Notes under the pieces: model-generated
Seen by the model: only the letters and a program-made list of their open reading frames with translations
Told to the model about the DNA's origin: nothing
The model's database searches: none
Program-made: the position numbers and the translations under genes
DNA from: Kineococcus rubinsiae
Lineage (GTDB): Bacteria; Actinomycetota; Actinomycetes; Actinomycetales; Kineococcaceae
Direction of reading: 5' to 3'
DNA: 64,000 nucleotides
Assembly: GCF_011839805.1 (NCBI RefSeq)
Contig: NZ_VWPY01000010.1
Span: 1-64,000, forward strand
Shown here: positions 1 to 64,000 of the stretch, piece after piece
How positions within the stretch are numbered: position 1 is the stretch's first letter
How the letters are laid out: every line of letters begins with the position of its first letter

Positions 1-8
1 CCGGTCTG

Positions 9-614
9 GTGGCCGGGACGGCGCCGCCCCGGCGACCGGCCGCCGCGCGCGAGGCTCGCCGTCCGGTCGCGGCGCTGAGCAGTCGCGAGCATGTCCGGCT
101 GGTGCACGCCGTGGCCCGCGCGGGCTACGAGGCACCCCGGCCCGCGCCCGCGGCCACCCCGGAGCTCGCCGCGCTCACTTCGGCCGTGCGCGCCGCCGTC
201 CCGCCGGGTGAGGACGGGGCGCTGCTGGTGCGGGTCGGGCCGGGGTCCACGAGCCTGCGCACGACCGGTGCCGTGGACGCGCGCACGATCGGCCGTCAGG
301 TGAGCAGGATGCCGAAGGCCCTGTGCGCCGCCGAGTCCGGCGAGTCCGGCCGCTGGACCTTCCTCGCAGTCGTCGTGCGCGGCGACGACCCCGTGCGGGT
401 CTGGCGCGCCTACGACACCGTCCCGCCGTGGTGGCCCGAGGACGACCTTTGGCCGCAGAGCCCCGACCCGGCCGAGGTCGCGGGTCGCCCCGCGGCGTGG
501 CGCCCGCGGTGGGCGGAGCTGGCGCAGGAGGCGTGCCGCACGGACGGGGTCCCCGCCGCGTGGGCCGGTGCGGCGCGGCGGGTGCTGGGGCGCGAGGTGC
601 GCACCGCGCCCTGA
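9..614 (+). CDS. Hypothetical protein, 5' end possibly outside window
   Basis: I do not recognise this protein. The frame is open from the first bases of the window, so the GTG at position 9 may be internal and the gene may begin upstream. As read it is 201 residues, rich in Ala, Arg and Pro, without a signal peptide or membrane segment. The central part (about residues 60-150) alternates short hydrophobic strands with charged loops and contains a Trp-rich stretch (VPPWWPEDDLWPQ), suggesting a globular alpha/beta fold. It converges on the rhodanese gene downstream. Third-position GC is high throughout, which supports coding. Confidence 0.55.
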   Translation: MAGTAPPRRPAAAREARRPVAALSSREHVRLVHAVARAGYEAPRPAPAATPELAALTSAVRAAVPPGEDGALLVRVGPGSTSLRTTGAVDARTIGRQVSRMPKALCAAESGESGRWTFLAVVVRGDDPVRVWRAYDTVPPWWPEDDLWPQSPDPAEVAGRPAAWRPRWAELAQEACRTDGVPAAWAGAARRVLGREVRTAP

Positions 615-641
615 CCCGGCCGGCGGTGCCCGGTCGTGGGG

Positions 642-1037
642 TCAGGTCCGGAGGTCGACCGGACCCCGGTGCACGGGGAGCCCGGCGGCTATCCAGGCCT
701 CGACCCCGCCGGCCAGGTCGGTCGCGCGGTGCAGGCCGACGGCCCGCAGCGACGCGGCGGCGAGGCTGGAGCTGAACCCGTGGCGGCAGACGACGACGAC
801 CAGCCGGTCGGCGTCGACGGCCTCGGGGATGCGCCACGGGCAGGTCGGGTCCAGGCGCCACTCCAGCACGGTCCGGTCGATGACGAGCGCGCCCGGGAAC
901 TCGCCCTGCTCCTCGCGGTGGGCGGGGGTGCGGGTGTCCACGACGAGCGCCCCGGCGGCCTGGGCGGCCAGGAGCTCGGCGGGGGAGAGCCGCCCGGACC
1001 CCGCGCGGGCCGCGGCCAGGACCTCCTCGATGCCCAC
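642..1037 (-). CDS. Rhodanese-like domain protein
   Basis: This is a single-domain rhodanese of 131 residues. The family transfers sulfane sulfur through a persulfide on an active-site cysteine. Here the loop reads CRHGFSSS with Cys84, close to the CRxGxRS pattern of active enzymes, and the preceding segment LVVVVCRHG forms the expected beta strand. The VVDTRTPAHR segment near residue 33 is the other conserved rhodanese motif. The start chosen is GTG at 1037, because upstream residues in the same frame are Arg-rich and not family-like. It lies 35 bp downstream of the LGFP-repeat gene on the same strand, so co-transcription is possible. The physiological acceptor is unknown. Confidence 0.85.
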   Translation of the reverse strand: MGIEEVLAAARAGSGRLSPAELLAAQAAGALVVDTRTPAHREEQGEFPGALVIDRTVLEWRLDPTCPWRIPEAVDADRLVVVVCRHGFSSSLAAASLRAVGLHRATDLAGGVEAWIAAGLPVHRGPVDLRT

Positions 1038-1072
1038 GGTCCCAGTCTGGCGACCCCGCTCCCGGCGTCGCG

Positions 1073-2794
1073 TCAGGGGGTGAGCACCTGGGTGACCCGG
1101 CCCGTGGCCGCGTCCAGGCGGAGCTCCCCGCCGGCGAAGACCTGGCGCGTCCCGCCGGGGACACCGACCTCCTCGGCGGTGGGCATCCCGAGCGCCGAGG
1201 CCTCCGAGCCGGCGGCCTCCCACGCCGTGCGGAAGGCGCCGCGGACGGTGGCGAGGCGGGCGACCTCACCCGTCGCCGTCGAGGCGGTCGACGCGCAGAG
1301 CACACCCCCCGTGAAGCGCTGCAGCAGTGCGGACCTGCCGCCGGAGGTGACGGACACGGCCTCGGTGGTGGGGTAGCCGAGCACGCCCCGCTCCCAGCCG
1401 TGCGCCGCCCAGTAGCTGCGCAGCTGCCAGGGGGAGTCGGGACCCACGCCCTGGTCGGCGACGACGTGGGCGCCGGTGGCCTGCGTCCAGTAGATGCTGG
1501 CCGCGGCGGCGAAGTGGTTGTAGCGCCCGACGCCGTCGGGGGTCGCGAGCTCGTCGGTGACGGGCAGCCCCAGGCGGTGGACGGTGACCTCGTCGCTCCA
1601 GTACGGACCCTGGTAGCGCTCGGCGATCGCCCCGCCCACCAGGCGGGCGGGGCGGCTGCCGTCCATCGGCGCGTAGAGGGTCCCCGCGTCGAAGCGCTGG
1701 CGCCACGTGTCGCCCGGCTTCCCCTCCGCCGTGCGGGCCAGGGCGAACGGCTCGGTGTCCGTGCGCGGCCAGCCCAGCGGACCCCGCTCGGCGCCGGAGG
1801 AGAACCACCGCTGCGCGACGGCGCTGTCGTAGACGAACGTCCCCGAGACGCCCTGGTAGTACCAGCCCCGCTCGAAGCGCTGACGGATCGTGCCGGGCCC
1901 CAGGGGTTCCGGGTCGGCGGTGGGGTAGCCGGGCACGTCGAAGGGCATGAGGCGGCGGGAGTTCTGCAGGTACGCCACCACGGCCAGGTTCCCGCCCACG
2001 GCGTGCGTCCCGGTCGTCGACGTCGACCAGACGCGGGCGTTGGCGAAGGTGGTGAACGTCGCGAGGCCGTCCTGCGTGCCGACCGCGCTGCCGGTCGGGC
2101 GGCCCAGGCGCCCCGCCGGGCCCCCGGCGGCGGCCCAGTAGTCGGCGACGGGTCCGCGCACGACGTGCCCGAGCGCGTCCGGACCCACCACGAGCCGCCC
2201 GAACTCCGCCGCCCAGGTGCGGGTGCCGTCGGGGTCCGTGGTGGGCGTGGCCGCCAGGTCACCGATGGACTGCGGCTGACCCGGGGCGTTCGAGCCGCTC
2301 GCCGTGAAGTTCGCGGCGTCCGACCAGCCGTCGCACGGGGTGGTCCGCACCGTGCGCTGCGCCACCTCCGTCCCGGTGGGCCGCTCGAGCAGCCGCACCG
2401 TCGTGGTGCCCACGGGCTCCGTGAGGCGCACCGCGGCCTGGACGGTGCCGACCTCACCCACGGGCGTCAGGTACGTCTCGCCGTCGTGGTCGGCGACGAC
2501 GTCGTAGCGCTCGGCGGTGCCCGGGCGGCGCCAGGACACCGACAGGGTGGCGCCGTCCACACCGCAGACGGCCCGGACCGTCAGGACGGGGGTGCTGCGC
2601 TGGGCCCGCTCGACCAGGGGCACCGGCGGAACCGTCGTCGCGGCGCGCGCCGGCGGCCCGGCCAGGGTGAGGGCGAGCGCCGCGGCGAGGCCGCCGGCCA
2701 CCCGGGCGGCGGTGAGGACGGGACGGCGGGCGCCAGAGCTGCTGATGACGGGGGTGCTGATGACGGGGGTGCTGATGACGGGAGTGCGGGTCAC
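1073..2794 (-). CDS. Secreted LGFP-repeat protein
   Basis: The 573-residue product has a long N-terminus followed by a hydrophobic stretch and an ARA cleavage-like site (about residues 27-52), so it is probably exported. The mature part carries repeated motifs of the LGFP type, such as GRLGRPTGS, GPLGWPRTD, HRLGLPVTD and GVLGYPTTE, each in a segment of about 50 residues with conserved Trp/Tyr and Phe. LGFP repeats occur in actinobacterial envelope proteins and are thought to anchor or organise the cell wall; no enzyme motif is visible. The GTG start at 2794 has GGAG about 8 bp upstream. The first codons lie in a 15-bp tandem repeat that encodes STPVI units before the signal sequence, an odd extension. 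It follows the alcohol dehydrogenase gene with a 127-bp gap. Confidence 0.8.
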   Translation of the reverse strand: MTRTPVISTPVISTPVISSSGARRPVLTAARVAGGLAAALALTLAGPPARAATTVPPVPLVERAQRSTPVLTVRAVCGVDGATLSVSWRRPGTAERYDVVADHDGETYLTPVGEVGTVQAAVRLTEPVGTTTVRLLERPTGTEVAQRTVRTTPCDGWSDAANFTASGSNAPGQPQSIGDLAATPTTDPDGTRTWAAEFGRLVVGPDALGHVVRGPVADYWAAAGGPAGRLGRPTGSAVGTQDGLATFTTFANARVWSTSTTGTHAVGGNLAVVAYLQNSRRLMPFDVPGYPTADPEPLGPGTIRQRFERGWYYQGVSGTFVYDSAVAQRWFSSGAERGPLGWPRTDTEPFALARTAEGKPGDTWRQRFDAGTLYAPMDGSRPARLVGGAIAERYQGPYWSDEVTVHRLGLPVTDELATPDGVGRYNHFAAAASIYWTQATGAHVVADQGVGPDSPWQLRSYWAAHGWERGVLGYPTTEAVSVTSGGRSALLQRFTGGVLCASTASTATGEVARLATVRGAFRTAWEAAGSEASALGMPTAEEVGVPGGTRQVFAGGELRLDAATGRVTQVLTP

Positions 2795-2800
2795 GGTGGT
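2741..2800. repeat. 15-bp tandem repeat, 3 copies plus a degenerate fourth
   Basis: Units begin at 2741, 2756, 2771 and 2786. The first two are identical (GCTGATGACGGGGGT), the third differs by one base and the fourth is diverged. The period is five codons, so the array stays in frame within the start of the LGFP-repeat gene. Confidence 0.9.
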
Positions 2801-2863
2801 GCTCCGGGTACGGGCCCGGACGCCGGGCGGTGCGCCGGGACGTCCCGGTTCCCCTCAACGGTA

Positions 2864-2883
2864 ACGGTGCGTCGACTCACCGT
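2864..2883. promoter_or_regulatory. Inverted repeat in intergenic gap (possible operator)
   Basis: ACGGTG and CACCGT are separated by 8 bp in the gap between the alcohol dehydrogenase and LGFP genes, next to a second ACGGT copy just upstream. No U-run follows on the minus strand, so an operator upstream of the LGFP gene fits better than a terminator for the dehydrogenase. The binding protein is unknown. Confidence 0.35.
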
Positions 2884-2921
2884 GACGCTTTTCGCAAGAG
2901 GTTGCCGTGCGGGGAGATCCC

Positions 2922-4028
2922 TCAGTCGAGGACGACGACCTGCCGCACGGCGCGGCCGTCGGCGAGCTCGTCCATCGCCTCGTTGAGGTCGTCCAGGCCG
3001 ATCCGGCGGGTGATCAGCCGGTCGATCGGCAGCCGACCCGCGCGCCACCACTCGACGAAGGTGGGGACGTCGCGCGCCGGGACGGCGGAGCCGAGGTAGC
3101 TGCCGATGACGGTGCGGGCCTCGGCGGTGACGACGGCCGGGGAGATCTCCGCGCGCGCCGCGGGGTCCGGCAGGCCGACGGTCACCGTCCGCCCACCCGG
3201 CCGGGTGGCCGCGAACGCGGTCTCGAAGGCGCGGGGGTGCCCGGCGCACTCCAGGGCGTGGTCCCCGCGGATCCCGAGGTCGGCGACCTCCGCGGGCGTG
3301 TGCGCCGAGGTGGCGCCCAGCTCCCGGGCGAGCTCGAGCTTGGACTCCAGGGCGTCGACGGCGATCACGGGGCCCGCGCCCAGGGCGACGGCGGCGAGCA
3401 GGGCGGACATCCCGACGCCCCCGAGGCCGACGACGACCACGGACTCCCCGGGCTCGGGGCGCACGGCGTTCAGCAGGGCGCCGCCGCCGGTCAGCACGGC
3501 GCACCCGAGCACGGCCGCCACCTCGGGCGGCACGTCGTCGTCGACGGGGACGAGGGAGGCCCGGTCGACGACGGCGTGGGTCGCGAACGCGGACACGCCC
3601 AGGTGGTGGTGAACGGGGGAACCGTCGCGGGTGAGGGCGCGCGAGCCGTGCAGCAGCGTGCCGGCGGTGTTCGACGCGGTGCCCGCGGAGCACGGCAGCC
3701 GGCCGCCGGTCCGGCAGCCGGCGCACGCCCCGCAGCGGGGGAGGAACGTCATGGTGACCCGCTGCCCGGCGCTCAGGTCGTCGGCCTGCGCGCCCGTGCG
3801 CACGACCCGTCCCGCGGCCTCGTGCCCGAGCAGCATGGGCACCGGCCGGGTGCGGTGGCCGTTGACGACCGAGAGGTCGGAGTGGCACACGCCGGCGGCC
3901 TCGACCCGTACCAGCACCTCGGTCGGGCCCGGCTCGGCCAGCTCGAGCCGGCTGATCGTCAGCGGGCGCGACGTGGCGTAGGGCCGCGGGCGGCCGATCT
4001 CCTCGAGCACCGCACCGGTGATCTGCAC
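2922..4028 (-). CDS. Zinc-dependent alcohol dehydrogenase (MDR superfamily)
   Basis: The 368-residue product is a classical medium-chain dehydrogenase/reductase. The catalytic zinc ligands are visible as Cys48 (GVCHSD) and His69-Glu70 (LGHEAAGR). The structural-zinc cysteines are Cys99, Cys102, Cys105 and Cys113. A Rossmann motif GLGGVGMS lies near residue 205. The family oxidises primary or secondary alcohols, or formaldehyde adducts, with NAD; the substrate cannot be read from sequence. The GTG start at 4028 has a strong GAGGAGG site 7 bp upstream. The neighbouring MFS gene on the same strand ends 100 bp upstream of it, so a shared transcript is possible. Confidence 0.88.
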   Translation of the reverse strand: MQITGAVLEEIGRPRPYATSRPLTISRLELAEPGPTEVLVRVEAAGVCHSDLSVVNGHRTRPVPMLLGHEAAGRVVRTGAQADDLSAGQRVTMTFLPRCGACAGCRTGGRLPCSAGTASNTAGTLLHGSRALTRDGSPVHHHLGVSAFATHAVVDRASLVPVDDDVPPEVAAVLGCAVLTGGGALLNAVRPEPGESVVVVGLGGVGMSALLAAVALGAGPVIAVDALESKLELARELGATSAHTPAEVADLGIRGDHALECAGHPRAFETAFAATRPGGRTVTVGLPDPAARAEISPAVVTAEARTVIGSYLGSAVPARDVPTFVEWWRAGRLPIDRLITRRIGLDDLNEAMDELADGRAVRQVVVLD

Positions 4029-4128
4029 GACCGCCTCCTCGCCTGTTGCGCCACGTCCGTCCGCCGCCCGCGTCGGCCGCGGAACTCCGGCGACCGTACG
4101 CCCGTGGCCCGAGCGCCCCGGCCGAACC

Positions 4129-5616
4129 TCAGCGCGCCGCGACGGCCGTCCGCTCCAGCGCCGTGCTCCCGGGGGCGCCGATGCGCAGGCTGTTCACGGC
4201 GGTCAGCAGCAGCAGCGCGGCGCACACCAGGAGGCTGGTGCGCAGGCCCGGGAGGAAGCCCGCCGGCTCCGCGATCAGCGCGCCGAACACCGCGATGGCC
4301 ACCGCCCCGCCGATCTGCCGGAACGTGTTTAACACGGCGCTCGCGGTCCCGGCCCGTTCCGGCGCCACGCCTTCGAGGACGACGCCCGTGACCGGCGGCA
4401 TGGCCAGCGACCCCCCGGCGCCGACGGGGACCAGGGCCAGGGCGACCAGCCACGGCCAGCCGTCGGCGGGGTCGGTGGCCGCGGTCGCCGCGACGAGCGC
4501 CACGAGCCCGGCCACCATCGAGAGCTGCCCGGCCACGACGGGCACCCGCGTCCCGAGGCGGTTCGTCACCGGTCCGCTGGCGAGGTTGCCGACGACGGCC
4601 AGCAGCGCCGCCGGCACGAAGACGAGCCCGGCGTGCAGCGGGCTCAGGCCCAGCTGCTGCTGCAGGAACAGGCTGACGACGAACACGTGGCCGAGGTTGG
4701 CGACCATGAAGGTGAACCCGACCGGCAGGGCCAGCCGCATCCCGCGGGCGGCGAACAGCTCCAGCGGCAGCATCGGGGCCCGGCCCTTCGCCTGAACCCC
4801 CACGAACGCGGCGAGTGCAGCGACCGCGACCGCGAGGGCGGCCAGCACCTCGGGTTCCGCGAAGCCGGAGTGACCACCCTCGATGAGCCCGAACACCAGT
4901 GCGGACAGCGCCACGACGGCGAGCACCTGCCCGGCGACGTCGAAGCGGGCCGGGCGCACGGGGGAGGGGGCCACCAGCAGCAGCAGGCCGAGCATCAGGA
5001 CCCCCACGGGGACGTTGATCGTGAAGATCCACCGCCAGTCGACGCTGGTCAGCAACCCGCCGAGGGGCTGCCCCAGCACGGCCGAGACGGCCCCGCCGAC
5101 CGCCCAGATGCCCAGCGCCCGGGCGCGGCGGCGGGGGTCGGGGAACGCCTCCCGGATGAGGGCCATCGACGCCGGGAGGACGATCGCGGCGCTCGCGCCC
5201 TGGGCGCAGCGCGCGGCGACGAGCGCCCCCGCGCCGGGGGCGAGCGCGCAGGCCGCGGAGGTGAGGGTGAAGGCGACGATGCCGACGACGAGGGCCCGGC
5301 GCGCGCCGATGCGGTCGGCGAGGTTGCCCGCGAACAGCAGCAGCGCCGCGAACAGCAGCGTGTACCCGTCGATGATCCACTGCTGCCCGCGGACGCCGCC
5401 TCCGAGCTGCTCGCGGATGCTGGCCAGGGCGACGTTGACGATGGACACGTCGAGGGTGATGAGGAAGAACCCCAGCGAGGCGACGGCGACGACGACCCGG
5501 GCCCGCGGACCGTCCGGGAGGTGCGCGTCCGAGGCCGGTGCGGCCGAGCTCGCGCGAGGGACGCCACCGCACTGCGCCGGGGTGGTCGGGGAGCAGGAGG
5601 ACTCGGTGCTGGACAG
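4129..5616 (-). CDS. MFS drug exporter, DHA2 (EmrB/QacA) type; start uncertain
   Basis: This is a 14-helix major facilitator of the DHA2 type. The signature of helix 1 (LDVSIVNVALASI) is followed by QWIIDGYTLLFAALLL in helix 2, and GNLADRIGARRAL forms the conserved cytoplasmic loop. Proteins of this group export drugs or toxic metabolites by proton antiport. The first ATG/GTG/TTG in frame (GTG at 5448) falls in the middle of helix 1 and would remove half of it. The frame stays open upstream and encodes the missing hydrophobic residues (VVVAVASLGFFLIT). I therefore place the start at CTG 5616, which has GAGG about 5 bp upstream. This start is inferred. Confidence 0.75.
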   Translation of the reverse strand: MSSTESSCSPTTPAQCGGVPRASSAAPASDAHLPDGPRARVVVAVASLGFFLITLDVSIVNVALASIREQLGGGVRGQQWIIDGYTLLFAALLLFAGNLADRIGARRALVVGIVAFTLTSAACALAPGAGALVAARCAQGASAAIVLPASMALIREAFPDPRRRARALGIWAVGGAVSAVLGQPLGGLLTSVDWRWIFTINVPVGVLMLGLLLLVAPSPVRPARFDVAGQVLAVVALSALVFGLIEGGHSGFAEPEVLAALAVAVAALAAFVGVQAKGRAPMLPLELFAARGMRLALPVGFTFMVANLGHVFVVSLFLQQQLGLSPLHAGLVFVPAALLAVVGNLASGPVTNRLGTRVPVVAGQLSMVAGLVALVAATAATDPADGWPWLVALALVPVGAGGSLAMPPVTGVVLEGVAPERAGTASAVLNTFRQIGGAVAIAVFGALIAEPAGFLPGLRTSLLVCAALLLLTAVNSLRIGAPGSTALERTAVAAR

Positions 5617-5686
5617 GTCGACCTCACGGGTGCGGCGGCGGGGGAGGCCCCCATCGTCGCAGCCGGGGCCCCGACCGGCCCGGTGG

Positions 5687-6730
5687 TCAGCTCGCGGGGG
5701 CCTCGTCCGGCCAGGTGATGCCGACCTTCCCGCCGGCCGCGGCGTCCGCGACCGCGTAGGCCTCGCCCGCCCGCGCCAGGGGGAAGACGTCGGTGACGAC
5801 CCTCTCCGGGTGCAGGCCCCAGCGCGCCAGGTTCCGCAGCAGCTCGCCCATCCGCACCGTGGAGGAGACCCACGAGCCGTGGACGGTGAGCTGGCGGTGG
5901 ATGAGGACCTCGCTCACGTCGACGCTGAGCTGCCCGCCCTCGCCGACGAGCGCCGCCCGGCCCCAGCGGCGGGTGTGGCGCAGCGCGGTGAGCTGCCCGA
6001 ACCCGTTGCCGGAGCAGTCCACCGACGTCTCGGCGCCGTCGCCGAGGAGGTCGGTGAGCTCGTCGTCGCCGCCCGCGACGGCGGAGTCGACCGCGCCCAG
6101 GCGCAGCGCGAGCTCGCGCCGTTGCGGGCTCGGGTCGGTGCCGACCACGAGGGAGGCGCCCATGGCCTTGCCCAGCAACCCCGCGGCGAGGCCGACGGGG
6201 CCCAGGCCGACGACGAGCAGGCGGCCGCGGCCGGACACGTCGAGGCGGCACAGCGCCTCGTAGGCCGTCGCGAAGCCGCACGCGACGCACGCGCCGTCGA
6301 GGAACGTCAGCTCGTCGGGCAGGACGAGCAGGTCCCGCTCCTCCGCGAGGAGCAGGTCGGCGTGCCCGCCGTCGCGCTGCCAGCCGTAGGCCGCGCGCGT
6401 CGGTGCGGTGCAGCTGATCTGGTACCCGCGGCGGCAGTCGTCGCACTGCCCGCAGCCGCTGATGTGGTAGACGACGACGCGGTCGCCCACCCGGATCCGT
6501 CCCACGCCCTCGCCGACCGCGCTGACCCGTCCGGCGGGCTCGTGGCCGCCCACCACGCCCTGGTAGGCCTCCGGCCCCTCGCCCAGGTGCTCGCGGTAGA
6601 TCGCCCGCAGGTCCGACCCGCAGATCGTCGAGGCGCGCATCGCGACGAGCACCTGCCCCGGGCCGGGCGTGGGGTCGGGGACCTCGCGGAGGTCCACCTC
6701 GCGGTGGCCGGGCAGGTAGGCGGCGTGCAT
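5687..6730 (-). CDS. Zinc-dependent alcohol dehydrogenase family protein (MDR)
   Basis: The 347-residue product is a second medium-chain dehydrogenase, unlike the 2.9-kb one in detail. Catalytic zinc ligands are Cys37 (ICGSDL) and His63-Glu64 (GGHEPAGRV). The structural zinc loop has Cys93, Cys96, Cys99 and Cys107. A nucleotide-binding GLGPVGLAA motif follows. The length and the GSDLR motif resemble the threonine/sorbitol dehydrogenase branch, but the substrate is not determinable. The ATG at 6730 is preceded by GGAGG, which decides the start against a longer upstream frame. It is divergent from the TerD-nuclease gene. Confidence 0.87.
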   Translation of the reverse strand: MHAAYLPGHREVDLREVPDPTPGPGQVLVAMRASTICGSDLRAIYREHLGEGPEAYQGVVGGHEPAGRVSAVGEGVGRIRVGDRVVVYHISGCGQCDDCRRGYQISCTAPTRAAYGWQRDGGHADLLLAEERDLLVLPDELTFLDGACVACGFATAYEALCRLDVSGRGRLLVVGLGPVGLAAGLLGKAMGASLVVGTDPSPQRRELALRLGAVDSAVAGGDDELTDLLGDGAETSVDCSGNGFGQLTALRHTRRWGRAALVGEGGQLSVDVSEVLIHRQLTVHGSWVSSTVRMGELLRNLARWGLHPERVVTDVFPLARAGEAYAVADAAAGGKVGITWPDEAPAS

Positions 6731-6957
6731 CGGGACCTCCGGGGACGGCGTGGAGGCGCCAGTCTGCTCATCCGTGCCGCCCGGTGGTGCGGCGGGGTTG
6801 TGCGGTGCCGACCTCGGCACCCCGTACCCGGCTGACGACGCGCTCGGCGCGGGAGTCCGGGCGCGAGGGCCGGTGCCGAGACGGTGCGACTGCGTCCGTT
6901 CGGGCGGACCTCGGTAGTTCGCTGCGGACATCGCTGACGCACAGTCACACTGCTGAC

Positions 6958-9231
6958 GTGGACGACACCTCTCTGCTGAAGGGCGCCAACCGGCTGCTCT
7001 CCGCCGATTCGCTGCTGCTGCGCGCCGTCATCGGCTGGGACGAGGGCGTCGACGGCGCCGCCGACGTGGACGCGTCGGCTCTCCTGCTGGACGCCGACCG
7101 GCGGGTCCGCAGCGACGAGGACTTCGTCTTCTACAACCAGACGACGTCCAGTGACGGCTCGGTCGAGCACACGGGGAGGAGCAGCACCGACTCCGGTGCG
7201 GAGGAGCGGATCCGCCTCGACCTCGCCCGGCTGCCGTCCGACGTCCACTTCGTGGTCCTGGCGGCCAGCGTCACCGAGGGCACCGTCGCCGACGTCGCGA
7301 GCCTGCGCCTGGACGTCACGTCGGGCGACGGCGTCGTCGCGAGCATCGCGGCGACCGGTGGCGGCACGGAGACGGTGCTCGTCCTCGGTGAGCTCTACCG
7401 CCGGGGTGAGGACTGGAAGGTGCGCGCCGTCTGCCAGGGCTGGGAGGACGGGTTGTCGGGTCTGGCCACCGACTTCGGGGTCAGCGTCGCCGACAGCACC
7501 GGCGAGGACGACGACGAGGTCGGCGCCCTGGAGCCGGAGGAGCCGGCGGCCCTCGTCGAGCAGGACGTCGACCCCCTGACCGTGGAGCTCGCCGACAGCG
7601 TCGACGACCTCCCCGGATCGGAGGAACTCGTCGAGGTGGTCGAGGCGGAACCTCCGACGCCCGCCGCCGCGTCGTCGCCGGACGTCCCGTCGACGTCCTA
7701 CCTGCCCCTGCCTCCGGCGGCCGTAGAGTCCGAGCCGGGTGCGCCTGGGCCGGCGGCGGCGGACGTGCCGCCGTCCCCCGTGGTGGCTGCGGCGGTCGTC
7801 CCGGCCTCGTCGACGGCCCGCGTCGCCGGTCGCGCCGGCGGAGTCCGCACCCGCAAGGCCAAGACTCCGCTGCCGGTCCCGCCTCCGCTCCGCCTGCGCC
7901 TGAAGGACTCCTGGCAGCCCGCGCGCCTCTTCTCGATCTCCGGCGTCGGTTCCGGCGAGGAGCAGGAGAAGCGGGCCACCTCGGCCCTGCTCGCCACGAT
8001 GACGGGGGTTCGCCCCTTCGCCCGCAGTCTGACCACGCACTTCGGTGCGCCGGCCGGTCTCGTGGAGACCTACCTGGAGGTTCCGTTCCACCTGGGCGAG
8101 AGCACGGTCATCCCGGACGGGGTCATGCGCGTGCAGCGGGCGAACCGGGACTGGACGGGCCTGCTGGAGGTCAAGACCGGCGACGGTCAGCTGCAGCGCC
8201 AGCAGGTGGAGAACTACCTCGACGTGGCGCGGGACCAGGGTTTCGACGCCGTCATCACGTTGTCGAACGAGATCTCCCCCGGCGACGGGGAGCACCCGGT
8301 CGAGGTCGACCGGCGCAAGCTCCGCGGCAAGGTCGCCCTGTTCCACCTCTCGTGGTCCGAGGTCCTCCACGAAGCCCGGATGACCCTGACGCATCGCGGC
8401 GTCGCAGACGCCCACCAGGCCTGGCTGCTCAACGAGCTGATCCGGTACCTGGAGCACCCGCGCTCCGGCACCACGGGCTTCGAGGACATGGGTCCCGCCT
8501 GGGTGACGGTGCGGGAAGCGGTCGCCGCCGGGACCCTGCGGGCCGCTGACCGGAAGGCGCCGGCGGTGGCGCAGTCCTGGATCCGCCTCGTCCGCCAGCT
8601 CCGTCTGACCCTCACCGCCGAACTCGGCGTGAGCGTCACCCACGTCCTGCCGCGCAGGATCGCGTCCGACCCGGTCGCCCGCCTGCAGGCCACCACCGCT
8701 CAGCTCGCGGGGACGGGGCAGCTGGAGGCGACCCTGCGCGTGCCCGGCGCCGTCGGCCCGGTCACCGTCGTCGCCGACGTCCGCACCAGCCAGGTCCGCA
8801 CGAGCGTGCGGGTCCCCGCGCCCCAGGAGGGCGGCGCGCAGCGGCGGGTGACGTGGCTGCTGCGGCAGCTGAAGGAGGCCCCCGCGGACCTCCTCATCGA
8901 GGCGTCGTTCACCGGACGCCCCGAGACCACGTGCGAGCAGTTGCGCGTCGTCCGCGAGAACCCCCTCGTCCTGGTGTCGGACAAGGGTGCGGACATCGCC
9001 GCCTTCACCCTCATCCACGGCGCCGCGCTGGGGACCAAGCGCTCCGGCGTGAAGAACGCGTTCGTCCCCTCGGTCACGGGCGCCGTCCAGACGTTCTACC
9101 GCGCGGTGGTGCAGCCGCTGCGGCCCTGGGTGGCTGCCGCTCCCAAGCTTCCCGACGAGCTCACCGGCATGGCGCCCGACGATGCGGACGACGTCCCGGA
9201 GGCGGACCCGGCCGACGAGGCGGTGGGCTAG
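6958..9231 (+). CDS. TerD-domain protein fused to PD-(D/E)XK nuclease-like domain
   Basis: The 757-residue product begins with a TerD-type stress domain (about residues 1-180: SLLKGANRLLS, a calcium-site-like acidic DVDASALLLDADRRV, DFVFYNQ, GELYRRGEDWKVRAVCQGW). An acidic, proline-rich linker follows (about 180-320). A third region carries a PD-(D/E)XK-like core: Asp387 (IPDG), then Glu404-Val-Lys406 (LLEVKTG), then a helix QRQQVENYLDVA. The remaining 280 residues have no motif I know. TerD proteins take part in tellurite and envelope stress responses. The nuclease call rests on motif spacing only. The start is GTG 6958, chosen because TerD similarity begins there; no ribosome site is evident. 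I recall this layout in other actinobacterial TerD proteins, but its function is not established. No other ter gene is nearby. Confidence 0.75.
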   Translation: MDDTSLLKGANRLLSADSLLLRAVIGWDEGVDGAADVDASALLLDADRRVRSDEDFVFYNQTTSSDGSVEHTGRSSTDSGAEERIRLDLARLPSDVHFVVLAASVTEGTVADVASLRLDVTSGDGVVASIAATGGGTETVLVLGELYRRGEDWKVRAVCQGWEDGLSGLATDFGVSVADSTGEDDDEVGALEPEEPAALVEQDVDPLTVELADSVDDLPGSEELVEVVEAEPPTPAAASSPDVPSTSYLPLPPAAVESEPGAPGPAAADVPPSPVVAAAVVPASSTARVAGRAGGVRTRKAKTPLPVPPPLRLRLKDSWQPARLFSISGVGSGEEQEKRATSALLATMTGVRPFARSLTTHFGAPAGLVETYLEVPFHLGESTVIPDGVMRVQRANRDWTGLLEVKTGDGQLQRQQVENYLDVARDQGFDAVITLSNEISPGDGEHPVEVDRRKLRGKVALFHLSWSEVLHEARMTLTHRGVADAHQAWLLNELIRYLEHPRSGTTGFEDMGPAWVTVREAVAAGTLRAADRKAPAVAQSWIRLVRQLRLTLTAELGVSVTHVLPRRIASDPVARLQATTAQLAGTGQLEATLRVPGAVGPVTVVADVRTSQVRTSVRVPAPQEGGAQRRVTWLLRQLKEAPADLLIEASFTGRPETTCEQLRVVRENPLVLVSDKGADIAAFTLIHGAALGTKRSGVKNAFVPSVTGAVQTFYRAVVQPLRPWVAAAPKLPDELTGMAPDDADDVPEADPADEAVG

Positions 9232-9278
9232 GGCACTCCCTCCAGGCACCCGGCCCGCCGTCCCTCAGGTCGTCTGCG

Positions 9279-10256
9279 TCACCGGGGTGCCGCCGCGACC
9301 GAACGGGCGCGGTACTGCGCGGGGCTCAGGCCCGTGTGCCGGCGGAAGCGGGCGCGGAGGTTGGCGCCCGTGCCCAGGCCGCTGCGGGAGGCGACGGCGT
9401 CCAGGTTCGTGCCCTGCTCGATCAACCGGCGCGCGAGCTCGACCCGCTCCCCGGTCAGCCAGGTGAGCGGGGTGGTGCCCAGCTCGGTGCGGAAGCGGCG
9501 GTGCAGCGTCGTGACGCTCACGTTCGCGTGCCGCGCCAGGTCGGCCATCGCCAGCGGCTGGTCCAGCCGCTGCTGCGCCCAGGCGAGGGTGCTCGTCAGC
9601 GGCGGCACCACCGCGGCGGGGACGGGGCGCTCGACGAACTGCCGCTGACCTCCGTCGCGGTAGGCGGCGAACACGAGCCGCCGGCTGACCGAGTTCGCGG
9701 CCTCGGCGCCGTGGTCGAGCCGCACGAGGTGCAGCGCGAGGTCGAGGGCGGCGGCGCTGCCGGCGGAGGTCAGCACGTCGCCGTCGTCGACGAAGAGGAC
9801 GTCGGGCTGGAGCCGGACGGCGGGGAAGCGGCGCCGGAACTCCTCGGCGAGCTGCCAGTGCACGGTGGCCGGGCGGCCGTCGAGGACCCCGGCCTCGGCG
9901 AGGGTGAACGCTCCGGTGCACAGCCCGACGAGGCGGGCTCCGCGGTCGGCCGCGCGCCGGACGGCGGCGATCACGTCGGGGTGGTGCGGCGTGTCCACGT
10001 CCGGGCGGTTGGGCACCACCACGGTGTGCGCGGCGTCGAGCTCGCCGAGGTCCCCCGCGTCGGTGAAGGTGAAGAGGCCGTCGCGGGCCGTGGCCCGCCC
10101 ACCCGGAGCGACCACCCGCAGGTCGTAGAGCTCGCGGCCCAGGTCGGCATGCCGGCGCGCGCCGAACACCTCGCAGACGCAGCCCACCTCGAACGGGTTG
10201 GAGTTCTCGTCGACCAGCAGCGCCACCCGCAGGGGTTGGTCGGATCGTTGCGGCAC
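9279..10256 (-). CDS. GlxA-type transcriptional regulator (DJ-1/PfpI plus AraC HTH)
   Basis: The 325-residue product has an N-terminal DJ-1/PfpI-like domain (about 1-190, with VALLVDENSNPFEVG and the nucleophile-elbow-like GLCTGAFTLAEAG). A C-terminal AraC helix-turn-helix pair follows (about 215-320, with ANVSVTTLHRRFRTELG and SGLGTGANLRARFRRHTG). Such regulators often activate adjacent catabolic or detoxification genes. The start is GTG 10256, with AGGA about 8 bp upstream. The gene is divergent from the cupin gene at 10341 across an 84-bp gap, which probably holds both promoters. Confidence 0.88.
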   Translation of the reverse strand: MPQRSDQPLRVALLVDENSNPFEVGCVCEVFGARRHADLGRELYDLRVVAPGGRATARDGLFTFTDAGDLGELDAAHTVVVPNRPDVDTPHHPDVIAAVRRAADRGARLVGLCTGAFTLAEAGVLDGRPATVHWQLAEEFRRRFPAVRLQPDVLFVDDGDVLTSAGSAAALDLALHLVRLDHGAEAANSVSRRLVFAAYRDGGQRQFVERPVPAAVVPPLTSTLAWAQQRLDQPLAMADLARHANVSVTTLHRRFRTELGTTPLTWLTGERVELARRLIEQGTNLDAVASRSGLGTGANLRARFRRHTGLSPAQYRARSVAAAPR

Positions 10257-10340
10257 GTGGTGATCCTGGCACGCCGCGGGGCGCCGGCCGCTGCGACGCT
10301 CGTCCGGTCCCGCCGTCCGGGTGGGGGATCGGAGGAGGAC

Positions 10341-10706
10341 GTGGCGAAGGTGGACCTCGCGGCCGAGGCGGCCGGGCTGACCGAGTTCTGGTCGCAGCGC
10401 GTGGTCGCGTCGGCGAACGGCGACCTGTTCAAGGTGGCCAAGGGCGTCGGCTCGACGACGTGGCACACGCACGAGGACCAGGACGAGACGTTCCTCGTGC
10501 TCTCGGGGCGCCTGACGGTGCAGCTGCGCACGGGCGACGTGGAACTCCTGCCGGGGGAGCTGCTCGTCGTGCCCCGCGGCACCGAGCACTGCCCGGTGGC
10601 GCACGAGGAGGCCCGGTTCCTCCTCGTCGGGCCGGCGGTCACCTCGACCGCGGCGGGGGGCAAGCCCGACTGGAGCCGGGACGGGGGTTCGCCGCCGGCC
10701 CGGTGA
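10341..10706 (+). CDS. Cupin-domain protein
   Basis: This is a 121-residue single cupin. The metal-binding motif 1 is HTHEDQDETFLVLSG and motif 2 includes PRGTEHCPV, so the usual three-His/one-Glu site is mostly conserved. Small cupins of this kind act as dioxygenases, isomerases or ligand-binding proteins; the reaction cannot be assigned. The GTG start has a strong GGAGGA site just upstream. The divergent GlxA-type regulator is the likely controller. Confidence 0.85.
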   Translation: MAKVDLAAEAAGLTEFWSQRVVASANGDLFKVAKGVGSTTWHTHEDQDETFLVLSGRLTVQLRTGDVELLPGELLVVPRGTEHCPVAHEEARFLLVGPAVTSTAAGGKPDWSRDGGSPPAR

Positions 10707-10742
10707 CCGGGCCGGAGGACGGGCGGCGGCCCGTCGGCCGCG

Positions 10743-11879
10743 TCAGACGCGGTGGGCGTTGCGCGCCTCGCGGTAGCTGGCCAGGACGCGGGCGGTCTCC
10801 AGGCCGACGTGCAGGGCCTGCGACCGCCGGCGCGGGGCGACGATGGAGAACTCGGTGGTCGTCTCGACCTGCTCCGTCCAGCGCAGCTTCGCCTGGTTCG
10901 GTCCCGTGGAGAGGTTGATCTGGCGGTGGCCCGCCTCCTGGGCGTCCTTGACCGCCAGGGACAGCAGGTAGGTGACGGCGGAGTAGGGCCAGGCGCGCTC
11001 GGAGACACCCGACGTCGAGCTGTAGCCCGCGGAGCTGGTGTGCAGGACGAGCTGGCTGGCGGAGACCTCGTCGCCGATGAGCAGCTCGTAGACGCTGGCC
11101 CGGCCGCGCTCCCCGGTGCGGCGGACCACGTCGCGCAGGTACTCGCGCACCCGGGGGTCGGCGAAGATGTCGGCGTGCACGGGCCGGCCGTCGCGCAGCC
11201 CGGCGCGCTCGCTGTGCAGCGCGGCGAGGCGGTCGTAGGCCGCGGGCACGTCGGCGGCCCCGGTGACCCGGCGCACGGACCAGCCGTCGGCCCCGAACTC
11301 GCGGGTGAGGCGGTTGCGGGCGCGGCGCAGGGACTCCTTGAGGTTGCGCCGGCCCGTGTAGACGTCGACCTCACCGCCGAGGTGCAGGACGGCGGCGGCC
11401 TTCGTGCGGCGCTGCAGCAGGGTGAAGGAGTGGTCGGGCAGCCACTCGGGTTCCAGCCACGGGGCGGCGGTCCCCAGCACGAGGCGCGAGCAGTCCCAGG
11501 CGCCCTCCTCGGCGCACAGGTGCCCGACGACGGCGCGGGCGACGTCGCGGCCGCACTCGGGGGCGGCGAGCAGCGACGGGAGCTCGTACGGCCCGATCCA
11601 GGCGCCGCCGGCGCCGATGGACTGCACGATGGTGGCCAGGCCGCGCAGCTCGGACCGGCGGTAGAGCGGGGCGACGCCGACGAGGCGCGCCCCGTCCCGG
11701 ACCTCCAGGACGAACGGCTCCGAGCGCGGGTCGTCGGTGAAGTGCTCCAGCCAGGTCACGGCCCAGTCGGGGCCGCTGAACGGGTTCGGGTCGCCGGAGG
11801 CGTCGTGCAGCGCCTGCCAGTCCGCGACGAGTGCCTGCACCGAGCTCAGGTGGCGGTGCTCGGTGATCTGCAGGTCCAT
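10743..11879 (-). CDS. GNAT-superfamily acetyltransferase, BioF2/CelD-like
   Basis: The 378-residue product belongs to the long GNAT-like family (Acetyltransf_6, related to FemAB) found in polysaccharide and peptidoglycan clusters. An N-terminal half (WQALHDASGDPNPFSGPDW) is followed by the transferase domain (about 165-320), with WSVRRVTGAADVPAAYDRL and YSSTSGVSERAWPYSAVTYL. No signal peptide is seen. The ATG at 11879 has GAGGAAC about 10 bp upstream and is preferred over upstream in-frame starts because family-like sequence begins here. It is divergent from the flavin monooxygenase. The acceptor substrate is unknown. Confidence 0.75.
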   Translation of the reverse strand: MDLQITEHRHLSSVQALVADWQALHDASGDPNPFSGPDWAVTWLEHFTDDPRSEPFVLEVRDGARLVGVAPLYRRSELRGLATIVQSIGAGGAWIGPYELPSLLAAPECGRDVARAVVGHLCAEEGAWDCSRLVLGTAAPWLEPEWLPDHSFTLLQRRTKAAAVLHLGGEVDVYTGRRNLKESLRRARNRLTREFGADGWSVRRVTGAADVPAAYDRLAALHSERAGLRDGRPVHADIFADPRVREYLRDVVRRTGERGRASVYELLIGDEVSASQLVLHTSSAGYSSTSGVSERAWPYSAVTYLLSLAVKDAQEAGHRQINLSTGPNQAKLRWTEQVETTTEFSIVAPRRRSQALHVGLETARVLASYREARNAHRV

Positions 11880-12048
11880 GGGCCAACCGTTCCTCGGGGA
11901 CGTCGTCCTGACGGGATCGGCGGGCACCGCTCACGCCTTGAGGTCCCGCCCCGGGCGGGCGCACCCGGGCGGGTGAGCCGGGGCCCGCCGGGGCGGTGCG
12001 GGCCGCGCGCCGCCTACAGCGGGTGCTCGCCGCACCCGATGGGAGGGC

Positions 12049-13548
12049 ATGAAGATCGCCGTGGTCGGCGCCGGGCCGTCGGGCCTGAGCACCGCAGCCG
12101 TCCTGCAGCAGTTCGGTCACGACGTCGTCGTGTTCGAGAAGGCGCCGGACGTCGGGGGCGTGTGGAGCGCGACCCGCGCCTACCCCGACGTGGCGACGCA
12201 GGACGACCGGGTCTCCTACGCGTTCTCCGACGTCCCCCACGCGGGCGACGCCCCCGTCCACCCCACCGGCGCGCACGTGCGCGCCTACCTGGAGCGCTAC
12301 GCGCAGGCGAAGGGGATCGCCGCCCACGTCCGCTGCGGCACGCGCGTGGTCGCCGCCGCGCCCGGGCCGGACGGCGGCTGGCTCGTCGACGTGGTCGACG
12401 CGGCCGGGCCGGCGCGCCACGCGGTGGACTGGCTCGTGGTGGCCAGCGGCGTCTTCTCCACCCCGCACGTGCCCGCCTGGCCCGGCCGCGCGGAGTTCGA
12501 GGCCGCCGGCGGGCGGGTCGTGGAACCCACCCAGCTCGGCGACGGCGCCGTCCTCGCCGGCCGCGACGTCGTCGTGGTCGGCTGGGGCAAGACGGCCTGC
12601 GACGTCGCGGTGGCCACCGCGCGCACGGCGCGCTCGACGACCGTGGTCGCCCGCGCGGTCCGCTGGAAGATCCCCAAGCGCATCGTCGGGGGCCTCACCT
12701 TCCGCCACCTCCTGCTGACCCGCCTCGGCGAGCACGTGATGGCGCCGGAGCGGACGTCGCCCGCCGCGCGCCTGCTCGCCGTGGGCAGCCTGCCGCTGCG
12801 GCGCGCGTCGCTGTGGTGGCTCGAGCAGGTCATCGCCCGCCGCACGGGCCTGCGCGCGGTCGGGCTGCTGCCCGACGTCCGTCTGCCGCAGTCGGACAGC
12901 CTCGTCACCGACGGGTTCTTCGAGGCCGTCGCGCAGGGGCGCGTCGCGGTCCGCCGCGAGCGCTCCGTCGCGGCGCTGGAGGTCGTCGACGGGGTTCCCG
13001 GTGTCCGGCTCTCCGACGGCGCCCGCGTGCCCGCCGACGTCGTGGTCGCCGCGACCGGGTTCGACCAGGAGCTGTCCGTGTTCGGCCCCGCGGTGCAGGC
13101 GGCCCTGCTGGACGAGGACGGCGTGCTCGCGCTGCACCGCCGCATCCTGCCCCTGGACGTCCCGCAGCTCGCCTTCGCCGGCTGGGGGAACACCTACCGC
13201 AGCCCGCTCAGCGCCGAGGTCGGGGCCGTGTGGCTCGCGGGTCACCTCGCCGGCGTCGTCCCCCTGCCGGGGCGCGCGGAGTTCCTGCGCACCGCCGAGC
13301 GCTACCACCTGACCCACGCGCAGGCCGCGGCCCACGGGCAGCCGCAGCTGCCGTCGGGCTCGTTCGCCGCGCTGGACCAGCTGCTCGACGACCTCGGGCT
13401 GCCGCTGCCCGTCGCGGTGCGGCGCGGGCAGTGGACCCGCCCGCTGCAGCCCGCCAGCTACGCCGACCTCGTCCCGCGGCTGCGCGAGCGTCTCGCGGCG
13501 CCGGCCCGCTCGGCGGGCAGCACCCCTGCGCCGCAGCCGGTCCGCTGA
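12049..13548 (+). CDS. Flavin-containing monooxygenase-like NAD(P)/FAD oxidoreductase
   Basis: The 499-residue product has an N-terminal FAD-binding VVGAGPSGLS motif (residues 4-13). It has a second dinucleotide site VVGWGKTACDVAV (about 175-187) and the C-terminal ATGFDQ motif of flavin monooxygenases and Baeyer-Villiger-like enzymes. The region between the two sites has FSDVPHAGDAPVHPTG, resembling the FMO fingerprint without an exact match. Such enzymes insert oxygen into nucleophilic or carbonyl substrates using NADPH. The ATG at 12049 follows GGGAGGG. It converges on the aldehyde dehydrogenase across tandem hairpins. A role in the same aromatic module is possible but unproven. Confidence 0.82.
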   Translation: MKIAVVGAGPSGLSTAAVLQQFGHDVVVFEKAPDVGGVWSATRAYPDVATQDDRVSYAFSDVPHAGDAPVHPTGAHVRAYLERYAQAKGIAAHVRCGTRVVAAAPGPDGGWLVDVVDAAGPARHAVDWLVVASGVFSTPHVPAWPGRAEFEAAGGRVVEPTQLGDGAVLAGRDVVVVGWGKTACDVAVATARTARSTTVVARAVRWKIPKRIVGGLTFRHLLLTRLGEHVMAPERTSPAARLLAVGSLPLRRASLWWLEQVIARRTGLRAVGLLPDVRLPQSDSLVTDGFFEAVAQGRVAVRRERSVAALEVVDGVPGVRLSDGARVPADVVVAATGFDQELSVFGPAVQAALLDEDGVLALHRRILPLDVPQLAFAGWGNTYRSPLSAEVGAVWLAGHLAGVVPLPGRAEFLRTAERYHLTHAQAAAHGQPQLPSGSFAALDQLLDDLGLPLPVAVRRGQWTRPLQPASYADLVPRLRERLAAPARSAGSTPAPQPVR

Positions 13549-13557
13549 CGGGACACC

Positions 13558-13604
13558 GGTGCGCGGGGGCTCCGCGCACCGGTGCGCGGGGGGCTCCGCG
13601 CACC
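13558..13604. terminator. Two tandem GC hairpins between convergent genes
   Basis: GGTGCGCGG (13558-13566) pairs with CCGCGCACC (13572-13580). The same stem is repeated at 13581-13589 and 13596-13604, with loops of 5 and 6 bases. The hairpins fill the gap between the convergent monooxygenase and aldehyde dehydrogenase genes, so they can act in both directions. There is no T-run. Confidence 0.65.
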
Positions 13605-13616
13605 GGTGCCCGCCCG

Positions 13617-15077
13617 TCAGAAGGGGTAGGCGGGCAGGTCGCCCCGCACCGTCACCCACTGCGTCTCGGTGAACGCCTCGATGTTCGCGCCCGGACCGCC
13701 GTGGCGGGACCCGGTGCCCGAGGCGCCGACCCCGCCGAACGGGGCGACCGCCTCGTCGTTGACCGTCTGGTCGTTGATGTGGACGAGCCCGGACGGGATG
13801 CGCTCGGCCAGCTGCAGCCCCGCGTAGACGTCGCGCGTGAGGATGCCCAGGGAGAGGCCGTAGTCCGTGCCCGCGGCCAGGTCGGCGACCTCGTCGAGGG
13901 AGGAGAACGGCGTCACCGGGGCGACGGGGCCGAAGATCTCCTCCTGGTAGGCGGGGTGGTCGACCGTGACGTCGGCGAGCACCGTCGGCCGGTAGAACAA
14001 CCCCTCGAACGTCCCGCCCGTGCGCACGCTGGCCCCCGCCGCGACGCTCGCGGTCACGAGGCCGTGCACGCGGTCGCGCTGCCCGGCGTCGATGAGGGGG
14101 CCCAGGGCGACCTGGTCGCGGAACGGGTCGCCCACCGGCAGGTGCGCGACCTTCTCGGCCAGGACCTGCGTGTACTCCTCCGCGATGGACTCGTGCACCA
14201 GGTGGCGCGAGGTGGCCATGCAGATCTGGCCGGAGTGCGAGAACGTCCCCCACGCCCCCACCGACGCGGCCGCCGCCACGTCCACGTCGCCGAGCACGAT
14301 GAGCGCGGAGTTCCCGCCGAGCTCCAGGTGCGCCCGCTTGAGGTGGCGCCCGGCGAGCTCGCCCACGGCGCGCCCGGCCCGGGTGGAGCCGGTGAACGCG
14401 ATGACCCGGACGGCGGGCTCCGTCACCAGCGCCGCACCGACGTCCGCGCCGCCGGGCAGCACCTGCAGCACGCCTGCGGGCAGGCCCGCCTCCTCGAACA
14501 CCCGCGCGAAGAGCGCCCCGCCGCTGACCGCCGTGCGCGGGTCGGGCTTGAGGATCACCGCGTTGCCCAGCGCCAGCGCCGGGGCCACCGCCCGGATCGC
14601 GAGGATCGTCGGCACGTTGAACGGGGCGATGACCCCGACGACGCCCACCGGCACCCGGCGCGCGAAGGACAGCCGGGGGGAACCGCTGCGCAGCAGCTCG
14701 CCGTAGGGGTGCCCGGGCAGCGCCGACGCCTCGTAGCACTCCTGCGCGCTCGTGTGCACCTGGAAGCCGCCGAAGGGGAGGATCGCCCCCGACTCCCGCG
14801 CCAGCCAGCCGGCCACCTCCTCGCCGTGCGCGCTCAGGACGTCCCCGGCCCGGCGCAGCACCGCGGCGCGCTCCTCGAACGACGTCGCCGCCCACGCCCG
14901 CTGCGCCGCCACGGCCCGCACGGCCGCGTCGTGCACGTCCTCGGGGGTCGCCGCCCCCACCTCGCCGAGCGTGTCGCCCGTGGCGGGCTCGACGGCGCTG
15001 TAGGTGCCGCCCCGCCCCGGCGTCCACGCACCCGTCCAGACCTTGCCCTGCCACGCGCCGTCGTCCAGGAGTGCCAC
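13617..15077 (-). CDS. Aldehyde dehydrogenase, vanillin/benzaldehyde dehydrogenase-like
   Basis: The 486-residue product is a full-length NAD(P)-dependent aldehyde dehydrogenase. Asn154 (PFNVP), Glu252 (HLELGGNS) and catalytic Cys286 (GQICMATS) are all present. The SRHGGPGANIEAFTETQW C-terminus and the PFGGVGASGTG motif are typical of aromatic-aldehyde dehydrogenases. Its neighbour on the same strand, upstream, is a LigM-type O-demethylase, which suggests vanillin or a related methoxybenzaldehyde as substrate; this is inference from context. The start is ATG-equivalent at 15077, with a 108-bp gap to the upstream gene. Confidence 0.87.
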   Translation of the reverse strand: MALLDDGAWQGKVWTGAWTPGRGGTYSAVEPATGDTLGEVGAATPEDVHDAAVRAVAAQRAWAATSFEERAAVLRRAGDVLSAHGEEVAGWLARESGAILPFGGFQVHTSAQECYEASALPGHPYGELLRSGSPRLSFARRVPVGVVGVIAPFNVPTILAIRAVAPALALGNAVILKPDPRTAVSGGALFARVFEEAGLPAGVLQVLPGGADVGAALVTEPAVRVIAFTGSTRAGRAVGELAGRHLKRAHLELGGNSALIVLGDVDVAAAASVGAWGTFSHSGQICMATSRHLVHESIAEEYTQVLAEKVAHLPVGDPFRDQVALGPLIDAGQRDRVHGLVTASVAAGASVRTGGTFEGLFYRPTVLADVTVDHPAYQEEIFGPVAPVTPFSSLDEVADLAAGTDYGLSLGILTRDVYAGLQLAERIPSGLVHINDQTVNDEAVAPFGGVGASGTGSRHGGPGANIEAFTETQWVTVRGDLPAYPF

Positions 15078-15185
15078 GTCGTTCCTCTCTGCGGGCCGCC
15101 TCGCTGGGGCCCTCTCCGCCGGATCACAGCAGGTCCGCGCCCGCCCCGCCAGTGCCCTTGCGCCGGGCGGTGGACGCGGCGCCCC

Positions 15186-16568
15186 TCAGGAGGTCCGGTA
15201 GCGGCTGCTGGCGTAGCCGGGGAACGGCGCGGGCGCCACGACCGCGCGGACCTCCACCTGGCGGTGGGGTTCGACCTGCGGCTTGCGGGAGTTCGGCTCC
15301 TCGCCCCACACGACGACGACCTCGCTGCCGTCCGCCAGGTCCGCCGCCACCGTGGCCAGGGACAGGAACGAGCGCTCGTTCGCCACGTAGCCGCAGTCCA
15401 GCGACAACCCGGCGTGCGCGCCCTCGTGCCGCACCTCGTCCACGTGGTGCAGGGCGTAGCGGGCCTTCGGCAGCTCGATGAACTTCGCGGGCAGCTCCTC
15501 GTCGAACAGCGTCGCCTGCGCGGCCGCCACGTCCCGCCGGTCCCACACCAGGGTGACCTTGCGCCGCCGCGGTGGGGCGGCCGCGACGGCCTCCAGCGCG
15601 CTGCGGCCCAGGAAGTCGTGGTCGAAGGCGACGCTGCGCCCGTAGCCCAGGTCGTCCGGGGACAGCGAGTAGTCCTCGATGTCGGGGGAGGCGAAGCTGC
15701 CGCCCAGCGACCCCGCCCGGGCCGCCGGCAGCCAGTCCCGGTACGCGGCCGTCGAGGCCGAGGTGAAGACCGCGGGCAGCGGCGCCGGCACCCACCCGGA
15801 CTCCAGGTTGGCCGTCGAGTACCCCTTGGCGCCCACCTCGACGAGGTCGTGGTCCGCGCCCGCCCGCAGGATCGCGTCGTGGACCGCCTCGCCCTGCGCC
15901 CACGGCCCGAACAGCTCGAACCCCGGCTGCCCCGCCATCCCGTGGCGCAGCGCCCGCACCCGGTGCCCCGCGACCTCGAACTCCGCCGTGCGGAAGAACC
16001 TCACCTCCGGCACCGGCCCGCCGATCAGCTGCTCCACCACGGCCAGCGCCGTGGGGCCCTGCAGCTCGTAGCGGTACAGCGTCGGCGCGCCGCGGCGCAC
16101 GATCGAGTTCCCGTCGCGCTGCAGCTGGACCCGGTACCCGCCCGTCTCGGCGTGGAACTGGACCCAGTCGATCACCATCGGGTGCCCCACCAGGTCCAGG
16201 TGGTCCTGCTCCAGGTGGAAGAGGATCGCGTCGCCCACCAGGAGGCCCTCCTCCGTCACGGCGACGAACTGCTTGGCCCCGCCGGGTGCGAACCGGGCGA
16301 AGCTGTTCACCCCCGTGTCCGCGAGCAGGCGCAGCGCGTCCGGCCCCGTGAGGAACAGGTCCGTCATGTGGTGCGACTGGTCCAGCAGCGCGCACGAGCG
16401 CCGCCACGACAGCTGCTCGCTGCGCCAGTTGCTGAACTCCGCCGTCACCGGGAAGACGGTCGGGCGGGCCGGGGAGTGCCGCAGCAGCTGCTCGGCGCTG
16501 CCGGCGCGGGCGATGCCCTCCGCGAGCGTCTCGGAGGCCGGCGCGGGCACGGGGGAGGCGGTCACCAC
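15186..16568 (-). CDS. LigM/DesA-like tetrahydrofolate-dependent O-demethylase (GcvT family)
   Basis: The 460-residue product belongs to the aminomethyltransferase (GcvT) fold and matches the length and motifs of vanillate/syringate O-demethylases. It begins with RPTVFPVTAEFSNWRSEQ and has SCALLDQSHHMTDLFLTGPDA. It ends with HRQVEVRAVVAPAPFPGYA, which I recall as characteristic of the group. These cytosolic enzymes move the methyl group of a methoxy-aromatic acid to tetrahydrofolate. With the adjacent aldehyde dehydrogenase this suggests vanillin to vanillate to protocatechuate. No ring-cleavage gene lies in the window. The start is GTG 16568, with GTG 16565 also possible. It is divergent from the AraC regulator. 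Confidence 0.78.
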   Translation of the reverse strand: MVTASPVPAPASETLAEGIARAGSAEQLLRHSPARPTVFPVTAEFSNWRSEQLSWRRSCALLDQSHHMTDLFLTGPDALRLLADTGVNSFARFAPGGAKQFVAVTEEGLLVGDAILFHLEQDHLDLVGHPMVIDWVQFHAETGGYRVQLQRDGNSIVRRGAPTLYRYELQGPTALAVVEQLIGGPVPEVRFFRTAEFEVAGHRVRALRHGMAGQPGFELFGPWAQGEAVHDAILRAGADHDLVEVGAKGYSTANLESGWVPAPLPAVFTSASTAAYRDWLPAARAGSLGGSFASPDIEDYSLSPDDLGYGRSVAFDHDFLGRSALEAVAAAPPRRRKVTLVWDRRDVAAAQATLFDEELPAKFIELPKARYALHHVDEVRHEGAHAGLSLDCGYVANERSFLSLATVAADLADGSEVVVVWGEEPNSRKPQVEPHRQVEVRAVVAPAPFPGYASSRYRTS

Positions 16569-16717
16569 GCCACGCTAGGGGCGGCACCCCGCGCCCGGAG
16601 GGGACGGACGACCGCCCCCGCCCACCCCCGCGCGGCGCCTGCCGCCACGACGGATGACGTACCCGCCGACGGCGGAGGCCGCTCCCGCGGAACCGGACGG
16701 GACGGGTCCCGCTCGCG

Positions 16718-16723
16718 TAGCGT
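16718..16723 (+). promoter_or_regulatory. -10 element TAGCGT for AraC regulator transcript
   Basis: TAGCGT fits the TANNNT -10 pattern of actinobacterial leaderless promoters. It lies 6 bp before an ATG (16730) that opens a six-codon reading frame. No clear -35 element is visible. Confidence 0.5.
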
Positions 16724-16729
16724 CGGGGC

Positions 16730-16750
16730 ATGACGCCGGTGCACCCGTGA
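16730..16750 (+). CDS. Possible leaderless leader peptide (MTPVHP)
   Basis: An ATG placed where a leaderless message would begin encodes Met-Thr-Pro-Val-His-Pro and then TGA. The TGA (16748-16750) overlaps the GTG (16747) that opens the AraC regulator frame. This would couple regulator translation to the mini-frame. It may be chance; there is no protein-level evidence. Confidence 0.35.
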   Translation: MTPVHP

Positions 16751-17166
16751 CCCCGGAGGAGCTCGCGACCCTGACGTGCCTGCGCCGCGCGCGCGACCTC
16801 ATGGACCGCGAGTACGCCCAGCCCCTCGACGTGCCCGCCATGGCCCGCGCCGCCCTCATGTCGCCGGCGCACTTCTCCCGCCGCTTCCGCGCCGCCTACG
16901 GCGAGACGCCCTACGCCTACCTCATGACCCGCCGCATCGAGCGGGCCAAGGCCCTGCTGCGCGCCGGGGCCTCGGTCACCGACACGTGCATGGCCGTCGG
17001 CTGCACCTCGCTGGGCTCCTTCAGCTCGCGCTTCACCGAGGTCGTCGGATTGACCCCCTCGCAGTACCGGGCCCGCGACCACCGCCACCTCGAGGGCGTC
17101 CCGTCCTGCGTGGTCCGCGTCGCGACCCGACCGCGGCGCAGCCGGGTGCCCGCCGGGCGGGCCTGA
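16747..17166 (+). CDS. Short AraC-family transcriptional regulator
   Basis: The product is essentially one AraC DNA-binding domain of 139 residues, without a ligand domain. Helix-turn-helix segments are LDVPAMARAALMSPAHFSRR and VTDTCMAVGCTSLGSFSSRF, and the family signature ends with GLTPSQYRAR. Small AraC proteins of this type are commonly paired with a VOC-family gene, as here (17265). The start is GTG 16747, because family-like sequence begins there (VTPEELATL). An ATG at 16654 would add 31 residues of low complexity. Coupling to the upstream mini-frame is possible. Confidence 0.82.
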   Translation: MTPEELATLTCLRRARDLMDREYAQPLDVPAMARAALMSPAHFSRRFRAAYGETPYAYLMTRRIERAKALLRAGASVTDTCMAVGCTSLGSFSSRFTEVVGLTPSQYRARDHRHLEGVPSCVVRVATRPRRSRVPAGRA

Positions 17167-17210
17167 CCCGACGGGGCCCGACCCGACGGGGCCCGACTGG
17201 ACAGGTCCGG
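17166..17210. repeat. 15-bp tandem repeat after AraC gene
   Basis: Two identical copies (ACCCGACGGGGCCCG) start at 17166 and 17181, and a diverged third starts at 17196. The array begins at the last base of the AraC stop codon and fills most of the gap before the VOC gene. Confidence 0.85.
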
Positions 17211-17251
17211 ATCGAGCAGGATCGGAGAAGCGCCCGGGCCGTCGCGGCGCC

Positions 17252-17257
17252 TAGCGT
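17252..17257 (+). promoter_or_regulatory. -10 element TAGCGT for leaderless VOC gene
   Basis: TAGCGT ends 7 bp before the ATG at 17265 and no ribosome-binding site lies between. This is the arrangement expected for a leaderless transcript. Confidence 0.55.
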
Positions 17258-17264
17258 CGACGCC

Positions 17265-17663
17265 ATGCCCGTCACCGTGTCCTCCACCTTCGTCCCCGTC
17301 TCCGACCCCGACGCCGCCCTGGGGTTCTACCGCGACACCCTCGGCCTCGAGGTGCGCAACGACGTCGCCTACGGCGGCTTCCGCTGGGTCACCGTCGGGG
17401 CCCCCGGCCAGGACGTCGACATCGTCCTGTTCCAGCCGCACGGCGGGCGCTCGCAGACCGAGGGCGACGCGCTGCTGACGCTGGTCGCCCAGGGGTCGCT
17501 GCAGGCGGCGATCTTCCGCACCGACGACCTCGACGCGACCTTCGAGAAGGTCCGCGCCTCGGGGGCGGAGGTGCTGCAGGAACCCGCCTCCCAGTCCTGG
17601 GGTGCGCGCGACTGCGCGGTCCGCGACCCGTCCGGGAACCTCGTCCGCATCGCCCAGGCGTGA
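17265..17663 (+). CDS. VOC (glyoxalase/bleomycin-resistance) superfamily protein
   Basis: The 132-residue product is a single VOC fold with two beta-alpha-beta-beta-beta modules. These are the N-terminal FVPVSDPDAALGFYRDTLGL and the C-terminal FRTDDLDATFEKVRASGAEV followed by VRDPSGNLVRI. VOC proteins bind a divalent metal and act as lyases, dioxygenases or antibiotic-binding proteins; the specific role is unknown. The ATG start lacks a ribosome site and is probably leaderless. It pairs with the AraC regulator 98 bp upstream. Its last codons begin a 15-bp tandem repeat. Confidence 0.87.
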   Translation: MPVTVSSTFVPVSDPDAALGFYRDTLGLEVRNDVAYGGFRWVTVGAPGQDVDIVLFQPHGGRSQTEGDALLTLVAQGSLQAAIFRTDDLDATFEKVRASGAEVLQEPASQSWGARDCAVRDPSGNLVRIAQA

Positions 17664-17725
17664 GGCGCCCAGGCATGATGCGCCCAGGCATGATGCGGAC
17701 AGGCGTGATGCGGCCAGGCCCGCTG
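17651..17725. repeat. 15-bp tandem repeat, five copies
   Basis: Five units start at 17651, 17666, 17681, 17696 and 17711. The consensus is CGCCCAGGCATGATG, and units 2 and 3 are identical. The array starts in the last codons of the VOC gene and ends just before the ribosome site of the UvrA-like gene. Confidence 0.88.
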
Positions 17726-17742
17726 CGGCGGAGCGGACGAGC

Positions 17743-20130
17743 GTGACCGGGGTCCCCGCGGCCCGGGAGGCCGGGCCGCGGCACCCCGCCGACGGCCACG
17801 ACCTGATCCGCGTGCTCGGGGCGCGCGAGAACAACCTGCGCGACGTCACCGTCGAGATCCCCAAGCGCCGGCTCACGGTGTTCACGGGGGTGTCCGGCTC
17901 CGGCAAGAGCTCGCTGGTGTTCGCGACGATCGCCGCGGAGTCGCAGCGGATGGTCAACGAGACCTACAGCGCGTTCGTGCAGGGGTTCATGCCGACGCTC
18001 GCGCGCCCCGACGTCGACGTGCTGGAGGGGCTGACGTCCGCGATCGTCGTGGACCAGCGCCGACTGGGGTCGGACCCCCGCTCCACGGTGGGCACGGCCA
18101 CCGACGCGAACGCGCTGCTGCGCATCCTCTTCAGCCGCCTCGCCACGCCCCACCTGGGCTCCCCGCAGGCGTTCGCCTTCAACGTCGCCTCGGTCAGCGG
18201 CGCGGGTGCGGTCACCGTGCAGCGGGGCGGGCGCACGGTGAAGGAGCGCAAGGAGTTCCGCGTCACCGGGGGCATGTGCCCGCGCTGCGAGGGCCGGGGT
18301 TCCGTCTCCGACATCGACCTCACGCAGCTCTACGACGCGGAGAAGTCGCTGAGCGAGGGGGCGCTCACGATCCCCGGCTACAGCATGGACGGGTGGTTCG
18401 GCCGCATCTTCGCGGGCTCGGGGTACTTCGACATGGACCGGCCGATCGGGCGGTTCACGAAGCGGCAGCTGGAGGACCTCCTGCACCGGCCGCCCACGAA
18501 GATCACCGTCGACGGGATCAACCTCACCTACGAGGGGATCATCCCGAAGCTGCAGAAGTCGGTGCTGTCCAAGGACGTCGAGTCGCTGCAGCCGCACGTG
18601 CGGGCCTTCGTCGAGCGGGCCGTGACGTTCGCGACCTGCCCGGACTGCGCCGGGACGCGCCTGAACGAGGGCGTCCGCTCCGCCACGATCGCGGGGGTGA
18701 GCATCGCCGACGCGTGCGCCTGGCAGGTCAGCGACCTGGCCGCCTGGGTGCACGGCCTCGACGAACCCCCGCTGGCCCCGCTGCTCGCGACGCTCGCCGC
18801 GACCCTGGACGCCTTCGTGGGGATCGGGCTCGGCTACCTCTCCCTCGACCGCGCCGCGGGCAGCCTCTCGGGCGGCGAGGGGCAGCGCATCAAGCTGATC
18901 CGGCACCTCGGCTCACCCCTGACCGACGTCACCTACGTCTTCGACGAACCCACGACGGGCCTGCACCCGCACGACGTGGCCCGCATGAACGACCTGCTGC
19001 TCGCGCTGCGGGACAAGGGCAACACCGTCCTGGTCGTCGAGCACGAACCGGAGACCATCGCGATCGCCGACCACGTCGTCGACCTCGGGCCGGGCGCGGG
19101 GACGGCGGGCGGCACCGTGTGCTTCGAGGGCACGTTCGCCGAGCTGCGCGCGAGCGGCACGATCACGGGCCGCCACGTCGACGACCGGACCCCGCTGAAG
19201 CCGGCGGTCCGGCGCAGCACCGGCGCGATCGCCGTGCGGGGCGCGAGCACCCACAACCTGCGGGGCGTCGACGTGGACCTGCCGCTCGGGGTGCTGTGCG
19301 TGGTGACCGGCGTCGCCGGGTCGGGCAAGAGCTCGCTGGTGCACGGTTCCCTGCCGCCCGGCAGCGACGTCGTCTCCGTCGACCAGACGCCGATCCGCGG
19401 GTCGCGGCGCAGCAACCCGGCCACGTACACGGGCCTGCTGGAACCCGTCCGCAAGGCGTTCGCGAAGGCCAACGGCGTGAAGCCCGCGCTGTTCAGCCCG
19501 AACTCCGAGGGCGCCTGCCCGACCTGCGGCGGGGTGGGGGTCGTGTTCAGCGACCTGGCGCTCATGGCCGGGGTCGCCACGACGTGCGAGGAGTGCGACG
19601 GCAAGCGGTTCTTGGCCGCCGTCCTGGAGCACCACCTCGGCGGGCGCGACATCAGCGAGGTCCTCGCCATGCCCGTGGCCGAGGCCCGGGAGTTCTTCGG
19701 GGCGGGGCCGGCGCACACCCCGGCGGCGGCGGCCGTCCTGGACCGCCTCGCCGACGTCGGCCTCGGCTACCTCGGCATCGGCCAGCCGCTCACGTCGCTG
19801 TCCGGCGGGGAGCGGCAGCGGCTGAAGCTCGCCACCCACCTGGGCGGGCGGGCCGGCGTCTACGTCCTGGACGAGCCCACCGCGGGCCTGCACCTCGCCG
19901 ACGTCGAGCAGCTGCTCGCGCTGCTGGACCGGATCGTCGACGGGGGCACGTCGGTGGTGGTCGTCGAGCACCACCTCGCGGTGATGGCCCACGCCGACTG
20001 GATCGTCGACCTGGGCCCGGGCGCGGGCCACGACGGCGGCCGCGTCGTGTTCGCGGGGACACCCGCGGACCTGGTCGCGGACGGCTCCACCCTCACGGGC
20101 CGCCACCTCGCGGCCTACGTCGGCGGCTGA
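17743..20130 (+). CDS. UvrA-like ABC ATPase (UvrA2/drug-resistance type)
   Basis: The 795-residue product has two ABC ATPase halves, each with Walker A (GVSGSGKSS and GVAGSGKSS), signature (LSGGEGQR and LSGGERQR) and a YVFDEPT or YVLDEPT Walker B. Zinc-finger cysteine pairs appear as MCPRCEG, CPDCAG, ACPTCGG and CEECDG. At about 800 residues it is shorter than UvrA proper (about 950) and lacks much of the UvrB-binding insertion. It therefore fits the UvrA2/DrrC-like group linked to drug or DNA-lesion tolerance rather than core repair. The GTG start at 17743 has GGAG upstream. The last 16 bp overlap the convergent phosphatase gene. Confidence 0.85.
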   Translation: MTGVPAAREAGPRHPADGHDLIRVLGARENNLRDVTVEIPKRRLTVFTGVSGSGKSSLVFATIAAESQRMVNETYSAFVQGFMPTLARPDVDVLEGLTSAIVVDQRRLGSDPRSTVGTATDANALLRILFSRLATPHLGSPQAFAFNVASVSGAGAVTVQRGGRTVKERKEFRVTGGMCPRCEGRGSVSDIDLTQLYDAEKSLSEGALTIPGYSMDGWFGRIFAGSGYFDMDRPIGRFTKRQLEDLLHRPPTKITVDGINLTYEGIIPKLQKSVLSKDVESLQPHVRAFVERAVTFATCPDCAGTRLNEGVRSATIAGVSIADACAWQVSDLAAWVHGLDEPPLAPLLATLAATLDAFVGIGLGYLSLDRAAGSLSGGEGQRIKLIRHLGSPLTDVTYVFDEPTTGLHPHDVARMNDLLLALRDKGNTVLVVEHEPETIAIADHVVDLGPGAGTAGGTVCFEGTFAELRASGTITGRHVDDRTPLKPAVRRSTGAIAVRGASTHNLRGVDVDLPLGVLCVVTGVAGSGKSSLVHGSLPPGSDVVSVDQTPIRGSRRSNPATYTGLLEPVRKAFAKANGVKPALFSPNSEGACPTCGGVGVVFSDLALMAGVATTCEECDGKRFLAAVLEHHLGGRDISEVLAMPVAEAREFFGAGPAHTPAAAAVLDRLADVGLGYLGIGQPLTSLSGGERQRLKLATHLGGRAGVYVLDEPTAGLHLADVEQLLALLDRIVDGGTSVVVVEHHLAVMAHADWIVDLGPGAGHDGGRVVFAGTPADLVADGSTLTGRHLAAYVGG

Positions 20131-22478
20131 GGCCCGGCTTCTAGGGACCCGGCTTCCAGGGACCCGGCTTCCAGGGACCCGGCCTCCACGGGAGGCGTCG
20201 GCCCGGCGACCTCCGGGCCGGCGTCGGGGGGCCGCGGGCGGTCCTCGGCGTGCAGCCGGACGGCGACGAGCGCGACGTCGTCCTCGGCGCGGGCCGGGAT
20301 CATCCGGGCCAGGACGCCGTCGCAGAGGTCCTCCAGCGTCGCCCCGGCCAGCTCCGCCACCGCGGCCCGCAACCGGTCCAGGCCCGTGTCGATCGCCTCC
20401 CCGCGCCGCTCGACGAGACCGTCGGTGTAGAGCAGGACCGTCGACCCGCTCTCGACGAGCCGCACCGAGTCCGCGCGCCGGTAGCCGGGGTCGATGCCCA
20501 GCAGCAGGTCGGGGCGGTCCTCGTCCAGCGTCGAGACGGTCCCGTCCGCGCCGAGCAGCAGCGGCGGCAGGTGCCCCGCGCTGGAGAACCGCAGCTGCCG
20601 AAGCCCCTGCTCGTGCTCCGCGGGCGACTGCTCGATGCGGGCCACCAGGGCCGTCGCGGTCGTGTCGACCTGCAGGCCCTGCATCGCCGCGTCCAGGCCG
20701 CTGAGCACCTCGGCGGGGGTGCCGCCCGTGGTGTAGGCGATGCCCCGCAGCAGCCCGCGCAGCTGCCCCATCGCCGCGGCCGCGTCGTTGTCGTGGCCCA
20801 TGACGTCACCGATGACCAGGACGGTCGCGCGGTCGGGCTGCAGGAACGCGTCGTACCAGTCGCCGCCGACCTGCGCGGCCTCGGCCGCGGGCTGGTAGCG
20901 CACCGCGACCTGGGTGTGGTCCGGCTCCACGGGGGCCGTGAGCAGGCTGCGCTGCAGGCCCTCCGCCATCCGGTGCTGCTGGGTGAACAGGCGGGCGTTG
21001 TCCAGGGCCAGCCCGGCGCGGTCGGCGATCTCCGTGGCCGTCAGCAGGTCCTCGCCGGCCAGCGGGGGGCGGTCCGCGCCCCGGAACAGGGTCACGAGCC
21101 CGCACGTGCGCCCGCGGGCCCGCACGGGCAGGACGGCCGCGCTCTCGGGCGCCAGCCGCTGCAGCACCGCGCGGGCCTGCGGGGAGGCCAGGACCTCCGA
21201 GATGGCCGGCACCGCACCGGAGGGGATCAGCACCTGCCGGCCCCCGCGCAGCGCCCGGTCGAGGAACGAGCGCGAGCGCAGCGCCCGCATCCGCAGGTCC
21301 TGGTAGCCGCCGACCAGCCCGCGCAGGTCCGGGTCCGCGTGCCAGGAGCCGAGGTCGCGCAGCTGGCCGTGGTCGTCGACGAGGCTGACCAGGCACCAGT
21401 CCGCCAGGGCGGGCACGAGGTTCTGCGTCAGGCGGGCCACGGCCTCCTCGGCGTCCAGCGTCGACGTCAGGTCCTCGCTGACCCGCGCCAGCAGCTGCAG
21501 CCGCTGGGCGGTCGCCTCGGCCGCGTCCTGGTTGGCCCGGGCCCGCTGCAGGGCGGCCTCGAGCTCGGCGCTGGCCGCCTCGGCGGCCTCGCGGGCGGCC
21601 TCCGCCTCGGCCTGCGCGCGGCGGCGGGCGGTGACGTCGAGGAAGTACACCGACACCCCGTCGGGGTCCGGCCAGGCCCGCACCTCGTACCAGGCGTCCA
21701 GCGGGGGCGGGTAGTACGCCTCGAAGCTGCCGGGTTCACCGCCGGCCGCGACCGCCCGGTAGTGCGTCTCGAAGTCCGAGCCGAGCGCGGCGGGGAACAG
21801 CGCCCACACGTCGCCGCCGAGCAGCTCGGCGGCGGGTCGCCCCAGCAGCCGCTCCGCCTCGGCGTTGACGTAGGTGAACCGCCACTCCCGGTCCAGGGAG
21901 AAGAACGCCGTGGTCATCGACTCCAGGACCCGCGCCACCCGGGCGTCGGAGTCCCGGGCGGCCGTCGTGTCGTAACCCGCCCCCAGGACGCGGACCGCGC
22001 GGCCCGCGGCGTCGGGCACGGCCCGCCCCCGCGCCTGGACCCAGCGGGTCGCCCCGCCGGGCAGCAGGACGCGGTACTCGGCGGCGAACTCCCCGCACCC
22101 GTCGATGCACTGCTGGAGGTTCTGCAGGACCCGCGGCAGGTCCTCGGGGTGCAACCGCGCCGTGAACGCCTCGAACGTCGGCTCGAAACCCGCTGCGTCG
22201 TAGCCGAACAGCTCGACCATGCGCTCGTCCCAGGTCAGCACCCCGGTCCGCAGGTCCCAGTCGAAGCCGCCGACCCCGGCCGCGGCGATGGCGACCTCCC
22301 AGCGCAACCGCCGGGCCCCCTCGTCCGGGGACGCCGGCGCACCGTCGTCCCGGGCCGTTCCGCTCACCACCACGCCGCACCCCGCGCACCCGCGCTGCCG
22401 GCGGGCTTGGCTCACCGCCTGCGGCCGCGGCGGGACCGCGACCGACGGCGTCATCCTTCCACGCCCGCGGGCGGGCAC
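20115..22478 (-). CDS. PAS-PAS-GAF-PP2C (SpoIIE-type) serine phosphatase
   Basis: The 787-residue product has two PAS domains (about 65-170 and 183-285; FGYDAAGFEPTFEAF and FTYVNAEAERLLGRPAAEL). A coiled-coil-like Ala/Glu stretch (about 286-330) and a GAF domain (about 340-500) follow. The SpoIIE/RsbU-type PP2C phosphatase (about 510-750) has GGDWYDAF, IGDVMGHDNDAAAAM, FSSAGHLPPLLL and LLYTDGLVERR, with metal-binding aspartates present. Such proteins dephosphorylate anti-sigma-factor antagonists in response to signals. The extreme C-terminus is a run of EAGSL repeats encoded by a 15-bp array. GTG 22478 has GGAGG just upstream. The gene lies 30 bp downstream of the LOV-cyclic-di-GMP gene and is probably co-transcribed with it. 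Confidence 0.88.
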   Translation of the reverse strand: MPARGRGRMTPSVAVPPRPQAVSQARRQRGCAGCGVVVSGTARDDGAPASPDEGARRLRWEVAIAAAGVGGFDWDLRTGVLTWDERMVELFGYDAAGFEPTFEAFTARLHPEDLPRVLQNLQQCIDGCGEFAAEYRVLLPGGATRWVQARGRAVPDAAGRAVRVLGAGYDTTAARDSDARVARVLESMTTAFFSLDREWRFTYVNAEAERLLGRPAAELLGGDVWALFPAALGSDFETHYRAVAAGGEPGSFEAYYPPPLDAWYEVRAWPDPDGVSVYFLDVTARRRAQAEAEAAREAAEAASAELEAALQRARANQDAAEATAQRLQLLARVSEDLTSTLDAEEAVARLTQNLVPALADWCLVSLVDDHGQLRDLGSWHADPDLRGLVGGYQDLRMRALRSRSFLDRALRGGRQVLIPSGAVPAISEVLASPQARAVLQRLAPESAAVLPVRARGRTCGLVTLFRGADRPPLAGEDLLTATEIADRAGLALDNARLFTQQHRMAEGLQRSLLTAPVEPDHTQVAVRYQPAAEAAQVGGDWYDAFLQPDRATVLVIGDVMGHDNDAAAAMGQLRGLLRGIAYTTGGTPAEVLSGLDAAMQGLQVDTTATALVARIEQSPAEHEQGLRQLRFSSAGHLPPLLLGADGTVSTLDEDRPDLLLGIDPGYRRADSVRLVESGSTVLLYTDGLVERRGEAIDTGLDRLRAAVAELAGATLEDLCDGVLARMIPARAEDDVALVAVRLHAEDRPRPPDAGPEVAGPTPPVEAGSLEAGSLEAGSLEAGPQPPT
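20134..20193. repeat. 15-bp tandem repeat, four copies, in phosphatase 3' end
   Basis: Units start at 20134, 20149, 20164 and 20179 (consensus CCGGCTTCCAGGGAC). On the minus strand they encode the EAGSL repeats that end the phosphatase. The array abuts the stop of the convergent UvrA-like gene. Confidence 0.9.
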
Positions 22479-22508
22479 GGACCTCCGACGGTCAGCGGTC
22501 CCCGACGG

Positions 22509-24767
22509 TCAGCGCGCCGCGTGCTTGACCGCGTACATGCGGCTGTCCGCGAGCTGCAGCAGCTGCGGCAGGCCGCTGGCGGCCGCGGAGTCGGCGGGGA
22601 ACGTGCTGACCCCGATGCTGGCGGTCACCTCGACGGGGGTCCCGTCCAGGTCGAACGGCGCCGCGATGGCCTCGGCGAGCTCGCCCGCGACGCGGTGCGC
22701 CACGTCGGCGGCGGTGTCGACGTCCAGGCCGGTGAGGGCGACGAGGAACTCGTCGCCGCCCAGGCGGGCCGCGAGGTCGCTGCGGCGCAGGCGGGACTGC
22801 AGCCGGCGCGCCACCTGGACCAGGAGGTCGTCGCCGGCCGCGTGCCCGAGGCGGTCGTTGACGGCCTTGAACCCGTCGAGGTCCATGAAGAGCACGGCGA
22901 AGGCGTCGTCGCCCGAGGACGCGTTCCACAGCGCCACCTCGACGCGGTCCTCGAACCGGCGCCGGTTCATCAGGCCGGTCAGGGAGTCGGTGAACGCGAG
23001 CTGCTCGATGCGGGAGAGGTAGCTGCGCGCCCGGTCGCGCTCCTGCACGAGGGCCTGCTCGGCGTCCACGCGGGCGGTGACGTCGTTCTGGACCCCGATG
23101 TACTGCACGACGCGGCCGGCCTCGTCCACGACGGGAGCCATGTGGATCTCGTTCCACCACGGCGTGCGGTCCGCGCCGCGGTAGTTCAGGAGGGTCTCGC
23201 GGCACTCGCGCCCTTCCGCGATCGCGGTGCGCAGGCGGCTGATCGCGTCGTGGCCCGTGTCCTGGCCCTGCAGGAAGCGGCAGTTGCGGCCCAGCAGCTC
23301 CTCCGAGCGGAACCCGGCGAGCTCCTCGAACGCGCGGTTGACGAACACGAGGGGCTGGTCCGGCTGCGTCATGTCCGCGATGGTGATGCCGCTGGTGGAG
23401 GCGGCCAGGGCGCGGTGCAGGACGGGGTCGCCCACCGACGCCGGCCCGTGCGTCGCGGTGGTCGTGGCGACGGGCGCGGACGGGGCCGTGGCCGTGGCCG
23501 CGGGGTGCGCTGCGGCGCTGCGGCTCAGGGGCGTGTCGATGGCCGGCGCGACGCGGGAGAGCAGGCTGTGCGCCGCGGCGACCACCGTGTCCCGGCGGTA
23601 GGTCAGGGCGTACTCGTAGGTGCGGTCCATGTCGGGGCCGTCGTCGCCGAGGTCCCGCGCGAGCAGGGCCGCGCTGAAGTGGGGGCTGACCACCACGACG
23701 TCCCACTCCCCGCGGATCGGGTCGTCGGGGGAGAGCGCCGCGCCCCGCACACCGGGCACGGGTTCCACGGGCAGGTCCTCGCCCAGCGCGCACACGAAGC
23801 CCGTGCGGGCCACGAGGTCGCGGTAGCGCAGCGAGGTCGCCGGCGTGAAGTGGCGCGCCTCCTGGAACGTCGAGGCGACCACGCAGGTCTCGCCCAGGCG
23901 CATGGCCTGGCGCTCCAGCTGCTTGCTCAGCTCCACGAGCAGGCGCTTGGGGGAGCGGCGCAGCGGCACCGCCGGCGGCAGGCACGCGAACGGCGACGGC
24001 GCCGTCTCGCGCGACGGGGGCGCCTCGGGCAGCCGGAGCTCCTGCACGGGGTACTGCGCCGCGGGCCCGGCCGCGGGCCGGCCGAACAGCCAGCCCTGCC
24101 CGAGGCTCGCGCCCAGCGCGCGCGCGATCGTCAGGTGCTTCGGCGTCTCGATGCCCTCGGCGAGCACGAGCGCGCCCGTGCGCTCGGCGTAGTCGTTGAC
24201 GGCGTTCATGATCTCGGCGATGACGGGGGAGGGGCGGTCCTGCACCAGGCGCAGGTCCAGCTTCACCACGTCGGGACGCAGCAGGGGCATGAAGGCCAGC
24301 GAGGCGGCGTCGGCCCCGACGTCGTCCAGGGCGACGCCCCAGCCGAGCGCCCGCACGCGCTCGACGGTCCTCAGCAGCTCCGCGGGCCGGGTGGCGAGCG
24401 CGCGCTCGGTGATCTCCAGGACGATCCGCAGCTCGCCGGGGGCGCCCTCGGCCAGCGCGAGCAGGTCGTCGACGGGGGCGGTGTCCAGCACCTCGGGCTC
24501 GACGTTGACGAACACCGTGAGCGGGGCCAGGAGCCCGTGCTCGATCGCGCCCCGGAAGGCCGCGGCCCGGCAGGCCTGGTCGAGCTCGGCGAGGAGCCCC
24601 GCGGCGCGGGCCGCGGCGAACAGCTGGTCCGGGCTCGCGAGCGGTCCCTGCGGGCCGCGCGCCAGCGCTTCGTAGGCCACGACCGCGCCGCTGTCGAGGT
24701 CGATGATGGGCTGGAAGACGCTCACGACCGCGTCGGCCGCCAGCACCTGCTCGATGGGGGTGTTCAC
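22509..24767 (-). CDS. EAL-DICT-LOV-GGDEF cyclic-di-GMP protein, putative blue-light sensor
   Basis: The 752-residue product has an N-terminal EAL phosphodiesterase (about 10-245): EAL 33-35, Asn88, Glu118, Asp148-Asp149, Lys169, Glu204 and Gln224 all present. A DICT-like sensory domain follows (about 270-410), then a PAS domain with LOV hallmarks (about 450-570). The C-terminal GGDEF cyclase (about 585-750) has GGDEF 670-674 and an inhibitory RxxD site at 661-664. The LOV segment reads GRNCRFLQ (493-500) with the flavin-adduct Cys496, plus Asn528, Asn539 and Gln560. Both enzymatic halves look intact, and domain order is reversed from the usual GGDEF-EAL. GTG 24767 has GAGGAG 6 bp upstream. 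It precedes the PP2C phosphatase gene. Confidence 0.88.
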   Translation of the reverse strand: MNTPIEQVLAADAVVSVFQPIIDLDSGAVVAYEALARGPQGPLASPDQLFAAARAAGLLAELDQACRAAAFRGAIEHGLLAPLTVFVNVEPEVLDTAPVDDLLALAEGAPGELRIVLEITERALATRPAELLRTVERVRALGWGVALDDVGADAASLAFMPLLRPDVVKLDLRLVQDRPSPVIAEIMNAVNDYAERTGALVLAEGIETPKHLTIARALGASLGQGWLFGRPAAGPAAQYPVQELRLPEAPPSRETAPSPFACLPPAVPLRRSPKRLLVELSKQLERQAMRLGETCVVASTFQEARHFTPATSLRYRDLVARTGFVCALGEDLPVEPVPGVRGAALSPDDPIRGEWDVVVVSPHFSAALLARDLGDDGPDMDRTYEYALTYRRDTVVAAAHSLLSRVAPAIDTPLSRSAAAHPAATATAPSAPVATTTATHGPASVGDPVLHRALAASTSGITIADMTQPDQPLVFVNRAFEELAGFRSEELLGRNCRFLQGQDTGHDAISRLRTAIAEGRECRETLLNYRGADRTPWWNEIHMAPVVDEAGRVVQYIGVQNDVTARVDAEQALVQERDRARSYLSRIEQLAFTDSLTGLMNRRRFEDRVEVALWNASSGDDAFAVLFMDLDGFKAVNDRLGHAAGDDLLVQVARRLQSRLRRSDLAARLGGDEFLVALTGLDVDTAADVAHRVAGELAEAIAAPFDLDGTPVEVTASIGVSTFPADSAAASGLPQLLQLADSRMYAVKHAAR

Positions 24768-24930
24768 GTCGACTCCTCAGGCTCCGACCGGGGACGGCGC
24801 CGCCCTGTTCGGGCACCGCTCCACGAGACTCCCGTCCCATCGGCAGTCACCCCTGCGGGCTGAAGGAGGTGGCCCGGGGTCCCCACCGCGGGGTGGTCCG
24901 CGGCCCTCGCCCGGTCACCGTCGAGGCGGT

Positions 24931-25971
24931 TCACTCCTGCGCGGCGACGACGACCTTGCCGATGGTGGCCGACGTCTCGACGAGGCGGTGCGCCTTCGCC
25001 AGGGTCGCCGCGTCCAGCGGGCTCAGCCGCGTCGTCATCGTGGTGCGCAGCCGCCCGGCGTCCACCAGGCGCGAGATCTCCTCCAGCACCTCGTGCTGGG
25101 CCGTGCTCTCCGGCTCGAACAGGGGCCGCGTGAACATGAACTCCCAGTGCCACGTCTGGCTCTTCGCCTTCAGCGGCGCGAGGTCCAGACCCTCCGGGTC
25201 GTCGATGGCCACGACGGCGCCGCGCACCTTCAGCACGTCGGCGAACACCTGCGCGTTCCCGTCGGAGTACGCGCTGAGGACGTGGTCGACGCCCTCGGGA
25301 GCCAGCGCCAGGACCGCGTCGCGCAGGTCGTGGTGGTCGACGACCTCGTGGGCGCCCATCCCGCGGACCCACTGCGCCGACTCGGGCCGGCTCGCGGTCG
25401 CGACGACCCGCATCCGGGTCAGCGCCCGCACCAGCTGCACGAACACCGAGCCGACCCCGCCCGCCGCCCCCACGACGAGGACCGTGCCCTCGGCGTCGCG
25501 CTCGACGCCCAGGCGGTCGAACAGCGCCTCCCAGGCCGTGATGGCGGTCAGCGGCAGCGCCGCGGCCTCGGCGAAGTCCAGGCTCTGCGGCTTGTGGCCC
25601 ACGATCCGCTCGTCGACCAGCTGCAGGCCCGCGTTGCTGCCCGGGCGCTCCAGCGAGCCGGCGTAGAACACGTCGTCGCCGACGGCGAAGGCGCCGACCT
25701 CCGCACCCACCGCGACGACGGTGCCCGCGGCGTCGAAGCCCAGCACCGCCGGGCGGCCCTCCGGGTCGCGCGAGGCCCGGACCTTCACGTCGACCGGGTT
25801 CACCGACACCGCCCGCACCTCGACCAGGAGGTCGTGCGGGCCGGGGGCGGGGACCTCGAGGTCGACGTCCAGCAGCGCCCCCGGCCCGTCCAGCGGGCCG
25901 GCGTTCAGGTGCGCCACCGCCCGGGTCGTGCGCCCGGGGGCGGTGCGGTCGTCGTGCGCGCTCGTGGTCAT
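24931..25971 (-). CDS. Zinc-binding-family alcohol dehydrogenase/quinone reductase (MDR)
   Basis: The 346-residue product is an MDR protein of the quinone-reductase type. It has VSVNPVDVKVRAS in place of zinc ligands, VLGFDAAGTVVAVG, and a VVGAAGGVGSVFVQLVRAL nucleotide-binding motif. It lacks the structural-zinc cysteines, so it is probably a zinc-free NADPH-dependent reductase acting on quinones or enones. WHWEFMFTRP and the FDAAGTV pattern match the ZADH1-like branch. It is monocistronic by spacing: 163 bp separate its stop from the LOV gene start and 70 bp separate its start from the Rieske gene stop. Confidence 0.85.
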   Translation of the reverse strand: MTTSAHDDRTAPGRTTRAVAHLNAGPLDGPGALLDVDLEVPAPGPHDLLVEVRAVSVNPVDVKVRASRDPEGRPAVLGFDAAGTVVAVGAEVGAFAVGDDVFYAGSLERPGSNAGLQLVDERIVGHKPQSLDFAEAAALPLTAITAWEALFDRLGVERDAEGTVLVVGAAGGVGSVFVQLVRALTRMRVVATASRPESAQWVRGMGAHEVVDHHDLRDAVLALAPEGVDHVLSAYSDGNAQVFADVLKVRGAVVAIDDPEGLDLAPLKAKSQTWHWEFMFTRPLFEPESTAQHEVLEEISRLVDAGRLRTTMTTRLSPLDAATLAKAHRLVETSATIGKVVVAAQE

Positions 25972-26041
25972 GGTCGCGACGCTAGAGCGCGCGGTGCGCC
26001 GCCGCGGTGGCGGGGCGCCCGAGGTGTGCGGGACGGCGCGA

Positions 26042-26500
26042 TCAGCTGGCCGCGACCACGGCCCCGTCGGTCACGGTCACGGGGTAGGACTCCAGCGGCT
26101 CCGTCGCCGGACCCTTCAGCACCGCACCGGTCAGGGCGTCGAAGCGCGAGCCGTGGCACGGGCAGTCCAGCTCGGCGTCGTTCACGGCCACCGCGCACCC
26201 GGAGTGCGTGCACTTGTTGGTGAACGCCACCGCCTGGCCCGCCGTCGGCTGCGCCACGATCACCCCGGTGCCGTCGGCCGCCTCGACCGCCAGCGCCGAG
26301 CCGACCGGCACGTCGGCGAGCTGCGCCAGCGCCGCGGACGTCCCCCCGCCCGCGGACGAGCTCCCCGACGACGAGCTCCCCGACGACGAGCTCGACGAGG
26401 ACGAGGTCCCCTCCGCGCTGTCGTCCGCGCCGCACGCCGCGAGCGTCAGCCCACCGCCCACGACGATCGCGCCGCGCGTCGCGAGCGATCGCCTCGTCAT
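26042..26500 (-). CDS. Rieske [2Fe-2S] lipoprotein, Tat-exported
   Basis: The 152-residue product starts with twin arginines ([10 protein letters not shown]), a hydrophobic stretch and a LAAC lipobox (Cys23), so it is likely exported by Tat and lipid-anchored. A Ser-rich linker (about 32-50) precedes a Rieske domain with Cys97/His99 (CTHSG) and Cys113/His116 (CPCHGS), and Cys102/Cys115 positioned for the disulfide. Such proteins are electron carriers at the membrane outer face; a partner oxidase or dehydrogenase is not adjacent. ATG 26500 has AGGTGG directly upstream. The linker is encoded partly by a 15-bp tandem repeat. Confidence 0.87.
26355..26399. repeat. 15-bp tandem repeat in Rieske Ser-rich linker
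   Basis: Units start at 26355, 26370 and 26385 (GACGAGCTCCCCGAC twice, then a diverged copy). On the minus strand they encode the serine and glycine-serine linker of the Rieske protein. Confidence 0.85.
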
Positions 26501-26668
26501 GCCACCTGCAGGGTCCACGGTCAGCTCCTCCGTCGGGCCTGCGCGAGCTCCGGTGCCGCGCCTGCTGACCCGACAACGGAGCGCTCCGGGAGATCGTTCA
26601 CCGGCCCCAGGGACCGCGTCAGCGGGAGCGGGCCCGGGGCACGTCCCCCGGACCCCGCCCCCACCCGC

Positions 26669-26815
26669 TCACTTGCGGCGCTGGCCCGTCACGCTGTCGG
26701 CCACCGCGTCGGCCGCGCTGCGACCGGCGGACTTCGCCTTCTTGTCCACCCGCTTCTCCTTCAGGGACTTGCCGGCGGACTTCTTCGTGCTCGACGGGCG
26801 CGGGGACTTGTCCAT
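26669..26815 (-). CDS. Small basic protein, 48 aa
   Basis: The 48-residue product is highly basic, with Lys/Ser-rich KKSAGKSLKEKRVDKKAK followed by a short amphipathic helix (SAADAVADSVTG). I recall similar short Lys-rich proteins in many actinobacteria, usually annotated as hypothetical; nucleic-acid binding is plausible but not shown. The ATG at 26815 is preceded by AAGGAG at good spacing, which supports translation. A longer in-frame extension upstream is Arg/Pro-rich and looks non-coding. Confidence 0.7.
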   Translation of the reverse strand: MDKSPRPSSTKKSAGKSLKEKRVDKKAKSAGRSAADAVADSVTGQRRK

Positions 26816-27129
26816 GGGTCGACTCCTTCTCGTCCGGTCTCCCGGGACGTGCGCGCCGGCGGCGCGCGGGGCACCGCGCGACGTCGGCGGCGGTCGGGGG
26901 GACCCCTCTGTCGGACGACCGGGCCGGCGACGGGACCGGCCGGTCCCGTGCGGTGCCGGAACAGTACGCGCCCCCACCCGGCAGCGGGAGGGAGTTCTCC
27001 ACCGGTGCCCCGCCGCTGCCCGCCCGCCCCGGCCGCACGACCGGCACCGGTGTCGGCACGCCTGCCTAGGGTGGGTCCGCACCCGGAGGGAGCCGACGGG
27101 GACGACACGACGACGAGGAGGCCCCACCC
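26816..27129. other. 314-bp intergenic gap (divergent promoters)
   Basis: This gap separates the divergent small basic protein and membrane GAF-like genes. It holds the AAGGAG site of the former, a TAGGGT element near 27066 that could be a -10 for the latter, and the GAGGAGG site before 27130. No further coding frame is convincing. Confidence 0.5.
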
Positions 27130-27990
27130 GTGCCCACGCTGGTCCTGGAGGTGGCGCTCGCGGTCCTGGCCGCCGCCGTCGGCGCCGCGCTCGCCCTCGA
27201 GCGCACCGAGCTGTGGGAACCCCGCCCAGCGGTGACCGTCGCCCTCGTCGTCCTCACGGCCGTCCTCGCCGCGGCCTCGACGACGTCGACGGCCGTGCGG
27301 CGCTTCCGGGCCCGCCGCCGCGGCGCGCGCCGCGACCTCCTCGACGACGTCCTGACCGGCACCCTGTGGGCCGTCGCCGACACCACCGCGCTGGACCCCC
27401 GCGACCTCTCCGTCGCCGCCTACCGCCTCGACGCCCTGCCCTGGCGGGCCCCGCGCCTGGCCCGGCTGCACCGCGTGCGCGCAGCCCGCCGGCCCGGCGC
27501 CACCGGCATCGTCTGGGCGCCCGGCAAGGGCGTCATCGGCGAGTGCGTCGCCAGCGGCCTGGTCGTCGCCCGCGACGTCCGCGCCACCTGGGCCGGCCTC
27601 GGGACCCCCGACCGCGCCGCGTGGGACGCCCTGCCCCCGGACACCCGCTCCGGGGTCACCCACGCCGAGTTCCTCGCCGTGCGCGACACCGTCGACGTCG
27701 TCGTCGCGCTGCCCGTCGTCGACGACACCGGCCCCACCTCCCGCGTGACCGGGTGCCTCGCCCTCGACGGGCCCACCGGCTCCCTGCAGACCCTGACCAC
27801 GCCCGCCGTCCTCGGCCTGCTCGAGGCCACCACCCGCGTCCTGCGCGGGCTCGACGTCGCCGCGCCCCAGGCCGTCGCCCGCAGCGCCGGCCCCGGCGCG
27901 AGCACCTCCCCGCAGGACGCGCTCACGGCCGCGTGGCGCCGGGCGGGCCTCCCGCCCGAGCGCGTCGAGCGCCTGCTGCACGGGCGCTGA
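27130..27990 (+). CDS. Membrane-anchored protein with GAF-like domain
   Basis: The 286-residue product begins with two closely spaced membrane segments (about 3-22 and 33-52) and a basic [13 protein letters not shown] stretch, so it is N-terminally anchored with a cytoplasmic tail. The remainder (about 65-245) resembles a GAF fold: it has WAPGKGVIGECVASGLVVARDV, similar to the GxxGxxxxTG entry of GAF proteins, and a later VDVVVALPVVDD and CLALDG. No output domain is present. The GTG start has a GAGGAGG site 8 bp upstream. A sensor role is inference; the ligand is unknown. Confidence 0.65.
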   Translation: MPTLVLEVALAVLAAAVGAALALERTELWEPRPAVTVALVVLTAVLAAASTTSTAVRRFRARRRGARRDLLDDVLTGTLWAVADTTALDPRDLSVAAYRLDALPWRAPRLARLHRVRAARRPGATGIVWAPGKGVIGECVASGLVVARDVRATWAGLGTPDRAAWDALPPDTRSGVTHAEFLAVRDTVDVVVALPVVDDTGPTSRVTGCLALDGPTGSLQTLTTPAVLGLLEATTRVLRGLDVAAPQAVARSAGPGASTSPQDALTAAWRRAGLPPERVERLLHGR

Positions 27991-28093
27991 CCCCCCGGCT
28001 GGCCCGCAGCCGGGCCGCTGGGGGAGGGTGGGCCGGCAGCGGTGCCGGGCGGCACCGCGCCGCCCGGGGGAGACCGCTCCGGGAGGACGAGAC

Positions 28094-29299
28094 GTGGAAC
28101 AGCCCGAGCGCGACGACCAGCAGGCCCCGGCGCTGCCCCGCCGGTGGCTGGTGATCGCCGCCTACACCTTCGGCGTCACCATGCTCGGCACCACGCTCCC
28201 CACCCCCCTCTACGCGATCTACCAGCGCGAGTGGGGGTTCTCCGGCCTCGTCTCCACCGTCGTCTTCGCCACCTACGCCGTCGGCGTCATCGCCGCCCTC
28301 GTCCTGCTCGGCCGCAGCTCCGACACCGCCGGGCGACGCCCCCTGCTCGCCGTCGGCCTCGGGTTCTCCGCCGCCAGCGCCCTCTGCTTCCTCCTCGCCG
28401 ACAGCCTCCCCCTGCTCTTCGCGGGCCGACTGCTGTCCGGGCTGTCCGCGGGCGTGTTCACCGGCACCGCGACCACCGCCGTCGTCGAGCTCGCCGGCCG
28501 CGTGCCCCGCGCCCGCGCCGCGCTCGTCGCGACCGCGGTCAACATGCTCGGCCTCGGCGCCGGCCCCCTCCTGGCCGGGGCGCTCGCGGAGTGGGCCCCC
28601 GCACCCCTGCGCACCCCCTACCTCGTGCACCTCGCGCTCCTCGTGCCCGCCGCCGTCGGCCTCACCCGGATGCCCGAGACCGTCCGCGACACCGGCCCCC
28701 TGCGGGTGCGGCCCCTGCGCCCCACCGTCCCCGAGGCCGTGCGCGCCGCCTTCTGGCCCGCCGCCCTGTCCGGCTTCGCCGGGTTCGCGACCCTCGGCCT
28801 CTTCACCGCCGTCGAGCCCCGCTTCCTGTCCGAGGTCCTCGGCGTCACCGACCACCTCGCCGCCGGCGCCGTCGTCTTCGGCGTCTTCGCCGCCTCCACG
28901 CTCGCCCAGGTCCTCACCACGCGCGCCGCCCCCGCCCGGGCCCTGCCCCTGGCCTGCGCGGCCCTCGTGCTCGGCATGCTCCTCGTCGTCCTGGCCCTGC
29001 GCTCCTCCAGCGCCCCCCTGCTCATCGCCGGCTCGCTCGTCACCGGCGCCGGCCAGGGCACCGCCCTGCGCGCCGGGATCGGCGCCCTCACCCGCCTCAG
29101 CCCGCCCGGACGCGGCGGCGAGGTCACCTCCACCCTCTTCGTCGTCCTCTACGTCGCCATCTCCCTGCCCGTCGTCGGCGTCGGCCTGCTCGCCGCGAGC
29201 ATCGGCATCGTGGATGCTGCCCTGGTGTTCGCCCTCGCCGTGGCCGTCCTCGCCGTCGTCGCGACCCTCCTGCTCTGGCGCCGGCCGGTGACCGCGTGA
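28094..29299 (+). CDS. MFS transporter
   Basis: The 401-residue product is a 12-helix major facilitator. It has LGTTLPTPLYAIYQREWGFS after helix 1, GRSSDTAGRRPLLAVGL as the loop 2-3 motif, and a GRLLSGLSAGVFTGTATTAV helix 4. It looks like an exporter of the small sugar/drug type. The GTG start at 28094 has GGGAGG upstream. Its TGA overlaps the GTG of the MoeZ-type gene by 4 nt (GTGA), so the two are translationally coupled. A functional link, such as export of a sulfur-containing product, is only suggested by that coupling. Confidence 0.82.
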   Translation: MEQPERDDQQAPALPRRWLVIAAYTFGVTMLGTTLPTPLYAIYQREWGFSGLVSTVVFATYAVGVIAALVLLGRSSDTAGRRPLLAVGLGFSAASALCFLLADSLPLLFAGRLLSGLSAGVFTGTATTAVVELAGRVPRARAALVATAVNMLGLGAGPLLAGALAEWAPAPLRTPYLVHLALLVPAAVGLTRMPETVRDTGPLRVRPLRPTVPEAVRAAFWPAALSGFAGFATLGLFTAVEPRFLSEVLGVTDHLAAGAVVFGVFAASTLAQVLTTRAAPARALPLACAALVLGMLLVVLALRSSSAPLLIAGSLVTGAGQGTALRAGIGALTRLSPPGRGGEVTSTLFVVLYVAISLPVVGVGLLAASIGIVDAALVFALAVAVLAVVATLLLWRRPVTA

Positions 29300-30444
29300 G
29301 CCCGGCGCACGAGCCCCTCGTCGCCCCCGGCCCCGAGCTCACCGCCGACGAGCGCCGCCGCTACGCCCGCCACCTCCTGCTCCCCGAGATCGGCGAGACC
29401 GGCCAGCGCCGCCTCAAGAACGCCCGCGTCCTCGTCGTCGGCGCCGGCGGCCTCGGCTCCCCGGCCCTGCTCTACCTCGCCGCCGCCGGCGTCGGCACCC
29501 TCGGCGTCGTCGACGACGACGTCGTGGAGGAGTCCAACCTCCAGCGCCAGATCGTCCACACCACCGCCGACGTCGGCCGCCCCAAGGTCGACAGCGCCGC
29601 CGAGGCCGTCGCCCGCACCAACCCCCTCGTCACCGTCATCCGCCACCACGAGCGCCTCACCGCCGCCACCGCCACCCGCCTCGTCGCCGGCTACGACCTC
29701 GTCCTCGACGGCTCCGACTCCTTCGCCACCCGCTACCTCGTCAACGACGCCTGCGTCCTCGCCGGCCTCCCCTGGGTCTGGGGCGCCGTCCTGCGCTTCG
29801 ACGGCCACGTCGCCGTCTTCCGCGACGGCTCCGGCCCCACCTACCGCGACCTCTTCCCCACCGCCCCGCCCCCCGGCACCGTCCCCGGCTGCGGGGAGGC
29901 CGGGGTCCTCGGCGGCGTCTGCGCGAGCGTCGGCTCCGTCATGGTCACCGAGGCCGTCAAGCTCATCACCGGGGCCGGGCGCACCCTCCTCGGCCGCGTC
30001 CTCGTCCTCGACGCCCTCGCCGGCAGCTGGCGCACCCTCGACGTCCGCCCCGACCCCACCCGCGCCCCCGTCACGGCGCTCGCGGACGAGGTGGCTCCCG
30101 CCCCCGCCCCGGTGGTCCCGGCCGTCGCGGCGGCCGACCTGCTGCGGGAGCTCGCGTCCGCGGCACCCCCGGTCGTCGTCGACGTGCGCGAACCCGGGGA
30201 GCACGCGGCCTCCGCGCTGCCCGGCGCCCGGCTCGCGCCGCTCGCCACGGTGCTGGACGGCACGGCGGACCTCCCGCGCGACCGGCCCCTGGTGCTGCAC
30301 TGCGCGTCGGGCAACCGGTCCGCCCGGGCCATGCAGGCGCTGCTCGCGGCCGGCTACGGCGACGTCCGGCACCTCGACGGCGGGCTGTCGGCGTGGTTGC
30401 GCGCCGGCGGCCCCGTCGTCGCGGGGACCTCCGTCAGCGCCTGA
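29296..30444 (+). CDS. moeZ: MoeZ/MoeBR-type adenylyltransferase-sulfurtransferase
   Basis: The 382-residue product joins an E1-like MoeB/ThiF domain to a C-terminal rhodanese. The first domain (about 12-255) has RYARHLLLPEIGETGQRRL, the nucleotide motif GAGGLGSPAL, DDDVVEESNLQRQI and the candidate catalytic cysteine in PGCGEAG. The rhodanese (about 275-380) has HCASGNRSARAM with the persulfide cysteine. Such proteins adenylate and then thiocarboxylate MoaD/ThiS/CysO-type carrier proteins for molybdopterin, thiamine or cysteine synthesis. The zinc CxxC pairs common in MoeB are not evident. It overlaps the upstream MFS stop by 4 nt. Its 3' end overlaps the convergent phosphatidyltransferase gene by 11 bp. 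Confidence 0.87.
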   Translation: MSPAHEPLVAPGPELTADERRRYARHLLLPEIGETGQRRLKNARVLVVGAGGLGSPALLYLAAAGVGTLGVVDDDVVEESNLQRQIVHTTADVGRPKVDSAAEAVARTNPLVTVIRHHERLTAATATRLVAGYDLVLDGSDSFATRYLVNDACVLAGLPWVWGAVLRFDGHVAVFRDGSGPTYRDLFPTAPPPGTVPGCGEAGVLGGVCASVGSVMVTEAVKLITGAGRTLLGRVLVLDALAGSWRTLDVRPDPTRAPVTALADEVAPAPAPVVPAVAAADLLRELASAAPPVVVDVREPGEHAASALPGARLAPLATVLDGTADLPRDRPLVLHCASGNRSARAMQALLAAGYGDVRHLDGGLSAWLRAGGPVVAGTSVSA

Positions 30445-31132
30445 CGCGGTCGCGGGCGGCGCGCTCGAGGTCGAGCACGTCGCGGCCGAAGGAGACGACC
30501 AGCGCGGCCAGGGCCACCGCGACGACCCCGCGGGCCAGGTCCGGAGGGGTCGGGGGCAGGAGCGCCAGCACGACGGCGACGGCCTGGGCACCCGCCACCA
30601 CCCGGCGGGCGCGACGGGGCCGCAGGGCGCCGCGCAGCGCGGGCCGGAGCGCACCGGCCACCACGAACGCGTAGCGCAGCGCCCCGATCCCGGCGGCCCA
30701 CCACCCGACGGTCGGGACCAGCGCGAGGGAGGCGACGGCGAGGAAGGCCGCGTCGGCCTCGACGTCGAAGCGGGCGCCCGCGGGGGAGGCGGTGCCGCTG
30801 CGGCGGGCGACCGGCCCGTCCACGGCGTCGAGGACGGCCGCGGCGGCCGCGAGTCCGGCGACCGTCGCCGTCCGCACCGGGGACCCGGTGACCAGCAGGC
30901 CCGCGACGTGCCCGGCCAGCACCGCCGTCAGCAGAAGCCGGGTTCCCGTCACGCGGTCGCCGGGGCGCAGCACGCCGGGTGCGCCCAGGGGCCGGAGCAA
31001 CCGCGGCAGGCCGGGGGCTCTCGGCGGGCGTGGGGCTCGGGGAGGGCCCGAGACACCCGGGAGGACGGCAGCCGTCGCCGCGCCCGGGGTGGTCGAGCCG
31101 CTGCCGGGCGGCGGCGAGGGGACGGTGTCCAC
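30434..31132 (-). CDS. CDP-alcohol phosphatidyltransferase family membrane protein
   Basis: The 232-residue product has several hydrophobic helices and the family signature D-x2-D-G-x2-A-R-x8-G-x3-D-x3-D, seen from Asp102 (DAVDGPVARRSG) to Asp127 (RFDVEAD). These integral membrane enzymes transfer a phospho-alcohol from a CDP-activated donor to make phospholipids such as phosphatidylglycerol or phosphatidylinositol phosphate. Acceptor specificity is not readable. The start is GTG 31132, with GAGGAG 6 bp upstream; the frame extends further but runs into the divergent GNAT gene. Confidence 0.83.
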   Translation of the reverse strand: MDTVPSPPPGSGSTTPGAATAAVLPGVSGPPRAPRPPRAPGLPRLLRPLGAPGVLRPGDRVTGTRLLLTAVLAGHVAGLLVTGSPVRTATVAGLAAAAAVLDAVDGPVARRSGTASPAGARFDVEADAAFLAVASLALVPTVGWWAAGIGALRYAFVVAGALRPALRGALRPRRARRVVAGAQAVAVVLALLPPTPPDLARGVVAVALAALVVSFGRDVLDLERAARDRVRR

Positions 31133-31205
31133 GGCGGTCCTCCTCGTCGTCGCGTGAGACGGGAACCCGGTGACGCCGTCCCGTGCCGCGGTCAGGATGA
31201 GGCCT

Positions 31206-31790
31206 GTGACGACCTCCCCGCGACCCTCCCTGCCCGGCACCCCGGCGCCGGGTGACCTCGAGCTCACCGCGGGGGACGACCTCGTGCTGCGCCGGCACCG
31301 CGCGGACGACGTGCCGGGCATCGTCGCCCAGTGCATCGACCCTGTGTCCGTCGAGTACACGATCGTCCCGACGCCCTACGGGACCGAGCAGGCCGAGGCC
31401 TTCGTCGCGATGTGCCGCCGGGACTGGGAGGCGGGGACGGCGGCCGCCTTCGCCGTCGTCGTCGACGGCCGCTTCGCGGGCACCGTGGACCTGCAGCTGC
31501 GCGAGGCCGGCTGGGCCGAGGTGGGCTTCGGGCTGGGGCCCTGGGCGCGGGGGAGGGGAGTCGGGGTGCGGGCGGTCCGCCGCGTCCTGCGGTGGGGCTT
31601 CGACGACCTCGGCCTCGAGGGCGTGCACTGGCGGGCGCACGTCGGCAACCACGCGACGCGCCGCACGGCCGAGCGGTGCGGCGTCCGCGTCGAGGGCGAG
31701 GTGCGCGGGCTCCTGGTCCAGCGGGGGAGGCGGCGCGACGGGTGGATCGGCTCGGTCCGCAGGGGCGACGACCTCGAGCCGGCCGTCTAA
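31206..31790 (+). CDS. GNAT-family N-acetyltransferase (RimJ/RimL type)
   Basis: The 194-residue product has the RimJ/RimL layout: LVLRRHRADDVPGIV at the N-terminus, VDGRFAGTVDLQL, an acetyl-CoA-binding segment ARGRGVGVRAVRRVLRWGF, and a C-terminal HVGNHATRRTAERCGVRVEG. Such enzymes acetylate protein N-termini or small amines. GTG 31206 is chosen; ATG 31197 and an upstream start are possible. A CAGGAT -10-like element and an AGGATGAGG purine run just upstream could serve either a leaderless or a ribosome-bound start. It is divergent from the phosphatidyltransferase gene. Confidence 0.82.
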   Translation: MTTSPRPSLPGTPAPGDLELTAGDDLVLRRHRADDVPGIVAQCIDPVSVEYTIVPTPYGTEQAEAFVAMCRRDWEAGTAAAFAVVVDGRFAGTVDLQLREAGWAEVGFGLGPWARGRGVGVRAVRRVLRWGFDDLGLEGVHWRAHVGNHATRRTAERCGVRVEGEVRGLLVQRGRRRDGWIGSVRRGDDLEPAV

Positions 31791-31806
31791 GTGGATGGTC
31801 CTTGTT

Positions 31807-31818
31807 ATACTATAGCCG
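31807..31818. promoter_or_regulatory. CTATAG-centred site 1 (putative GntR operator/-10)
   Basis: ATACTATAGCCG lies 17 bp after the GNAT stop codon and is repeated exactly at 32113. Both share AT[A/T]CTATAG with the promoter of the isomerase/kinase operon at 38.15 kb. Confidence 0.45.
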
Positions 31819-32112
31819 TTGGCCGTGCCGGATGGCTTCGGGGCCCTGGGGAGGGGGCGAGACTGCTCAGGACCACGAGGTCACGTCGCCGTGGGGAACC
31901 GGTCCGCCGGCCGGTCCGGCAACCGAACCCGCAGTCCAGTCGGCGGTGGGGGAGCGGTTGAGCGCGACGCGGCCGAGCACTGACACCCCGCCCCACGGCT
32001 CGCCCCCGGTCCGTGCTCCGCACCTCGAGTCGAGGTCTTCAGCGACCGGCGACGCGGTCCGCCCCGCCGGCGCGAGGCCTGCAGCGGTCGGCTGTCATCT
32101 GTAGATCATCAG

Positions 32113-32124
32113 ATACTATAGCCG
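32113..32124. promoter_or_regulatory. CTATAG-centred site 2 (putative GntR operator/-10)
   Basis: An exact copy of the 31807 site lies 22 bp beyond the 3' end of the GntR gene and is preceded by AGATCATCAG. On either strand the TATAG core could also be a -10 element. Confidence 0.45.
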
Positions 32125-32146
32125 CCTGCCTTGCAGTTGACGCGAC

Positions 32147-32851
32147 TCACGACTCCGCGTCGGGAACAACCGCCCCCAGAGAGCGGGGTCCGCGACCCAG
32201 GGTCCGGCGCCGCACCTGCTCGAGGTGGTTCCGCATCAGCTCGCCTCCGCGGTCGGCGTCCCCGTCGACGAGGGCGTCGAGGATCTGCTGGTGCTCCACG
32301 GCGCTGTGGTGGGGGTCAAGCGCGGGGGCCCCGGCGGCGACGCGCACGCGCTGCAGCTGTCCGCCGAGGGCCGCGTAGGCGTCGGCGAGGAACGTGTTGC
32401 CGCTGCGGCGGGCGAGGAGGGTGTGGAACGTCTCGTCGGCCGTCCACCACTCGCGGGCCGTGCGGCGGTCCTGGACGGCCGAGGACGCGAGGACGAGGAC
32501 GTCGACGCTGCGCTGGAGGTCGTGCAGGAAGTCGCCCGAGGCGCGGCGGCCCGCCGCGACGGTCAGCGGGGGTTCCAGGACGAGGCGGGCGTCGAGCAGC
32601 TGCCGGACCTCGTCCTCTGAGGGCAGGGGAGCGACGCGGTAGCCCTTGAGGGCCTCCCGCCGCACGAGGCCCGTGTGCTCCAGCCGGGCCAGCGCCTCGC
32701 GCAGGGGGGTCTGGCTGACGTCGAGCTCGCGAGAGAGCGTCGCGATGTTCAGGTCGTCGCCGGGGACACGCGTGCCGTCGAGGAACTCCTCGAGCAGGAC
32801 GCCGTACATCTTGTCCGCCAACGGCAGACGGCCGGACCGCTCGCGGGTCAC
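32147..32851 (-). CDS. GntR-family regulator with FCD ligand domain (operon-encoded)
   Basis: The 234-residue product has an N-terminal winged helix (about 8-78: LNIATLSRELDVSQTPLREALARLEHTGLV) and an all-helical FCD domain (about 85-220). The FCD metal-ligand pattern includes ARLVLEP, DETFHTLLARRSGN and EHQQILDALVDGD. FCD regulators sense small carboxylic or sugar acids. It is the last gene of the sugar operon (79 bp after the dehydrogenase-like gene). It probably controls that operon through the CTATAG sites. GTG 32851 has GAGGAG upstream. Confidence 0.88.
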   Translation of the reverse strand: MTRERSGRLPLADKMYGVLLEEFLDGTRVPGDDLNIATLSRELDVSQTPLREALARLEHTGLVRREALKGYRVAPLPSEDEVRQLLDARLVLEPPLTVAAGRRASGDFLHDLQRSVDVLVLASSAVQDRRTAREWWTADETFHTLLARRSGNTFLADAYAALGGQLQRVRVAAGAPALDPHHSAVEHQQILDALVDGDADRGGELMRNHLEQVRRRTLGRGPRSLGAVVPDAES

Positions 32852-32930
32852 GCGTCTCCTCCTCGGGCGGCGCGCCGGGTGCGCGCGACCGCCGTCACGC
32901 TACCGCGACGGCCGCACGCACCCGGGGAGG

Positions 32931-33905
32931 TCAGGAGGCCAGCGGCGAGGGGCCGAGGTCCTCGAGCAGCTCGGCCATCTTCTTGTAGGCCTTGTTGCGG
33001 TAGTCGATGAGCTCGGCGAGCTTCTCGGGCGCGAGCTCCAGGAACCCGGAACCCGTCTTCGTGCCGTACTTGCCCGCGTTCACGAGCTCGGTGAGGTTGC
33101 CCGGCGCGGACATCCGGTCCCCGAAGTGGCCCTCGAGGACGGCGAAGCCCTTGGCGTAGATGTCGAGGCCGGCCATGTCGGCGATCGCGAACGGCCCGAA
33201 GAAGGGCAGCCGGAACCCGAAGGTCGTCGAGACGATCGTGTCGACGTCGGTGGGGGTGGCGACACCCTCCTCGACGATCGTCATGGCCTCCTTGAGGAGG
33301 ATGTACTGCAGGCGGTTCAGGACGAACCCGGGGACGTCCTTGACCTGGGCGCCCTTGCGGCCGGCGCGGGTCAGCAGGTCGTCGATGAGCGGCAGGACGG
33401 CGGGGTTCGTCGCCTCGCCCATGACGAGCTCGACGCCCGGGATGAACGGCGCCGGGTTCGAGAAGTGCACCGTGAGGAACAGCGACGGGTCCTCGAACGC
33501 CTCGGCCAGGACCTTGACGGGGATCGTCGAGGTGTTGGTGCCGATGATCGTGCCGGGGGTGACGGCCTTCTCGACGCGCGCGAGGACGTCCTTCTTGACC
33601 TGCGGGTCCTCGAAGACGGCCTCCTCGACGAGGTGGACGTCGGCGACGGCCTCCTCGATGCTCTGCGCCGGGTGCAGGCGCTGCTCGAGGATCTCGGTGC
33701 TGCCCGGGGCGAACAGGCCCTGGCCCTCGAAGAGCTTCGACTCCTTCAGGAGCCGCTCGTAGTTGCGCTGCGTCGACTCGGCGTCGGCGTCGGCGAGCCA
33801 GACGTCGGCGCCGGCCAGGGCGAGGGACTGGGCGATGCCGCCGCCCATGTACCCGGTGCCGACCTGGGCGACCTTGGTGATCTTGTCCGTGCGGGGTGTG
33901 GCCAC
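32931..33905 (-). CDS. 3-hydroxyacyl-CoA dehydrogenase-family oxidoreductase
   Basis: The 324-residue product has the NAD-binding motif VAQVGTGYMGGGIAQSLALAG near the N-terminus (residues 12-32), TNTSTIPVKVLAEAFEDP, and HFSNPAPFIPGVELVMGEAT, followed by the helical C-terminal domain with GFVLNRLQYILLKEA. The family oxidises 3-hydroxyacyl-CoA or hydroxy acids. Its place among sugar-phosphate isomerases and a ketose kinase argues for a sugar-acid substrate rather than fatty acids. It could produce a 3-keto acid that decarboxylates to a ketotetrose; this is inference. The GTG start at 33905 has GGAG 8 bp upstream. Confidence 0.82.
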   Translation of the reverse strand: MATPRTDKITKVAQVGTGYMGGGIAQSLALAGADVWLADADAESTQRNYERLLKESKLFEGQGLFAPGSTEILEQRLHPAQSIEEAVADVHLVEEAVFEDPQVKKDVLARVEKAVTPGTIIGTNTSTIPVKVLAEAFEDPSLFLTVHFSNPAPFIPGVELVMGEATNPAVLPLIDDLLTRAGRKGAQVKDVPGFVLNRLQYILLKEAMTIVEEGVATPTDVDTIVSTTFGFRLPFFGPFAIADMAGLDIYAKGFAVLEGHFGDRMSAPGNLTELVNAGKYGTKTGSGFLELAPEKLAELIDYRNKAYKKMAELLEDLGPSPLAS

Positions 33906-33956
33906 GAGGGTGTCTCCGGTTCTCAGTCGAGGGGGGTTCTGCCGTGCCGCGGAGGG

Positions 33957-34733
33957 TCAGGCGTCGTGCGTGCCGGGACCGGTGCCGCGGGTGGCGCCGA
34001 TCTCGGAGATGACGGTGCGGAAGTTCGCCACGTCGTGGGCGAACCGGCCGAGGAAGAGGCCGTCGACACCGTCGGCGACCTGGGCGAAGAGCCCGGGGCC
34101 GGCGCTGCCGCCGTAGAGGATGCGGGTGGTGCCGGTGCGGTGCGCGACCGCCTCGCGCAGGCGCGTGGTGACGCCGACGACGTGCTCGGCGGAGGCGGGC
34201 TCGGACGCCCCGATGGCCCAGTTCGGCTCGTAGCCGAGGACGACCTCCGCCTCCGGCGGGACGTCCTCGAGGGCCGCGAGGACCTGGGCGATCGTGACGC
34301 GGGCGGCGTCCTCGACGTCGACGCGGGTGTTCTCGCCGAAGCAGATGAGCGGGACGAGCCCGTTGCGGGCCACCGCCGCGGCCTTGCGGGCCGTGACGAT
34401 GTCGTCCTCGGCGAACATGCGCCGGCGCTCCGCGTGGCCCAGCTCGACGTAGCGCACCCCCGCCTCCGCGAGCGCCGCGGGGGACACCTCGCCCGTGAGG
34501 GCGCCGAAGTCCTCCCACGACGCGTCCTGGGCGCCGACGGCGATGCCCGTGCCGCGCAGCAGGTCGATCCCGGTGGTGATGGACAGGAAGTCCGGGATCA
34601 CGAAGGCGTCGACGCCGCAGGCCTCGGCGTGCGCGCCCAGCGCGGCCACCTCGGTGAGGTAGCTGCGCGTGCGTGCCAGCCCGAAGTACATCTTCAGGCT
34701 GACGCCGACGAGGGGGCGCTGGCGGGAGGTCAT
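33957..34733 (-). CDS. Triosephosphate-isomerase-family ketose-phosphate isomerase (LerI/EryH-like)
   Basis: The 258-residue product is a TIM homologue with the catalytic residues in place: Lys in VSLKMYFGLARTRS, His in LGHAERRRMF, and Glu in GYEPNWAIG. The N-terminal SLK instead of NxK and the SITTGIDLLRGTGIAVGAQD region set it apart from glycolytic TpiA and match the tetrulose-phosphate isomerase group. I recall LerI and EryH converting L-erythrulose 1-phosphate to D-erythrulose 4-phosphate. It lies between the RpiB and dehydrogenase-like genes on the same transcript. The ATG start at 34733 is clear. Confidence 0.83.
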   Translation of the reverse strand: MTSRQRPLVGVSLKMYFGLARTRSYLTEVAALGAHAEACGVDAFVIPDFLSITTGIDLLRGTGIAVGAQDASWEDFGALTGEVSPAALAEAGVRYVELGHAERRRMFAEDDIVTARKAAAVARNGLVPLICFGENTRVDVEDAARVTIAQVLAALEDVPPEAEVVLGYEPNWAIGASEPASAEHVVGVTTRLREAVAHRTGTTRILYGGSAGPGLFAQVADGVDGLFLGRFAHDVANFRTVISEIGATRGTGPGTHDA

Positions 34734-34805
34734 GGTCGTGCAGTGTCCTCGGTGCTCAGGAGCGGGGCGGCGGCGGGGTTCGCGCCGGTGCGGTCGGGGT
34801 CGCGC

Positions 34806-35318
34806 TCAGGTGGCGGAGGCCGCCGCGGTGTCCGCGTCCTCGTTCGCGTCCGCCGTGCCGTTCTCGTAGCTGGTGATGGCGTCGACCTTGGCGGCGGAGG
34901 CGCTGGAGGTGTCGAACGTGTAGCCGAGGAACTCCTTGGCCAGGCGGCGCGCCAGCTCCAGGCCGATGACGCGCGCACCCAGGGCGAGGACCTGGGCGTT
35001 GTTCGACAGGACGAGGCGCTCGACCGAGAACCCGTCGTGGGCCACGGAGGCCCGGATGCCGGGGACCTTGTTCGCCGAGATGGCGACGCCCATGCCGGTG
35101 CCGCACACGAAGATGCCGCGGTCGGCCTCGCCGGCGGCGATCTTGCGGGCACCCGCGACGGCCACGTGCGGGTAGGCGGTGTCGTCGTCGCCGTTCACGC
35201 CGACGTCGATGACCTCGCTGACGCGGGAGTCCTTGAGCAGGTCGGCCTTGATGGCGTCCTTGTACTGGACGCCGGCCTCGTCGGCGGCGAGCACGATGCG
35301 CAGCTGGGTGTCGGTCAC
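34806..35318 (-). CDS. rpiB: RpiB/EryI-type sugar-phosphate isomerase
   Basis: The 170-residue product has the RpiB fold: [18 protein letters not shown], the active-site loop [17 protein letters not shown] with the catalytic cysteine, [26 protein letters not shown], and a longer-than-usual acidic, Ala-rich tail of about 25 residues. RpiB enzymes interconvert aldose and ketose 5-phosphates. The EryI branch makes D-erythrose 4-phosphate from D-erythrulose 4-phosphate, which fits the neighbours better than ribose metabolism. GTG 35318 has AGGAGG upstream. It is the third gene of the operon, 34 bp after the kinase. Confidence 0.87.
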
Positions 35319-35352
35319 GTGGTCCTCCTGGGGTGGGTCGGGAGCGGGTGGC

Positions 35353-37065
35353 TCAGGTGAGGGAGCCGGCGACGGTGCGCGTCACCAGCGCGAGGGAGAC
35401 GGCGCCCGCGTCGGGGTGGCCGAGGGAGCGCTCCGCGAGCGGGCGGGCGCGCCCGATCTGCGGACGCAGGTCCTTGGTCGCCTCGGCGGCGGCCGTGGCG
35501 GCCTCCGCGGCGGCCTGCCAGGCGGCGGCCAGGTCGTCGCCGGCCTCCACGCGGGCCGCGAGGGTCTCGGCGAAGGGGACCTGCGCGTCGAGCATGGTCT
35601 TGTTGCCGACGCGGGCCCCGGCGAGGCGCATGACGGCCTCGACGGAGGCCGTGGCGCCCGCGGCGACCGCGGCGGCGTCCGGGGTGCCCTCGTCGCCGAG
35701 GGCCTCGGCGAAGGCGCGCAGCAGCACGCCCCAGATGACGCCGGAGGTGCCGCCCGCGCGGTCCGCCCAGGCGTCGCCCGCGGCGGCCAGGGTGGAGGCC
35801 GCGCCCGCACCGGCGTCGGACGCCTTGCGGGCGGCCTCCGCGGCGGCGGTGGACCCGCGGGCCATGCCGACGCCGTGGTCGCCGTCGCCGGCGACGGCGT
35901 CGATGCGGCCCAGCTCGTCCTCGGCCTCGTGCAGCGCGTCGCGGACGAGCTCGATGAGCCCCGCGATGCGGGCGCCGGACGCGGCGGCGTCGGCGGACGT
36001 CCCGTCGTAGCTGACGGTCGCCTCCTCGGGCACCACGTAGGGCTCGGCCGGGGTGGTCTCGATGATCGCGCCGGTCGAGAACGCCGGGGTCTGGGCCGGC
36101 GCGGTCCAGAGGGTCTCCAGCTCCTCGTCCAGCCAGGTCACGGTGAGCGAGGCGCCGGCCATGTCGAGGGAGGTGACGAGCTCGCCGACCTGCGGGGCGA
36201 CGATCTCGTAGCCCGCGGCGCGCAGCTTCGCGGCGATGGGCGCGTAGAGGAGGAACAGCTCCTCGTACTTGGTGGAGCCGAGGCCGTTGACCAGCACGGT
36301 GATGCGACCGGAGTCGGGCGCCTCGTCGGGCTTGCCGCCGAGGACGCGGTCCACGAGCAGGTCCGCGATCTCCTGCGGGGTGCCGATGGGCTCCTCGGAG
36401 ATGCCGGGCTCGCCGTGGATGCCGAGGCCGACCCCCATGTGGCCCTTGGTGACGGTGAACAGGGGCTCGGTCTCGCCGGGCAGCGTGCAGCCCTCGAACG
36501 CGATGCCCATGGAGCGCGTCACGTCGTTGCAGAAGCGCGAGACGCGCACGACGTCGTCGAAGGAGTAGCCCGCCTCGGCGGCCGCCCCGGCGATCTTGAA
36601 CGCGACCACGTCGCCCGCGATGCCGCGGCGCTGGTTGTTCGCGCCCTGGCCCTCGCTGGCCACGTCGTCGGTGACGACGAGCAGCTCGGCGGGGATCCCC
36701 TCGGCGCGCAGCCGCTCGGCGGCGAGGCCGAAGTTGAGGATGTCGCCGGCGTAGTTGCCGAAGCCGAGCAGGACGCCGCCGCCGTGGTCGGCGGCCTTCG
36801 CGACGTCGTAGGCCCAGCGGGTCGACGGGGACGCGAACACGTCACCGCACACCGCGCCGTCCGCGAGCCCCGGGCCGACGTACCCGGCGAAGGCCGGGTA
36901 GTGGCCCGACCCGCCGCCGACCACGACCGCGACCTTGCCCTGCGGGCTGGTGGTCGAGCGGACGACGCCGTGCGGCACGGTCTGGACGTAGGACGAGTAC
37001 AGGTCCACGAACCCCTCGAGCGCGTCCGGGACGAACGACGACGGGTCCCCGAAGATCCGGGTCAT
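35353..37065 (-). CDS. DhaK-DhaL fused ketose kinase (L-erythrulose kinase-like)
   Basis: The 570-residue product fuses a DhaK domain (about 1-330) to a DhaL domain (about 360-570). DhaK shows [40 protein letters not shown], and the covalent-substrate histidine in [10 protein letters not shown]. DhaL shows [16 protein letters not shown], which binds Mg-ATP through aspartates, and [15 protein letters not shown]. Fused enzymes use ATP rather than the phosphotransferase system. Within this operon, phosphorylation of L-erythrulose or a related ketotetrose is likely. ATG 37065 has GGGAG upstream. It follows the TIM-barrel gene by 52 bp. Confidence 0.88.
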
Positions 37066-37117
37066 GGAGTGATCTCCCTCGATCGGTAGGGCGGCTGGTG
37101 CGGTGGGCGGAAGGGTC

Positions 37118-38113
37118 TCAGACCGCGAGCGGCGTGCTGCGGGGCAGGACCCTGCGGATGTACTCGCGGTTCGTGGCGCCGACGCTGATGCTGTCGCCGC
37201 CGTAGTGCTCGACGCAGAAGGCGCCGCGGAAGCCGGAGTCCAGGGCGACCTGGATCGCCTTGCGGTAGTTGATGGTGCCGAACTCGAGCGGCGCGGGGTG
37301 GGTGCGCACGGAGCCGGTGCTCGGCTCCTCGTCCCGGTAGTAGTTCTTCAGGTGCCAGTAGTTCGTGTGCGGCAGCATCTTCTCGGCGATCTCGAGCCAG
37401 GGCTCGACCTCCCGGTGCAGGCGCAGGATGTTGCCGAAGTCGGGGTTGAGCCCGACGTTGTCCATGCCCACCTCGTGGATGAACTGCACGGCGGAGTCCG
37501 CGGTGCCGAGGTAGGTGTCCTCGTACATCTCCAGCGCGATCTGCACGCCGACGCCCTGGGCGTGCTCGGCGAGCTCCTTGATCCGCGAGACCGCGAGCGC
37601 CCGCGCCTCGGGGCCGAGGTCGTCGCTGTAGCCGGGCTCCAGCCAGAACCACAGGGCCTTGGCCTGCGCCGGCGTGAAGCCGCGCATGAAGCCGAAGTTC
37701 ACGAGCGGGATGCCGATCGCGGCGCAGGCGTCGATCGCGCGGTGGGAGTAGGCGAGGTTGTCCTGCCAGTGCTCCGGGTCCATCACGCTGCGGCGGGAGG
37801 TGGAGAAGGCGGGGATGCTCAGCCCGGCGCCGCGGACGGTGCGGGCGAACTCCTGCAGCCGCTCGGGGGAGAGGTCCGCGATGCGGATCCAGGTGTCGGT
37901 CGGGTCGATGCTCGTGTAGCCGGCGTCGACCATGACGTCGAGGGTGGCGGCCCACCCCTCGGCGGACTGCTCCTGCACCGTCGTGCCGTCCTTCAGGACG
38001 TGCGGGTGCGGCATCATCGGGACGGTGATCGGCCAGTTCTCCCGCGTCAGGACGTCGGGGTAGCCGTCGAAGACCGTGGTGGCGGGCGCGGTGGCGTCGT
38101 CGCTCGTGCTCAA
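37118..38113 (-). CDS. TIM-barrel sugar isomerase/epimerase-family protein (possible decarboxylase)
   Basis: The 331-residue product belongs to the xylose-isomerase-like TIM barrel family. Metal ligands are visible as Glu in IALEMYEDTYLG, Asp in GLNPDFGN, His in YWHLKNYY and Glu in FCVEHYGG. Members act as sugar-phosphate isomerases, hydroxypyruvate isomerases, or 3-oxo-acid decarboxylases such as OiaX, which yields L-erythrulose. It is the first gene of the operon, and the DhaK-DhaL, TIM and RpiB neighbours would use the same tetrulose, so a decarboxylase role is attractive but unproven. The start is TTG 38113, with GGAG 6 bp upstream. Confidence 0.78.
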   Translation of the reverse strand: MSTSDDATAPATTVFDGYPDVLTRENWPITVPMMPHPHVLKDGTTVQEQSAEGWAATLDVMVDAGYTSIDPTDTWIRIADLSPERLQEFARTVRGAGLSIPAFSTSRRSVMDPEHWQDNLAYSHRAIDACAAIGIPLVNFGFMRGFTPAQAKALWFWLEPGYSDDLGPEARALAVSRIKELAEHAQGVGVQIALEMYEDTYLGTADSAVQFIHEVGMDNVGLNPDFGNILRLHREVEPWLEIAEKMLPHTNYWHLKNYYRDEEPSTGSVRTHPAPLEFGTINYRKAIQVALDSGFRGAFCVEHYGGDSISVGATNREYIRRVLPRSTPLAV

Positions 38114-38144
38114 GATCGCTCCATCGGTGGGGTCTTGGTCGGTC

Positions 38145-38165
38145 AGATTCTATAGAAAATCATGT
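38145..38165 (-). promoter_or_regulatory. Promoter and CTATAG operator of the tetrose operon
   Basis: The 10-bp palindrome TTCTATAGAA (38148-38157) sits 35 bp before the TTG start of the first operon gene. On the minus strand its TATAGA/TAGAAT is the best -10 in the gap; no good -35 is seen. The core AT[A/T]CTATAG matches the two sites near 31.8 and 32.1 kb. A repressor bound here would cover the -10. Confidence 0.55.
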
Positions 38166-38261
38166 TCCGCTCGCCGGTAAGGGTGCATCACCGTCCGGGC
38201 GGGTGTCAACGCCGACACCCGGCGGGCTGCCGGGGGAGGGCGCGGGCCCAGCCTGCCCGCC

Positions 38262-38957
38262 TCAGCCCGGCGCCGCGCGTCGCAGCACCCGTTCGAGGTG
38301 CAGGCGCATCGCCTCGCCGGCGGCCTCGGGGTCGCGCGCCTCGAAGGCCCGCACGATCGCCTCGTGCTCGGCGACGCTCTCGGCCGCGTCCGGCACCTCG
38401 TCCTCGACCTGGTGCAGGCGCTGCACGAAGCCGCGGAAGGAGTCCAGCGTCCGCACGATGAAGGGGTTGCCGGTGCCCTCGGCCACGAGCTCGTGGAAGG
38501 ACCAGTCGGCCTGCAGGTAGTCCTTGAAGCCCGCGTAGCCCGGGCCGGTCGGGGCCGTGCGCTGCGCCTCGACCGCGGCCCACAGGCGCCGCACGAACGC
38601 GTCGTCGGAGCGGCGGCAGGCGCGGTCGGCGTTGCCCGGCTCGACCAGCAGCCGCACGTCCACCAGCTGGCCCAGCTCCTCCGGCGTCAGCAGCGGGGCC
38701 GCGCGGTAGCCGCGGCGGGCGGAGCGGACCACGAGCCCCGTCGCCTCGAGGCGGGCCAGCGCCTCGCGCACGGGCGTCGCGGAGACGCCCAGGCGGTCCG
38801 CGAGCGCCTGCGTGCGCAGCGCGGCGCCCGGTTCCACCCCGCGGGCCATGAGGAGCTCCAGCAGCGCCTCGTGGACGCTGTCGGACAGCCCGCGGTGCTC
38901 GCCCGGCGAGGGGGCGGTGGCGGCGTCGGCGCGTCCGGTGTCCGTGGAGTGGTCCAT
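38262..38957 (-). CDS. GntR-family regulator with FCD domain (second, flanking)
   Basis: The 231-residue product has a winged helix (about 25-95: LRTQALADRLGVSATPVREALARLEATGLV) and an FCD domain (about 105-225; DVRLLVEPGNADRA, WSFHELVAEGTGNPF, EHEAIVRAFEARD). It lies upstream of the operon on the same strand, separated by 148 bp that hold the CTATAG promoter. It may therefore be a second controller or regulate the divergent M20 gene. ATG 38957 has TAGCGT nine bp upstream and no ribosome site, so it may be nearly leaderless. Confidence 0.87.
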   Translation of the reverse strand: MDHSTDTGRADAATAPSPGEHRGLSDSVHEALLELLMARGVEPGAALRTQALADRLGVSATPVREALARLEATGLVVRSARRGYRAAPLLTPEELGQLVDVRLLVEPGNADRACRRSDDAFVRRLWAAVEAQRTAPTGPGYAGFKDYLQADWSFHELVAEGTGNPFIVRTLDSFRGFVQRLHQVEDEVPDAAESVAEHEAIVRAFEARDPEAAGEAMRLHLERVLRRAAPG

Positions 38958-39013
38958 CGCGTCCGGACGCTACCGCTCCACCCCGCCGCACGTGCCGGTC
39001 GGCGCCCAGTGAC

Positions 39014-39019
39014 TACCGT
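39014..39019 (+). promoter_or_regulatory. -10 element TACCGT for leaderless M20 gene
   Basis: TACCGT ends 6 bp before the GTG start at 39026 and there is no ribosome site between. Confidence 0.5.
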
Positions 39020-39025
39020 GGCGGC

Positions 39026-40360
39026 GTGAGCGAGGACACCGGAGCAGCTGCAGGCGGAACGGCCGAGCGGGAGGTCGTGGACATCTGCCGCGACCTGCTG
39101 CGCATCGACACGTCGAACTACGGCGACGGGTCGGGCCCGGGAGAGCGGGTGGCGGGCGAGCACGTCATGGGCCTGCTGCACGAGGTCGGGCTCCAGCCCG
39201 AGTACCTCGAGGGCTTCGACCGGCGCGGCAACGTCGTGGTCCGGATCCCCGGGGACGAGCGCGGCACGGCGGAGCGCGGGGCGCTGCTGCTGCACGGGCA
39301 CCTGGACGTGGTGCCGGCCCAGGCCTCGGACTGGAAGGTCGACCCGTTCTCGGGCGAGATCGCCGACGGCTGCCTGTGGGGCCGCGGCGCGGTCGACATG
39401 AAGGACATGGACGCGATGCTGCTGGCGGTCGCGCGCGACCTGGCCCGCACCGGCACGCGCCCGCCGCGGGACCTCGTGTTCGCGTTCATGGCCGACGAGG
39501 AGGCCGGCGGCGTCCAGGGGGCGAGCTGGCTGGTGGACGAGCGCCCGGACCTGTTCGAGGGGGTCACCGAGGCCGTCAGCGAGGTCGGCGGGTTCTCCGT
39601 CGACATCGACGGCCAGCGCGCGTACCTGCTGCAGACGGCGGAGAAGGGCATCGCGTGGCTGCGGCTGGTGGCGCACGGGCGCGCCGGTCACGGCTCGCAG
39701 GTCGGCACCGACAACGCGGTGACGCGGCTGTGCGCCGCCGTGGCCCGCATCGGGGCCTACGGCTGGCCGCTGGAGTACACGGCGACCGTGCGCCAGTTCC
39801 TCGAGGGCGTCTCGGAGATCACCGGGATCGCCTTCGACGAGACCGACCCGTCGCTGCTGCTGGCCAAGCTGGGCACCACCGCGCGCTGGGTGGGGGCGAC
39901 GCTGCAGAACACGTCGAACCCGACGGCGCTGGACGCGGGCTACAAGCACAACGTGATCCCCGGGACCGCGACCGCCCTGATCGACACCCGGTTCCTGCCG
40001 GGTCGCCAGGAGGAGCTGCTGTCCACGATCCGCGAGCTCGCGGGCGAGCGCGTGGACGTGGAGGAGGTCCACGTCGACCGCGCGCTGGAGACGGAGTTCG
40101 GCGCGCCCCTGGTGGACCGCATGAAGAACGCGCTGGCCGCGGAGGACCCGGACGCGGTCGTGCTGCCGTACTGCCTGGCGGGCGGCACGGACAACAAGTC
40201 CTTCGCGCGCCTCGGCATCCGCGGCTACGGATTCGCGCCGCTGCGGCTGCCCGCGGGCCTGGACTTCGCGGGGATGTTCCACGGCATCGACGAGCGCGTG
40301 CCGGTCGACGCGCTGGAGTTCGGCGTCCGGGTCCTGCAGCGCTTCGTCGCGGACTGCTGA
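39026..40360 (+). CDS. M20-family metallopeptidase/amidohydrolase
   Basis: The 444-residue product is an M20 dizinc hydrolase. Metal and catalytic residues appear in LLLHGHLDVVPA, GRGAVDMKDMDAM, ADEEAGGVQGA, and the C-terminal GIDERVPV. The dimerisation domain begins near residue 210 (RLVAHGRAGHGSQ). It is of the ArgE/DapE/peptidase-T type; whether it acts on dipeptides or N-acyl amino acids cannot be told. The GTG start is probably leaderless. It is divergent from the second GntR gene and converges on the alpha/beta hydrolase. Confidence 0.88.
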   Translation: MSEDTGAAAGGTAEREVVDICRDLLRIDTSNYGDGSGPGERVAGEHVMGLLHEVGLQPEYLEGFDRRGNVVVRIPGDERGTAERGALLLHGHLDVVPAQASDWKVDPFSGEIADGCLWGRGAVDMKDMDAMLLAVARDLARTGTRPPRDLVFAFMADEEAGGVQGASWLVDERPDLFEGVTEAVSEVGGFSVDIDGQRAYLLQTAEKGIAWLRLVAHGRAGHGSQVGTDNAVTRLCAAVARIGAYGWPLEYTATVRQFLEGVSEITGIAFDETDPSLLLAKLGTTARWVGATLQNTSNPTALDAGYKHNVIPGTATALIDTRFLPGRQEELLSTIRELAGERVDVEEVHVDRALETEFGAPLVDRMKNALAAEDPDAVVLPYCLAGGTDNKSFARLGIRGYGFAPLRLPAGLDFAGMFHGIDERVPVDALEFGVRVLQRFVADC

Positions 40361-40399
40361 GCGGACGCCCGGCCGGCGTCCGCCGGCCGGGCGCCCCGG

Positions 40400-41227
40400 T
40401 CAGGCCGTGAACTCCCGCACGAGCGGCGGGAGCGCGGGGGAGTCGAGCACGTCGTGGTGGGTGCGTCCGGGCAGCACGGCCAGGCGGTGGCGCGGGCGCC
40501 CGGAACCGTCCCACCCGCCGTCGCGCAGGCCCCCGCCGAGGAGGCCGAAGAACTCCGCGGCGTGGGTCACGGGGACGCTGTCGCCGTCGGCGTAGACGAG
40601 CAGCGTGTCGGGCACCAGGTCCGCGACCTCGGCGGTCCAGTCGTAGTCCGAGCCCAGCAGGACGCCGAGGGCGTCCATGAGACGGGGGAAGTCGTCGACC
40701 ACGGGGGCGACGGCCGCGTAGGCGTCGTAGAGCGGGGTGCGCCGCATCATCTCGAACGCAGCGCGGCTCACCCCGCCCATGCCCTCGGCGATCTCCGGGT
40801 ACCAGCCGGTGCGCCGGCAGGGCACCGCCACGAGGACGAGGCGCCGCACGAGGCCGGGGTGGAGCAGCGCCGTGCGCAGGCTCGTCAGGCCGCCCAGGGA
40901 GTAGCCCAGGACGTCGGCGGGCTGCCGCACGACCTCCCGGACCACCGCGGCGACCTGGTCGCCCAGGGCGTCGAAGCTCAGGGGAGCCGTGCCCAGCGCC
41001 GTGTGCCCGTGACCCTGCAGCTCGACGGACACCACCCGCCGGTCCGCGGCCCAGCCGGGGGCGGTGCCCGCGAACATCGCGGTCGTGCCGAACCCGCCGT
41101 GGACCAGTACCAGCGGGGTCCCGCCGGTGCCGCGGGACTCCCAGTGCACCTGCACCCCCGCCGCGTCCACGGACCCGCTCTCCAGCCCGCCGGGCACCGC
41201 GGTGGTCTCGTCGTCCGTCGTCGTCAT
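40400..41227 (-). CDS. Alpha/beta-fold hydrolase
   Basis: The 275-residue product is a typical alpha/beta hydrolase. It has the oxyanion strand LVLVHGGFGTTAMF, a nucleophile elbow VLGYSLGGL with Ser, and a late His in GRTHHDVLDS. TLLVYADGDSVPV carries the acid region. It is the last gene of the amide operon, 49 bp after the nitrilase, and could hydrolyse an ester, lactone or lactam intermediate. Esterase/lipase or haloalkane-type activity cannot be separated by sequence. The ATG start at 41227 is preferred over an upstream in-frame start. Confidence 0.83.
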   Translation of the reverse strand: MTTTDDETTAVPGGLESGSVDAAGVQVHWESRGTGGTPLVLVHGGFGTTAMFAGTAPGWAADRRVVSVELQGHGHTALGTAPLSFDALGDQVAAVVREVVRQPADVLGYSLGGLTSLRTALLHPGLVRRLVLVAVPCRRTGWYPEIAEGMGGVSRAAFEMMRRTPLYDAYAAVAPVVDDFPRLMDALGVLLGSDYDWTAEVADLVPDTLLVYADGDSVPVTHAAEFFGLLGGGLRDGGWDGSGRPRHRLAVLPGRTHHDVLDSPALPPLVREFTA

Positions 41228-41276
41228 GCCCACCAGACTGCACCCCGGGCGGGAACTCATCGGCGCGGTGCGGCGA

Positions 41277-42320
41277 TCACCCCCCGCTCGGGCCGCGCGG
41301 CGCGGGCGTCGCCCCGCCGGGCCGGGCGCGGACCCCGGCCGGGGCGGGGAACCCGGACCGCGTCCCGTCGACGTGCTCGACCTCGTCCTCCCAGGGGAGC
41401 CGGTAGGTGCCCGCCACGAGGTCCTGCATGAAGGTGTACGGGCTGTCGGTGGCCCCGCCCTCGACCGCGACGTACCCGCGGTGCCCGAGCTGGTAGAGGT
41501 TGTTCTCCACGCCCCAGCTCCGCCGCGCCTCCCGGGCGCGGGCGGGCACCACCTCGGCGGTGACGATCCGGTCGGGGGTCCCGTCGCCCTGCTCGAGGAC
41601 GGTGCCGTCCACGTCGCACACCATGGCCTCGCCCATGGAGCGGATCCCCGTGCTGTCGGCGCCCGCGAGGCAGACGGACGCGGTGTAGGCGAGGTTGTGG
41701 AAGGCGTTGGCCTGGTTGGTGATCCGCCACGACGGGCGGATCGGGTAGGTGTACCCGGCCGTGCGCAGGACCACGTCGGCCCCGCGGTAGGCGGCCTCGC
41801 GGGCCATCTCGGGCAGCATCCCGTCGTGGCAGATGATCAGGGCCAGCCGCGAGCCCTTCGGGCCGTCGCAGACGGGAACGCCCAGGTCGCCCGGCTGCCA
41901 CGGTTCCAGCGGTGTCCAGGGGTGCATCTTGCGGTAGTACAGCTGCACCTCGCCGGCGTCGTCGACGATGATCCCGCTGTTCCAGGGGGCGCCGTCGGGG
42001 TTGCGCTCCATCAGGGAGAAGCACCCCCAGACGCCTGCCTCGGCGCACGCCGCGCGCAGCAGGGCGATCTCCGGGCCGTCCAGGTCGCAGAGCAGGTCGT
42101 CGTCGAGCCACGTCGCGGGGTCGAGCCCGTTGAGGCTGTACTCGGGGAACACGACGAGGTCGAGGGTCGGCATCCCGCGCTTGGCGCCGCGCAGCAGCCC
42201 CGCCAGGTGCTCCGCCGCCCGCAGCAGGTCCTCCGGACGGGCGACGACGGGCACCTGCGCCTGCACGAGCGCGAGGACCAGGGCGCCGGGGGACGGGTTC
42301 AGCCCGCCGAGGCCGCTCAC
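41277..42320 (-). CDS. Nitrilase-superfamily amidase, formamidase (AmiF)-like
   Basis: The 347-residue product has the complete nitrilase catalytic set: Glu60 (VFPEYSLNG), Lys131 (YYRKMHPW) and Cys164 (IICHDGMLPE). This spacing and the length match AmiF/AmiE-type aliphatic amidases. It probably releases ammonia from a short amide such as formamide or an N-carbamoyl compound. Its GTG (42320) overlaps the stop of the upstream amidase gene (GTGA), which implies translational coupling and shared function. C-terminal residues are Pro/Gly-rich and probably flexible. Confidence 0.85.
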   Translation of the reverse strand: MSGLGGLNPSPGALVLALVQAQVPVVARPEDLLRAAEHLAGLLRGAKRGMPTLDLVVFPEYSLNGLDPATWLDDDLLCDLDGPEIALLRAACAEAGVWGCFSLMERNPDGAPWNSGIIVDDAGEVQLYYRKMHPWTPLEPWQPGDLGVPVCDGPKGSRLALIICHDGMLPEMAREAAYRGADVVLRTAGYTYPIRPSWRITNQANAFHNLAYTASVCLAGADSTGIRSMGEAMVCDVDGTVLEQGDGTPDRIVTAEVVPARAREARRSWGVENNLYQLGHRGYVAVEGGATDSPYTFMQDLVAGTYRLPWEDEVEHVDGTRSGFPAPAGVRARPGGATPAPRGPSGG

Positions 42321-43810
42321 GCCGGCACGCCCGCGGTCGAGGTCACGTCGAGGACGCGATCGGCCAGGCCCAGCGGCCAGTCCTGCGCCCAGGGGGCGGC
42401 CTCCTCGTAGGCGGCCGAGGCCCGCAGCACGGTGGCGTCGGCGAGGTGCCGCCCCACGATCTGCAGACCGACCGGCAGCCCCGCGGCGGTGAACCCGGCC
42501 GGCACGCTGGCGGCGGGCTGGCCCGTGAGGTTCAGCGGGGAGACGAACCCGAGCCAGGCCGAGGCCGGCACCATCCGCCCGTCGATCCGCTCGGGCCCCT
42601 GGACGTCGACCGGGAACGCCGGGACGGCGAGGGTCGGGGTGAGCAGCAGGTCGACGTCGGCCATGAACCGCCACATGCGGTTCACGAGGCGCTTGCGCGC
42701 CACGACGGCGTCGGTGAACTCCTCGGCCGTCCAGTCGCGCCGCAGCGCCTCGACGAGGTGGGGGGACATCCGGTCGCCGAACTCGTCCGCCATGCGGCGC
42801 ATGCCCCGCAGGTCGGTCTCGTTCATGACGAGGGCCCAGTGGGTCCGGGCCGCGTCCTGCAGCCCGGGGTCGCGCTCCTCGACGGAGCACCCGATCCGGT
42901 CGGCGAAGACCCCGGCCGCGCGCTCCGCGATCGCCCGCACCTCGGGGTCGACGGGGACCCCGCCGAACTCCGCGCTGAACGCGACCCGCAGGCCCGCGAC
43001 CCCGCCCCGGGGGGCCGCGAGCCAGTCGACGTCGTCGCAGGGGATCGAGTGCCGGTCGCGCGGGTCGGGGCCGGCGAGGACGGACATCATCAGCGCCGCG
43101 TCGGCCACCGTTCTCGTCAGGGGCCCGATGTGCTCCAGGGCCTCCCAGCTGGAGAACCCGGGGTAGCGCTCGTCGCGAGCGCCCGGGTACAGCGGGACCC
43201 GCCCCATGGACGCCTTGAACCCGTAGATCCCGCAGTGGGCGGCGGGGATGCGGACCGACCCGCCGCCGTCGCTGCCCAGGGCCAGCGGCGCCATCCCGGT
43301 GGCGACGGCCACGGCGGACCCCGCGCTGGAACCCCCGGACGTCATGGCGAGGTTCCACGGGTTGCGCGTCGTCTCGGAGATCGGGTTGTGGCTCGCGCCG
43401 CTGTAGCCGAGCTCCGTGACGTTGGTCTTGCCCAGCACGACCGCGCCCGCGGCCCTCACCCGCTCGACCACGACGTCGTCCTCGTCGGGGACGAAGTGCT
43501 CGTAGGCGGGCGAGCCGGACCGGGTCGGGATCCCGGCCGTGGCGATGAGGTCCTTGACCGCGAGGGGCACCCCGGCCAGCGGGCCCGGGTCCTCCCCGCG
43601 GGCCAAGGCGGCGTCGACCTCCGCCGCCCGGGCCCGCGCCGCGTCCGCCGTCACCTCCACGAAGGCGTGCAGGTCTCCGTCGAGCTCGCTGATGCGCTGC
43701 AGCGCAGCGTCGGTCGCCTCGGAGGCCGTGGTGCGACCCGTCCGGATGCGGTGGGCGAGCTCGGTGGCGGGCAGCAGGGTGGGGTCGACGGTGCCTCCGG
43801 CCACGCTCAC
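42317..43810 (-). CDS. Amidase-signature-family amidase 1
   Basis: The 497-residue product has the amidase-signature triad Lys86 (VKDLIA), Ser161/162 (TSGGSSAGS) and Ser185 (DGGGSVRIP). Family members hydrolyse amides, hydantoin-derived ureides or allophanate. Its GTG (43810) overlaps the permease stop by 4 nt and its stop overlaps the nitrilase start by 4 nt. The chain of permease, amidase and nitrilase is therefore coupled. The residues that set substrate choice are not recognisable. GTG at 43804 is an alternative start, two codons later. Confidence 0.86.
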
Positions 43811-45150
43811 ACCCCCGCCGTCGCGTCGGCGACGTCCGTGGAGGAGTCCCGGGCGGCCGTGCGCTGCCCGGTGAGCAGCTGCAGCGCGACGTAGGCGATG
43901 GCGCCCACGACGATGCCGGCGATCGCCTCGCTCAGCTGCGGGGCGGCGACGTGCACGACGTAGGCGCCCGCGGCGCCGATCGCCCACGCCGCGAACGGCT
44001 GGACGCGCCACGCGACGTCGGCGCGGCTGCGCGACCACCGGGTCAGGAGCTGGTCGACGACGAGGACCGCGCCGATGGGCGGCACGAAGATGCCCAGCAG
44101 GTTCAGCCAGGTCGCGAAGTGGCTCCACACCCCGGCGAGCGCGGCGATCGTGCCCACGGTGCCGAGCACGATCGTCAGGACGCGCATGCGGCCGCGGGTC
44201 AGCTGGCTCCAGCCGACGGCGCCGTTGTAGAGGCAGTGGGTGCACACGGAGCCGAGGTTGACGAAGACGAACACGACGGCCAGCGCGGAGAGCACCTGCC
44301 CGTGCGAGGTGAGCAGCGGCAGGAAGTCGCCGCCGTTGGCGGCGGGGGCCACGGCCGCGCCCGCCGCGACGATGATGCCGCCGGCGAGCAGCGAGATGAC
44401 GTTGGCCAGCGGGAACGCGGTGAACGTGGCGGCCACGGCCTCGCGGCCCGAGCGCGACCAGCGCGTGAAGTCGGCCGTCATCGTCCCGGAGTCCGCGAAG
44501 CCGGCGATGACGATGGTGATGGCCGCCCCGACGCTGAGGACCCCGGCGTCCGGCGCGCCACCCGCGTAGGACGTGACGCCGGAGAGCCCGCCCTCGCGGG
44601 AGGCGATGACGAGCGCGACGCCGCCGAGCACCAGGAACATCGGGGCCGCGACGAGCCCGATGACGGTGAGCGCCCGGATGCCGATGAACGTCACGGCGAC
44701 GTACAGGACCCCGGCGAGCAGGATCATCCACTTCTCGCTCCAGCCGAGCGAGGTGTGCAGGGTCGCCCCGGTGAGGCCGGTCTGGAACGCGAACCAGCCG
44801 ATGACGACGGTGGACAGGAACCCGGCCGCGATGGGCGCACCCCGGCGGCCGAACGTCTCGGCCGCGGTGAGGGCGAAGTTCTTGCCCGTGCGCCCGGCGA
44901 CGTAGCTGAGGGCGCCGACGTAGGCGAACAGGACGGCGTTGCCCGCGAGGATGGCGCCGATCCCGCGCCAGAAGCCGAGGCCGTAGACGATGGTGCCGCC
45001 GAAGATGGCGTTCGTGATGATCATCGGGAACCCGAACCAGACCGCGGAGACGGATCCCAGGGACCGTCGGCGGGTGGGCGGGACGGGCTCGTGCTCGAAC
45101 TCCGACGCCAGCGCGTGGTGCTCGGTGGGGACTCCGGTCGTGGTGGCCAC
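43807..45150 (-). CDS. NCS1-family nucleobase/N-heterocycle permease
   Basis: The 447-residue product has 12 hydrophobic segments and NCS1 (CodB-like) features: VSAVWFGFPMIITNAIFGG, LSYVAGRTGKNFALTAAETFG, GWFAFQTGLTG, and GFADSGTMTADFTRWSRSG. NCS1 proteins co-transport cytosine, purines, allantoin, hydantoin or thiamine precursors with sodium or protons. Being coupled to two amide hydrolases, it probably imports a cyclic amide or ureide. The GTG start at 45150 has GGAAGGA 7 bp upstream. A 98-bp gap separates it from PxpA. Confidence 0.87.
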   Translation of the reverse strand: MATTTGVPTEHHALASEFEHEPVPPTRRRSLGSVSAVWFGFPMIITNAIFGGTIVYGLGFWRGIGAILAGNAVLFAYVGALSYVAGRTGKNFALTAAETFGRRGAPIAAGFLSTVVIGWFAFQTGLTGATLHTSLGWSEKWMILLAGVLYVAVTFIGIRALTVIGLVAAPMFLVLGGVALVIASREGGLSGVTSYAGGAPDAGVLSVGAAITIVIAGFADSGTMTADFTRWSRSGREAVAATFTAFPLANVISLLAGGIIVAAGAAVAPAANGGDFLPLLTSHGQVLSALAVVFVFVNLGSVCTHCLYNGAVGWSQLTRGRMRVLTIVLGTVGTIAALAGVWSHFATWLNLLGIFVPPIGAVLVVDQLLTRWSRSRADVAWRVQPFAAWAIGAAGAYVVHVAAPQLSEAIAGIVVGAIAYVALQLLTGQRTAARDSSTDVADATAGV

Positions 45151-45248
45151 AGTGCGTCCTTCCAGGGGTGACGGCGGACCGTCGGGGTGAGGACGTCCCG
45201 CGCCGTTGCGGAACCAGGGGGGTCGTGCCCGGCCCGGGGGCCGGTGGG

Positions 45249-46040
45249 TCAGCGGTGCGTCCGCCGGCCCGGTGGTGCCGGCACGCAGCCCTCGTCGAGG
45301 AGCCGCTGCCGCACCGCGGAGAGCAGCGCGGGTGCGCCCGGGGTGTCGCTGTGGACGCAGACGGTGCCGAGGTCGGCGCCCCGCCCGGGGTCGGCGAGCG
45401 CCGCCACGGTCCGCTCGGCGGCGTCGGCGGGGGACCCGACCTCCGCCGGGGAGAAGCCGAACATCCGCACCCGCCCGTCGCGGTAGGGCCGGTCGGCGAA
45501 GAACTCCGCGACCACCCCGAGCCCCGAGGCTTCGGCGCGGGCCGCGAGCGCCGAGGACGGCAGCGCCGTCACCAGCAGTCGCGGGTCGAAGGCCTGCACC
45601 GCACGGCACACGGCGTCGGCGAGCTCCTCGTCGGCGTTGGCCATGACGTACAGCGCCCCGTGCAGCTTCAGGTGGGCCATGGGCACCCCGGCCGCGCGCA
45701 GGAACCCGTCGAGGGCCCCGAGCTGGGCCAGGCAGAGGTCGTGGACCTCCTGCGCCGAGGTGGGGATGAGGCGCCGGCCGAAGCCCTCCCGGTCGGCGAG
45801 CCCGACGTGGGCGCCGACCGCGACGCCGTGGTCGGCGGCCAGGGCGACGCTCTCCCGCATCGTCCGCGGATCGCCGGCGTGCGCGCCGCACGCCACGTTG
45901 GCGGACGTGAGCAGCGGCATCAGCTCCGCGTCGGCGCCGTGGCGGTACACGCCCCAGCTCTCGCCGAGGTCGCCGTTGAGGTCGATCGTGCGCCCGGCCA
46001 GGCGCTGCTCGTCCGTCCGCGCGGGGGCGTCCAGGCTCAC
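45249..46040 (-). CDS. pxpA: PxpA (LamB/YcsF) 5-oxoprolinase subunit A family
   Basis: The 263-residue product is a LamB/YcsF protein: IDLNGDLGESWGVYRHG, NVACGAHAGDPRTMR, GVAVGAHVGLADREGFGRR and KLHGALY are all typical. The family's known member works with PxpB and PxpC as an ATP-dependent 5-oxoprolinase that opens a cyclic lactam. No pxpB or pxpC gene lies in the window. This copy may therefore work with the flanking amidases on another cyclic amide. Its GTG (46040) overlaps the stop of the upstream amidase by 4 nt. A longer in-frame extension runs inside that amidase gene and is rejected. Confidence 0.86.
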   Translation of the reverse strand: MSLDAPARTDEQRLAGRTIDLNGDLGESWGVYRHGADAELMPLLTSANVACGAHAGDPRTMRESVALAADHGVAVGAHVGLADREGFGRRLIPTSAQEVHDLCLAQLGALDGFLRAAGVPMAHLKLHGALYVMANADEELADAVCRAVQAFDPRLLVTALPSSALAARAEASGLGVVAEFFADRPYRDGRVRMFGFSPAEVGSPADAAERTVAALADPGRGADLGTVCVHSDTPGAPALLSAVRQRLLDEGCVPAPPGRRTHR

Positions 46041-47545
46041 CGGACGAGCTCCGGCGCGGGCCGCTCGGGCGCGGGCTCCTGCAGGCGGGGCGGGCGGCGC
46101 GGGGAGGCGGTGAGCTCCCAGCCGCGGGCGAAGCGGAGCAGGTCCACCTCCGCGAGCGGCTTGCCCAGGACCTCCAGCCCGACGGGCAGCCCCTCCGGGG
46201 TGAAGCCCGCGGGCACGGACACGGCCGGCAGCGAGGACTGCGAGGCGATGACGGTGTTGGTGGGGAACGTCAGGGCCGTCCACCGCCGCGCGGCGAGGTC
46301 CGCGCGCGTGGGCGGCGGCACCTGGACCGTGGGGTAGACGAGGAAGTCGACGTCCGCATCAGCCATGAGGACGAGCAGCCGGCGCCGGAACTCCTCCTGC
46401 CGCAGCCGCATGCGCAGGTACTCCGGATCGTCGAACGGGTCGGCGGGCCCGGCCGCGATGTCGTCCACGAGGTCGGTGAGCGGGTGGGCCCCGTGGCGGT
46501 GGACCTCGTCGAAGCTGTGCGCCGGCGCGTCCGGGCGGGCCGCGAGGAACGCGGTGATGTCGTGGCGGGACTGGGTCGTGTAGAGCGAGGTGCCGGCGAC
46601 CCACCCGGGGAGGTCCCCGAGCTCGACGCCCTCGACGACCCCGACCCCGGCGGCGGCGAGGGCGTCGACGGCGGCGCGCACGACGTCGTTGACCTCACCG
46701 GCGGCCGGGTCGGTGCCGAAGGCGTCGGCGAGGACGCCGACCCGGTAACCGCGCACGTCGGCCCCCGCCAGCGAGGCGGTGTACGTGCCGGGCGCCGTGG
46801 TGGTCGCGCACACCGCGGTGAACTCGTCCGCCGGGTCGTAGCCGACGAGGACGTCGAGCAGCGTCGCGACGTCGGTGACCGTGCGGCCCATCGGTCCCGG
46901 GGTGTCCTGGAAGTGGACCAGCGGGGAGAAGCCGGTCCGGCTGACGAGGCCCGTGGTGGGCCGCAGGCCGACGAGGTTCGTGAACGACGACGGCAGCCGG
47001 ATCGACCCGCCGGTGTCCTCGCCCAGGCCGACGAGGCCGAGGTTCGCCGTGATGCCGGCGGCCGTCCCGGCGCTGGACCCGCCGGGTTCGCGGTCCAGGT
47101 CGTAGGGGTTCTTGGTGTGGTCGCTGCGGGAGGAGAAGGAGAACCAGCCCGCGGCGAAGTCGCACATCGCGGTCTTGGCCAGCACCACCGCGCCCGCCTC
47201 CCGGAGCCGGGTCACCGCGGTGGCGTCGCGGGCCGGGACGAAGTCGGCGAACACCGCGGAGCCGAAGGCCGTGGGGATGCCCGCGGTCTCGGCCTGGTCC
47301 TTCACCAGCACGGGCACCCCGTGCAGGGGCCCGCTCAGGCGGCCGGTGCGGGCGAACTCCGCGTCGAGGGCTTCGGCGTCGGCGACGGCGGCGGGGTTCA
47401 CGGTGACGACCGCGCCGAGGGCGGGGCCGTTCGCGTCGAGCGTCTCGATGCGGTGGAGGTACCAGCGCACGAGTTCCGCGCTCGTGAGGGTCCCGGCCTG
47501 CAGCTGCTCGTGGAAGGAGGAGATGGTGAGTTCTTCGAAGGGCAT
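46037..47545 (-). CDS. Amidase-signature-family amidase 2
   Basis: The 502-residue product carries the triad Lys82 (LVKDQAE), Ser157/158 (EPGGSSAGT) and Ser181 (DTGGSIRLP). It differs from amidase 1, especially after residue 220, so it is not a recent duplicate. DITAFLAARPDA and SFDEVHRHG have no close parallel that I recall. It is the first structural gene after the GntR regulator, from which it is separated by 151 bp of tandem repeats. The start is ATG 47545. It is translationally coupled to PxpA. Confidence 0.86.
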   Translation of the reverse strand: MPFEELTISSFHEQLQAGTLTSAELVRWYLHRIETLDANGPALGAVVTVNPAAVADAEALDAEFARTGRLSGPLHGVPVLVKDQAETAGIPTAFGSAVFADFVPARDATAVTRLREAGAVVLAKTAMCDFAAGWFSFSSRSDHTKNPYDLDREPGGSSAGTAAGITANLGLVGLGEDTGGSIRLPSSFTNLVGLRPTTGLVSRTGFSPLVHFQDTPGPMGRTVTDVATLLDVLVGYDPADEFTAVCATTTAPGTYTASLAGADVRGYRVGVLADAFGTDPAAGEVNDVVRAAVDALAAAGVGVVEGVELGDLPGWVAGTSLYTTQSRHDITAFLAARPDAPAHSFDEVHRHGAHPLTDLVDDIAAGPADPFDDPEYLRMRLRQEEFRRRLLVLMADADVDFLVYPTVQVPPPTRADLAARRWTALTFPTNTVIASQSSLPAVSVPAGFTPEGLPVGLEVLGKPLAEVDLLRFARGWELTASPRRPPRLQEPAPERPAPELVR

Positions 47546-47607
47546 GGGGGATCGTCCTCACCGTGCCCGCGCGCTCGGCGGCGGGTCACGTCGGGGTGGT
47601 GGGCGGG

Positions 47608-47700
47608 TTCCTGAGGTGGAGTCCCTGCAGTGGAAGTTCCTGGGACGGAGTTCTCGGGACGGCGTTCTCGAGACGGAGTTCTCGAGACGGGGTTCCTCAG
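47608..47700. repeat. 14-bp tandem repeat, about six units
   Basis: The best four units start at 47637, 47651, 47665 and 47679 (consensus TTCTCGAGACGGAG). Diverged units at 47608 and 47622 and a partial one at 47693 extend the array. It overlaps the last codons of the GntR gene and occupies the leader of the first amidase. Confidence 0.85.
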
Positions 47701-48398
47701 GCGGGGGGCGGGGGCCAGCCGTCGAGGTCGGAGGGCACGGCGTTCTCCGCCGCGTCGGACAGGGCCCGGGCGACGGTCCGGCTGGTGTGCTCGAGGTGCC
47801 AGCGGGTCTCCGCGAGGAGCCCGGGGAGGTCGCGGGCCTCGATGAGGGCGAGCATGGCGAGGTGCTGGCGGTGCGCCTCGCCGAAGTCCTCCACGGTCGA
47901 GGCGTAGATCGACATGTAGGGCTCGACCCGGCTCCACGTGCTGTGGATCAGGTCGAGCAGGTGGGGGCTGCGGGCGCACGCGTAGAAGCGCTCGTGGAAG
48001 CGGCGGTTCAGGGCCCGCCACTGCGCGGCGGGCAGGTGCTCGTCGGCCATCTCGGTCAGGACGGCCCGCAGGTCGTCGACGTCGGCCGCCGTCAGGTGCT
48101 TCAGGGCCCACTCCGCGGCCAGCTGCTCCAGCCGCAGGCGGATCTGGAACACCTGGCCGAGCTCCTCGGGGCTCAGCGCGACGACCGTCACGCTGCGGCG
48201 CTCGAAGACGACGAGCCCCTCGGCCTGCAACCTCTTCAGCGCCTCCCGGACGGGCATGGTGCTGACCGAGAAGGCACTCGCGATGGAGCGCAGGGAGATC
48301 CGGGCTCCCGGCCGGACGGCACCGCTCGTGATGGCGGCCCGGACGCGGTCGTACACCGCGTCCGCCACCGTCGCCACGACGATCGCCGTCTCCGTCAC
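47697..48398 (-). CDS. GntR-family regulator with FCD domain (amide operon)
   Basis: The 233-residue product has a winged helix (about 5-75: SLRSIASAFSVSTMPVREALKRLQAEGLV) and an FCD domain (about 85-215; QIRLRLEQLAAEWA, NRRFHERFYACARSP, HRQHLAMLALIEARD). It is the first gene of the amide/heterocycle operon and likely its repressor, since a perfect palindrome lies just upstream of its start. GTG 48398 has GGGAGG 6 bp upstream. The metal-ligand histidines of the FCD are visible, so a carboxylate-like effector is expected. Confidence 0.88.
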   Translation of the reverse strand: MTETAIVVATVADAVYDRVRAAITSGAVRPGARISLRSIASAFSVSTMPVREALKRLQAEGLVVFERRSVTVVALSPEELGQVFQIRLRLEQLAAEWALKHLTAADVDDLRAVLTEMADEHLPAAQWRALNRRFHERFYACARSPHLLDLIHSTWSRVEPYMSIYASTVEDFGEAHRQHLAMLALIEARDLPGLLAETRWHLEHTSRTVARALSDAAENAVPSDLDGWPPPPA

Positions 48399-48418
48399 CG
48401 AGCACCTCCCGCTGTGAT

Positions 48419-48430
48419 GTGTGATCACAC
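48419..48430. promoter_or_regulatory. Perfect 12-bp palindrome GTGTGATCACAC (GntR operator)
   Basis: The palindrome lies 20 bp before the GTG of the GntR gene in an AT-enriched spot. It has the form expected of GntR/FCD operators (an inverted TGTGATCACA-like site). It is a good candidate for autoregulation and control of the amide operon. Confidence 0.7.
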
Positions 48431-48538
48431 TAGGGAGCGGCGCCGGGCACGGGCAAGGGACGGGTGTTACCTCTGTGTGAACTCTGCCGGCGGCGACGTC
48501 GACGGCATCCAGGAGGCGCCGCCCGGGGTGAGCGGAGC

Positions 48539-49150
48539 TCAGGCGGTGGGCGTCCGGCGGTAGCGGATGTGCGTGGCGAGCGGCGAGTGCAGCACCTCGA
48601 CGGGCTCGAACCCGAAGGAGCCGACGTCGTCGAACATCCGCTCGCCGGCACCGAGGAGGGTCGGGGCGATGTCGAGGGTGAGCTCGTCGACCACCCCGGC
48701 TTGGAGCGCCTGCCGGGCCGTGGACGCGCCGCCCGCGATGTCGACGCCCCGGTCACCCGCGGCCTCGATGGCCTGCGCGTACGCGGCCGCGAAACCTCCG
48801 GTGACGAAGTGGAACGTCGTGCCGCCCTCCATCTCGATCGGCTCGTGCGCGTGGTGGGTCAGCACGAACACGGGTGCGTGGTAGGGCGGCTCCGCGCCCC
48901 ACCAGCCGCGCCAGTCCTCGTCCCACGCGCCCCGGACGGGGCCGAACATGTTGCGGCCCATGACGTAGGCCCCGCGGGGGCGCATCAGCCACCCGGTCGC
49001 CACGGCATCGGCCTCGTTGGCCCGGGGGTCCCCGATGTGCCACGCGTGGACCTCGAGGCCGCGCCGGCCGAGCGGGTCCTCCCGGCTCTGGTGCGGCCCG
49101 GCGACGTAGCCGTCGACGGAGATCGACATGTGGCAGGTGGTGTCCGGCAC
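48539..49150 (-). CDS. Dihydrofolate-reductase/RibD-C-family reductase
   Basis: The 203-residue product matches the DHFR-like RibD C-terminal family: CHMSISVDGYVAGP at the N-terminus, YVMGRNMFGPVRG, FVTGGFAAAYAQAIEAAG, VDIAGGASTARQAL, and DELTLDIAPTLLGAGERMF. These proteins use NADPH to reduce pterins, flavin precursors or unknown substrates. The exact role is unknown; many actinobacteria have several paralogues. GTG 49150 has GGAG 5 bp upstream and is preferred. ATG 49129 (the Met of CHMSIS) is an alternative. Confidence 0.83.
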   Translation of the reverse strand: MPDTTCHMSISVDGYVAGPHQSREDPLGRRGLEVHAWHIGDPRANEADAVATGWLMRPRGAYVMGRNMFGPVRGAWDEDWRGWWGAEPPYHAPVFVLTHHAHEPIEMEGGTTFHFVTGGFAAAYAQAIEAAGDRGVDIAGGASTARQALQAGVVDELTLDIAPTLLGAGERMFDDVGSFGFEPVEVLHSPLATHIRYRRTPTA

Positions 49151-49193
49151 CAGGACTCCCGAAGGGGCGACGAGCGAAGCAGGTCCCGGCACG

Positions 49194-50234
49194 CTAACAG
49201 CCGGCGCCCCGCGGCGGCGGGTCTCCCGTCAGCTGCCGCAGGGCGGCGTAGGAGGCGTTCCCGGCCGCTGCGGATCGCAGCTCCTGGGCGCCCGCGTCGA
49301 CGTACTGCTGCGACGTGGTGAGGCTCTGGTGGCCGAGCAGGCGCATGACCTCCACGGCGCTTGCACCGCTGGCCACGACCCGGGTCGCGAACGTGTGCCG
49401 CAGGGCGTGGACGAGCGAGCCGCGGTGCACGCGGTCGTGGATGCCCGCGGAGCGGTAGCAGCTGCGCACGAGGTGCTGCAGCTGGTTGCGCGTCAGCGGT
49501 CGCCCCGCGGTGTCGACGAAGAGGGGCGCGTCCAGCCGCGGCGGCCGGCCGCCGGAGAAGCGCGCCGAGCGGCTGCGCCCGTAGGCGCGGATCAGGTCGG
49601 CCAGCGCGGGTTCCACGGGGACGCTGCGCTCGGCGTTGCCCTTGCCCAGCACGTGCAGCCGCTCGTCGCCCGGGGTCCCCACGAGGTCGCCGACGCGCAG
49701 ACCTGTGAGCTCCGCGCTGCGGATCCCGCTGACCAGGAGGGTCGCGATGAGGGCCAGGTCCCGCTCCGGCCACGGCTGCCGCGCCGGCCGCGCCCCCGCG
49801 GCCACCGCCGCCAGCAGCACCTCCGGCGTGTCCTCACCGCGCAGCGGCTTCGGCGCCGAGCGCGCCGGCCGGGGCCGGGCGACTCCCGCCATCGGGTTCC
49901 CCGGCAGGGCCTCCTCGGCGACGAGGAAGTCGCACCAGCCGTTCCACGTCGACCAGCAGCGGGCGATGGAGCTGCGGGCGTGCGTCCCGGCGAAGTCCGC
50001 GAAGGCGCCGCGCAGGCCGCGGACGGTCAGGTCGGCGACGAGCAGGTCGTCGGCGGGGGAGCCGACGGCCACGGCCAGGCGGGGCAGGACGCCGGCGACG
50101 TCGCGGCGGCGGGCGGCCACGGTGTGCGGGGAGTCCTTGCGGGGGAGCCGCGCCACCTCGTAGGCCGCCAGCGCCTGCGTCAGGGGGGTCGCCTCGACCA
50201 CCTGCTCGGGAACCCCGGGGGGCGGGGGAGTCAT
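49194..50234 (-). CDS. Tyrosine recombinase/phage-type integrase
   Basis: The 346-residue product is a tyrosine recombinase with all catalytic residues: Arg172 (SGIRSAELTGLR), Lys198 (LGKGNAE), His276/Arg279 (HALRHT), His302 (GHQSL) and Tyr311 (QQYVDAG). The N-terminal SAM-like core-binding domain is at about 18-115. It is of the XerC/D-like type, but a lone copy with no partner. It sits at the edge of the accessory region to the right, which suggests an integrative-element origin. ATG 50234 has a TATCCT -10 element 6 bp upstream and no ribosome site, so it is probably leaderless. Confidence 0.87.
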   Translation of the reverse strand: MTPPPPGVPEQVVEATPLTQALAAYEVARLPRKDSPHTVAARRRDVAGVLPRLAVAVGSPADDLLVADLTVRGLRGAFADFAGTHARSSIARCWSTWNGWCDFLVAEEALPGNPMAGVARPRPARSAPKPLRGEDTPEVLLAAVAAGARPARQPWPERDLALIATLLVSGIRSAELTGLRVGDLVGTPGDERLHVLGKGNAERSVPVEPALADLIRAYGRSRSARFSGGRPPRLDAPLFVDTAGRPLTRNQLQHLVRSCYRSAGIHDRVHRGSLVHALRHTFATRVVASGASAVEVMRLLGHQSLTTSQQYVDAGAQELRSAAAGNASYAALRQLTGDPPPRGAGC

Positions 50235-50240
50235 GGGGAG

Positions 50241-50246
50241 AGGATA
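50241..50246 (-). promoter_or_regulatory. -10 element TATCCT for leaderless integrase gene
   Basis: On the minus strand TATCCT ends 6 bp before the ATG at 50234. A TTGACT sequence exists further upstream, but the 23-bp spacing is too long for a standard -35. Confidence 0.45.
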
Positions 50247-50278
50247 CCCCGCGGTCACCGAGCGTGTCTAGTCAAACC

Positions 50279-50293
50279 CGTTGCAGCGCAACG
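50279..50293. other. Inverted repeat CGTTGC-AGC-GCAACG upstream of integrase
   Basis: Perfect 6-bp arms flank three bases, 45 bp upstream of the integrase start. This could be an integrase-binding or attachment-site half, or an operator. Nothing else supports either role. Confidence 0.35.
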
Positions 50294-50594
50294 AGGATGG
50301 GGGAGTCCGGCCGGAACGTCAGCATATTCGCCGTTATGCGTGCTTCGGCCGGAGGAAAGCCTTCGTGGTCACTCGACGACGTGCCGTACGGACGTCGGCG
50401 GTGTGACGTGGCGGACAGACGTCGAGTTCGAGGTTCCGCGGAAGCTGGTGCACGGCCTGCTGAGTGATGTCGTCGTCGTTGCGGGGGACTTCGGCCCGGC
50501 GGGTCCGCCAGGACGCCGGCCCGGTCATGGCGGACACGGCGGACACGGCGGGCGCCCGGACCACGGCTCAGCCCGCCGGGCAGATCAGACGTCG

Positions 50595-50921
50595 TCATCC
50601 AGCTGGCCGCGCCGCCGCGACGTCCCGGCTGACGTCGACCGCCGGCCCGGCCGCACCGGACGACATCGCGACGCAGACCGTCAAGGCGATTGAGCGTCCG
50701 AGGTCGTCTCCGATGAACTGCGGGTCGACGGTCGTCGAGGCGTTCCTCGTCGAGGTGTCGTCGACGGTGGAGCTGACCATGCAGCCCACACTGTGGACGT
50801 GGTCCTGCGAGGCGAAGGCCTCGCTCGGGGCCCTTCCAGGTTCGCCGATAATACTCATTATGTCACTCAGCACTCGGGTAGCCAGTTGCAGGCGCTCCCC
50901 TATGCTGCTGTCGTCTCTCAT
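50595..50921 (-). CDS. Hypothetical protein, weak support
   Basis: The 108-residue frame starts at ATG 50921, which lies inside the first 20-bp repeat unit. It begins with an amphipathic helix (IGERLQLATRVLSDIMSIIG) and then alternates Ser/Thr/Asp-rich loops and hydrophobic stretches (SIALTVCVAMSSGAAG). I do not recognise it. Third-position GC rises along the frame, supporting some coding. There is no ribosome site, and the overlapping plus strand is also open. It may be a remnant of foreign origin. Confidence 0.3.
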   Translation of the reverse strand: MRDDSSIGERLQLATRVLSDIMSIIGEPGRAPSEAFASQDHVHSVGCMVSSTVDDTSTRNASTTVDPQFIGDDLGRSIALTVCVAMSSGAAGPAVDVSRDVAAARPAG

Positions 50922-50998
50922 CCGATCTGTCGCAGTCTCATGAGACCTGTCGCAGTTCTCACGTAGCCTGTTCCGGCCTCTCAGCGGATCTGTCACAG
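50916..50998 (+). repeat. Three 20-bp units TCTCAnnnGAYCTGTCRCAG
   Basis: Units occupy 50916-50935, 50936-50955 and 50979-50998, all in the same orientation. The first two are directly adjacent and the third follows after 23 bp. Single inverted copies lie at 53425 and 55331. The pattern resembles subterminal transposase-binding repeats of insertion sequences. Confidence 0.75.
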
Positions 50999-51232
50999 CC
51001 TCGTAGCGCCTACCGAGCGGGTACCGCTGTGATCACGGGTGGCTGTGCACTTCCACAGCGAACACCTCATGGAGATCAGGTCACGGGATGGGCCTCGCAA
51101 CGGACCTGGGGGCCGTCGCCAGCGCAGCCCGCGCGCAGGGTGACCCACTCCCCCCGCCGGGGACGACTTCACGGTCATGCCGATCTGCGAGCGGTCGCCG
51201 AGATGTCGGGGGGTTCCGACAGGCTGCGCTCC

Positions 51233-51826
51233 ATGAGCGATGAGACCCGCCAGTACTGGGACGAACAGGCCGCGACCTTCGACGACGAAGCCGACCACGG
51301 TCTGCGCGACCCCGCGGTACGACGGGCGTGGGCCGAGCTCCTCCTCCCCCTCCTCCCCGCCGCCCCTGCACGGGTCGCGGACCTCGGCTGCGGCACGGGC
51401 AGCCTGTCCCTGCTGCTGGCCGAGGCCGGATACGACGTCCACGGTGTCGACCTGTCGCCGCGGATGATCGACGCCGCCCGCGCCAAGGCGGTGGCCACCG
51501 GTGTCCAGGCTCGTTTCAGCGTCGCCGACGCAGCTGTGCCGCCGATGGAGCCAGGATCGGTGGACGTGGTCCTGGTGCGCCATGTCTTGTGGGCCTTCGA
51601 GGAACCAGCCGACGTGCTCGTCTCCTGGATCAGCCTGCTGGCTCCTGGCGGGCGGTTGCTCCTCGTCGAAGGACGCTGGTCCACCGGAGCCGGGCTTGCC
51701 GCTACCGACTGCGAAGCGCTGGTGCGCCAGCACCGTCAGCAGGTGCGGGTGCAGATGCTGAACGAGCCGTCCTACTGGGGCAAGGAGGTCACCGACGAGC
51801 GCTACTTGCTGGTCAGCTCCCACTGA
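51233..51826 (+). CDS. Class I SAM-dependent methyltransferase
   Basis: The 197-residue product has motif I VADLGCGTGSLSLLLAEAG, motif II VDLSPRMIDAARAKA and later VDVVLVRHVLWAF and LAPGGRLLLVEG, so it is a class I Rossmann-fold methyltransferase of the UbiE/Methyltransf_11 type. The N-terminus YWDEQAATFDDEADHG is typical. The acceptor is unknown. ATG 51233 has CAGGCT 7 bp upstream and no ribosome site, so it is probably leaderless. It lies in the accessory region and converges on the zinc-efflux gene. Confidence 0.85.
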   Translation: MSDETRQYWDEQAATFDDEADHGLRDPAVRRAWAELLLPLLPAAPARVADLGCGTGSLSLLLAEAGYDVHGVDLSPRMIDAARAKAVATGVQARFSVADAAVPPMEPGSVDVVLVRHVLWAFEEPADVLVSWISLLAPGGRLLLVEGRWSTGAGLAATDCEALVRQHRQQVRVQMLNEPSYWGKEVTDERYLLVSSH

Positions 51827-51883
51827 GTTCGCCTCGTCGATGACCGCTGACATCGACTGGGCTGCCTCGAGGCCGCGGTCTGC

Positions 51884-52960
51884 TCAGTGCTGCGCGGGGT
51901 AGGCGTGGATCAGCGCCTGGCTCAGCTTGGGCACCGCGTGGGTCAGGGAGTGCTCAGCGCGGTGCGCCAGGGCGTGGGCCTCGGTCAAGGACGTGGCGGG
52001 GTCGATGTCGAGTTCGGCGTCGGCGTGCAGCTGGTGTCCGATCCAGCGCAGGCGTACGGCCCGCACCTCACGCACGCCCGGCTCAGCGGCCAGCGTGGCT
52101 TCCGCGGTGGTGACCAGGTCGGGGTCCACCCCGTCCATCAGGCGGCGGAAGACGTCGCGGGCGGCGGTGCGCAGCACCGCCAGGATCGCCACGGTGATGA
52201 GCAGTCCCACGATCGGGTCGGCCAACGGAAAGCCCAGCGCGACGCCACCGGCACCGGCCAGGACGGCCAGGGACGTGAACCCGTCGGTGCGCGCGTGCAG
52301 GCCGTCGGCGACCAGCGCGGCTGAGCCGATCTGACGCCCCACCCGGATGCGGTACTGGGCCACGGCCTCGTTGCCGGCGAAGCCGACCAGTCCCGCGATG
52401 GCGACCCAGCCCAGGTGCTCGACGGCCACGGGGTCGATGAGGCGGCGCACCGCCTCGAAGGCCGCCACGAGCGCGGACAGGGCGATCATGGCGACGACGA
52501 ACAGGCCGGCCAGGTCCTCCGCGCGGCCGTAGCCGTAGGTGTAGCGGCGGGTCGCGGCCCGTCGGCCCAGGACGAAGGCGATCCAGAGCGGGATCGCGGT
52601 CAGGGCGTCGGAGGCGTTGTGGATGGTGTCGGCCAGCAGCGCCACCGACCCCGACGCTGCGGCGATGACGGCCTGGGCGATGGCGGTGACTCCCAGCCCG
52701 ACGAGACTGATCTTCACCGCGCGGATGCCGGCGGCGCTCGAGGTCAGGGCGTCGTCGATGGAGTCGGCGGCGTCGTGGCTGTGGGGGGCGAAGATGCCCA
52801 GTACGAAGCCCTTCACCCCACGCGGGTGGTCGTGGCCGTGGCCGTGGCCGTGGCCGTGGCCGTGACCCGACTCGTGGTCATGACTCGGCTCGTGCGCCAC
52901 CGCGTGATCGTGGCGGCGCGTCTCGTGCTCGTCGTGGTCGTGGTCGTGCGAGGCGGTCAT
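51884..52960 (-). CDS. CDF-family cation (zinc) efflux transporter
   Basis: The 358-residue product is a cation diffusion facilitator: six hydrophobic segments (about residues 75-265), the HxxxD metal site in LLADTIHNASDALTA, a second ADGLHARTDGFTS, and a C-terminal ferredoxin-like domain. The N-terminus is an extreme His-rich tail (about 5-50) with repeated Gly-His pairs that would bind zinc. It exports Zn2+, Cd2+ or Co2+ by proton antiport. ATG 52960 overlaps the ArsR stop by one base (TGATG), so the repressor and pump are coupled. Confidence 0.9.
   Translation of the reverse strand: MTASHDHDHDEHETRRHDHAVAHEPSHDHESGHGHGHGHGHGHDHPRGVKGFVLGIFAPHSHDAADSIDDALTSSAAGIRAVKISLVGLGVTAIAQAVIAAASGSVALLADTIHNASDALTAIPLWIAFVLGRRAATRRYTYGYGRAEDLAGLFVVAMIALSALVAAFEAVRRLIDPVAVEHLGWVAIAGLVGFAGNEAVAQYRIRVGRQIGSAALVADGLHARTDGFTSLAVLAGAGGVALGFPLADPIVGLLITVAILAVLRTAARDVFRRLMDGVDPDLVTTAEATLAAEPGVREVRAVRLRWIGHQLHADAELDIDPATSLTEAHALAHRAEHSLTHAVPKLSQALIHAYPAQH
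52820..52865. repeat. GTGGCC hexamer repeat encoding poly(Gly-His)
   Basis: The plus strand repeats GTGGCC several times. On the minus strand this encodes the Gly-His pairs of the CDF metal-binding tail. Such a hexamer array may vary in length between strains. Confidence 0.8.
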
Positions 52961-53343
52961 CAGCCGGCCTCGACGTCGTGCAACGCGGCCAGGCCGGTGC
53001 TGTCGCGGTGGTGACCAGGCACCCCCGGGCCGGCGTGCTCGGCGTTGTGGATCGCGTCGGTCACCAGCTGGGCGACGTGGTCGTTCTCCAGCCGGTAGAA
53101 GATCCGAACGCCCTCGCGGCGGGTGGCGACCAGCCGGGCCATGCGCAGCTTGGCCAGGTGCTGGGAGACCGACGGTGTGGCCTTGCCCACCCGCTCGGCC
53201 AGCTCGCTGACCGCGAGCTCCTGGTCGATGAGAGCCCACAGCAGCTGCACCCGGGTGGCGTCGGCCAGCATCCGGAAGACCTCCACGGCCAGGTCGACTT
53301 GGTCGGCAGGGAGGCGTCGTCGGCACGGCTTACTTGCGTCCAT
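52960..53343 (-). CDS. ArsR/SmtB-family metal-sensing repressor
   Basis: The 127-residue product has the ArsR winged helix: FRMLADATRVQLLWALIDQ, VSELAERVGKATPSVSQHLAKLRMARLV and REGVRIFYRLEN. The last helix reads NDHVAQLVTDAIHNAEH and retains the alpha-5 zinc histidines of the CzrA/SmtB type. It thus probably derepresses the CDF pump when zinc (or Co/Cd) is high. ATG 53343 has TATTAT 6 bp upstream without a ribosome site, so it is probably leaderless. A GTG at 53364 is possible. Confidence 0.87.
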   Translation of the reverse strand: MDASKPCRRRLPADQVDLAVEVFRMLADATRVQLLWALIDQELAVSELAERVGKATPSVSQHLAKLRMARLVATRREGVRIFYRLENDHVAQLVTDAIHNAEHAGPGVPGHHRDSTGLAALHDVEAG

Positions 53344-53349
53344 GCGCAG

Positions 53350-53355
53350 ATAATA
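53350..53355 (-). promoter_or_regulatory. -10 element TATTAT of arsR-CDF operon
   Basis: On the minus strand TATTAT ends 6 bp before ATG 53343, in the most AT-rich spot nearby. ATGCGCA occurs at 53342 and again at 53375, a possible repressor site. Confidence 0.55.
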
Positions 53356-53980
53356 GACCTGCACTCACGACGCGATGCGCACAGTCGTGCCCCCGCCATG
53401 GGGCCGCAGCGCAGCGACCTTCGACTAGGACAGGTCGGGTGAGAACGAACATCCGCGAGGGGTCGCGAGAGGCACTCAGAACGACGGGGCACCTTCCACC
53501 GTCGCGTGGGACCGGGCATCGCGGCCTGGCCCGCTGGTGTCGTGTTGGCGCGGTCCGTCCTGGCTCGGCTGCGGCTCTGACGCTGCTGACCTCGCGACTG
53601 GGCATCGCCGTCGTCGACCCGGCCGCTTCCGCCGTCACCCTCGCCATCGTCCCGAGTGCTCGCGCCCGCGCCGACCGCTGCTGCGGCCCCCGAGCCGAGG
53701 CCGCACAGCGTCGTCCTGCGACGGGGACCTGGGGTAGTCAGGGTGCTGCTCCCCCGCGTCCACATCGCGACGACCTGGGGCCGGCGCTCGTGGCGGCTGT
53801 GGTCGACGCGGTGACCCCGGCCGGCGGTGGTGCTCAGCTGGCGGTGCAGCCAGGACCGCTCCGAGTGCAGCGCACCGGCAACGATGGCCCGGCGAGCCCG
53901 ACGGACGAGGTAGCCCGCGCTGCACGTCCGACCCACCTCCCACCCGGACGCTCGCGCGCCCAGGTGGGAGGTGGCGCTCA
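53356..53980. other. About 0.6 kb without a convincing gene
   Basis: The stretch between ArsR and the 3' end of the oxidoreductase gene has several open frames with Arg/Pro/Ser-rich, low-complexity products and no family resemblance. It contains the single inverted 20-bp repeat unit at 53425. It is probably a mobile-element scar. Confidence 0.5.
53425..53444 (-). repeat. 20-bp repeat unit, inverted single copy (CTAGGACAGGTCGGGTGAGA)
   Basis: The reverse complement fits TCTCAnnnGAYCTGTCnnAG. With three more bases it forms the 19-bp identity GACAGGTCGGGTGAGAACG shared with 55335-55353. Confidence 0.7.
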
Positions 53981-55186
53981 TCAGACCGGGTCGCCGAAGT
54001 CCGGGACGGGAAGCCGTGCGCCGTCCTGCTTGGCGGACTCGTTGGCGATGATCCCCGGGAGGGTGAACCGGGCCGCGACCCACGCGTTGACGGGCGGGTG
54101 GACGCGGTCGCGCACCGCCACGACGAAGTCGTCGGCCAGGAAGTGGTGCGCCCCCTCGTGGCCGTTGGGCGCCCCCTCGTACTCCTTCGGCAGCCGGCTG
54201 CGGTCGTGCACCTTCGCGGTACCGGAGCGGAAGCTGCTCAGCAGCGCAGGGTCGATGTCGCTCAGGTCTTCGGGGACGTCGGAGTGCTCACCGGCCCGCA
54301 GCTCGTCGCTGATGTCGAGGGTCTTGCCCTTGCGGTAGTCCTCACCCTCGGTCTTGATCGTGACGACCGTGCTGGTGACGGACTGCTCCATGACCTGCTC
54401 GGTGCCGTAGAAGCGGAACCGCGACTCGGGACCGTTCCAGTACCCGACCCGGCGGAACTCGTTCGTTCGCATCACCCCGCCGTCGGCGAGCTCGAAGAGC
54501 GCCGACATGTTCGAGAAGTCGTTGTCCCAGCGCGAGACGGACTTGTCGAAGACACCGTCGTCCCGGGTGTCGCTGATGCCCGTGCAGCTGACGCTCACGG
54601 CGTAGGTCGGCCACGCCCCCAGCACCCCACCGATGGCGTGGGTCGGGTAGAGCATGGGCGGGTAGCTGGCCGTCTCCTTCCAGTCCTCCCCGCCGCTGTA
54701 CTGGTAGGCGGCGTAGAACCCGTTGTCCATGTCGTGGACGTAGTCGCCCTCGCCGTAGAACACCCGGCCGAACTCACCGGTCGCGATGTGCTCGCGGGCC
54801 CAGACGGTCGCGGGGTTGTAGTAGCTCGTCTCGCCCATCATGTAGACGAGCCCCGTCTCGCGCACCGCGGCCACGATGGCCTCCACGTCGTCGACCGTGG
54901 TCGCCATCGGCACAGCGGAGTAGACGTGCTTGCCGGCGGCCAGCGCCTGGCGGACCAGCGGACCGTGCGACCAGCGCTGCGTCATGATGGCGACGGCGTC
55001 GACGTCGGAGGCCAGGGCGTCCTCGAAGCTGTCGAAGGACCCGGCGAGCCCGTGGGTCTCGACGTGCTGCTGGGCGCGTTCGGGCACGACATCGGTGACC
55101 CACACCTCCTCGACGTCGGGGTGCAGCTGCCACAGAGCGATGAAGCTCCGGGCGAACTGGCCGGTGCCGATGACAGCGATCTTCAC
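53981..55186 (-). CDS. Gfo/Idh/MocA-family oxidoreductase 1
   Basis: The 401-residue product has the NAD(P)-binding IAVIGTGQFARSF, VDAVAIMTQRW, HVYSAVPMATTVDDVEAIV (in place of the usual EKP), and a C-terminal domain with WKETASYPPMLYPTHAIGGVLG. The family oxidises sugars, inositols or sugar acids. The missing EKP motif suggests a divergent substrate or even a non-catalytic protein. GTG 55186 has AGGGAG 7 bp upstream. It is isolated, between two copies of the 20-bp repeat unit. Confidence 0.85.
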   Translation of the reverse strand: MKIAVIGTGQFARSFIALWQLHPDVEEVWVTDVVPERAQQHVETHGLAGSFDSFEDALASDVDAVAIMTQRWSHGPLVRQALAAGKHVYSAVPMATTVDDVEAIVAAVRETGLVYMMGETSYYNPATVWAREHIATGEFGRVFYGEGDYVHDMDNGFYAAYQYSGGEDWKETASYPPMLYPTHAIGGVLGAWPTYAVSVSCTGISDTRDDGVFDKSVSRWDNDFSNMSALFELADGGVMRTNEFRRVGYWNGPESRFRFYGTEQVMEQSVTSTVVTIKTEGEDYRKGKTLDISDELRAGEHSDVPEDLSDIDPALLSSFRSGTAKVHDRSRLPKEYEGAPNGHEGAHHFLADDFVVAVRDRVHPPVNAWVAARFTLPGIIANESAKQDGARLPVPDFGDPV

Positions 55187-55459
55187 GAAGGACTCCCTGT
55201 GAGCCGGAGGTGCGAACGGTGGGCCCCAGCATGATCCCCCGCGACGCCATCGGCGACGTGAGGTGCCCGGTCCGCGTCGACGGCCTGCAGCCTCACAGGA
55301 CTCGTCCCGCCGCCGGTCCCTGACGCGGGTCTGCGACAGGTCGGGTGAGAACGGACTGCGGCGCTGCAGCTGCGTCCTCCGGGCACAGGTGCCCGGTCTC
55401 AGCGAACTCGCCCCCACCACGACCTTGGTGCCTCGATCGAGGCCGCGGCCGGGTGCGGG
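55187..55459. other. 273-bp gap with repeat unit
   Basis: This gap holds the ribosome site of the oxidoreductase and the 20-bp repeat unit at 55331. No gene or clear promoter is visible. Confidence 0.5.
55331..55350 (-). repeat. 20-bp repeat unit, inverted single copy (CTGCGACAGGTCGGGTGAGA)
   Basis: This is a perfect match to the reverse complement of TCTCAnnnGAYCTGTCRCAG. It is in the same orientation as the 53425 copy and opposite to the trio at 50.9 kb. Confidence 0.72.
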
Positions 55460-56317
55460 TCAGAGCCCGCTGATGAGGGCTTCGAGGCCGATCTCGCCTT
55501 CACGGGTCTGCATGCCCGCCTCGAGCAGCTCCAGGGCCAGCTCGGCGGCGTCGGGGGTGAAGAGGGGACCGAGGAGGGCGTTCTCGGTGGCCAGGCCCTG
55601 GTGGGTGATGGAGCTGGGGGTGGCGGCCACGGCCTGCTTGACGGCCGCGACGATCTGCGGCTTCAGCGCGCCGATGCGGCGGGCGAGGGCGTCGACGAAC
55701 GCGTCGATCCGATCGGCGGGCAGGGCCCGGTTGACCAGGCCGTAGCGTTCGGCGAGTTCGGCGTCGATGAGCTCAGCACCCAGGAGGATCTCCAGGGCCC
55801 GGGCGCGTCCGACCAGGGAGGTCAGGTACTGCGTCCCGCCGCCGCCGGCCATGATGCCCATGAGGACCTCGGGCTGGGCCTGACCGGCGGTGCCGATGGC
55901 GGCGAAGCGCATGTCCAGGGCCATCAGGAACTCGTTGCCGCCACCGCGGGCCAGCCCGGTCAGCTTGCCGATGGTGACCTGGGGCAGGGCGCGGACCTCC
56001 TCGTGCACGACCTGCATGAGGTTGAGGTCGGCGGGGAAGTCGGCGTCGGGGTCGGCGGCCACGGTGGCCGCCGCAGCGGCGGCGAGGGTTTCGGGTTCGG
56101 TGATGAAGCGGGTGTCGCCGTGGGCGATGAACAGGTCGGGGTCGGCGCTGTCGAAGACGATGACCCGCACGTCCGGGTCGTGGCGGACCTGGGTGACGAA
56201 GCGGCGCAGGGAAGGCAGCAGGGTTCCGTCGAGGAGGTTCAGCGGGGGGTTGTCGATGCCGACGGTGGCGACGCCGTCGGCGACGGTGATGCGCAGGGCG
56301 GGCAGGTCGTAGGACAC
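55460..56317 (-). CDS. Enoyl-CoA hydratase/isomerase-family protein
   Basis: The 285-residue product has the crotonase pattern: VGIDNPPLNLLDG, an oxyanion loop in SADPDLFIAHGDTR, and LTGLARGGGNEFLMALDMRFA followed by PEVLMGIMAGGGGTQYL. The usual AGG hydratase glutamates are not both obvious, so it may be an isomerase, hydrolase or non-CoA member. It is divergent from the TetR gene across 141 bp full of GTTCC/GGAAC half-sites and is its probable target. GTG 56317 is the start, with weak AGAGAAG upstream. Confidence 0.83.
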   Translation of the reverse strand: MSYDLPALRITVADGVATVGIDNPPLNLLDGTLLPSLRRFVTQVRHDPDVRVIVFDSADPDLFIAHGDTRFITEPETLAAAAAATVAADPDADFPADLNLMQVVHEEVRALPQVTIGKLTGLARGGGNEFLMALDMRFAAIGTAGQAQPEVLMGIMAGGGGTQYLTSLVGRARALEILLGAELIDAELAERYGLVNRALPADRIDAFVDALARRIGALKPQIVAAVKQAVAATPSSITHQGLATENALLGPLFTPDAAELALELLEAGMQTREGEIGLEALISGL

Positions 56318-56344
56318 GTGAGGCTTCTCTCTCGAGGTCGGTGA

Positions 56345-56419
56345 CGTTCCTGGAACGGGGAGCACGTAGATCGCCGTTCCTCATGTGGAACTGAGTGTCA
56401 GGTTACGAAGTGAGTTCCA
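56345..56419. promoter_or_regulatory. Clustered GTTCC/GGAAC sites in divergent promoter (TetR operators)
   Basis: Sites are the 13-bp palindrome CGTTCCTGGAACG (56345-56357), GTTCC-N6-GGAAC (56376-56391), and the pair TGGAACT (56386-56392)/AGTTCCA (56413-56419). They lie between the enoyl-CoA hydratase and TetR genes, where an autoregulating TetR protein would bind. Confidence 0.6.
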
Positions 56420-56446
56420 GATGCGCAAGCGAGCGCGTCCTCCTCG

Positions 56447-56452
56447 TAGGCT
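56447..56452 (+). promoter_or_regulatory. -10 element TAGGCT for leaderless TetR gene
   Basis: TAGGCT ends 6 bp before GTG 56459, with no ribosome site between. Confidence 0.5.
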
Positions 56453-56458
56453 GGGCCG

Positions 56459-57073
56459 GTGAGCGGACTGAGCACGCGGGCCATCAGCCGCGCCGCGGTG
56501 CGCCGGGAGCTGGCCGCCGTCGCGCTGCCCCGCTTCGTCGACGTCGGCTTCGACGCGGTGACCTTCGAGGACCTGGCCGGCGCGGCCGGGGTCTCGCGCA
56601 GCACCTTCCTGCGCTACTTCGCCAGCAAGGAAGACGTCGTCCTGCACGTCTTCGACCCGCTCGGGGAGCAGCTGGCCGCCGCCCTCGCCGCCCGGCCGCA
56701 GGCGGAGGACGACTGGACGGCGTTGCGGCGCGCAGTCGACCCGGCGGTGCAGCTGATCGCGGCTGACCCGGAGGCGGGTCTGACGCTGCTGCGCCTGGTG
56801 TGGTCCACCCCGGCGTTGTGGGCTCGACTGCACGAGAAGCACGGCAGCTGGCGTCCGCCCCTGGTGGACCTGCTGGTGCGACGCTCGACGGCGTCAGCGG
56901 CGAAGGCCCCGGCGCTGCTCGCGGTGCGAACCCGGGTCATGGCCGCCCTGGGGTGCCTCATGGTGGCCTTCGACGCGTGGATCGAGAGCGGCGGGGCGCA
57001 GCCGCTGGAAGCGCTGACCGACGACGCGTTCGCCGCCCTCGCCCCGAGCGGGGCGCAGCCGTCGCGGCGGTGA
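56459..57073 (+). CDS. TetR-family transcriptional regulator
   Basis: The 204-residue product has an N-terminal TetR helix-turn-helix (about 18-64: RFVDVGFDAVTFEDLAGAAGVSRSTFLRYFASKEDVV) and an all-helical ligand domain. It probably represses the divergent enoyl-CoA hydratase gene, and the effector may be an acyl-CoA or aromatic compound. The GTG start is leaderless by spacing from TAGGCT. Confidence 0.88.
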   Translation: MSGLSTRAISRAAVRRELAAVALPRFVDVGFDAVTFEDLAGAAGVSRSTFLRYFASKEDVVLHVFDPLGEQLAAALAARPQAEDDWTALRRAVDPAVQLIAADPEAGLTLLRLVWSTPALWARLHEKHGSWRPPLVDLLVRRSTASAAKAPALLAVRTRVMAALGCLMVAFDAWIESGGAQPLEALTDDAFAALAPSGAQPSRR

Positions 57074-57177
57074 CGGGCGCGGTGCTCGCAGCGTCGCGCG
57101 GCACGGGCAGCGGCCGTGGATCGACGGCAGTCGTCACGGCCGGTGGGCGAACGCGTCCCGGAACGGCCTCGGTGAGA

Positions 57178-58161
57178 TCAGGGCTCGATCGGCTGTGCCG
57201 CACGTCGTGACGTGTCGCGGAAGTGCCGGGGTGAGGTTCCCACCACGCGGCGGAACGCCGTGCTGAACGCGCTCTCGGACTCGTAACCGGTGGCGGACGC
57301 GAGTTCGGAGATGGGTCGGGTGCCGCGGCGCAGGACGTCACGGGCCAGGCTCATCCGCCACTGGATCAGGTAGTCCAGGGGGGCGGTTCCGACCTGGTCC
57401 TTGAACGCGGCGGCGAACGCCGAGCGTGACATGTGGCTGATGCCGGCGAGCTCGTGGAGGGTCCAGCGGTGCGCGACGTCGGCGTGCATGGCGCGCAGGG
57501 CGGCACCGACCCCGTCGGCGCCGAGAGCGGCCAGCCAGCCGGCCGGTCGTCCGGCCTGGTCGGCGTGGGCGCGGAGCATGTGGACGAGCATGATCTGGGC
57601 GAGGTGGTCCAGCACCAGCGAACCGCCGACGGCGTCCGCGTCGACCTCGCTGACCAGCAGTTCGCTCAGGTGCGCCAGCAGCCTGCCGCGAGGGTCCGCG
57701 GCGCGCACGTGCACCAGCGGCGGCAGGACGTCGAGCAGCATCGCGGCGTTCGTGTCGTCGAAGGCGAAGTGACCGCCGCACAGGTAGGTGTCCTCCTGCG
57801 CCCGCGGTCCGATGCGCACCGCGCCGTCCACGGCGTCGTCCCACAGCGCAGCTGCGGCGTGCGGCTGCTCGGTCAGCGAGCTGGCCAGCACGTAGGGCGG
57901 AGGATCGCCCAGCAGGTAGAAGTCGCCCTCCTGCAGTCGCACCGGCTCGTGACCCTCCATCGCCAGCCAGCACCCACCGCGCACGACGATGCCGAGCCGC
58001 ACGTGCGGGAACGGCTCGAACCGCAGCGCCCAGGGCCCCGCCGCGTGCAGACCCGCCTCCACGACGGCCCGCGGCCGCAGGAGCCCGATGGCGCCGGCGA
58101 TCGGGTCGCTGGTCCCGAGCGGCGACGCCTTGGACGATCGGTGAAGAGAAGTGGACGGCAC
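57178..58161 (-). CDS. AraC-family regulator with cupin-type sensor domain
   Basis: The 327-residue product has an N-terminal AraC-binding cupin domain (about 25-190: PFPHVRLGIVVRGGCWLAMEG and LQEGDFYLLGDPP). It ends with an AraC DNA-binding domain (about 225-320; LHELAGISHMSRSAFAAAFKDQVG and ISELASATGYESESAFSTAFRR). The start is GTG 58161, without a ribosome site but next to an AT-rich spot. It is divergent from the short-chain dehydrogenase, 40 bp away, which is its likely target. Confidence 0.86.
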   Translation of the reverse strand: MPSTSLHRSSKASPLGTSDPIAGAIGLLRPRAVVEAGLHAAGPWALRFEPFPHVRLGIVVRGGCWLAMEGHEPVRLQEGDFYLLGDPPPYVLASSLTEQPHAAAALWDDAVDGAVRIGPRAQEDTYLCGGHFAFDDTNAAMLLDVLPPLVHVRAADPRGRLLAHLSELLVSEVDADAVGGSLVLDHLAQIMLVHMLRAHADQAGRPAGWLAALGADGVGAALRAMHADVAHRWTLHELAGISHMSRSAFAAAFKDQVGTAPLDYLIQWRMSLARDVLRRGTRPISELASATGYESESAFSTAFRRVVGTSPRHFRDTSRRAAQPIEP

Positions 58162-58201
58162 GTTATGAATCGTACGGCCTGGCGTCGGCAGCATGGTTCG
58201 C

Positions 58202-58933
58202 ATGGAGACCACGAACAAGTCCGCGCTCGTCACCGGCGCCAACAAGGGCATCGGCCTCGAGGCCGCCCGTCAGCTCGCACAGCAGGGCTTCACCTTCTGG
58301 CTGGGCAGCCGCGACCGGGTGCGCGGCGAGGCCGCCGTCGAGGAGCTCGCTGCTGACGGCGACGTGCGACTCGTCGACCTCGACGTCACCGACGCCGACA
58401 GCGTCCAGGCCGCCGCGGAACGCGTCGCCGAGGAGACCGGCGCGCTGGACGTGCTGGTCAACAACGCCGGAGCTGCCGTGGCCGACGGCGAGGGCCGCCC
58501 CAGCACGGTGACCCTGGACACCGTCCAGCGGACGTTCGACGTGAACCTCTTCGGGACGCTGCGCGTCACCCAGGCCTTCCTGCCGCTGGTGCGGCGGGCG
58601 TCGGCCGGCCGGATCGTCAACGTCAGCAGCACCCTGGGGTCGCTCACGACGGTCGCGTCCGCGGGAAACCCCTTCGGGCAGCTGCCGTTCTTCGCCTACC
58701 CCGCGTCCAAGACCGTCCTCAACGCGCTCACCGCATGGCTGGCCGTCGAACTCAGGGACACGCCGATCAAGGTCAACTCGGTGTGCCCGGGCTCCAACAG
58801 CACGGACATGAACCCCGACCCCGACGCGCAGCACCCCGGCGAGGGTGCCAAGGTCGTCGTCCGCGCCGCCACGCTCGCCGCGGACGGCCCGACCGGCAGC
58901 TTCTTCGACACGAACGGCGCCGTCGCCTGGTGA
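58202..58933 (+). CDS. Short-chain dehydrogenase/reductase
   Basis: The 243-residue product has the NADP-binding SALVTGANKGIGLEAARQLA (residues 7-26), LVNNAG, catalytic Ser142/143 (NVSSTLGS) and Tyr166-Lys170 (YPASK). The ANKGIG motif and layout resemble carbonyl reductases. ATG 58202 is preferred; ATG 58193 is three codons earlier. A CATGGT -10-like sequence precedes it, so it may be leaderless. The divergent AraC gene probably controls it. Confidence 0.88.
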   Translation: METTNKSALVTGANKGIGLEAARQLAQQGFTFWLGSRDRVRGEAAVEELAADGDVRLVDLDVTDADSVQAAAERVAEETGALDVLVNNAGAAVADGEGRPSTVTLDTVQRTFDVNLFGTLRVTQAFLPLVRRASAGRIVNVSSTLGSLTTVASAGNPFGQLPFFAYPASKTVLNALTAWLAVELRDTPIKVNSVCPGSNSTDMNPDPDAQHPGEGAKVVVRAATLAADGPTGSFFDTNGAVAW

Positions 58934-59150
58934 CCCCGAGCCGCACAGTCCACGGCGGACGACCAGACGACGCCGCGCTGGCCCACCAGGCCAACGTCTC
59001 AACCGCTCGTCCCAGCGACTGAACGCCTGCAGCGCGGTGCCAGGCCGAAGGGCCCCGGCCGGCGGTGGTGCGGCGGTGGCGGCCGCCACGACAGGACACG
59101 ACCTTCCGCGACGACAGGCCGTCCGACGTTGCCGTGGTCGCGGACAGCAG
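58934..59150. other. 217-bp gap, nothing recognised
   Basis: No gene, hairpin or promoter of note is visible between the convergent dehydrogenase and the small Cys/His protein gene. Confidence 0.5.
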
Positions 59151-59393
59151 TCAGCTGTAGCGGTGGTTCTTCTCCGGGTGCGCCGCCTCGCGGGAGCACG
59201 CCCGGCCGTTCATCGACTTGTGCCCGCACCGCTCACCCGTGGGCGCGACCGGGGCGGCTGCGACGGTGCGAGCCGGCTTCGACGCACGAGCGGCCGGGGC
59301 CGCTGCCGTCTCCCCGGCCGCTGCTGCGCGGCGGCCGCTGTTGCGGGCGTAGTTGGCTTCGCGCATCGCCCGCTGGGCGTCGAGCTTGCTCAT
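59151..59393 (-). CDS. Small protein with C-terminal Cys/His motif, 80 aa
   Basis: The 80-residue product has an N-terminal basic/Ala-rich part (MSKLDAQRAMREANYARN) and a C-terminus CGHKSMNGRACSREAAHPEKNHRYS-like segment (about 55-80), with Cys-His, Cys and His residues placed like a small zinc knuckle. I recall short actinobacterial proteins ending in such a CGHxS...HPEKNHRY motif, all uncharacterised. The ATG start is plain, with no strong ribosome site. Function is unknown. Confidence 0.65.
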   Translation of the reverse strand: MSKLDAQRAMREANYARNSGRRAAAAGETAAAPAARASKPARTVAAAPVAPTGERCGHKSMNGRACSREAAHPEKNHRYS

Positions 59394-59776
59394 CGTCGGA
59401 TCACACCGGGGAGCCTACGACGCGCCACCGACACCAGCGTCCAGGCAGCGGGCACGACCCGTCGACCGGCGCCGACGCTCTCGTGCGCGGAGGAGGAGGT
59501 CTCGCCACCGTCGAGCACTTCGACGCCGACGACGTCGACGTGACACCCGGGAGCTCGCTGAGTCATGCTGTTCCTCGCTCGCACAGCGTCAGCTTCGTCA
59601 CCGGGGCCGAGTTCCTGGACGCCGTGAGCTGCCCCACGCGGTCGTCCCGCCGTCCAAGCCGTCACGTCTCTGCTCCCACGACGAGGACGGCGGTCACGGG
59701 GTTCCCAGCTTCGTGGGAGCCAGGAGCGGCGCCGGAGGCGCGGCGGCCGGTCAGCAGGTCGACGACCTGCGGTCCG
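59394..59776. other. 383-bp gap, no convincing gene
   Basis: Frames here give Ser/Thr/Arg-rich products without family resemblance. No terminator or operator stands out. Confidence 0.5.
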
Positions 59777-60772
59777 TCAGTAGACGACCCTCTCCGTATG
59801 CCCGCTCACGAGCGCGCGGGTCGCCGCCTCCGCCACGGCCTGCGCCGCCAGTCCGTCCTCCAGGGTCACGGGTGGGGGCGACCCGGACTCCAGCGCGTGG
59901 ACGAACGCGGCTAGGGACGCCGCGTAGGTCGGGGCCACCCGCGCGAACCACCCGGGGTGCAGACCGTCGGAGACCGCGTGCGTCCCCCGGTGGTGGACGA
60001 CGTTGCCCACCGACTGCCTCCGGGACTCGACGAGTCCGGTCGACCCCATGACCTCGATGCGCTCGTCGTAGCCGTAGCCGGTCCGCCGGACGCTGTCGAT
60101 CTGCACGAGCGCCCCCGAGGGCATCGTCAGGGTGGCGACCGAGGTGTCGACGTCGCCGAACTGCGCGATCGCGGGATCGACCAGGGCCGAGCCCGTGACG
60201 GAGACGGAGACCGGGTCCTCCCCGCTGATCCAGCGGGCGAGGTCGAAGAAGTGCACCGTCTGGTCCCGCAGCTGCCCGCCGGAGACCTTGAGGTACTCGA
60301 CCGGAGGAAGGGACGGGCCGCGGGAGCTCAGCTGCAGCAGTTCCACCGTGCCGACTCCCCCGTCGTCCACGACCCTCTTGAGGGCGGCGTGGTCCCGGTC
60401 GAAGCGGCGGTTGAAGTTGAGCATGGCCGGGACGCCGACTGCCCGGACATGCCCGACGACGGCGCGAGCCGACTCGAGGTCGACGGCCACGGGTTTCTCG
60501 CACAGCACGGCCAACCCCGCGTCGGCTGCGGCCCTGAGGTGCTCCGCGTGCGTGGTGGTGGAGGAGGCGATGAACACGGCATCGACGTGGTCGGGGTCGA
60601 AGGCCTCCGCCAGGGTGGTCAGGCCTCGCGAGCCGTGGCGCCACGCGAGGGCGTCCGCCCGGTCGGGGTCGATGTCGTAGACGCCGACGAGGTCGACGTC
60701 GGGGTGGGCCGCGAGGTTCGCGGCGTGGACCGTGCCGATGAAACCTGCCCCCAGGAGCACGAAGCGCTGCAC
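59777..60772 (-). CDS. Gfo/Idh/MocA-family oxidoreductase 2 (inositol-dehydrogenase-like)
   Basis: The 331-residue product has the NAD-binding FVLLGAGFIGTVHAANLA, LCEKPVAVDLESA with the catalytic-site EKP motif, NFNRRFDRDHAALK, and HFFDLARWISGEDP, as in myo-inositol 2-dehydrogenase and related enzymes. It oxidises a cyclitol or sugar. GTG 60772 has GAGGAC upstream and starts 7 bp after the stop of the isomerase gene, so the pair forms one operon under the LacI repressor. Confidence 0.88.
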   Translation of the reverse strand: MQRFVLLGAGFIGTVHAANLAAHPDVDLVGVYDIDPDRADALAWRHGSRGLTTLAEAFDPDHVDAVFIASSTTTHAEHLRAAADAGLAVLCEKPVAVDLESARAVVGHVRAVGVPAMLNFNRRFDRDHAALKRVVDDGGVGTVELLQLSSRGPSLPPVEYLKVSGGQLRDQTVHFFDLARWISGEDPVSVSVTGSALVDPAIAQFGDVDTSVATLTMPSGALVQIDSVRRTGYGYDERIEVMGSTGLVESRRQSVGNVVHHRGTHAVSDGLHPGWFARVAPTYAASLAAFVHALESGSPPPVTLEDGLAAQAVAEAATRALVSGHTERVVY

Positions 60773-60779
60773 GTCGTCC

Positions 60780-61709
60780 TCAGCTCACCAGGATCGCCAG
60801 CAGGTTGCGCATCGTGGTGGCGACCACGAGCGGGTCGTGCTCGTTCGCGCGGTCGGAGAACATCTCCGAGACCCACCAGCCGTCGTAGCCGGTGGACTTG
60901 ACCGCTTCGACCCACTGCTGCAGCGGGATGGCTCCACCCCCGATGACGACGTTGCGGTGCAGGCCCTGGTCGGCGACGTCGTGCTCCCGGTCCAGGTCCA
61001 GGCCGTCGGAGAGGTGGACGGCTTTGATGAGCTCCCTGGGCAGAGCCGCCACCTCGGCCAGCGTGTCCCCCGTCGTCCAGAAGTGCCAGGTGTCCAGCGC
61101 GATGCCCACGTTCTCCCGGTCCGCCGCCTCGATGATCTGCAGGGCGTGCCGACAGCGGTTCAACCGGGCCCAGGCCAGGGGTTCGAGGTAGACCTCGAGC
61201 CCGTGGTCGGCGGCGATGTCCGCGGCGTCCCGCACGTTGGCGGCGGTCACGGCCACCGCTTCGCCCTCGTCCATCTCCAGCGTGCCGCGGTAGCGGGGGT
61301 CGTCGGGGGCCAGGAGGCCCGCGCGGTGCGCCTTGACGACGTTCGCGTCGACCGGTCCGGTGCACAGCTGCACGATCGGTGCGCCGACCGCCGCCGCCAC
61401 CGAGCACATCCGGCGGACCTCGGCGAGGAACTCCTCGCGGGCCGGACCCTGCCGCTCGATGTCCAGGACGGCACCGAGGCCGGTCACGACCAGGCCGTCC
61501 AGGAGCGGCGGGAGCGTCTCGACCGCGTACCCCGCGTCGAGGTAGCGGTACAGCTTGGGGCTCTGCAGCTCGATGCCCCCGAAGCCGGCTTCCTTCGCGA
61601 TGCGGATGTCCTGCACGACGTTGCCGTGGAACGTGGTCGTCACGTTCATGGAGATCTTCGGCGTGACCGTCGCGGGCGGGGACACAGGGTGAGACGCGAG
61701 CACGGACAC
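60780..61709 (-). CDS. Sugar phosphate isomerase/epimerase (IolE/IolI-like TIM barrel)
   Basis: The 309-residue product is a xylose-isomerase-like TIM barrel with metal ligands Glu (VYLEPLAWARL), Asp (ALDTWHFWTTGD), His (KAVHLSDGLD) and Glu (WWVSEMFSD). It resembles IolI/IolE-type enzymes that dehydrate or isomerise 2-keto-inositol. Together with the Gfo/Idh/MocA gene this suggests inositol or related cyclitol catabolism, but no iolBCD genes are in the window. GTG 61709 has GAGGAG 5-6 bp upstream; GTG 61703 is possible. Confidence 0.86.
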   Translation of the reverse strand: MSVLASHPVSPPATVTPKISMNVTTTFHGNVVQDIRIAKEAGFGGIELQSPKLYRYLDAGYAVETLPPLLDGLVVTGLGAVLDIERQGPAREEFLAEVRRMCSVAAAVGAPIVQLCTGPVDANVVKAHRAGLLAPDDPRYRGTLEMDEGEAVAVTAANVRDAADIAADHGLEVYLEPLAWARLNRCRHALQIIEAADRENVGIALDTWHFWTTGDTLAEVAALPRELIKAVHLSDGLDLDREHDVADQGLHRNVVIGGGAIPLQQWVEAVKSTGYDGWWVSEMFSDRANEHDPLVVATTMRNLLAILVS

Positions 61710-61737
61710 GGCACTCCTCGATGAGCACTGGACAGGA

Positions 61738-61778
61738 CTGGACCGGTCCAGGTTAGCGTCCAGAGCTTCCGGTGTCAG
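61738..61778 (-). promoter_or_regulatory. Promoter and LacI operator of the isomerase-dehydrogenase operon
   Basis: On the minus strand, CTGACA (61778-61773) and TAACCT (61755-61750) are spaced by 17 bp, a good -35/-10 pair. The perfect palindrome CTGGACCGGTCCAG (61738-61751) has the CG centre typical of LacI operators and overlaps the -10 end and start point. A LacI protein bound there would block initiation. Confidence 0.72.
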
Positions 61779-61783
61779 CCCCC

Positions 61784-61789
61784 TACGCT
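61784..61789 (+). promoter_or_regulatory. -10 element TACGCT for leaderless LacI gene
   Basis: TACGCT ends 6 bp before ATG 61796 with no ribosome site. It lies 33 bp from the operator palindrome, so autoregulation is possible. Confidence 0.5.
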
Positions 61790-61795
61790 GAGCCC

Positions 61796-62824
61796 ATGGA
61801 CCACCGGGAGGACAGGGCGCGGCCCCCGAGCCCTCCCACCCTCCGCGACGTCGCGGAGCGCGCCGGGGTGTCGAAGTCCCTGGCCTCGCTGGCCCTGCGC
61901 GGGGACCCGGGCGTGGGTGAGGCTCGCCGCGCCTCGGTGCGCCAGGCGGCCGAGGACCTCGGCTACCGCCCCAACCGCGTCGCCCGGGCTCTGGCCGAGA
62001 CCCGGTCCGGGACGGTCGGGGTCCTGCTCAACGACCTGCGCAACCCCTGGTTCGTCGACCTCCTCGCCGGGCTCACCGCCGCACTCGACGGCGGTGGTCT
62101 GGCCCCCGTCCTCGCCGACTCCTTCACGGCCCGACGGATCGGCCGCTCGGCCGTGGACCAGCTCCTCGCCCAGCGGGTGGACGCGATCGTGGTCGTTGGG
62201 ACCACCGAGGACGACGCGCCGCTGCGCGAGGCGGCCACGTCAGGGTGCCCGGTGCTGCTCGCGGGGACCTACGAGCCCGGTGACCTGGACGCCGACGTCG
62301 TGGTCAACGACGACCGGCACGGCGCCGTCCTCGCGACGCGTCACCTCCTGGACCTCGGACACCGCCGCATCGTCCACCTCACCGGACCCGGGGAGGTCGG
62401 GCGTCTCAGAGCCGAGGGTTTCCGCGCCACCGCCGAGGCCGCCGGGCTGCCCGCGTGGACGGTTGCCGGGGGGATGAGCGAGGAGAGCGGGTACGCGGCC
62501 GCCCGCAGGCTGCTCGAGGACAAGGCGCGCCCCAGCGCCGTGTTCGCGTACAACGACCTCGCGGCGATCGGAGCGCTCTCCGCCGCGCACGACCTCGGGC
62601 TCGAGGTGCCCCGGGACGTCTCCGTCGTCGGTTACGACAACACCCACATCGCCGCCATCAGGCCCGTCTCCCTCACCTCGGTCGACAACGGGACGTTCGC
62701 CATCGGCGTCCAGAGCGGCCGGTTCGCGATCGAGCGCATCTCCGGCCGGATCGGCGGTGCGCGGGTGCACCGGGTCGCCGCGAGCCTGGAGGTCCGGCGG
62801 ACGACGGGGCCGGCACTGCTGTAG
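61796..62824 (+). CDS. LacI-family transcriptional regulator
   Basis: The 342-residue product has a LacI helix-turn-helix (about 15-65: TLRDVAERAGVSKSLASLAL) and the periplasmic-binding-protein-like sensor domain (GVLLNDLRNPWFVDLLAGL, RHLLDLGHRRIVHLTGP, AVFAYNDLAAIGALSAA, DVSVVGYDNTHIAAIRPVSLTSVD). The hinge helix is intact (NRVARALA). It is divergent from the isomerase-dehydrogenase operon and probably represses it through the CTGGACCGGTCCAG site. The ATG start at 61796 is leaderless by spacing. Confidence 0.9.
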   Translation: MDHREDRARPPSPPTLRDVAERAGVSKSLASLALRGDPGVGEARRASVRQAAEDLGYRPNRVARALAETRSGTVGVLLNDLRNPWFVDLLAGLTAALDGGGLAPVLADSFTARRIGRSAVDQLLAQRVDAIVVVGTTEDDAPLREAATSGCPVLLAGTYEPGDLDADVVVNDDRHGAVLATRHLLDLGHRRIVHLTGPGEVGRLRAEGFRATAEAAGLPAWTVAGGMSEESGYAAARRLLEDKARPSAVFAYNDLAAIGALSAAHDLGLEVPRDVSVVGYDNTHIAAIRPVSLTSVDNGTFAIGVQSGRFAIERISGRIGGARVHRVAASLEVRRTTGPALL

Positions 62825-62931
62825 CCGGGAGTCGACCACCTGATTACGTCGATGAGCAGGTCCGCTGCGTGATACGTCGGCGAGCCCGCTCTCCTACCGA
62901 CCGTTCAGACGACGACTGACATGCTCACGTC

Positions 62932-63267
62932 GTGGACGAGCCCTACCGCCCTGTCGCCCTGCGGGTCATGGCCGAGTGGATGGAGAGGGACCCCGTCTGG
63001 GACAGCCACCCCGACCACGTCGGCCCCGTCGAGCTGGCGGACCTCGGCGTCAGCGGTGAACTCGTCGAGCGGCTGCGGGCGTGGAACGCGCGGTTCAACG
63101 CTCGCGCGGGGAGCGACTACCAGTGGCTCGACGACGAGCACCGGAAGACCTGGCAGGCCTTCGGGTTGCGCTTGGCCTACGCGCTGCAGAACGAGCTGCC
63201 CGACGTCGAGATCAGCTACCGGCACGACGGTGACGTCCGGCCTCTGCGGCAGCGTCGCGGTCCTTGA
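62932..63267 (+). CDS. Hypothetical protein, 111 aa
   Basis: I do not recognise this product. It begins with PYRPVALRVMAEWMERDPVW, continues with an acidic/hydrophobic alternation (VELADLGVSGELVERLRAWNARFNARAGS), and has YQWLDDEHRKTWQAFGLRLAYALQNELPDVEISY, suggesting a small helical protein. The GTG start has no clear ribosome site. Codon bias supports coding. It could be a stand-alone protein or an immunity-like partner; nothing in the context decides. Confidence 0.6.
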   Translation: MDEPYRPVALRVMAEWMERDPVWDSHPDHVGPVELADLGVSGELVERLRAWNARFNARAGSDYQWLDDEHRKTWQAFGLRLAYALQNELPDVEISYRHDGDVRPLRQRRGP

Positions 63268-63354
63268 GACACGACTCGACCTGCCGGTCGTGCGGTGATC
63301 CGCGCGGTCGTGGTCAGCAGGCTGCACGGTTAGCGTGATCGGATCCCCCGCGAC

Positions 63355-64000
63355 TTGACGAGCGTCGGCCCTACCGACCCGTTGCGCGTCGTCCTGGACG
63401 CGCACGCACGCACCCTCGCGGCTGCCACCGCGCGCTACTGCTGGCGCACCCCGGTGGAGGGTCCGGCCCACACGTCGGCCCACGGACACACGGACCTGAC
63501 GACCGGGGCGGCGACGATGACGACGGTCAGCACGACGTTCCCCCCGCCTCCACCTCCCGCCAGGGACGGCGTCCTCGTGCTCGACGGGCTCATCACGATG
63601 CCCGGCCGGAGCGCACCGGAGGAGATGACGGCGCACGCCCTCCTCGTCCCCGAGGGCGGCACGATGTCGATGGTCCTCCTCGACGGGCCACCCACCCAGG
63701 ACGAACGGGGACGCTGGACCAGCTCCCGCACGGACGCCCCCCGCCTGACGATGGAGGTGGACCCGCTCCTGGGCAGCGTCGCCGGCACCTTCCACTGGCT
63801 CGCGGCGGCGACGAGCGCGGAACCCGACCACGCCCCGGGCCGGTACGTGGTGAGTCTCGACCTGTGCAAGCTCGTGGACGACGCCCGTCCTCAGCGGCGC
63901 GAGGCGGTGCGGCTCACCCTCGACCGGCTGCAACCCGGCCTGGCCTCCGGAGCCGCCTCGGGAACCGTCGCGGGAATCGTGGAGGTCGACCTGGTCTCCG
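63355..64000 (+). CDS. Hypothetical protein, 3' end beyond window
   Basis: A plus-strand frame is open from TTG 63355 to the window end (215 codons, no stop). The product has a Pro-rich loop (TFPPPPPPARDG) and then hydrophobic-strand repeats (VLVLDGLITMPG, MTAHALLVPEGG, LTMEVDPLLGSV, GRYVVSLDLCKL), consistent with a beta-rich fold, perhaps a secreted or lipoprotein domain. I do not recognise it. The TTG start is uncertain, as no ribosome site is seen; a TAGCGT -10-like element lies at 63331. An ATG (63517) is the next standard start. Confidence 0.5.
   Translation, partial: MTSVGPTDPLRVVLDAHARTLAAATARYCWRTPVEGPAHTSAHGHTDLTTGAATMTTVSTTFPPPPPPARDGVLVLDGLITMPGRSAPEEMTAHALLVPEGGTMSMVLLDGPPTQDERGRWTSSRTDAPRLTMEVDPLLGSVAGTFHWLAAATSAEPDHAPGRYVVSLDLCKLVDDARPQRREAVRLTLDRLQPGLASGAASGTVAGIVEVDLVS

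Follow-up and report, generated by a model that had tools for sequence, protein, structure and literature searches.

The closest described relatives of the locus analysed here are the LOV-activated cyclases (LadCs), which Vide et al. (PMC10396304) divide into two classes by the number of residues, 35 or 21, separating the Asp of the LOV motif D(I/V)(T/S) from the Leu of DxLT. The 35-residue class is tightly inhibited in the dark and activated more than 10,000-fold by light, whilst the 21-residue class is leakier (PMC10396304). As for c-di-GMP degradation, SL2 of Synechococcus elongatus, a LOV-GGDEF-EAL protein, is a blue-light phosphodiesterase (PMC8846402), and active EAL domains are known to share a loop 6 of consensus DFG(A/S/T)(A/G)(Y/F)(S/T)x (PMC2994820).

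The gene considered in this work lies on the minus strand of the window (i.e., the whole stretch of 64,000 nucleotides analysed) and encodes, in a single chain, the four domains laid out in Table 1. We interpret its product as a blue-light-switched bifunctional c-di-GMP enzyme, predicted to degrade the messenger in the dark and to synthesize it under blue light, and we would put the probability of this reading at roughly 0.55. Its parts are known, and soil actinobacteria related to the host share their layout, yet the arrangement appears to be undescribed: searches of open-licence papers for DICT together with LOV, EAL and GGDEF found no description of it.

Table 1. Features of the EAL-DICT-LOV-GGDEF locus, in window coordinates.
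Feature	Position	Strand	Basis or remark
Whole gene, 752-aa EAL-DICT-LOV-GGDEF protein	22509..24767	minus	GTG start at 24767
Shine-Dalgarno-like GAGGAG, 5 nt before GTG start	24773..24778	minus	sequence
EAL domain, aa 8-231	24075..24746	minus	Pfam
EAL loop 6, aa 148-157, DDVGADAASL, non-consensus	24297..24326	minus	alignment
DICT domain, aa 265-404, Pfam core 271-372	23556..23975	minus	Pfam
DICT-to-LOV tether, Ala/Pro/Thr-rich, flexible, aa 405-452	23412..23555	minus	variable length, dN/dS, pLDDT < 50
LOV domain, aa 453-566	23070..23411	minus	Pfam, PDB sequence search, fold comparison
Cys496 codon, predicted flavin-adduct cysteine	23280..23282	minus	motif GRNCRFLQ at 23268-23291
LOV-GGDEF signalling linker, Asp562-Leu596, exactly 35 aa	22980..23084	minus	long-linker LadC class; helix 564-592 in model; PMC10396304
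GGDEF diguanylate cyclase domain, aa 591-751	22515..22997	minus	Pfam
Inhibitory I-site RxxD = RRSD, aa 661-664	22776..22787	minus	sequence
GGDEF catalytic motif, aa 670-674	22746..22760	minus	sequence
Adjacent downstream gene, PAS-PAS-GAF-SpoIIE (PP2C-type)	20115..22478	minus	30 nt after stop of EAL-DICT-LOV-GGDEF gene

All four domains score above the Pfam gathering cut-offs (EAL 8-231, E-value 2e-42; DICT 271-372, 8e-11; PAS_9 467-565, 9e-17; GGDEF 591-751, 1e-41), the DICT match (PF10069) reaching 42.4 bits against a gathering score of 23.8. The residue numbers given in a preliminary description of the sequence proved correct on recomputation, i.e., GRNCRFLQ as G493-Q500 with Cys496, followed by Asn528, Asn539 and Gln560, in the PAS-like domain, and Glu33, Asn88, Glu118, Asp148, Asp149, Lys169, Glu204 and Gln224 in the EAL domain; the GGDEF and RxxD motifs that the description names lie at the positions in Table 1. 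In the cyclase domain MDLDGFKAVND fits DxDxFKxxND which, with GGDEF and RRSD, leaves the metal and I-site residues intact. The intact GGDEF and I-site, together with a linker of the cyclase type, support the prediction that this domain is cyclase-competent.

The same description took the PAS-like domain for a LOV domain, and a real LOV domain, predicted to bind flavin, it is. Compared with the PDB, the 144-aa region around it (residues 443-586) matches a Meiothermus LOV domain (9vf7) with an E-value of 4e-34, and LOV photoreceptors predominate among its matches. Two blue-light families of NCBIfam, YtvA and blue-light histidine kinase, also match it, below their whole-protein cut-offs, as is to be expected since its architecture differs from that of those families. 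In an AlphaFold model of the protein (pLDDT 66.8 overall, mostly 80-90 in LOV and about 90 in GGDEF), Foldseek returned the LOV-activated cyclase MsLadC (8c05) as the best match to the whole model, and the LOV part fits MrLOVe (9vf7) with a TM score of 0.93 by target and 1.7 A over 138 columns. PDB, NCBIfam and fold comparisons thus all point to LOV rather than to a PAS domain of another kind, the possibility that the description itself had raised. Cys496, Asn528, Asn539 and Gln560 are each retained in 37 of the 39 main-clade homologues, the two exceptions forming one decayed paralogue lineage (C87 of the host and, in genome G014, its counterpart of the K. siccus type). The domain also has Arg497 and Arg513, by our assignment the two arginines through which LOV domains contact the phosphate of flavin.

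The class of the linker is the sharp new point of this analysis. From the Asp of DVT to the Leu of DxLT there are 35 residues here and in all intact main-clade homologues with both ends readable, as opposed to 21 in each of 41 other PAS/LOV-GGDEF linkers (41/41), a non-random control chosen by peptide patterns among the collected loci, where a stricter pattern gave just 8 sequences, this protein among them, and a relaxed one the 41. The divergent relatives L130, L144 and L145 also have linkers of 21 residues. Our linker aligns without a gap to that of MsLadC, carries Arg566 where MsLadC has Gln122 (Arg being the residue of most LadCs at this position), and is spanned by a continuous helix in the AlphaFold model. 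It is from this class that the direction of the light effect is predicted. Even so, the protein is LadC-like in anatomy and, judged by its motifs, outside formal LadC membership. Gx(N/D)C(R/H)(F/I)L(Q/A), DxLT and GG(D/E)EF are present as GRNCRFLQ, DSLT and GGDEF, but of the three filter motifs for LOV only one is strictly matched, since FxxxT(G/E)Y reads FEELAGF and N(Y/F)xxx(G/D)xx(F/L)xN reads NYRGADRTPWWN, which has one residue inserted and Trp in place of Phe/Leu; under the rules of the LadC study the protein would therefore not count as a LadC. Nor is the inhibitory salt bridge of MsLadC, Asp44-Arg174, conserved, these positions being taken by Arg487 and Ser618 and variable in the family; in later work by the authors of the LadC study, selected single interface substitutions were mostly without effect (PMC12805367).

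In the mechanism that we propose, the C-terminal half would behave as a long-linker LadC-type module, its LOV dimer keeping the two GGDEF domains apart in the dark. Blue light would produce the Cys496-FMN adduct, upon which the linker would extend as a coiled coil in the stimulating register, the GGDEF domains would meet, and c-di-GMP would be made, the RxxD I-site capping the output. The EAL-DICT half, on its floppy tether, would hydrolyse c-di-GMP, either constitutively or as gated by the signal of DICT, and hold its level low in the dark. In all this the domains, the catalytic and LOV residues, the conserved length of the linker and the variability of the tether are seen in the sequence, and we infer the flavin binding, the direction of the light effect, the EAL activity and the DICT signal. 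The preliminary description let light set the balance of synthesis and breakdown, which is plausible but too general a statement, given the linker of invariant length and helical form towards GGDEF and the flexible tether towards EAL-DICT.

That tether ranges from 34 to 78 aa among clade members and is disordered in the AlphaFold model (399-450). Its dN/dS against two congeners is 0.57-1.13, compared to 0.06-0.13 for EAL and DICT, 0.15-0.23 for LOV and 0.22-0.44 for GGDEF. These values come from the simple Nei-Gojobori method, applied at a very high GC3, and should be taken as ranks. A connection so variable, disordered and fast-evolving is unlikely to give LOV a rigid route to EAL, and its variable length and fast evolution suggest that light most directly drives the cyclase. 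DICT itself is poorly modelled (pLDDT about 25-50), because the alignment held only 9 rows over EAL-DICT.

Among named relatives the closest is Kineococcus siccus, with residues 1-748 matched and 86% identity in the best segment. A query with the DICT part finds a match in 44 of the 198 genomes searched in the order, including ten of the ten congeners listed, and in 31 of 396 genomes across the phylum, where the matches are mostly stand-alone EAL-DICT or other DICT proteins. In the EAL-DICT tree the long-linker LOV proteins form one clade of 39, with support of 100/99, and L130, L144 and L145 fall outside it (L189 was left out of the tree). The order of domains, earlier called uncommon, is so overall but not in Kineococcus and Geodermatophilaceae, where it is fixed, the host genome alone having three EAL-DICT paralogues (this protein, C54 and C87). 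The idea that two of these three are blind was discarded, as C54, flagged as motif-less by a regular expression, shows its LOV cysteine on alignment (GRNCRFAQ), which leaves only C87 blind. In C87 (L135) the LOV motif reads GRSARHLD and GGDEF reads GPREF, with EAL intact; it shares with L139 a decayed LOV (Ala for Cys, and no Gln), a degenerate GGDEF or metal site, and fully intact EAL and DICT domains, so that this paralogue is probably a light-blind phosphodiesterase.

Another simplification is found as well. Within the long-linker clade four Modestobacter genomes, which group together, have lost GGDEF, and so, on a separate branch, has genome G101 (L127). The resulting proteins (L028, L029, L030, L032 and L127) end just past the LOV helix, as independent and clean losses, and keep the Cys, both Asn and the Gln of the LOV signature. 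No GGDEF was found in about 6 kb downstream of the Modestobacter genes, and none was seen within about 0.9 kb downstream of the G101 gene. In L128 GGDEF is degenerate and the LOV Cys kept. At L031 6729-6753 (Modestobacter sp. DSM 44400) EAL and DICT lie in different frames, through a frameshift or a sequencing error.

The survival of LOV in homologues without GGDEF means that GGDEF cannot be its sole target, and that some effect on EAL-DICT is likely, e.g., via dimerisation. From there it is a short step to supposing that light acts mainly on EAL, a rearrangement of the LOV dimer being relayed to EAL-DICT to switch the phosphodiesterase, with GGDEF secondary or modulatory, as in SL2. The clean losses of GGDEF and the L128 protein are in favour of this, as are the blue-light phosphodiesterase activity of SL2 itself (PMC8846402) and the fact that EAL-DICT is the most conserved part of the protein (invariant columns 89 of 231 in EAL and 39 of 140 in DICT, against 15 of 114 in LOV and 12 of 160 in GGDEF). 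However, the tether described above is unlike a signal helix, whilst it is the LOV-GGDEF linker that stays constant in length among intact members; SL2-type linkers, moreover, are of 21 residues and not 35 (PMC10396304), and the paralogue that has lost LOV function has lost GGDEF function with it and kept EAL. On balance we consider a light effect mainly on EAL unlikely, and retain the light-driven cyclase as the main reading, in which LOV may also act on EAL-DICT. A fuller version of it, which we offer tentatively, is a photoswitch of opposed activities in which light would raise the cyclase by orders of magnitude over the standing activity of an EAL domain of a distinct loop-6 subfamily, and in which LOV would reach EAL-DICT too, so that GGDEF could be trimmed (Modestobacter), or LOV and GGDEF silenced (C87), with enzymes still working.

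How far that standing activity can be counted upon depends on loop 6. The preliminary description held the EAL motif set to be complete and both activities intact, which is borne out for the metal and catalytic residues, as well as for GGDEF, its I-site and the cyclase-type linker, but not for this loop, which is off the consensus and reads DDVGADAAS instead of DDFG(T/A)GYSS; the phosphodiesterase activity may therefore be low or absent. Yet every member of the main clade has DDVGA[D/E]xxSL, and loops of the DDVG type recur widely among the EAL-DICT proteins of the phylum, so that the variant is a subfamily signature and not a sign of decay. The deviation of the loop from that of active EAL domains (PMC2994820), and its invariance in the clade, would also suit an EAL domain that binds c-di-GMP as a sensor instead of degrading it, the protein then being a light-activated cyclase with product sensing. 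We find this improbable, as the eight metal and catalytic residues and the loop-6-stabilizing Glu121 are invariant in 39 of 39 homologues, the catalytic set persists in the stand-alone EAL-DICT proteins L129, L131 and L132, and a dead lineage, L133, shows what decay looks like, having lost catalytic and loop residues together. In this EAL-DICT protein every catalytic residue examined is gone except the loop-region Glu, and frames of about 440 aa like it occur in many genomes of one genus (g8, family f7); proteins of the L133 type are possibly non-catalytic regulators. Kineococcus lives in exposed habitats. Such habitats, and the LOV-like PASd of RmcA, a proposed flavin redox reader (PMC8846402), could suggest that LOV senses flavin redox state instead of, or besides, light in a desiccation- and oxidation-tolerant actinobacterium, but a pure redox reader needs no adduct cysteine (PASd has none) and this one is kept in 37 of 39 homologues, so that we give the idea very little weight.

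The surroundings of the gene were also considered. A conserved neighbourhood was rejected, as the downstream SpoIIE gene and an upstream oxidoreductase gene are not retained beside orthologues; the former is a possible operon partner here, although not conserved next to most of them. A UvrA-like ABC ATPase gene lies at 17602-20130 (plus strand) of the window, and one is also found near the orthologues of K. siccus (L024) and Klenkia (L026), and at none of the other long loci checked, so that it was set aside as a sign of conserved context. The host genome gives 92 matches to the query domains (many of them GGDEF and EAL proteins), along with three PilZ and two flagellin matches, so that both motility genes and machinery for c-di-GMP output are encoded. 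It also holds four further exact LOV adduct motifs (C28:47428, C54:123272, C65:48480 and C98:73514; L174-L177), and the loci overlapping them (L016, L020, L006 and L013) carry SpoIIE-like phosphatase sequence, which suggests a set of LOV-phosphatase photoreceptors.

If the interpretation proposed here is correct, the long-linker LadC switch, known so far from stand-alone proteins, is now met as part of a naturally occurring bifunctional enzyme, in actinobacteria that are not phototrophs. The intact proteins, those without GGDEF, those with LOV and GGDEF decayed, and the stand-alone EAL-DICT proteins make up a natural series, in which one can ask how a single light sensor governs opposing enzymes and what DICT senses. 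The protein would also be a candidate optogenetic tool, with c-di-GMP both cleared and made by one chain.

Among known systems, the stand-alone EAL-DICT proteins of Actinomycetota (about 420-550 aa; PF00563 and PF10069) share with ours the EAL-DICT unit and, mostly, a DDVG-type loop 6, but lack the LOV-GGDEF half, whereas L130, L144, L145 and L189 have the same order of domains but belong to the 21-aa linker class and are roughly 40-57% identical by domain. SL2 (PMC8846402) unites the same three catalytic and sensor domains, with a canonical LOV, in one chain, but its EAL is C-terminal and its linker of 21 aa, as opposed to the N-terminal EAL, the DICT domain in between and the 35-aa linker of the Kineococcus protein. 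MsLadC and the other long-linker LadCs (PDB 8c05; PMC10396304, PMC12805367) come closest, being the top match in sequence and fold and having in common the LOV-GGDEF order, the length and gapless alignment of the linker, the adduct Cys, DxLT, GGDEF and RxxD; only in the Kineococcus protein, however, does an EAL-DICT half precede this module, whose activation by light is here a prediction from sequence.
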